IMG/VR virus record: IMGVR_UViG_3300008217_003979
Location: 1-22,850 of that record
Reading direction: 5' to 3' (one strand)
DNA length: 22,850 bases
DNA from: a virus
Shown here in pieces: positions 1-22,850 of this stretch (the first letter of the stretch is position 1; each line of letters starts with the position of its first letter). Both the position numbers and the translations under genes were made by a program. The notes under the pieces are model-generated. The model worked only from the letters and a program-made list of their open reading frames with translations. It did not search any database and had not been told where the DNA came from.

Positions 1-964
1 CCCCGAGTGCTTTCACCGCCGCCGCCCACATCTGTTCCGCAATCGTATTCGGCGCTCCTTCGTAGTCGATCCCGACCGCATTCTCCTGTGGCCAGCTCTC
101 AATTCCAAACGAACGGGCGCCAGGCACGTCGACGGTCTCGGGCACCTGCGCCTGCCGGACAAACTCACCCGTCGCACCACCAGCCGCGGCGATGATCGGC
201 ATGGCAAGCCATCCGGCGGGGAGTACGCGTGCGCCTCCCTTCAGAACAGGCGTCGCCAAGCGCCGGGCGACCCCCCACAGGTCACGGCCAAGTGTCGCGA
301 CACCGGCCCCACCCTCCGCGAGATTCTCGCGCGTGAAGAATCCTGGGGGGTTCATCGCTGTAAAAATAGCGTCAACTTCCTCCTCGGTCGGCCCACGGGG
401 GTCGCCGGTGTACGACACCTGAATCCCACCCCGTTGTGGATGCCCAGGCGGAAGCGGCTCGGTCCCGCGCTTGCCTGTGAGGTTCGTGCCTGTAAACGAC
501 GGGTCTGCCTGCTCCTGGGTCGGATAGATCCAGCGTCGGTGGATCTCGTCCTCTGGTGACGGCGCTTCCTGGAGCGCGGCGGCCCGTGCGAGGACCGCCT
601 CGACATAATGCTGCGTCTCAGGAAACGGCGGGACACCAGACGCCCGGTCCACCGCGCCCGGCCCAGCGTTATAGGCTGCCGTCGCAAGCCGCTGATCGCC
701 GTGATATCGCTCAAGCAGCATGGCAAGGTACTGGATGCCCGCGCGCACATTCTGGGGCATATCAAACGGGTCGGTGACGTTATACTCCTCGGCGGTCGCA
801 GGCATGAGCTGCATCAGCCCGCGCGCCCCGGCCGGCGACCGTGCGCGTGGATCGTAGGACGACTCGTGTTCGAGAACCGAGAGGGCTAACGGATAGGGCA
901 CGCCCAGCGCCTCGGCGTTCTGTCGCACAAGGTCCCGAATACGCTCCTGCTGTTCGTTCGCCAT
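1..964 (-). CDS. Virion lytic transglycosylase, SLT domain at N-terminus, cut by left edge (321+ aa)
   Basis: The frame starts at the ATG that overlaps the upstream stop (TAATG) and is open to the left edge, so at least 321 residues are coded. Residues 5-110 form a soluble lytic transglycosylase domain: catalytic Glu34 in LEHESSYDP, RSPAGARGLMQLMPATA at 42-58, and AAYNAGPGAV at 96-105. Such enzymes cut the MurNAc-GlcNAc bond of peptidoglycan. In phages an N-terminal SLT domain on a long protein is typical of ejected proteins such as T7 gp16, which open the cell wall during DNA entry. Residues 220-245 are hydrophobic and Gly-rich (LPAGWLAMPIIAAAGGATGEF) and may contact the membrane. A host-lysis endolysin is less likely, because the protein continues well past the domain. 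Confidence 0.92.
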   Translation of the reverse strand, partial: MANEQQERIRDLVRQNAEALGVPYPLALSVLEHESSYDPRARSPAGARGLMQLMPATAEEYNVTDPFDMPQNVRAGIQYLAMLLERYHGDQRLATAAYNAGPGAVDRASGVPPFPETQHYVEAVLARAAALQEAPSPEDEIHRRWIYPTQEQADPSFTGTNLTGKRGTEPLPPGHPQRGGIQVSYTGDPRGPTEEEVDAIFTAMNPPGFFTRENLAEGGAGVATLGRDLWGVARRLATPVLKGGARVLPAGWLAMPIIAAAGGATGEFVRQAQVPETVDVPGARSFGIESWPQENAVGIDYEGAPNTIAEQMWAAAVKALG

Positions 965-2799
965 TAGCGTAGCAGGCCGCCGACCCGAGGACTTTCACGC
1001 TGAGGTCTTCTGGACTGTGGGGGGGCGACGAACGGACTCGCGTCGCCCACCGAGGGAGTCCGCCACCCAGCGACGGGGGGAAGACGCCCACCGCCGAGCG
1101 TGGGATCGGCCGTCGCTGCCTCAGACATGAACAACCTCGTCCCCGGAGGGGTCGATCTCACCGCACGATCTCGCATCGCCTCCATCTGACGCTGTTTTGG
1201 ATCAAGCACCGTGAAGACGCCGTGCTTAATCGCCAAATACTGATCAGTAAAGTCTCCGAAAATATGGTCAAAGGCTCTTTTCGTCAGCCCCGCCGTCGCG
1301 CCCAGGCCGACAAGCATCTGCTTCGCACGCTTGACATCATCTTCAGTCTTGCGCCCACGCTCCCCGCCCAGTTCGGCGAACAACCCGGCAAAGGCATTCC
1401 GCAGCCGCGCAAAGTGTTGCAGATCGTCAGAGGCTCTCGACTGCATACGGATCAACTCATTGCGCTCAGCATCGGTGAGTCGCGCCTTGCGCGCCGCCGA
1501 GTCCGTAATCGCCGCTGCGCGAGCCGTTCTCTCTGCGTCAGTGATCTCAGGTGTCCCTGGGGCCGCAATTTCGCGAGGATCGAGGAAATACTCCGTCCCA
1601 AACCACGAGTCCACCGTTTGCCCCAGGGCCTTGAGTCGTGCGATGAATCGAACATCTTCGGTATTGAGCGAATAGGCATAGTCCGCCATCTGCATGGTGA
1701 CATTGGCCAAGGGAATCATCTGTGCAAGAAACTTTTTATTGGACTCGGTGAGGTTTACCACCGAGACACCACCCCATGGTGCCGGCATCATGCCGCCCAA
1801 CGGCTCAGACTGAAACAACTCGTGCATCGGATTCTCTGGATCCAGAGAGGAGTGGGCCGCCTCCGCTACCATCTGTTCCGGCGTCGCCCCCGATCTGATT
1901 TGCGCCGCGTTCCGCGCAGACGAACTCGGTCCTGTCTCGTAGGGACCAGGGGACCCCGTCTCTCCGACCATGCCACCGGGCAGCCCGTATGCCAATTCCG
2001 GCATATTCGCTTTCGCCCAATCGACGAGCCACGGATTCGTCGCGATGGACATATTCATATACGTTGTGCGGTCGTTTCCGGCGTTATCGGTAAACGTGAC
2101 CGCTGTCGGGGTTGCGCGCAGCATAGTATTGACCGAATCAATCATCGCATCGCGGCGCTTCTCAAACGCCTCATACTCCTCGGTTGCTTCCAGCGGCCGG
2201 AGTGCCCCCTGAAGGCCAGGCAGTCCGGTCATCCCGGCAAATAAATGCAGGCGCTCTAGCCCCTCATCATATTTCCGTGGCGCGCGCATCGCGTAATCAG
2301 GCATCGTCGTCCCAGACGTGAACCTTTGCGGACTGATAATGCCTGGTTGCCCAGGAGGCACCGGCGCACCCGCGCCAGCGTGGCTAACCCACGGGAGCGG
2401 ACGACGCGCCAACGGATCGGAGACGAACGCGCCCCCTCGTTTACGATGGCGGAAGAACGGACCCGTTTGGTCGGACGGCGAGGTCCGCGCACGCGGATCC
2501 GCTCGATCGCGACCCACACTGGGCTCCGGCATCCGACCAATCGTGCCAGATGTGATGGGCTGGAACAGCGGTTCCTTGCGTGTCTCGCCAAGCTGTCCCG
2601 GCCGGGGAAGCACGCGCGTCAGCGGCGCTTCTTGAGCGTCCTGATACAACGACAAGAACTCTTCAAGCGCCTGAGATTGTCGACGAAGCTCCTCTGCCTG
2701 GGCTAACTGATACTCTCGTAACGGAGCCGCTTGGTACATGGGGAGAAACCCCTCGACAAATCCTTTGAGGGCTTCCCCGATTCGTCGTCGTTGTGCCAT
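964..2799 (-). CDS. Large helical internal or ejection virion protein (611 aa)
   Basis: The N-terminus is an amphipathic helical region (GEALKGFVEGFLPMYQ, then a charged coiled coil to about residue 55). A Pro/Arg-rich linker (about 60-170) follows, then an ordered region with LERLHLFAGMTGLPGLQGAL and TNPWLVDWAKANMPEL, a mostly helical charged region (about 360-520) with DAERNELIRMQSRASDDLQHFARL, and a Pro/Arg-rich tail. There is no signal peptide or clear membrane helix. It ends in a TAATG junction with the transglycosylase gene, so the two proteins are made together. This suggests a delivery complex of the T7 gp15/gp16 kind; sequence kinship is not visible. Confidence 0.7.
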   Translation of the reverse strand: MAQRRRIGEALKGFVEGFLPMYQAAPLREYQLAQAEELRRQSQALEEFLSLYQDAQEAPLTRVLPRPGQLGETRKEPLFQPITSGTIGRMPEPSVGRDRADPRARTSPSDQTGPFFRHRKRGGAFVSDPLARRPLPWVSHAGAGAPVPPGQPGIISPQRFTSGTTMPDYAMRAPRKYDEGLERLHLFAGMTGLPGLQGALRPLEATEEYEAFEKRRDAMIDSVNTMLRATPTAVTFTDNAGNDRTTYMNMSIATNPWLVDWAKANMPELAYGLPGGMVGETGSPGPYETGPSSSARNAAQIRSGATPEQMVAEAAHSSLDPENPMHELFQSEPLGGMMPAPWGGVSVVNLTESNKKFLAQMIPLANVTMQMADYAYSLNTEDVRFIARLKALGQTVDSWFGTEYFLDPREIAAPGTPEITDAERTARAAAITDSAARKARLTDAERNELIRMQSRASDDLQHFARLRNAFAGLFAELGGERGRKTEDDVKRAKQMLVGLGATAGLTKRAFDHIFGDFTDQYLAIKHGVFTVLDPKQRQMEAMRDRAVRSTPPGTRLFMSEAATADPTLGGGRLPPVAGWRTPSVGDASPFVAPPQSRRPQRESPRVGGLLR

Positions 2800-2805
2800 C
2801 GCTGC

Positions 2806-3192
2806 TTATCCTCGACGTGGACGCCGTACCCCGGTCATGCCGCCGAGGGACCCCGGCTGTCCAATCCCTGGTATCCGCGCGAGAGCAGCCGCATCCCCAA
2901 ACTGCTCTACCCCTCCGATGGGGCGCAGTGACTCGTGCGGCATCGGGGCCGCTGGCGGCAAACTCGGTGGCGCGCCGATCGGCCCCCCAGGCTGCCCCCC
3001 ACGTTTCGCGCGGCGTGTCTGTCCCGTGCGACCCGTTGACCCACGCCGTCGCACACGCGGACGCTCGGTGCCAAACGACAGCTTGGGTGTGCGCGTCGCC
3101 CTCGGCGCCTGATCCGGTTGCGGGGACCCCTGTCGCGAGGGTGCCTCGTCAAAAGCCTGAAACTCACCAGTATAGGATTTAAAAACGGCCAT
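2806..3192 (-). CDS. Basic Arg/Pro/Gly-rich protein, unknown function (128 aa)
   Basis: A short ordered-looking start (AVFKSYTGEFQAFDEAP) is followed by a long, probably disordered tail rich in Arg, Pro and Gly with RRRG and RRAKRGG clusters. Such tails bind nucleic acid or acidic partners. It sits between two helical genes of the presumed ejection module, six bases ahead of the next start. Coding status is supported by gene spacing and by the ordered start; composition alone would not prove it. No function can be assigned. Confidence 0.55.
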   Translation of the reverse strand: MAVFKSYTGEFQAFDEAPSRQGSPQPDQAPRATRTPKLSFGTERPRVRRRGSTGRTGQTRRAKRGGQPGGPIGAPPSLPPAAPMPHESLRPIGGVEQFGDAAALARIPGIGQPGSLGGMTGVRRPRRG

Positions 3193-3213
3193 CCGTATTC
3201 TCGTCGTGCGTCA

Positions 3214-3525
3214 TTATTTCGGCCCCCAGCGACCAGAGAAGTCACGGCGGCGAGACTTGAGAAACTGGCTCGCCAACTTCTTCTCCTCGTTGGCACGCGC
3301 TGTATCTGCCGAGACGTCGGAAATCGCCGCCCCTGCACTCTGATCGAGTTCCTTCTTGAGACGACGTTCTTCCCGCTTCAGCCAGTCCTCCTCAAGAGAC
3401 AACCCATGAGAAAACCCAGACCCGATTCCGCTGAGCAGCGACGACAGACCACTGGGATCTCTCCGGCGGAACGCCCCCTCCTGCGCCCCGCGTCGTCGCC
3501 GCGTCGTTACATAGTCAGCCGCCAT
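3214..3525 (-). CDS. Small helical charged protein, probable virion component (103 aa)
   Basis: Five bases after the previous stop. The N-terminus is strongly basic (TTRRRRG), followed by a Gly/Ser/Leu stretch (GLSSLLSGIGSGFSHGLSL) that could be amphipathic or membrane-active, then a long charged helix (EEDWLKREERRLKKELDQ, later ANEEKKLASQFLKSRRRDF). The combination of a short Gly-rich hydrophobic patch and basic helices recalls small ejection proteins. No family is recognised, and no strong ribosome site was seen. Confidence 0.6.
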   Translation of the reverse strand: MAADYVTTRRRRGAQEGAFRRRDPSGLSSLLSGIGSGFSHGLSLEEDWLKREERRLKKELDQSAGAAISDVSADTARANEEKKLASQFLKSRRRDFSGRWGPK

Positions 3526-3530
3526 GAGTC

Positions 3531-5174
3531 TTATGCCTGCGTTCCACTAACGTAGCCCTCAGCCGCCAACGCCGTGGCCTTAAAGTACTCCTGGAGAAGC
3601 GGCAGCAGAAACTCAAGACGCCCCTGTTGGAGGGCCGCCATCGTTTTGTCGCGTTCGAGGCCGTATTCGGCCAAGAACTGGTTCCAGGCCATATTCCGGT
3701 CAAGCACGTTGAGCGCCGCGTCCGTCCGCATCTCCTGCACACCCGTCAGCGCGTTCACCGACTCCACGATATTGCGGCTTTGCTCGGTGGTGAGGGCCGT
3801 TCCCTGCTTGACGGCCTCAAGAAGACGGGCGTCCTGGCGCTGCGCCCGATCGAGCGCAATGTCGGTCTGGAGTTCCCGAGCGCGTTGTTCACGCTGGTCC
3901 GCCGAGAGTCGTTGCGCGAGCGCCTGTTGGTTCAGGTGCCCCATCGCCTCGCGGTATCGGACATCGGCCCGGTCGCCCTCCTCAAGCGCGATACGCTGCG
4001 CGGCCTCGGTATACATCGGGGCGAGTTGGGTTTCCAGGCGGGCCATGTAGTCCTGCTCAGGACCCTGACCGAGTAGCCCGCGGTCGGCCATCGTCGCCTG
4101 TCCCTGCGCGAGTTGCGCGGCACGCAAGCGATCGAGCGGCGACCGTGCAGATTCCAGTTGCATCGCCAGGCGTCCCTCATCGGACGGGAGTACACCGCCG
4201 CTCGCGAGCAACGCACGCAGCGACTCCTGTGATTCCGCTTCTAGCGGCGTCGGGGGCGTCACCCCACCGGCGCCCAAGATATCGCTCAAGCTCCGAAAGA
4301 TTGTCGCTTCGCCTTCGGTCGGCGCCTCGGCACCCCGCGACCCGAGAATGTCCGAGATCGTCTGCTCTGTTTGTGCGGTAAACGGTGTGGGGGCTACCCC
4401 ACCGTGGATCAAATTCTCCAGGGCCAGATTCGCCTTCCGGGAGAGCGGGTCCGCACCCACCTCCTCGGTGTACATCTCTTGGTAGGCCGGCGGGATGATC
4501 GGGGCGCTCGCTGTATCGTACGGAATCTGCCCCAGAATGTTCAGGAGCGCCGACCCTGGATAGGGGTCGTACCCGCTCAAGGCCCCTGGTTGAGACAGAA
4601 CAGACGATCCACCGCCACCGAGCGTCGGACCTCCTGTGCCATTCCCACCTGCCCCGCCAGCACCACCACCTCCATCGCCACCACCGTTTCCGCCGTTGCC
4701 ACCGGACCCAAAGGCGCGTAACGCATAGGGGAGCGGGTCGTCACTCCCTGGGGCATAGATATTGTAATCAGGAATCCCTGCTGCTGCGGTATCTGCGGGA
4801 TCGAGTCGTGTCGTATAGCCGCGCTCTGTGAGCGCCTGGAGGATTCCGGGAGTCTGTTCCGCCACCGAAAACCCACCCATCCCCTCAGTCGGCCATGCTG
4901 GAAACGAGGGGTCCACCTGAGTCAGATAGTCAACGTCGGTATAGTCCCGATAGTCCGGGTTAATATCCCCTGGGCGAAACGCGAGGCCATACTCGCCACC
5001 CACCGGCGCTATCGCGTCAGGAATCTCCAAGGGCGCCATCGTCGCGGTGCCATCCCATGGCTCAAACCCGAGCGCACTTCCAATCCGTGCCTCGTCACCC
5101 GGGTTGCGTTGGAGAAAATCAGCAATTTCCGGGTGTTGTTTCGGGGCGTACTGCGATCTCCAGTCGTTTGCCAT
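3531..5174 (-). CDS. Large internal or ejection virion protein (547 aa)
   Basis: Domains in order: a 150-residue N-terminal region rich in Asp, Pro and Tyr; a Gly-rich linker (156-189) with almost no other residues than Gly, Asn and Asp; a Pro-containing region; four imperfect 23-residue repeats (253-342); and a long helical, Gln/Arg/Glu-rich C-terminal half (345-545) with coiled-coil character. It has no signal peptide or clear membrane helix. Length, modular layout and position ahead of other helical proteins and a transglycosylase fit an internal virion protein ejected with the DNA, comparable in role to T7 gp14-16 or P22 gp7, gp16 and gp20, without visible sequence kinship. A tail appendage is the main alternative, because repeats and Gly linkers also occur there. 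Confidence 0.7.
   Translation of the reverse strand: MANDWRSQYAPKQHPEIADFLQRNPGDEARIGSALGFEPWDGTATMAPLEIPDAIAPVGGEYGLAFRPGDINPDYRDYTDVDYLTQVDPSFPAWPTEGMGGFSVAEQTPGILQALTERGYTTRLDPADTAAAGIPDYNIYAPGSDDPLPYALRAFGSGGNGGNGGGDGGGGAGGAGGNGTGGPTLGGGGSSVLSQPGALSGYDPYPGSALLNILGQIPYDTASAPIIPPAYQEMYTEEVGADPLSRKANLALENLIHGGVAPTPFTAQTEQTISDILGSRGAEAPTEGEATIFRSLSDILGAGGVTPPTPLEAESQESLRALLASGGVLPSDEGRLAMQLESARSPLDRLRAAQLAQGQATMADRGLLGQGPEQDYMARLETQLAPMYTEAAQRIALEEGDRADVRYREAMGHLNQQALAQRLSADQREQRARELQTDIALDRAQRQDARLLEAVKQGTALTTEQSRNIVESVNALTGVQEMRTDAALNVLDRNMAWNQFLAEYGLERDKTMAALQQGRLEFLLPLLQEYFKATALAAEGYVSGTQA
4149..4418 (-). repeat. Four imperfect 23-residue repeats in the large internal protein
   Basis: Protein-level repeats at residues 253-273, 274-296, 297-319 and 320-342. 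The shared pattern is S-D-I-L-G-x-G-G-V-x-P, then an acidic Thr/Glu segment ending in S-L. Copies two and three are the closest (SDILGSRG and SDILGAGG starts). At DNA level they are hard to see, so they are old or under selection at the protein level. Confidence 0.6.
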
Positions 5175-5179
5175 GATCG

Positions 5180-5926
5180 TTACACAACCGCTCCGCCAGG
5201 ACCGGTCGAATCATAGATATCGCCGCCACGCTGACGAGCAATCCCGGAGGGAGGCAGCAAACGCGGACGACGGCCCCCGGTGGGGAAGGCCCCTCCCACG
5301 ATTCTCCCTGTATTGTCCTGGGGTCCTGGCCCTGGAGTTCCGAGCGTGGGAAGTGGCGCGTTCGAGACATAGTTCCCCAAACTGTCAAAGTTGGCTCCGA
5401 GGAACGACAGCGCCTTCTGCATCTCCGGCACGCCGCTCAGCGACCCCCCATACGTCGGGAGTGGCGGCGCCGAGACCGCCCCCGCCGGGAACGCGGTCGC
5501 GCCACGTCCGACCGCACTCAGGATGTCCGCTCCGTCAGCGGACGGTAACGCCGCCGCAAAGGGCGCCGACTCTCCCCACGAGACGCCAGGCCGTGTCAGA
5601 AGTTCCGGGCGTGGGACGGCAGGATCCGTCCCGTAGACCCCCACAGTGACGGGTCCCGCCCCCTTAAAGATCGGAAGCGTATTGGCAACATACGAACTGG
5701 GGAGAGAGACCGGGCTCGCGGCATATTGAGTCGCCGCCGCCCCGAGACGTCCGAGACCCCCAAGGGCCCCCGCAAAGAGCGATTCGGGATGCAATCCCCG
5801 GTCCAAGGAAAGTCCGCCTGGCTGGCCAAACCCCAGCACGTTCGTCCCTTCTGGTCGGCCGCCGCCTAAATAGCCGCCCAGAGCATTGATGCCCGCCATT
5901 GTCAGCGGCACTTCCATCCCACTCAT
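5180..5926 (-). CDS. Gly/Ala/Pro-rich internal virion protein candidate (248 aa)
   Basis: Starts inside the GNAT stop (ATGA). The protein is low in charged residues and rich in Gly, Ala, Pro and Leu, with Gly-zipper-like runs near the start (GINALGGYLGGG, GALGGLGRLGAAA). The C-terminus is Gly/Pro/Arg-rich. Such composition is common in P22- and T7-type ejection proteins that leave the capsid with the DNA and enter the cell envelope. No motif is specific, so the role is inferred from composition and from the neighbouring large helical proteins and transglycosylase. Confidence 0.65.
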   Translation of the reverse strand: MSGMEVPLTMAGINALGGYLGGGRPEGTNVLGFGQPGGLSLDRGLHPESLFAGALGGLGRLGAAATQYAASPVSLPSSYVANTLPIFKGAGPVTVGVYGTDPAVPRPELLTRPGVSWGESAPFAAALPSADGADILSAVGRGATAFPAGAVSAPPLPTYGGSLSGVPEMQKALSFLGANFDSLGNYVSNAPLPTLGTPGPGPQDNTGRIVGGAFPTGGRRPRLLPPSGIARQRGGDIYDSTGPGGAVV

Positions 5927-6402
5927 TGCGATAACTCCTTGAGAAATGTTCGGCGTGGCACCTCAACATAGTGGAGGCGCTTCGCCAGTGCCAGCCCGCG
6001 TGGATTATCCGTATCAACCGAAATCAGAAAATGTTTCACACCCAATTCCTGAGCATGACGTTCGGCAAACTGTGCCGCCGCGAGACTCTGGCGGCGATAG
6101 GGTGGTGCAATATAGAGATGGGGCTGCCCAAAGGACCGGTCGGGAGTCATATTCGTCAAGCCCGTGAATCCGATCGTCTCGCTGCCGGAGTCAATCATCT
6201 GAAACAACGCCTGCTGATTACTCGCCGCCTGCAAGAGCGCCGTCATGGCGATCGTCAGTGCCACACCATCGGGAAGGGTCGTACCCATGAAGGCTTCAAA
6301 GCCCTTCCGGTCAGCCTCGTACCACCGCAAGACGCGGGGCGGGTCACCCGTCGCATAGTGACGCAATCGAAGCTCCGCAGCGTGTCCGTTACCCGTCCCC
6401 AT
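5923..6402 (-). CDS. GNAT-family acetyltransferase-like protein (159 aa)
   Basis: Probable acetyl-CoA-dependent N-acetyltransferase. The C-terminal half has the GNAT core: a strand HLYIAPPY (95-102), the acetyl-CoA loop region YRRQSLAAA (102-110), a helix, strand KHFLISVD (123-130), and DNPRGLALAKRLHYVEV (132-148), which corresponds to the usual N..a..ly.k.GF end motif. In the canonical R/Q-x-x-G-x-G/A loop the Gly is Ser106 here. The N-terminal half is helical with a less typical start. The substrate is unknown. It lies among tail and internal protein genes, ends in an ATGA overlap with the next gene, and so is co-expressed late. It could modify a virion or host protein. Confidence 0.75.
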   Translation of the reverse strand: MGTGNGHAAELRLRHYATGDPPRVLRWYEADRKGFEAFMGTTLPDGVALTIAMTALLQAASNQQALFQMIDSGSETIGFTGLTNMTPDRSFGQPHLYIAPPYRRQSLAAAQFAERHAQELGVKHFLISVDTDNPRGLALAKRLHYVEVPRRTFLKELSQ

Positions 6403-6412
6403 TTTCAGTATA

Positions 6413-6946
6413 TCATTCGCTGACAGCCAACGTAATCATCCCACGCAGATCGACATTATCCGTAATACTGGACGGCCACGCGGCATGATCCGTCCGGAAG
6501 CAATAGAGCTTATCCGTCCCTCCGGTGGTGATGTAGCCTTCCGTATCAACCGACCCCTTGATGGTCAACGGCCCTGTATACGTCGTCGTTGTTGCCGACA
6601 GCCCCTTGGGGAGCTGGATCTGGAGTTGATTCCCCATGCTGCTGGAGGTCGTGGTGTCCTCCAGGAAGAAGTTCACCACAAGAAACTGGCCGATTTTAAT
6701 AAAGTCATACTGCTTCTGGTCGGCGCTCGCCACGGTCCAGGTCCCGGTATTGGCCGTGAAATTGCCGGCCGCAAAGGGGGTACTCTGCCACGCGAGTTCC
6801 TGCTGAATCCGTTGAAGCCGTCGTCGGGTATCGAGGGCAGCGAAATAGAGGGATCGCATCGCCCGTTCCGTCACCGACCCGGATTCCTCCCGTATCCGCG
6901 CAAAGTCGGGAGTCGGAAAGTCGAGAGGGATGTTCGATCTAGCCAT
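6413..6946 (-). CDS. Beta-rich tail protein, possible receptor-binding domain (177 aa)
   Basis: The start at 6946 (MARSNIPLDF) overlaps the microprotein stop and is preferred to a 17-residue extension that reads through that gene in another frame. Residues 10-52 are helical (RAMRSLYFAALDTRRRLQRIQQELAW), suited to a trimeric coiled coil. Residues 55-177 are beta-rich: GNFTANTGTWTVASADQ, YDFIKIGQFLVVNFFLE, LQIQLPKGLSA, ending MITLAVSE. A helical stem plus compact beta-sandwich is typical of small tail-attached or baseplate-like binding proteins in phages. No catalytic residues are seen. It may be an accessory adhesin beside the S74 fiber, or a structural tail protein. Confidence 0.7.
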   Translation of the reverse strand: MARSNIPLDFPTPDFARIREESGSVTERAMRSLYFAALDTRRRLQRIQQELAWQSTPFAAGNFTANTGTWTVASADQKQYDFIKIGQFLVVNFFLEDTTTSSSMGNQLQIQLPKGLSATTTTYTGPLTIKGSVDTEGYITTGGTDKLYCFRTDHAAWPSSITDNVDLRGMITLAVSE

Positions 6947-7061
6947 ACGGACTCTCTGGCCACTCCTCGATGGGAGGGCACTCGCACGCATGAACATGCG
7001 TCTGATGCCTCACGCACCAGTAGTTCTCACAGTCCTGACAGGGCATCCAGATGGCTGTCAT
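6939..7061 (-). CDS. Cys/His-rich microprotein, zinc-binding candidate (40 aa)
   Basis: A short gene of 41 codons including the stop. It carries CxxC at residues 8-11 (CQDC), then C16, H19, H22, H24, and CxC at 26-28, followed by a PPIEEWPESPYG end. Eight potential metal ligands in 40 residues make a small zinc-ribbon or zinc-knuckle fold likely. The order CxxC, WCxxH, HxHxCxC, PPIEEW is one I recognise from tiny proteins in phage structural regions, whose role is not known to me. The stop lies inside the next gene (8-base overlap), consistent with coupled translation. A loose GGGGAAAG ribosome site precedes the ATG. Confidence 0.75.
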   Translation of the reverse strand: MTAIWMPCQDCENYWCVRHQTHVHACECPPIEEWPESPYG

Positions 7062-7064
7062 ATG

Positions 7065-7156
7065 TTACGGCTTTCCCCGCACCCCCAACCTTTTGAGCAA
7101 GTTGTCTATGAATGCATCGGTCTCGGCGTATAGCCGAGGTTAATCGCGGGGGCCAT
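7065..7156 (-). pseudogene. Probable 30-codon mini-gene broken by a -1 frameshift
   Basis: An ATG at 7156, two bases after the upstream stop, opens a 16-codon frame (MAPAINLGYTPRPMHS) that stops at 7106. A second frame, without its own start, runs to a TAA at 7065, three bases before the next gene, and ends ETDAFIDNLLKRLGVRGKP, which looks like a normal helical protein end. Joining them needs a -1 shift between about 7138 and 7108. The combined product would fill the gap exactly. It may be a sequencing error, a decayed gene or a real frameshift. Confidence 0.35.
7122..7138 (-). terminator. Small hairpin in the gap after the 254-residue gene
   Basis: Perfect 6-bp inverted repeat CTCGGC/GCCGAG around a 5-base loop. 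No U-run follows on the minus strand, so termination is doubtful. It lies where the two frames of the broken mini-gene have to be joined. Confidence 0.3.
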
Positions 7157-7158
7157 TG

Positions 7159-7923
7159 CTACTCTATATCTCCTTGGCCTTTACTCCACCGACGTAGCGA
7201 ATCGTCTCCGTATTTGATGTTATCTTCGATTATTTGAGATGCGTCGACTTCATTGGATAGATTCAGAGCCTTCTCTACGCTCTTTTTGTCAGGAAAAATA
7301 CGGTCCAAACTAAGGTTTTTATGCTTCACCTTCGACATTAAGCGTGGATGGGACTTAATTAAGCGTTCAAAACCTTCTGTATCGTCTGGGTCAAGGTCAT
7401 TAAGTTCCCCACGCAACTCCCGTAAGAGCCTCTTTTGAGACGATAACGACCGAGTCGCTGCATTAACATTCCGTCGCACCTGTCCTAGGTAAAAAGCAAA
7501 TGGCGCAATAGCTTTAAGTGGAGACACTGTCGCCGCAAGCTCTCCCAGTTCCTGCATCGAGGGGCGCTGCTCCCAAATGGGCTGGGTCCTGGCCAACGGG
7601 TCAGCCCCCACGATGGCTCCCGTCACAAAATCCGCGAGTGAGCCAATCGCTGGATCGACCACATCCGCCACGCCATAGGCTGCTCGCCACGCCGCATCCG
7701 AGATCCCAGGTTGTGCCGCTGTGCGTCTCACCCTCAGCGCCGCCTGCTCCCGTTCGGCCCTCGCATTCGCATACGCCTGCTCCTCCTCCGACAACTGAGG
7801 CAGCTTCCGTCTGACCACCCCTTTCACCCCGGTTTCCCAGGATGGGTCAAACACGCTCGTCTCCAGCATCGGCTCCCACGGATATGGCCGATCGGCTGCA
7901 TCTTTGGTCCGGCGTTTTGCCAT
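7159..7923 (-). CDS. Virion-associated protein with AT-rich 3' end, unknown function (254 aa)
   Basis: Starts three bases after the previous stop. Residues 1-75 are charged with a helical stretch (SEEEQAYANARAEREQAAL). Residues 80-165 hold Ala/Gly-rich mildly hydrophobic segments (GSLADFVTGAIVGAD and SPLKAIAPFAFYLGQ) of the kind seen in internal or ejected virion proteins. The last 90 residues are quite different: rich in Lys, Asp, Asn and Ile and encoded by AT-rich DNA (71 of 180 bases G or C at 7201-7380). This suggests that the 3' end was acquired separately. No motif identifies either half. An effector-type C-terminal domain is conceivable but unsupported. Confidence 0.75.
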   Translation of the reverse strand: MAKRRTKDAADRPYPWEPMLETSVFDPSWETGVKGVVRRKLPQLSEEEQAYANARAEREQAALRVRRTAAQPGISDAAWRAAYGVADVVDPAIGSLADFVTGAIVGADPLARTQPIWEQRPSMQELGELAATVSPLKAIAPFAFYLGQVRRNVNAATRSLSSQKRLLRELRGELNDLDPDDTEGFERLIKSHPRLMSKVKHKNLSLDRIFPDKKSVEKALNLSNEVDASQIIEDNIKYGDDSLRRWSKGQGDIE

Positions 7924-7926
7924 TGG

Positions 7927-8130
7927 CTAGGCATTCCGCCGGCGGATCTTTCCGAAGGTCTGTGCGAGGCGTGCGCGACGCTTCGTGGTCGCACTGGCCC
8001 TGGACCCGGGCGCAAGCACATCCCTTGCGAAGGCCGCCGTGGTTTTCCCCGCCCGCTGTGCCTGTGCGGAGAACGCCCCCTTCTTAAAACTCGGGCTGCT
8101 CGTCATCTCCTGGATCCATTGTTTCGCCAT
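7927..8130 (-). CDS. Small basic conserved-type phage protein (67 aa)
   Basis: The ATG shares bases with the nozzle stop (TAATG), which fixes the start against a longer frame from 8196. The layout is MAKQWIQEM, a Lys-Gly turn (SPSFKKGAF), SAQAQRAGK, a FAR helix, a flexible Ser/Ala segment and a basic end with KRRARLAQTFGKIRRR. This order (Trp-Ile start, Gly turn, Ala-Gly helix, Arg-Leu-Ala end) is familiar from small proteins next to phage tail genes, whose function is unknown to me. The basic helices could bind DNA or a partner protein. No membrane segment is present. Confidence 0.7.
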   Translation of the reverse strand: MAKQWIQEMTSSPSFKKGAFSAQAQRAGKTTAAFARDVLAPGSRASATTKRRARLAQTFGKIRRRNA

Positions 8131-10178
8131 TACTGCAATCTCCGCGTTGCCCCCGGTAAGACCTGATAGCCCAAGGTCATCCCTTCCAAGCTCCAACTGC
8201 CGTTCTGGGCATCATCACTGATGCGGATCCGACACCCAACGTCCTGCACAAAGTCTCCGTTGGTGCCTTCGAGATTGATAATGCGCTGCACGCTGTCATA
8301 AGGAACCGTGATATTGGAACTCTCTGAGGTGTCAATCCCGTTGCCATCCGAGGTGATGAGCTGGAGGCCGAGTGGCTCAATCGACTTACTTGCACTTCCT
8401 CGACCGACCGCTTCGTCCGAGGCGCTCCCTGACATCCATTCAACGGTGAGGGTCACGTCAGAATCGGCCTCGGCGACGATATCCAACCACCGGAACCGCT
8501 TGGTGAACGCCATGAGCTGCTGCGGGGCTCGAACGCTCCACGAATTATCAGTCCCGTAAATTACCTTCGTCATCCAGCGTGCCGGGATATCCGACCCATC
8601 GAAACTGTCGCCATCGAAGAACTCGTAGCAGAAGCCGCCTTTTGAGGTCTGCGCTTCGCCGGTCAACACCACCTGTGTATCACTAGACGTTTCCACTGTG
8701 GTCGAGGCCGACATCGGCATATCCGGCCAGACATACCAGACACCCCAGCGGTAGTTCCAGACCACGGCCTGATTACACTCGGCGTCATCGCCGGAGGTTG
8801 TCGGTCCCGCCCAGAACCAGATCACATGCCCGTTTTCAATATCATGCACGGCATGGACCTTCGTCCGCTGCGCGTACAAGGCCGTTCCCAGTGTGTTCTT
8901 CACAGGCGTGGAGATAATGACGTCGTTATTCCCATCAAAGAGGCGGATATCGCCCAAGGGGGTGAAATATGCCTGCATCACTCGTGGGGTCGTGACTTGT
9001 TCTCCTGACGCATCGGTATAGACCGCGCCTGCCGGGACCTGGACAATCGACCGATGTGAGACCGCACCAATGACCGCGTTGGACTTGGTACGGACCCAAT
9101 CCATCACGTCAGAGACGATTTGCCCGGTGCCGCTGACCGTCCAGATGGATCGTTCAAGGAATACGACCAACATTCCCTCGAAGTCGCCCACAAGCCCGGT
9201 GACGACATCCCCAACGGAGCTTTGATCGGTAAAATCGAGGTAGTTATGGGCCCCCACCTGATCGGGTGTCCCTGGATCGGACCAAAAGACACGCCGAGGA
9301 TTGGTGTCCGTGCGTCCCCACCAGAGGCGCTGTTTATGCGGTTCACAAAAGTAACTGCCGGTGGCTGGGGCATCGCCGTGTTCCTCCAGGAGGCGGTGTT
9401 CGAGAATGTCGAGGTCCGACGCATTGTCGGTATAGCTCGTTGTCGTCCGCCCATCAATAAACGTGACGAAATAATAATTTGTGCCGGTGCCCGTCGTCCG
9501 ATACAGCTCGTAGCCGGTAATATCGGTGTCTGAGTCGGCGGTCCAGGAGAGATTGGCCTTCTCGTTCTGGAGTTGAATGACATTAGAGGTCACCGAGCCC
9601 GGAGATCGTGCTTCCGCGGCATCGAGGCTGACCATTTTCCAGGTGTAGGACCCGTTTAGTTGCCCGGCGGCGGTATTGACGGCGGCGGTAATCGTGGGGG
9701 ACTTGCCACTCGCCGCAACCGTGGCGAGCGACGATCCATTCCAGACACGCGGCGCCACGACACCATCGGCAAAGAAGAGATTGTTGTCGACCTGCGCGAA
9801 ATCAGGAATACGTCCAACGGACCCGGAGCCGAAATCGGCAATGAACGTCCACGCCGCCCCGTCGTTCGTGCTGTACCAGAGTTCGCACTCGTTCGATCCG
9901 TCGTCAAAGAGTCCCAGAAGCTGACGGGTAAAACTCGCCCCCGTCTGCCGATAGGCGCGCAGCGATCGAAGGCGTGTCGCACTCGCGCCCGTATTCGTGG
10001 TGACCGCCGAGCTGTTCTGTTTGCTGTAGCCGAGGATTTTCTTCGCCCGCCCGAGTTTGTCAATCCAGAGATTCCGACTCCCGCTGGAGGAATAGATCGC
10101 GGGTAACGCGACCGAATGAATTCCCTCCTGCGTGCCGAGAAAGACAGAAAAGACTTGTGTCTGGATGGGATACGCCAT
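8130..10178 (-). CDS. Tail nozzle-like protein with FN3-like insertion (682 aa)
   Basis: Probable tail tube or nozzle of a short-tailed phage, which binds the adaptor ring and forms the distal channel. The body shows repeated beta-strand blocks of the propeller type: LWYSTNDGAAWTFIA at about 100-114, LFFADGVVAPRVWNG (134-148), KQRLWWGRT (282-290), EGMLVVFLERSIWTVSG (334-350) and later GDIRLFDG. Residues 161-256 resemble a fibronectin type III domain (YTWKMVSLD, then SNVIQL, LSWTADSDTDITGYELYRT and a final TTTSYTD). The C-terminal 180 residues are again beta-rich. No tape measure or tube gene is seen nearby, in line with a podovirus. It could instead be called a tail stabilisation protein; the distinction is small. 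Confidence 0.75.
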   Translation of the reverse strand: MAYPIQTQVFSVFLGTQEGIHSVALPAIYSSSGSRNLWIDKLGRAKKILGYSKQNSSAVTTNTGASATRLRSLRAYRQTGASFTRQLLGLFDDGSNECELWYSTNDGAAWTFIADFGSGSVGRIPDFAQVDNNLFFADGVVAPRVWNGSSLATVAASGKSPTITAAVNTAAGQLNGSYTWKMVSLDAAEARSPGSVTSNVIQLQNEKANLSWTADSDTDITGYELYRTTGTGTNYYFVTFIDGRTTTSYTDNASDLDILEHRLLEEHGDAPATGSYFCEPHKQRLWWGRTDTNPRRVFWSDPGTPDQVGAHNYLDFTDQSSVGDVVTGLVGDFEGMLVVFLERSIWTVSGTGQIVSDVMDWVRTKSNAVIGAVSHRSIVQVPAGAVYTDASGEQVTTPRVMQAYFTPLGDIRLFDGNNDVIISTPVKNTLGTALYAQRTKVHAVHDIENGHVIWFWAGPTTSGDDAECNQAVVWNYRWGVWYVWPDMPMSASTTVETSSDTQVVLTGEAQTSKGGFCYEFFDGDSFDGSDIPARWMTKVIYGTDNSWSVRAPQQLMAFTKRFRWLDIVAEADSDVTLTVEWMSGSASDEAVGRGSASKSIEPLGLQLITSDGNGIDTSESSNITVPYDSVQRIINLEGTNGDFVQDVGCRIRISDDAQNGSWSLEGMTLGYQVLPGATRRLQ

Positions 10179-10180
10179 CG

Positions 10181-10387
10181 CTAGGCACTCGTCTCGCGGG
10201 CCGGCTGCTCACGGGCCACACTCAGTTGCATTCGCAATCTTTCGTGTGCAAGTTGGTCTCGAAACCCCTCACGGGTGAGCCCGATCCACCAACTCGACGC
10301 GGGCCGAAAATGGCGCGGTGCCGGTGGCATGGCACTGTTGGCGTTATAGAAATACGGGTCGTCTCGACCAGGCTGCTCAGGAGGCAT
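10181..10387 (-). CDS. Small protein after the fiber, unknown function (68 aa)
   Basis: The start at 10387 lies 11 bases inside the end of the fiber gene, with GGAAG about ten bases upstream. A longer frame from 10567 would overlap the fiber by 190 bases and has an Arg/Pro-rich, non-coding look. The protein has a Pro-rich start with Tyr and Asn (DDPYFYNANSAM), an aromatic segment (SSWWIGLTREGF) and a charged helix (RDQLAHERLRMQLSVAREQ). The stop is two bases before the nozzle start. It may be a fiber-assembly or linker protein; this is from position only. Confidence 0.6.
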   Translation of the reverse strand: MPPEQPGRDDPYFYNANSAMPPAPRHFRPASSWWIGLTREGFRDQLAHERLRMQLSVAREQPARETSA

Positions 10388-12395
10388 TAGCCGCTGCTTC
10401 CAAGGCGGCAATGCGTGACGCGAGTGTCTGATTCTCCGACACCAGCTCTTGCACGGCTGCCAGCGCCACCGAGGCAAGGTCCTTCGCACCAATGCCTGGA
10501 TCAAAGACCTCCGGGTCGCGCCCGAGCGAAAATAACGTATACCACTCCTGGGCCGTGGGTCCGGCATGGGTTTCCCCCGCCTTTCCTGGAGGGAGGTCTT
10601 TCTGGGTATACACCCCGGTGTTCAAATTAGTGAGCTGATCCAGCACGCTGCCGCCGATATGTTCCTGGATGGTCCCGAGATATTCCTTCGCGTCCTCGTC
10701 GGAGGCATCCGTCCAGACACCCGCCGCCGTCAAAGACGCGGTGGCGTTCGTGCCTGATGATGAGTTGTTCATGGTGCCGAATTTGAACGATGAATCGGTC
10801 GTTCCAGCACTAACGTCGTCAAAGTTAAAGTCAACCCGATGAGTATTCCGAAACGTCGCCCCATCATCACGCGCATACACATGGATGCGACCTGGCTGGT
10901 CATTATCGCCAGGAGAGGCAGAGGCTTGACGAATGTTGATTGTGCAGCCGTTATCGTCGTCTCGTACCGACTCAAAGATTGCAACGTGATTCGAGGTCGT
11001 CGCTGCTGCCAAGATCCCGTCACTCGTCGTAACCCCGGTCCCGCACAGTGTGCGCCCAGCGGTCGTCAAGGTGGAATCCAGTGTGGTGGCCCCGGTGACA
11101 TCCAGCGTCCCGCCGAGGTCGACATTCGTCGGCAGACGGGCATTCGCAATCGTGCCCGCGAGTTCACCCGCCGGAACAGCGGTCATGTTCGCCGCGCTCA
11201 GGTCATCAATAATGGCCGAACGAAGTGGGCCGTTAATCTTCCCGTCTGTCCCGACCAGCGCCACGTTGCCGGTGCCGACATTGATGCCCCCACCCACATC
11301 GAGGGAGGACGCGCCGGTCCCACTCACAGTTAAGCCGGTGAATTGGGGACTGTCTCCCGTGCCCACCCCGATACTGGTACGAAGCGTGGCTCCGCTTTCC
11401 GCGACTGGATCACCTGATCCATCGCCCACGATCATCTCGCTATCGGCCAGGACCGACATCGGTGTAATCGCCCCACTCCCACTCCCGAGCAAGACCCCTC
11501 CATCCGTTAGGGAGGAGACACCGGTCCCACCGTCTGTCACTGGGACATCCGTCCCGCCAGCCCGATAGATGGCATTTCCCTCAATCGAGACATTCCCGGC
11601 ACTCGCACGGGTCAGCGTCGTGTCGCTCGCATGACCTAATTCAATCCCAGTAAATTGCGGGCTATCTCCCGTCCCTACACCTACGCTAGTGCGGAGGGTC
11701 GCGCCACTCTCAGCTACGGGGTCGCCCGATCCGTCTCCGACAATCATTTCGCTGTCGGCCAAAACGGCCATCGGCGTAATGGCACTACTACCACTCCCCA
11801 GGAGAACGCCGCCGTCAGTGAGCGACGACACCCCGGTGCCCCCATCGGTGACCGGCACATCGGTGCCCCCTGCGCGATAGATGGCGTTGCCTTCAATGGA
11901 CACATTGCCTGAACTGGCACGGGTCAGGGTGGTATCGCTCGCATGGCCGAGATTGATCGCCGTGAACTGGGGGCTATCTCCGGTCCCGACACCAATACTC
12001 GTCCGTAACGTCGCGCCACTTTCAGCCACCGGGTCCGTCGTGCCATCACCGACAATCATCTCTCCGTCGGCGAGGACAGCCATTACCGTTACCGCACTCG
12101 TTCCATTTCCGAGGAGGACTCCTCCATCGGTGAGCGAGGTCGCCCCGGTACCACCCTTGGAGACGCCAACGGCGCTACTCAGATTCGCAGGGTCGATATA
12201 GTAGCTACCGGTTTGCCCATCGAGCTTGTCAGCGTCAAGGTTCGCCACCAGGGCCGCACCAGACACCACCGCAAACGGGGCATTCGTGCTGCGACTGAAA
12301 GTATGCAACCCGGTGATCGTGTAGGCATTCTCCTCAGTGACAAGCGTATTGCCACTTAGATCCGCATCGGTGTTGGTGACTTCAATATCGGCCAT
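10377..12395 (-). CDS. Tail fiber or spike with repeats and C-terminal S74 chaperone (672 aa)
   Basis: Probable trimeric receptor-binding fiber. Residues 1-80 form an N-terminal part with the ADKLDGQTGSYY motif frequent in fibers. Residues 81-354 are two full and one partial copy of a 104-residue repeat starting GGTG. A beta-rich, Gly/Ser/Thr-rich shaft and head follow. Residues 560-672 form an intramolecular chaperone of the peptidase S74 type. The catalytic pair is visible as S565 and K570 in SDEDAK, five residues apart as in phage endosialidases, followed by GPTAQEW and a final coiled coil (643-668). In that family the chaperone trimerises the fiber and then cuts itself off before the Ser. 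The receptor cannot be predicted. The stop overlaps the next gene by 11 bases. Confidence 0.9.
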   Translation of the reverse strand: MADIEVTNTDADLSGNTLVTEENAYTITGLHTFSRSTNAPFAVVSGAALVANLDADKLDGQTGSYYIDPANLSSAVGVSKGGTGATSLTDGGVLLGNGTSAVTVMAVLADGEMIVGDGTTDPVAESGATLRTSIGVGTGDSPQFTAINLGHASDTTLTRASSGNVSIEGNAIYRAGGTDVPVTDGGTGVSSLTDGGVLLGSGSSAITPMAVLADSEMIVGDGSGDPVAESGATLRTSVGVGTGDSPQFTGIELGHASDTTLTRASAGNVSIEGNAIYRAGGTDVPVTDGGTGVSSLTDGGVLLGSGSGAITPMSVLADSEMIVGDGSGDPVAESGATLRTSIGVGTGDSPQFTGLTVSGTGASSLDVGGGINVGTGNVALVGTDGKINGPLRSAIIDDLSAANMTAVPAGELAGTIANARLPTNVDLGGTLDVTGATTLDSTLTTAGRTLCGTGVTTSDGILAAATTSNHVAIFESVRDDDNGCTINIRQASASPGDNDQPGRIHVYARDDGATFRNTHRVDFNFDDVSAGTTDSSFKFGTMNNSSSGTNATASLTAAGVWTDASDEDAKEYLGTIQEHIGGSVLDQLTNLNTGVYTQKDLPPGKAGETHAGPTAQEWYTLFSLGRDPEVFDPGIGAKDLASVALAAVQELVSENQTLASRIAALEAAANAS
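11334..12155 (-). repeat. Tandem 104-residue repeats inside the fiber gene
   Basis: Copies start at 12155, 11843 and 11531; the first two are 312 bases long and the third is a partial copy of 66 codons. Copies one and two match at 91 of 104 residues by hand comparison. At DNA level the copies are much less alike, because most codons differ at synonymous positions (see findings). Confidence 0.85.
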
Positions 12396-12407
12396 GTTCC
12401 GATCCCA

Positions 12408-12764
12408 TCATTGTCGACCGAGACCGATCGACTCCAGATACATAAGATACCGCCTCACATCGTCCTCTGTCGCCCGACCGCGTTCTGGGTCGAGTACAGG
12501 GCTGAGGAGTCCCGGGCTCCGCTGAAGGGCCCGCCACACATCGTCCTCTGTCCAACGTCCGGGCCGAGGCTCGCTTCCGCCACGACGGTTCCTCTCGTAA
12601 TTGCCTAATCCCTCCTGAAGATCCTCCACGGCCTCATTCCACTCACGATCATAATGAATCTGTAGCCGATTCGGATCGGGCGCAACAAGCGGATCCGCCG
12701 AGGTCGGCAGGCGTCCGGCTACGTCCCTGTCTGTTTGCGTGCCTCGTCGTCGTCGATAGGCCAT
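12408..12764 (-). CDS. Small charged protein, unknown function (118 aa)
   Basis: The protein is rich in Arg and Asp with a basic N-terminus (MAYRRRRG). It carries two related short segments, RWTEDDVWRALQRSPGLL at about 70 and RATEDDVRRYLMYLESIG near the end; both contain TEDDV followed by an Arg-rich helix, which suggests an internal duplication of a helical unit. Two bases separate it from the upstream stop. No family is recognised. Its position between neck genes and the fiber suggests a structural or assembly role, but nothing proves it. Confidence 0.65.
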   Translation of the reverse strand: MAYRRRRGTQTDRDVAGRLPTSADPLVAPDPNRLQIHYDREWNEAVEDLQEGLGNYERNRRGGSEPRPGRWTEDDVWRALQRSPGLLSPVLDPERGRATEDDVRRYLMYLESIGLGRQ

Positions 12765-12766
12765 CG

Positions 12767-13120
12767 TTACGCCTCGATATACACCAGCGACCCGTCCACC
12801 GACTGGCCGCCGCTGAGTTCCATGTTCAAGAGGGTGGCGTCGGAGGTTTCAAACCAGCCCACCGGATTGAACGGCAGCACGATGGTTTGTCCTGCTGTCG
12901 GTCCCATCTGCCCCGTCAAGGCCGTTCCGCCCGCCCCATCCTCGAAGCGAATCGTCACGGCTGTCCCCGTCATCGTGACAAACAGCGCCAGCACCCGGAT
13001 CTTCTTCCCGGTGACGGCAGCCACCAGCGTATTGTTCCCGCTCGTCGCCCCGTCAATGGCGGCCCGTTTCACAAGCTGGGCATCATGCGTATCCTGAAAA
13101 TCTTCCTGCTTCGACGCCAT
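12767..13120 (-). CDS. Second small beta-rich virion protein (117 aa)
   Basis: The start has a TAGGAG ribosome site that overlaps the stop of the upstream gene, so the two are coupled. After a charged 20-residue start the protein is a run of beta strands: GNNTLVAAVTGKKIRVLAL, then VTIRFEDGAGGTALTGQM, then a turn with NPVGWFET and a final SLVYIEA strand. This texture is widespread among small phage virion proteins near head and neck genes and suggests a jelly-roll-like fold. The exact role (decoration, head fiber or tail accessory) is not visible. It resembles the 133-residue protein after the capsid gene in composition but not in obvious sequence. Confidence 0.65.
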   Translation of the reverse strand: MASKQEDFQDTHDAQLVKRAAIDGATSGNNTLVAAVTGKKIRVLALFVTMTGTAVTIRFEDGAGGTALTGQMGPTAGQTIVLPFNPVGWFETSDATLLNMELSGGQSVDGSLVYIEA

Positions 13121-13129
13121 CAGGCGCTC

Positions 13130-13807
13130 CTATTCTGTATGGTAGTAGCGATAATCATACCCGGGCGGTCGGTCGCGGTTAAAACGCGCCATGCTCTGAA
13201 TCACCGGGCCGAACACCTGCATCCCGACCTCGGTAATCGAGGACACATCGTCATCTTTGCCTGTCCGTAACATCTTGACCGCAAACTGCGCGACGGCGAG
13301 TGCGGCCATGTCGGGGTAGGCAAACGTGCCCGCCGCCGTGATGTCGTCGGCCACCTTGAGCCCGTAATACCGCACGGTATGGGTCGCATCGGGAAGTGGA
13401 TCCCAGTAAATCAGCGTCCCGTTGGTGTAATACCGCCGGGGCCGTCCACTCGTTGTCGAATCAAACGCAATGGACGGAAACGTCGTCTCCTGCCCGTAGT
13501 GATCGCCGACCGGGCCGACCCGCTCAAGATCCCACGCCGGACGACCGGTGTCCGGGTCGATGAACTGGAGCCGGTCAATCCGAATCACACCCGTCGGGAA
13601 CGCCGTCGTTTCCGTACTCGCTGCCGTGGTCACCGTCGCCGCAGAGGAGGCCAACGCATTGGGCTGCAACGCCATCAGCGACTCGAAGTGGTCCTGCGAG
13701 GCATTAAGCGCCCGCAACCCGAGTGTGACCCCGGTTTCTCCCGACTGAAGCTGGAGTCCCCGGTCCAGAACTTCCATCGTGTTGAGCATGGACTGTCCGG
13801 TGGCCAT
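13130..13807 (-). CDS. Head-tail adaptor candidate (225 aa)
   Basis: Likely the ring protein that binds below the portal and connects it to the tail nozzle. Residues 1-45 form an N-terminal helix with a LNTMEVLDRGLQL heptad look. Residues 72-150 show the pattern seen in podovirus adaptor proteins: a VIRIDRLQFIDP strand, a WDLERV segment, then GRPRRYY, LIYWDPLPD and VRYYGL strands. Residues 163-210 are helical. The Tyr-rich C-terminus could reach into the next ring. It sits between the capsid genes and the tail genes. The call is by pattern and position; no catalytic motif is expected. An alternative is another neck or head-completion protein. Confidence 0.7.
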   Translation of the reverse strand: MATGQSMLNTMEVLDRGLQLQSGETGVTLGLRALNASQDHFESLMALQPNALASSAATVTTAASTETTAFPTGVIRIDRLQFIDPDTGRPAWDLERVGPVGDHYGQETTFPSIAFDSTTSGRPRRYYTNGTLIYWDPLPDATHTVRYYGLKVADDITAAGTFAYPDMAALAVAQFAVKMLRTGKDDDVSSITEVGMQVFGPVIQSMARFNRDRPPGYDYRYYHTE

Positions 13808-14329
13808 TTAGTCTCCCGCGTGATGTCGCACGAACTTACTGCCTGACGAGGGACCGCGCATACTCACCTGGATCTTGGTGTGATCCCACTGCGCGCTGCC
13901 AACATCCTCAATGAGTTGCGTGCGTGTCGCATCACGCGCAGCATGATCGCGCTGCGCCTCGTCTTCAATACGCGCCCAGTACTGTTTTCCCGAGCCCCAC
14001 TTGAAGCCGCTCTGCTCGTAGACCGCAGCAAGCGTGCGGTCGTCAAGTGGCACATACTCCTCCGTCGAGTTTTCAACAACCAGCAGGAGAAGCCATCCAG
14101 CCGAGATCGGATGCTGAATCCGCGGACGACGATACCAGACCAGCCATCGTTCTCGAACGGGATGCCAGGTGATCTCCAGGTCGGTATGGATCGCGTGCAG
14201 TTTCTCTCGAAAGTCAGCGGGCGCGAACCGCACCCCAAACCGATTTGGATGCCAGAAGTGAAGACGCTCCTCGATCGGCGGCGGCGCGTCTTGCTGGACC
14301 GGAACCGCAAACGTCGACTCAGAGGGCAT
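13808..14329 (-). CDS. Neck-region protein, unknown function (173 aa)
   Basis: Residues 20-85 are rich in Trp, His and Arg, with an alternating pattern that suggests a small beta domain (LEITWHPVRERWLVWYRRP, then the hydrophobic strand GWLLLLVVE). Residues 117-148 form a charged helix (ARIEDEAQRDHAARDATRTQ), and the last 25 residues are basic and Ser/Gly-rich. There is no signal peptide; the hydrophobic strand is too short for a membrane anchor. It lies directly against the adaptor gene with no gap, so joint translation is likely. It may be a second neck or minor head protein, but no family motif is seen. Confidence 0.7.
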   Translation of the reverse strand: MPSESTFAVPVQQDAPPPIEERLHFWHPNRFGVRFAPADFREKLHAIHTDLEITWHPVRERWLVWYRRPRIQHPISAGWLLLLVVENSTEEYVPLDDRTLAAVYEQSGFKWGSGKQYWARIEDEAQRDHAARDATRTQLIEDVGSAQWDHTKIQVSMRGPSSGSKFVRHHAGD

Positions 14330-14331
14330 GG

Positions 14332-14976
14332 CTAGCTAAAGGCTTTGAGCGCGAACTCCCGCACCCGCTCATCCTTGCTCGTCTTGCAGTGACGCACCAT
14401 GCGCCCACGCGCCATGTTATAGGAGGAGCGTGACTCGGGCTTGAAGTTTGTCGCCCAGCCGTCCACCGGACACTGGAGCAGCCCTTTTTCCAGGTCCTCT
14501 GTGAGCGTATCGGGGATCGGCTCGGCCACCTTGGTCCACGGCGGACGGAACGCCACTGACTCGGGATCGCGTAACGAGACGGACAGCGGTTGGCGCTCGC
14601 CCTGGTCATCGAAATAGGTCGAGACTTCCCCCGCATCGGACGTGATCCCCCCACGATGGGGGCGTCCTTTTGCGTCCCAAGCGTGCATCGTCGGAAAGCG
14701 CGGCGCCCCTCGGGTCGCCATTTCCTGCCACTTCTCATATTCGCTGAGATACCGGGTAATCACCTGCCCGACTTTCTCCACACCCGCCCACGTCACCCCG
14801 CGATGCTTTTCGAGTTCCGCGAGTTCGTAGACTTCGCCCAGTACTTCCTGGACGGTCACGGGATTGACCCCTGTCGGGGTCGGCTCGCGCAACGCTGAGA
14901 CGGGCGACTCCCCGAGATGCTTGAGAAAGAACCGATTTTCTTCCAGCGAATAGCGAACTGGACGGAAAGACTCCAT
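14332..14976 (-). CDS. Conserved-looking head-region protein, unknown function (214 aa)
   Basis: The protein starts with a basic and aromatic segment (FRPVRYS), has helices at about 42-88 with many charged residues, a Gly/Pro/Trp-containing middle, and a C-terminal segment with C169, H196 and C197. The order CPVDGW...RHCKTS resembles a degraded zinc-finger pattern; with only one clear pair on each side I do not claim metal binding. The stop is two bases from the next ATG. The position between decoration and adaptor genes suggests a head or neck role. No family is recognised. Confidence 0.7.
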   Translation of the reverse strand: MESFRPVRYSLEENRFFLKHLGESPVSALREPTPTGVNPVTVQEVLGEVYELAELEKHRGVTWAGVEKVGQVITRYLSEYEKWQEMATRGAPRFPTMHAWDAKGRPHRGGITSDAGEVSTYFDDQGERQPLSVSLRDPESVAFRPPWTKVAEPIPDTLTEDLEKGLLQCPVDGWATNFKPESRSSYNMARGRMVRHCKTSKDERVREFALKAFS

Positions 14977-14984
14977 GCGCCTCC

Positions 14985-15386
14985 TTAGTAACTCGTATTC
15001 GTCCGAATGGGCTTCAGCACGACATGTACCGACCCTTCATAGGCGGTAACCGTGCCGGTGTAATTCAACGACAGTTGTTCGCCCTTATCCATCTTCCTGG
15101 CGGAGAGTGTCGAGGTGAGCGTCGATTGGACCGGCGTATTCGCCGTACTATCCAACGCCAGCGCCGAACTCAACGCGGTGGTGAGACTCGCGGGGGCGGT
15201 CCCAGAGGCCGCAATCCCCACGTCCAAGGTGGTGCTGCTGGCTCCGGCCGTGCTATGCACTTCGCGGACATCCATGATTTCATAATCCTGGTCGGCCACG
15301 AAAATGCCCGTATCCGCCGCTTCTCCTGCTGAAATTGTGTAGACCACATGCACGGGTGCAAGTTTCGCAATCGCTTTGATTCCCAT
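14985..15386 (-). CDS. Small beta-rich virion protein, probable capsid decoration (133 aa)
   Basis: The ATG at 15386 is chosen over the adjacent GTG because AGGA lies at a workable distance. The sequence is almost wholly beta-prone, with many Ser, Thr, Ala and Gly. The pattern is a DYEIMDVREVHSTAG strand pair, alternating hydrophobic strands, a KMDKGEQLSL turn and a final VHVVLKP strand. No signal peptide or membrane segment is seen. Proteins of this size and texture next to the major capsid gene are usually decoration or head-fiber proteins that sit on the shell surface. I cannot see a specific family motif, so the call rests on position and composition. Confidence 0.6.
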   Translation of the reverse strand: MGIKAIAKLAPVHVVYTISAGEAADTGIFVADQDYEIMDVREVHSTAGASSTTLDVGIAASGTAPASLTTALSSALALDSTANTPVQSTLTSTLSARKMDKGEQLSLNYTGTVTAYEGSVHVVLKPIRTNTSY

Positions 15387-15412
15387 CACGTCCTACTTTC
15401 TGGCGAAGTGAC

Positions 15413-15432
15413 GGGGGAGGTTGCCCTCCCCC
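15413..15432 (-). terminator. Stable GNRA-loop hairpin after the major capsid gene
   Basis: Directly after the capsid stop codon the transcript would read GGGGGAGG-GCAA-CCTCCCCC: an 8-bp perfect, mostly G-C stem closed by a GCAA tetraloop of the very stable GNRA class. No U-run follows, so full rho-independent termination is doubtful. It may act as a partial terminator, a 3' end that protects the capsid mRNA, or a separator that lowers expression of later genes. The decoration gene starts 27 bases further on. Confidence 0.65.
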
Positions 15433-15444
15433 CACCTACTCAGT

Positions 15445-16728
15445 TTACGACTCGGCAACATCCTCGATCTTCGCGCCGGCGGCAGGGTTGTCGCTCAACA
15501 ACTGCCCCTGCCAGTACCACGCCACCTCAAAGGTCGCGTTGGAGGTCTGACGGAAGAACGGGGTGCCATCGAACACCTCTGACACCGGACGCGGCACGGC
15601 ATTCTCGCCGTGGCCGATGTAGAAATGCTTGGTGTCCATCCCGATGATGGTATTGGCCGCAAAGTACGGCTCGACATGCCACGGGTTGCCGCTGAAGCGA
15701 TAGACGGTGCGACCATCGCCGCCGTCTTTTCCCTTCTGCTGCGCGCCACCCTGTCGTCCGACCCCTGACCCGCTGTCAAACGCTTTCGGCGAACTCATCG
15801 CAAAGAAGGTGTCTTCGCGCAGGAGTTCGTGATAGCGCCGGATGATGGCGAGATTCGAGACATAGGCGTTCAGTTTCGCCCCGCCCTTTTCTCGCACCGC
15901 ATCTTCCAGTTGAATCAGGAGGTCTTCGGTGAGCGCCCGGTTCGTGCCACTGTTCTCCAGCACGATGGACTCCCAGAACTCGTTCCCCGCGGTACTGCGG
16001 TTGATATTACCAAAGTTGCCCGAGGGCGGATTGGCATCATCAATAATCCCGAGGAGTCCGTCCGTGTGGTAAATCGCGCCGGATTTCGTCGTATTTTCAA
16101 TACAGAAGAAATCCCCGGCGGCTGTCCCACTCGGGGCCGAGCCGCTAATGGTGACGGTGCGATTTTGCACATCAATCGCGGTGACCGTCCGGGAGGCTGC
16201 CAAGTCCGTGTCATTATCCGAGGCGTCAATCAGATCGACCGTCATCCCGAGATCGATACTCGGGAGGGCGTCCACGGTAATCGTGGTCTGATTATCGGCC
16301 GCGGGCATGATCGCGAGCTTGCCGAGACCATCCGAGATGAGGTCGGCGTTGATGAGCTTGAGAATCCGCCGGCGGAAGCCACTCTCCATCATTTTCAGGG
16401 CCGTCTGGAACGCAAACTTCGAGTTCCGGGCGTCCTGGATGAGCTTCCACGACATGTTGTACAGCCCCGCAAATTCCTGGAGGCTGAACGACGCCTCGGT
16501 CGTGTCAGGGTCGATGTTCGACGGGAGCGCCCCGCCTTCGGCCAACCCACTCCACGCGCCGGGGTTTTTCACCATGATGGGCATCAAGAATTGTCCACGG
16601 CCCGCCATCGGTTTCTTCATCTTCTGGAACATGTTCCAGCAGACAACCTCTTGGTTGACCAGGTACAGCACTTGATCGACCCCGTAGGTGTATTTCAGGG
16701 CTTCAATGACATCGGTCGTACTCGCCAT
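15445..16728 (-). CDS. Major capsid protein, HK97-fold type (427 aa)
   Basis: Main shell subunit. It lies directly after the scaffold with an AAGGA site eight bases before the ATG. Residues 1-90 hold an N-terminal arm and a Gly/Ala-rich E-loop-like segment (about 44-70). A long helix (about 95-128, with FRRRILKLINADLISDGLG) corresponds to the spine helix of HK97-fold proteins. Residues 149-211 are beta-rich (TITVDALPSIDLGMTVDL onward) and look like an inserted domain interrupting the core. The C-terminal part (about 230-427) fits the A and P domains, with an aromatic-rich end (FEVAWYWQGQL). Length and position are typical. The fold is inferred from pattern and context, since these proteins diverge strongly in sequence. 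Confidence 0.9.
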   Translation of the reverse strand: MASTTDVIEALKYTYGVDQVLYLVNQEVVCWNMFQKMKKPMAGRGQFLMPIMVKNPGAWSGLAEGGALPSNIDPDTTEASFSLQEFAGLYNMSWKLIQDARNSKFAFQTALKMMESGFRRRILKLINADLISDGLGKLAIMPAADNQTTITVDALPSIDLGMTVDLIDASDNDTDLAASRTVTAIDVQNRTVTISGSAPSGTAAGDFFCIENTTKSGAIYHTDGLLGIIDDANPPSGNFGNINRSTAGNEFWESIVLENSGTNRALTEDLLIQLEDAVREKGGAKLNAYVSNLAIIRRYHELLREDTFFAMSSPKAFDSGSGVGRQGGAQQKGKDGGDGRTVYRFSGNPWHVEPYFAANTIIGMDTKHFYIGHGENAVPRPVSEVFDGTPFFRQTSNATFEVAWYWQGQLLSDNPAAGAKIEDVAES

Positions 16729-16764
16729 AAGGTAAATCCTTTCCGTCCCCTACAGCGGTGGGTC

Positions 16765-17595
16765 TTACTCGGACTGGCCGGGATTGAGCATGGGCCACAA
16801 TTCGTCGGTGCGTTCCTCCGGCGTTTTGTAGCCGTCCGTTTTGCCACTCGTCAGCGACGATTCACCACCCGTTGACGGGAACGGCGAGGCTTTGGCCTGT
16901 GCGGCGGCCTGCCGATCCATTGATCGAAAGACTTTTTTCAAGCCCTCGATCCGTTCACGGGCGGTCGCGGGAAACTTTTCATCCCAATCGGCGCCTTCAT
17001 ACGAGTAGTAGACATCTCGGAGAAGATCATTGACGACCTCCTCATCCGGCAAGCCTGCTTCGCTTCGCAGCTGTACGAACCGCTGGTCCAGGTCCTGTCC
17101 CGCCTGCCGGTCGTGCGCCGTATGGACGCGCTCCCGAAGGGACTTGTAGTCCTGAACAATTTGCGCCATCGCCTGATCCCGCTGTTTGATGGCCGACTGG
17201 AGGGGTGTAATGCCCTCCGTCACCAACCGCTCCATGAGTTGGGCGGCGGTGGCCCCATCGAGATACGGCATCGACCGGAGCTGGTCCAGCATCGTCTGCT
17301 GCTGCTGCTGCCCTTGGGCCTGTTGCTGCGCGACCTGTGTCGCGGCCTGACGGGCATACTGCTGCTGCTGAAGCTGCTGAGCGTAGGACTGCAACTGCTG
17401 GGTTTGTTCCGTGCGTTGCGTTTCCCACGCTTTTCGCTCGTCGGCGAGCGCCTGTGTTTTCTTGGTATATGCGGCTTGTACGTCTGCGGGCCACGCGCCC
17501 GAGTCGTCCGCCCCACCTCCGGGGGTCTGTTCCGCTGTCTCCTCGGCCGCGGGGGCCTCGGGGACGACGGCGGGTTCGTTAAAGTCCTCTGCCAT
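16765..17595 (-). CDS. Capsid scaffolding protein (276 aa)
   Basis: Probable internal scaffold that guides capsid-protein assembly and leaves before or during packaging. The start at 17595 is preferred because GGGAGG lies directly upstream; the 23-residue extension from a GTG at 17664 has no ribosome site and runs through the hairpin leader. The N-terminal 40 residues are acidic (Glu/Ala/Pro). A long Gln-rich coiled coil follows (about residues 40-107), with runs of four and five Gln from CAG-type triplets. The C-terminal half is charged and helical, ending in an acidic tail with TPEERTDELW. The position between portal and major capsid protein and the coiled-coil, low-complexity composition are the classic scaffold signature. 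No protease domain is visible, so a non-proteolysed scaffold is likely. Confidence 0.85.
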   Translation of the reverse strand: MAEDFNEPAVVPEAPAAEETAEQTPGGGADDSGAWPADVQAAYTKKTQALADERKAWETQRTEQTQQLQSYAQQLQQQQYARQAATQVAQQQAQGQQQQQTMLDQLRSMPYLDGATAAQLMERLVTEGITPLQSAIKQRDQAMAQIVQDYKSLRERVHTAHDRQAGQDLDQRFVQLRSEAGLPDEEVVNDLLRDVYYSYEGADWDEKFPATARERIEGLKKVFRSMDRQAAAQAKASPFPSTGGESSLTSGKTDGYKTPEERTDELWPMLNPGQSE

Positions 17596-17633
17596 CCATC
17601 CTCCCTCTGTCGAGTGGTCCACGAGTGGAGCAG

Positions 17634-17673
17634 CGTTATTCGTTTGCCAACGAATCGCCACCACGTTATTCGT
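17634..17673. repeat. Two direct copies of a 10-bp sequence in the scaffold leader
   Basis: CGTTATTCGT (plus-strand sense) occurs exactly at 17634-17643 and 17664-17673, with starts 30 bases apart, close to three helical turns. Both copies lie downstream of the promoter candidate. This arrangement would suit a dimeric DNA-binding protein, but it may also be a by-product of the overlapping hairpins. Confidence 0.5.
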
Positions 17674-17696
17674 GGTCCGTGTTCGTCGTCACGGAC
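17638..17696 (-). promoter_or_regulatory. Structured leader with three hairpins, two of them mutually exclusive
   Basis: Between the promoter candidate and the scaffold gene lie three perfect inverted repeats. Hairpin 1 (17675-17696) has a 7-bp stem GTCCGTG/CACGGAC and an 8-base loop. Hairpin 2 (17660-17676) has a 6-bp stem ACCACG/CGTGGT with a 5-base loop and shares two bases with hairpin 1, so both cannot form fully. Hairpin 3 (17638-17655) has a 7-bp stem ATTCGTT/AACGAAT and a 4-base loop. None is followed by a U-run, so a simple terminator is unlikely. A regulatory leader, an RNA-stability element or a protein-binding site is possible. Confidence 0.5.
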
Positions 17697-17713
17697 ATCT
17701 GGTCAGTCCTCGT

Positions 17714-17743
17714 AGTATCAAGGACGCGCCGGCCGTGTGTCAA
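17714..17743 (-). promoter_or_regulatory. Sigma70-type promoter candidate upstream of scaffold and capsid genes
   Basis: Just past the portal stop codon the minus strand carries a perfect -35 hexamer TTGACA (17738-17743), 18 bases, then GATACT (17714-17719), which matches four of six -10 consensus positions. The expected transcription start is near 17707. It is the only perfect -35 I noticed in a gene gap, and it sits ahead of the genes that need the highest expression, scaffold and major capsid protein. Activity is inferred. Confidence 0.6.
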
Positions 17744-17746
17744 GGG

Positions 17747-19957
17747 CTACTGGGGCGTCGTCGGCCCACGTTGCGTGTCCATCATCGCCTGGGCCAACGC
17801 CTCGGGCGCCTGCGGGGCAATGGACGCACTCGCGGCAAGCTGGTCGGTGGCGGCGTCAATCGCCTCGGCGGCGGCTTTCGCGGCGGCCTGCTGGGCGGCT
17901 TGGGCCACGGCGCCCTGGATCTGCTGTTGCTGCATCCCATCCTGCCGTCGTTGGGAGGCTTCAACGAGCAGGGTCCGGCATTTGTTCCAGAAGGCGACAA
18001 AGCCCTGTTGAATCGCGGGGCTCGCGCCCAACCATTCCGTGGTGGCCATTGACGCTTCGAGTTCGTCCATGATCACGCGCAAATTCCAGAAGGGCATCGG
18101 GACGTGGGGCGGCAGCGCCTCCCCTTGCCACAAGCGCTCCACCAGGGACAGGGCGAGCTTCCGATACTGTGATTCGCGCGCTTCGCGCCCGACATCGCCC
18201 ATCTGGAGGTCGGACGCAATCTTTTCCTTGTCGATCCGCCCCGTCCGCTCGTCGATATAGAGGACCGCGAGGGGCGATTGGAGGTGTTCGCGGATCCGCG
18301 CTTCCCGGAGGGCGTGAAATTCCGGCACGAGGCTCCCGCGCTCCACCGTCACCGAATAATCGGTCCCTGCGCGCAAGATATCGGAGGTCTGGAAGACAAA
18401 CACCTCATCGCGCATACTCTGATCGGTGTAATGGAGCGTGCGGAAGGGCGGATAGTACCCCTTGACCCGATTGATCCGCATATCCTTCACTTTGGCCATC
18501 CGCTGGCCAATATGCTGATAGAGATGCCCCCATTGGGTATCAATCATCTCCTGGAGCATCGGGACGGCCATCGGCCCCCGCAGTTGCCCTGGAAACTTCT
18601 GTTCCTGGAACAAGTCGACCCCGCCGGCAATCTCGCGCATCAATTTGAGGACGAGATCGACCGATTGCATGAACCAGGCGGGTAGTTGGGGTGGATCGCG
18701 CCGCTGCACCATCTTCACCCCGGCGTCATTGAGGCCGCCTTCGATGGGCGCGGGGTAATCCGCGGGAATATCCTCTCGTTTGACCGTCGGGCCGAGCAAT
18801 TCATCCCCGTAAATCGAGGCATTGGCCTGTTCCCCGAGTTGCGAAATCCGTTTATTGAGAAACCGCTGCGGGGCAATCAAATCAGAGATGTAATCGTCGT
18901 TCCAGAAGCTCGTCGTGGTCGGGGTCCAGTGAAAGTCCACCAGGGGAATCGACTCGTAGGGATTGTCGCCCTCGTGGAGAATCTGCACCCCGGGCACGAA
19001 GGCGGTATAGCGCCCCCGTGGATGTTGTGCGGAGATGGGCTGGTAGCGTTCCACCACGACGGCGAGATCGGGGTCTTCGGGCGCACGCGACCCTTGAATC
19101 CGGGGAATCAGGTCTTGGAGATGCACGGATCCAGTCGGCGCCCCGAACTGGGACACATCGGTACTGAGAATGCGTACCTCGGTGGCATCCGTAATCGACT
19201 CAACGGTGGTCGCGCTGAGGTCATAATTCGCTTTGATCCAGCCGAGTGTCCGAATTTTCGCAATATAGACGGCCTGATCGGGGCTCAGATCGTCGAGCGA
19301 CCGTACGGAGGCATCGACAAAGACCTGGAGCGGACTTAAGACTTCGCTCCCCACGTCTCCGGCCAGGACCATCTCCTCAACGACGGTAAAGGTCTCGGCG
19401 GGCGCCCCCTGGAGCAGCGCCTGTTGCCGCACGGACTCGGGCACCACCTCGCCGGTCTGGACCTGGGTCCACAGGAGTTCATTGGTGGCTGGATCGAACT
19501 GCGGGAGTGGTTCCATCGTCGCATCTTTGACCCAGGGCACATATTCAAACGCGACGCCGCCGATGGCCATCCACCAGAGCAGTTCCCACGTCCGGGAGGG
19601 CTGATCGAGCTTTTCGTCCAGTGCCCGGATGAGTTTATTGACCACCTCGGTTTTCCCGAGTGAGGCCGGATCTTGTTTATCCGGCCGGGCACGAAAGACG
19701 GGGGCCACACTACTGAGACGGCCCATCATCTTGTAGAGCATTTGCGCCGCGAGATTGAAGACGAGATAGAGCTTGTTCGGATCACGCTTTCGCGTAAACA
19801 GCATCCGATTCTTCGACCCGACCCAATGTTCGCCGGAGACGAAGGCGAGATTCGTCAGAATCCGCAGCTCGACCGACCCCACATCGCGTGCTTTTTGCGC
19901 GCGGAGGCGGTTGTAGTCGGTCGTGATCGTCGTCAGCGTTTCGGCCGCGGGGGGCAT
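17747..19957 (-). CDS. Portal protein (736 aa)
   Basis: Forms the dodecameric channel at one capsid vertex through which DNA enters and leaves, and to which terminase and then the tail bind. The N-terminal segment has the typical portal pattern: a helix with Tyr15-Asn16-Arg17, then LAFVSGEHW at 37-45, and further on a helical region ending in AIGGVAFEYVPW (131-142). The middle carries the VLSPLQVFVDASVRSLDDL-type stretch seen in large podovirus portals. The C-terminal 64 residues (673-736) are Gln/Ala-rich and helical, as in the coiled-coil barrel of P22-type portals. At 736 residues it is in the range of large P22-like portals. It follows the terminase genes and precedes the scaffold, the usual order. 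Confidence 0.92.
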   Translation of the reverse strand: MPPAAETLTTITTDYNRLRAQKARDVGSVELRILTNLAFVSGEHWVGSKNRMLFTRKRDPNKLYLVFNLAAQMLYKMMGRLSSVAPVFRARPDKQDPASLGKTEVVNKLIRALDEKLDQPSRTWELLWWMAIGGVAFEYVPWVKDATMEPLPQFDPATNELLWTQVQTGEVVPESVRQQALLQGAPAETFTVVEEMVLAGDVGSEVLSPLQVFVDASVRSLDDLSPDQAVYIAKIRTLGWIKANYDLSATTVESITDATEVRILSTDVSQFGAPTGSVHLQDLIPRIQGSRAPEDPDLAVVVERYQPISAQHPRGRYTAFVPGVQILHEGDNPYESIPLVDFHWTPTTTSFWNDDYISDLIAPQRFLNKRISQLGEQANASIYGDELLGPTVKREDIPADYPAPIEGGLNDAGVKMVQRRDPPQLPAWFMQSVDLVLKLMREIAGGVDLFQEQKFPGQLRGPMAVPMLQEMIDTQWGHLYQHIGQRMAKVKDMRINRVKGYYPPFRTLHYTDQSMRDEVFVFQTSDILRAGTDYSVTVERGSLVPEFHALREARIREHLQSPLAVLYIDERTGRIDKEKIASDLQMGDVGREARESQYRKLALSLVERLWQGEALPPHVPMPFWNLRVIMDELEASMATTEWLGASPAIQQGFVAFWNKCRTLLVEASQRRQDGMQQQQIQGAVAQAAQQAAAKAAAEAIDAATDQLAASASIAPQAPEALAQAMMDTQRGPTTPQ

Positions 19958-20397
19958 TAGGCCACTCCGGGTCGACCGATCGGCAGTCCAGGACGTCCGC
20001 CCGGACGGCGTCGCGCAATCTGGGGCGCGGCGGCGGACAGCCCGCCGGGTCTCGGCGGCCCGTCAGGACCCAGGGGCCCTGCGGGTCCCCTCGGGCCTCC
20101 CGCTAGCCCTGGTGGCGTCATCCCTGGTGGCGGCGCGCCGGTCAGGCCAGGGAGTGGCAGGCCCGCACCGCCGATGGCACCGCCGCTCTGGGCGAGCTGA
20201 CCGACCGGTCCCCCGGGGGGCTGGCCGTGTCCGGGGCCTTGTGGCGCTCCTGGAGGCCCTTGCGCCGCGCCATCCGCAGGCGGGGCGTCGATAATCTGCA
20301 CACGCGCACCCTGAATCGCCGCGGTCACTTCTGTTTCAATCGCCTTGGCCTGCAACGCCGCCTCTGGACCATACGGAATGTTTACGACCACAATCAT
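19957..20397 (-). CDS. Gly/Pro-rich protein with collagen-like run, unknown function (146 aa)
   Basis: An in-frame ATG 39 bases earlier exists, but the start at 20397 has a clear AAGGAG nine bases upstream and is chosen. Residues 1-38 look like a small alpha/beta segment (MIVVVNIPYG then a helix). The rest is low complexity, dominated by Gly, Pro, Ala and Gln, with five consecutive Gly-X-Y triplets (GPRGPAGPLGPDGPP, about residues 101-115) and a basic Arg/Gly/Pro C-terminus. The TAA stop shares a base with the portal ATG (TAATG), so it is translated together with the portal. Function is unknown; a virion or portal-associated role is inferred from position only. Confidence 0.65.
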   Translation of the reverse strand: MIVVVNIPYGPEAALQAKAIETEVTAAIQGARVQIIDAPPADGAAQGPPGAPQGPGHGQPPGGPVGQLAQSGGAIGGAGLPLPGLTGAPPPGMTPPGLAGGPRGPAGPLGPDGPPRPGGLSAAAPQIARRRPGGRPGLPIGRPGVA

Positions 20398-20413
20398 CTG
20401 CGCGATCTCCTTC

Positions 20414-20614
20414 TCAATGGAGCCCGAGATGGGCATCCGGGTGATCGGCCACGGGCGTCGCGCGTGGGGGCGACGGCTCGTGGCCGTTAGGTGTCGTCGG
20501 TGGCGGGAGGCGCGCTTCCAGGGAAGCCATCTGGGCCTGGAGATGCGCCACGGTCTGTGGCAGCAAAGGATCGGGCTGCCACTTGCGCCAATGTTTGCGG
20601 ACCCAGGTGAGCAT
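20414..20614 (-). CDS. Small basic and helical protein overlapping the previous gene (66 aa)
   Basis: The ATG at 20614 is preceded at ten bases by a good GAGGAG Shine-Dalgarno (20625-20630) lying inside the upstream gene, with which it shares 128 bases in another frame. The N-terminus is basic and rich in Trp (WVRKHWRKW), followed by a short coiled coil with regular Leu spacing (VAHLQAQMASLEARL) and a Pro/His-rich tail. No family is recognised. The basic aromatic start could suit membrane or nucleic-acid contact, but this is a guess. The Shine-Dalgarno and the sensible N-terminal half support it; the large overlap lowers confidence. Confidence 0.5.
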   Translation of the reverse strand: MLTWVRKHWRKWQPDPLLPQTVAHLQAQMASLEARLPPPTTPNGHEPSPPRATPVADHPDAHLGLH

Positions 20615-20750
20615 GGGCACGAGTCTCCTCAAAAAGCGTCGCCAGGCTGCGGGACGAGGTTTCCCCGTCCTGCGTGGCGGTCAGGGCAATCGTCTGCATG
20701 ATAAAGCGCACTTGCTGTTCGAGCGCCGTGAGGCGCGCGTCGTCGGCCAT
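20487..20750 (-). CDS. Small helical protein after terL, unknown function (87 aa)
   Basis: The ATG shares one base with the terL stop (TGATG) and has a GGAGG Shine-Dalgarno upstream, so this start is preferred over a longer frame that would run back 150 bases into terL. The first 50 residues are predicted helical and coiled-coil-like (Leu and Val spaced through LTALEQQVRFIMQ). The last 30 are Ala/Gly/Pro-rich, low in complexity and overlap the next gene in another frame. Function is unknown. A small coiled-coil protein between terminase and portal is common in podovirus cassettes. The weak coding look of its tail leaves open a +1 frameshift into the next frame (see findings). Confidence 0.55.
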   Translation of the reverse strand: MADDARLTALEQQVRFIMQTIALTATQDGETSSRSLATLFEETRAHAHLGPQTLAQVAARSFAATDRGASPGPDGFPGSAPPATDDT

Positions 20751-22315
20751 CAGGATCCTCCAAGATGCACATCGCCCGCGGTCGGCGGCGTCCGTTTTCT
20801 GAGCGGCGATCCGTACCACTGGACGGACCCGAGGTCCGGGACCGGCGGCGCCGGGCGAGGCTGCCCCCCCCGAGGATGCCGCGAGAGGACGTGTTCCAGA
20901 CAATCGAGCAGGTGGTCATTGACTTTCAGGCGCGCAAAGCGTCCGGCGCTCGTGGCCTGATCCGGCCACTGGGCTGATTCTACCTCATACGGCAACAGAT
21001 CCACCCACGGGGCGAGCAGAATTTGATCATGCTGGAAATACGCCCGCGCGGCTTCGGTGCGCGCTTCCCGGCCGTGGCGGTTCCCCACGAGGGAGACGCC
21101 GGCGCGGCGGCACTCCTGTTTGAACTGGGAATTACTATCCACCCAGGCCACGGGGCGCGTCCCCCATCGGGCGGCCATCTGCGCCAGTCCGGCGGTCCAG
21201 GTGCGGATCGATCCGTCCTCGGTCAGTTCCGGGAGACCGGCGACGTAGCGATAATTTGTCCATTCGTCGAGGACCACGGCCAGGCCGGTCGGGGAGACCG
21301 CGACGGCGACCGCGGCACAGTAGGTCCCGGTATCCGCGCCGAGGGTGACCGTCCAGTCCTCCGGCAGCCGGAAGTTCGCCCGGGTCATCCCACGGGTCGG
21401 GTCACGCCAGCAGGCGGGGTGCGTGGTCGGGGTGATCTGCCGCTCGCCGCGCCGATAGCGATAGACGCGCCCGAGGTAATCCCCCAGGGTCCCGAGATAG
21501 GCGATCGCAAATTTTTCACGGGTCAGGAGATGCTGGTCGCGGTCCATCGCGGCCTGGTCGAAGCTATAGGGGTTCACCGACGCCGGGATGCCGCAGTGGC
21601 AGACCCACGCGGGAAAGTCAGGGTCGTCATGCCCGTGATCGTGCAGCGTCTGCACCCACGGGCGGTCGGGGGTGGTCGGGAAGACCGCATACCCCTCGCG
21701 CACCCGGAGATTCTGGGCCACGGAGGTGAAACATTCAATCCCGGGGAGTTGATACGCCTCGCAGTAGACGTAGGCATCCACTTCCTTGCCTTTGAGCGAC
21801 TCGGCGCGCTCCCAACTGCGGGCCTCGAAGCGTGCCCCATTTTCCAGTTCGAGCCACATGCGCCCGTCTTTCGGGCGATTCTGGAGCGTGCGGTAACCCT
21901 GTCCGAGGCCGCGTTCGGCGCAGAGCGCGTCCAGGAGGTACTCGAACTCCGGCGCGCACATATCGTATTCGTTCCCCACGAGATAGACGACGGCCCCGGG
22001 CACGGCGGCAAACGCCGCGGCCCAGATCCCTGCGCCGGCGGATTTCCCGGATTTATACGCGCCGAGGTCGGCCACGACGCGCGCACGCCCCTGGGGGCGG
22101 GGGGTGATCGTGCGGGCGACCACCCGTCGCGAGGGCAGGCGCACGGTCATGGTGTGGGGGCCGGTGTCATCCGGGCCAAGCACCTGTCCATCGGTGGACG
22201 CCCACCAGGCCGCTTGATGTTGAAACGGCACGAAGTCAATTTTCTCGCACAGGTATGCCCGAAAGGTGGTCATCAACCGATCGCGGAGCGCCGGGGTGAC
22301 GGGTGACGCACTCAT
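20750..22315 (-). CDS. terL: Terminase large subunit, ATPase and nuclease (521 aa)
   Basis: Motor protein that uses ATP to drive DNA into the procapsid through the portal and cuts the concatemer. The N-terminal ATPase shows a canonical Walker A, GAYKSGKS at residues 85-92 with Lys91, and a Walker B ending in catalytic Glu186 (hydrophobic run AYVYCE, 181-186). A PTTP segment at 213-216 sits where the coupling motif is expected. The C-terminal RNase H-like nuclease has the expected acidic residues Asp328 (LGADTG), Asp393 (WVDSNS) and Asp467 or Asp471 (NDHLLD). The length is normal for the family, and both catalytic halves look intact. The ATG overlaps the small-terminase stop, and its own TGA overlaps the next ATG, so it is part of one transcription unit. 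Family assignment is secure; the packaging type (cos, pac or terminal repeats) cannot be read from the motifs alone. Confidence 0.96.
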   Translation of the reverse strand: MSASPVTPALRDRLMTTFRAYLCEKIDFVPFQHQAAWWASTDGQVLGPDDTGPHTMTVRLPSRRVVARTITPRPQGRARVVADLGAYKSGKSAGAGIWAAAFAAVPGAVVYLVGNEYDMCAPEFEYLLDALCAERGLGQGYRTLQNRPKDGRMWLELENGARFEARSWERAESLKGKEVDAYVYCEAYQLPGIECFTSVAQNLRVREGYAVFPTTPDRPWVQTLHDHGHDDPDFPAWVCHCGIPASVNPYSFDQAAMDRDQHLLTREKFAIAYLGTLGDYLGRVYRYRRGERQITPTTHPACWRDPTRGMTRANFRLPEDWTVTLGADTGTYCAAVAVAVSPTGLAVVLDEWTNYRYVAGLPELTEDGSIRTWTAGLAQMAARWGTRPVAWVDSNSQFKQECRRAGVSLVGNRHGREARTEAARAYFQHDQILLAPWVDLLPYEVESAQWPDQATSAGRFARLKVNDHLLDCLEHVLSRHPRGGQPRPAPPVPDLGSVQWYGSPLRKRTPPTAGDVHLGGS

Positions 22316-22758
22316 GCCACCGGCGCGGCCTCGGTCGCCACTTTCGCGAGCAGTTCGGTGTAAAACGTCGCCAGGGGGGACTCCCGTCCGGCCATCCCGG
22401 CGAGTTTCGCTTCAATCGCGGTGCGGGCGGTATCGGCCCGGACCTTCTCCGCGCCCGCGAGTTCCGCATAATTCGTCGTCCAGAGCACATACGCCAGTTC
22501 GTTGTAATGCTTCGTCAGCGCCACGCCCATCCGCTGCGGATCGGTTAGGCGATGCCACGGCGCGCCCCCGGCCACCGCATCAATCGCGGCAATCACCGCC
22601 TCCTGGCGTGGCCACGCGGCCTCATACTGCACCAGTTCCGTCTCGGTCAACGGGTCCGTCCAGAAATACTGCACCGCCTCCGGGACCGGGACCCCCGACA
22701 AGACAATCTGGGCAAACGCCACCGCCTCGTCCGCCGTCAGCACCCGGAGACCCGTCAT
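22312..22758 (-). CDS. terS: Probable terminase small subunit (148 aa)
   Basis: Probably the DNA-recognition subunit of the packaging motor, which binds the packaging site and hands genomic DNA to the large subunit. The assignment rests mainly on position: it lies directly upstream of the large terminase and overlaps it by four bases (ATGA). The 148-residue length fits small terminases. The protein is almost all helical. Residues 9-30 resemble a helix-turn-helix (helix, a Ser-Gly-Val-Pro turn at 21-24, second helix), residues 72-120 form a long amphipathic helical region suited to ring formation, and the last 30 residues are another helix. I see no diagnostic motif, so another small packaging-associated protein is possible. 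Confidence 0.6.
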   Translation of the reverse strand: MTGLRVLTADEAVAFAQIVLSGVPVPEAVQYFWTDPLTETELVQYEAAWPRQEAVIAAIDAVAGGAPWHRLTDPQRMGVALTKHYNELAYVLWTTNYAELAGAEKVRADTARTAIEAKLAGMAGRESPLATFYTELLAKVATEAAPVA

Positions 22759-22850
22759 ACGCGCCCCCGGAGCCCCACCGCCGGCCGCCCCGCCCGACGC
22801 GCCGGAAAGGTAATCGTCACCTCACACGCACACACCGCCGCTAACCGGAG
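22755..22850 (-). CDS. C-terminal end of an unidentified gene, cut by the right edge
   Basis: A reading frame enters from the right edge and is open for 31 codons before a TGA that overlaps the ATG of the next gene in an ATGA junction. Such four-base overlaps are typical of translationally coupled phage genes, and this is the main reason to believe the frame. The visible end contains two cysteines one residue apart (CAC) and a basic tail rich in Arg, Gly and Pro. Nothing in it identifies a family. In many phages this position holds a replication, homing-nuclease or small hypothetical gene, but the sequence does not decide. Confidence 0.5.
   Translation of the reverse strand, partial: LRLAAVCACEVTITFPARRAGRPAVGLRGRV

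Follow-up and report, generated by a model that had tools for sequence, protein, structure and literature searches.

The distal tail fibers of T-even phages are modular proteins whose tips are exchanged by recombination in conserved or glycine-rich motifs. Sharing of host-recognition modules between distantly related marine phages is also documented; in particular, the Alteromonas phages A5 and V22 have fiber parts that are common to phages with otherwise unrelated virion genes (PMC10579305). For repeated proteins, polyubiquitin provides a known case of near-identical proteins with large silent divergence, which has been explained by purifying selection and birth-and-death evolution (PMC10457151, with reference to Nei et al. 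2000 and Sharp and Li 1987); for Plasmodium, the same paper makes a case for concerted evolution.

The window analyzed here, a 22,850 nt stretch of marine phage DNA, contains a fiber-like gene with a repeat shaft that resembles each of these systems in part. Like the T-even distal fibers, it has a conserved upstream part, a variable C-terminal tip, and breakpoints in conserved glycine-rich shaft motifs, but no sequence relation to them was found, and its unit is a 104-aa module with the motif GGTG..LTDGGVLLGSG. As in Alteromonas A5 and V22, the module spans phages: the window's capsid protein was found, at 81-99% identity, in just 13 of 33 module-bearing records, and the module therefore also occurs in phages whose records, which may be fragments, contain no detectable relative of that capsid protein. 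Whole modules with chaperones move in the Alteromonas phages (PMC10579305), whereas single shaft units or cassettes within one gene move here. As with polyubiquitin (PMC10457151), protein-identical tandem repeats show large silent divergence, explained by purifying selection and slow copy turnover; the fiber units differ in that they are also swapped between unrelated phages and placed ahead of variable tips. Further, ubiquitin copies are usually more alike within a genome than between species, whereas only 13 of 52 units in multi-copy fiber genes have their nearest relative inside the same gene.

The fiber-like gene and its relatives

An earlier note had pointed to two places in the window that encode the same 28 residues. 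Both lie on the minus strand and read GGTDVPVTDGGTGVSSLTDGGVLLGSGS (28 of 28 residues identical), and the note's counts are exact: 23 of the 28 codons and 24 of the 84 bases differ, and every difference is silent. The repeat itself proved longer than the note had described. It is a 104-residue (312-nt) unit, of which the minus-strand fiber-like gene contains two complete copies and a partial third, and the 28-residue stretch straddles the unit boundaries. The features are as follows.

10377..12395, minus strand: fiber-like gene, 672 aa; open reading frame with an N-terminal region, a repeat shaft and a variable C-terminal tip
12156..12395, minus strand: residues 1-80, the N-terminal region and presumed virion anchor; identity to nine relatives is 71-99%
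11844..12155, minus strand: repeat unit 1, 104 aa, from repeat and HMM alignment; groups with unit 1 of locus L008
11532..11843, minus strand: repeat unit 2, 104 aa, from repeat and HMM alignment; groups with unit 2 of L008 (support 0.998)
11334..11531, minus strand: repeat unit 3, partial, 66 aa, then tip sequence; from repeat and HMM alignment
11787..11870, minus strand: the copy of the 28-residue stretch that is read first, spanning the end of unit 1 and the start of unit 2
11475..11558, minus strand: the other copy of the 28-residue stretch, spanning the end of unit 2 and the start of unit 3; 23/28 codons differ silently
11384..11791, minus strand: segment replaced by another cassette of the same class in the sister phage G019 (L039/L085); from codon alignment
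10530..10703, minus strand: possible S74-type C-terminal chaperone region; sub-threshold match to Pfam Peptidase_S74

The gene product is most likely a trimer-type tail fiber or appendage with a shaft of tandem 104-residue modules, judging by its sequence context: the window also encodes a portal, a terminase, a capsid protein and an SU10-type adaptor, which form the virion structural neighborhood of the gene; its tip is variable; and its C-terminus has a Peptidase_S74 match (E 0.0075, 17.0 bits) that falls under the 22-bit cut-off. Residues 1-80 would serve as the virion anchor. The N-terminal region and the units are common to relatives; over the C-terminal third, identity falls to 21-42% in most of them, although their capsid proteins align at 81-98% identity. 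The fiber gene had no PHROG match and no Pfam match above threshold, its tip matched no solved structure, and the AlphaFold model of three units was poor (pLDDT 46).

A scan of viral contigs identified 263 that encode relatives, from which the best 80 of 263 were taken, and three more scans used other family members; most of the compared loci are metagenome contigs. Two matches came from a genome collection, in Chloroflexi and SAR86 metagenome bins. A tblastn search of 50,697 phage records found no match to the whole fiber gene, and for one unit returned only a 30-residue match (E 0.6). The 104-aa module is thus far seen almost only in environmental phage contigs, and practically never in cultured phages. 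The middle of the L039/L085 fiber contains another module type, about 72 aa long (VLGDGVILIGDASGDP..GTIAVGVWNGTAVTAAYGGTG), which alternates with the 104-aa unit in related fibers.

Silent divergence and the age of the duplication

The protein identity of the units obviously reflects homology, and their silent sites have diverged to saturation. In particular, units 2 and 3 (66 codons) have 63 identical residues, 52 differing codons, a pS of 0.97, which is uncorrectable, and a dN of 0.03; units 1 and 2 (104 codons) have 91 identical residues, a saturated dS of 3.4 and a dN of 0.09. Across the window's units, dN ranges from 0.03 to 0.13 and dS is saturated because pS ranges from 0.71 to 0.97. 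The codon alignment that the earlier note had proposed therefore reveals neither low dS outside the 28 codons nor silent and replacement changes at neutral ratios.

Among codons for the same residue, 49/63 differ between units 2 and 3 and 55/91 between units 1 and 2, which is near randomization by codon usage. If each codon is sampled independently according to the codon usage of the phage, roughly 19 of the 28 are predicted to differ; the probability of at least 23 differing codons is 0.06 in this segment and 0.18 when the best 28-codon window is taken. Units 1 and 2 fall on the random-codon expectation. Units 2 and 3 lie slightly beyond saturation, with a P of 0.009 as a single uncorrected pair, and are unremarkable among 176 within-gene pairs. 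Foreign codon usage in a single unit was not seen, as GC3 is 0.62-0.64 in all three units.

Comparison with the related phage L008/G006 dates the duplication. In the tree, unit 1 of the window groups with unit 1 of L008 (support 0.948), as unit 2 does with unit 2, and the orthologous units have silent ratios of 0.70 and 0.73, compared to 0.93 for the window's own units 1 and 2 and 1.13 for its units 2 and 3. Because orthologous units are closer and pair by position, the duplication that gave units 1 and 2 predates the split of the window phage from L008. Moreover, unit 2 has 104/104 identical residues in the two phages with 50/102 codons changed. This unit-by-unit pairing and the identical unit 2 support one of the explanations raised in the earlier note, an old duplication under very strong protein constraint. 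The third module of L008 is only 49% identical to unit 3 of the window, which has no close positional partner there.

The fiber gene is not special in its silent rate, since the two phages show comparable silent divergence in their other genes (dS of 0.78 for the capsid gene and 1.1-1.7 for others). Most other genes of the window phage have a dS of about 0.8 or more against all relatives except the closest sister. When unit 2 is compared with its L008 counterpart, dN/dS is about 0.007, close to the 0.015 of the capsid gene, whose protein is 96-98% identical at a dS of 0.8-1.3 in five relatives. Concerted evolution by gene conversion was not detected: the window's within-gene copies are no closer than their L008 orthologues, and across multi-copy genes the copies are not homogenized, as the nearest relative of a unit more often lies in another gene than in its own. 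Overall, the comparisons reveal strong protein constraint, silent saturation and positional orthology of two units.

Exchange of cassettes, units and tips

The earlier note had also suggested that the repeats were assembled by exchange with other phage fibers, and for part of the array this is supported by a cassette swap in a sister phage and by the sharp breakpoints inside units across the family. Silent divergence between the sister phage G019 and the window is near 0.1 or lower in several genes, and likewise in the N-terminal region, unit 1 and tip of the fiber. Between approximately 11791 and 11384, it carries a different cassette of the same class (about 313 nt versus 406 nt), with near-identical flanks. 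The edges, which are identity ends mapped on the near-identical contig L002 and converted to window coordinates, lie within VLLGSG of unit 2 on the left and just before GVGTGDSPQFTG (near RTSIGVGTG) on the right.

Units are also gained and lost. L003 and L015 have approximately 97% identical DNA in units 1 and 2, yet differ by exactly one 104-aa unit; the junction is at GGTGAS/LTDGG, although the longest identical stretch between neighboring L003 units is only 11-13 bases. Between L052 and L056, codon identity jumps from about 50% to 100% at TDGGVLLGSG, and in several pairs the tips change behind conserved shafts.

In a set of 108 non-contained fiber genes, high identity ends sharply at 72 distinct points, of which 46 lie inside units, or about 42 after dropping mirrored ones. 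With mirrored events removed, unit phases 1-20 contain 16 breakpoints versus 9.0 expected from coverage (P 0.01), while phases 60-96 contain 2 versus 13.2 expected (P < 0.0001). The clustering is a strong lead rather than a measured hot spot, because not all of the events are independent of one another and the distribution had been inspected before the phase zones were set.

Outside the fiber gene, several observations concern its neighbors. The SU10-type adaptor gene (13130-13807, minus strand) is a single-gene mosaic between the window and G019, with 81% amino acid identity and a dS of 1.04, and its flanking genes have a dS of 0.03-0.13. An 18-nt indel near 13728 distinguishes the window from L002. 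Silent divergence from G019 is also raised (dS 0.50) at 14332-14976 (minus strand), beside near-identical genes. Between the fiber gene and the gene at 12767 lies a 118-aa open reading frame (12408-12764, minus strand) that was not found by protein comparison in nine relatives; G019 has only about 33 nt at its place. It has no phage-record match and contains an internal 31-nt repeat, and its TEDDV motif recurs in the protein encoded at 964-2799.

Explanations for the codon scrambling

The earlier note's other proposal was that silent divergence is actively favored, since identical tandem DNA would recombine and delete units. A sample of 53 dereplicated fiber genes, with 176 within-gene and 10,691 between-gene unit pairs, was scored by the ratio of observed silent codon differences to the expectation from the genes' codon usage. 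The mean ratio is 0.98 between genes and 0.86 within genes; in a gene-by-gene comparison over 49 genes, copies that share a gene differ less than copies from different genes (mean -0.054, median -0.04, Wilcoxon P 0.014), and their longest identical runs are longer (median 14 nt versus 11 nt). Selection against deletion is unsupported because copies within a gene are not more different than copies from different phages; the significant trend has the opposite direction. Several genes (L050, L066 and L022) contain younger copies with identical runs of 71-83 nt, and unit gain and loss persists between scrambled copies, as in L003 and L015. In favor of such selection are the slight excess in the window's units 2 and 3, a larger share of pairs with z > 2 within genes (2.8%) than between them (1.6%), and a tendency in 25 genes toward slightly greater differences between adjacent copies than between non-adjacent copies (P 0.067); the single-pair excess and the adjacent-copy tendency leave a small, weak residue. 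A literature search for selected codon scrambling in natural repeats returned nothing directly relevant. Taken together, selected scrambling is very improbable. We give an equally slim chance to a dedicated exchange system, in which the shaft units would steer crossovers to the GGTG..LTDGGVLLGSG joint and the first half-unit, and weak selection would keep neighbors silently dissimilar, favoring exchange between phages over exchange within the gene. No synonymous conservation that could mark a recombination signal was found at the joint motif: its columns are at the random level, and between genes silent sites are randomized at all 104 codon columns (column ratios of 0.79-1.11; 0.96-1.00 in 12-column windows).

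A sampling artefact could also enrich for diverged copies, as short-read assemblers collapse or break identical tandem repeats, so that only phages with diverged copies yield contigs. The predominance of metagenome contigs among the compared loci fits this account, as do identical runs that stop at 83 nt within genes and reach 150 nt between them. However, an assembly filter could only hide young duplicates and cannot create saturation; within-gene runs of 63-83 nt did assemble, and the window's three units recur unchanged in the separately assembled L002, making this an unlikely source of the pattern. Somewhat better placed, though still doubtful as a full account, is the import of unit 3, or of units 2 and 3, from another phage after the array had formed, which would render the age of the duplication irrelevant to the divergence of this pair. 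The G019 cassette over 11384-11791 and the missing positional partner of unit 3 in L008 are consistent with such an import. On the other hand, the unit 2 orthologue sits at the same place in L008, so that units 1 and 2 diverged in place, and a donor of unit 3 was not found (best match 79%). Import is more a component of the best explanation than a separate alternative.

That best explanation, which we consider very probable, is that the units are old, strongly constrained modules traded between phages, and that silent scrambling is therefore a side effect of their age and exchange rather than a selected trait. Strong purifying selection holds the amino acids of the units nearly fixed, while silent sites have been free for long enough to be randomized. 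The array is a mosaic whose units would be duplicated, lost and swapped by recombination between co-infecting phages; most breakpoints fall at the GGTG..LTDGGVLLGS joint and elsewhere in the unit's first half, and the block at phases 60-96 is kept intact. Variable tips are attached behind the conserved shaft, which probably acts as a recombination handle for tip replacement. Counting against this explanation are the small excess of units 2 and 3 over saturation, the adjacent-copy tendency, the partial dependence of the breakpoint events with zones set after inspection, and a fiber function that rests on the gene's architecture and the sub-threshold S74 match.

The fiber repeats are a good new example of known processes with an ordinary mechanism, rather than a new kind of system. 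They illustrate that even conspicuous silent divergence between repeats is not necessarily adaptive. Moreover, the fiber family is a natural data set in which the protein is frozen, silent sites are random and sharp breakpoints are numerous, so that module exchange can be mapped base by base because identity above the saturated background marks recent common descent, making the family a source of a useful recombination map.
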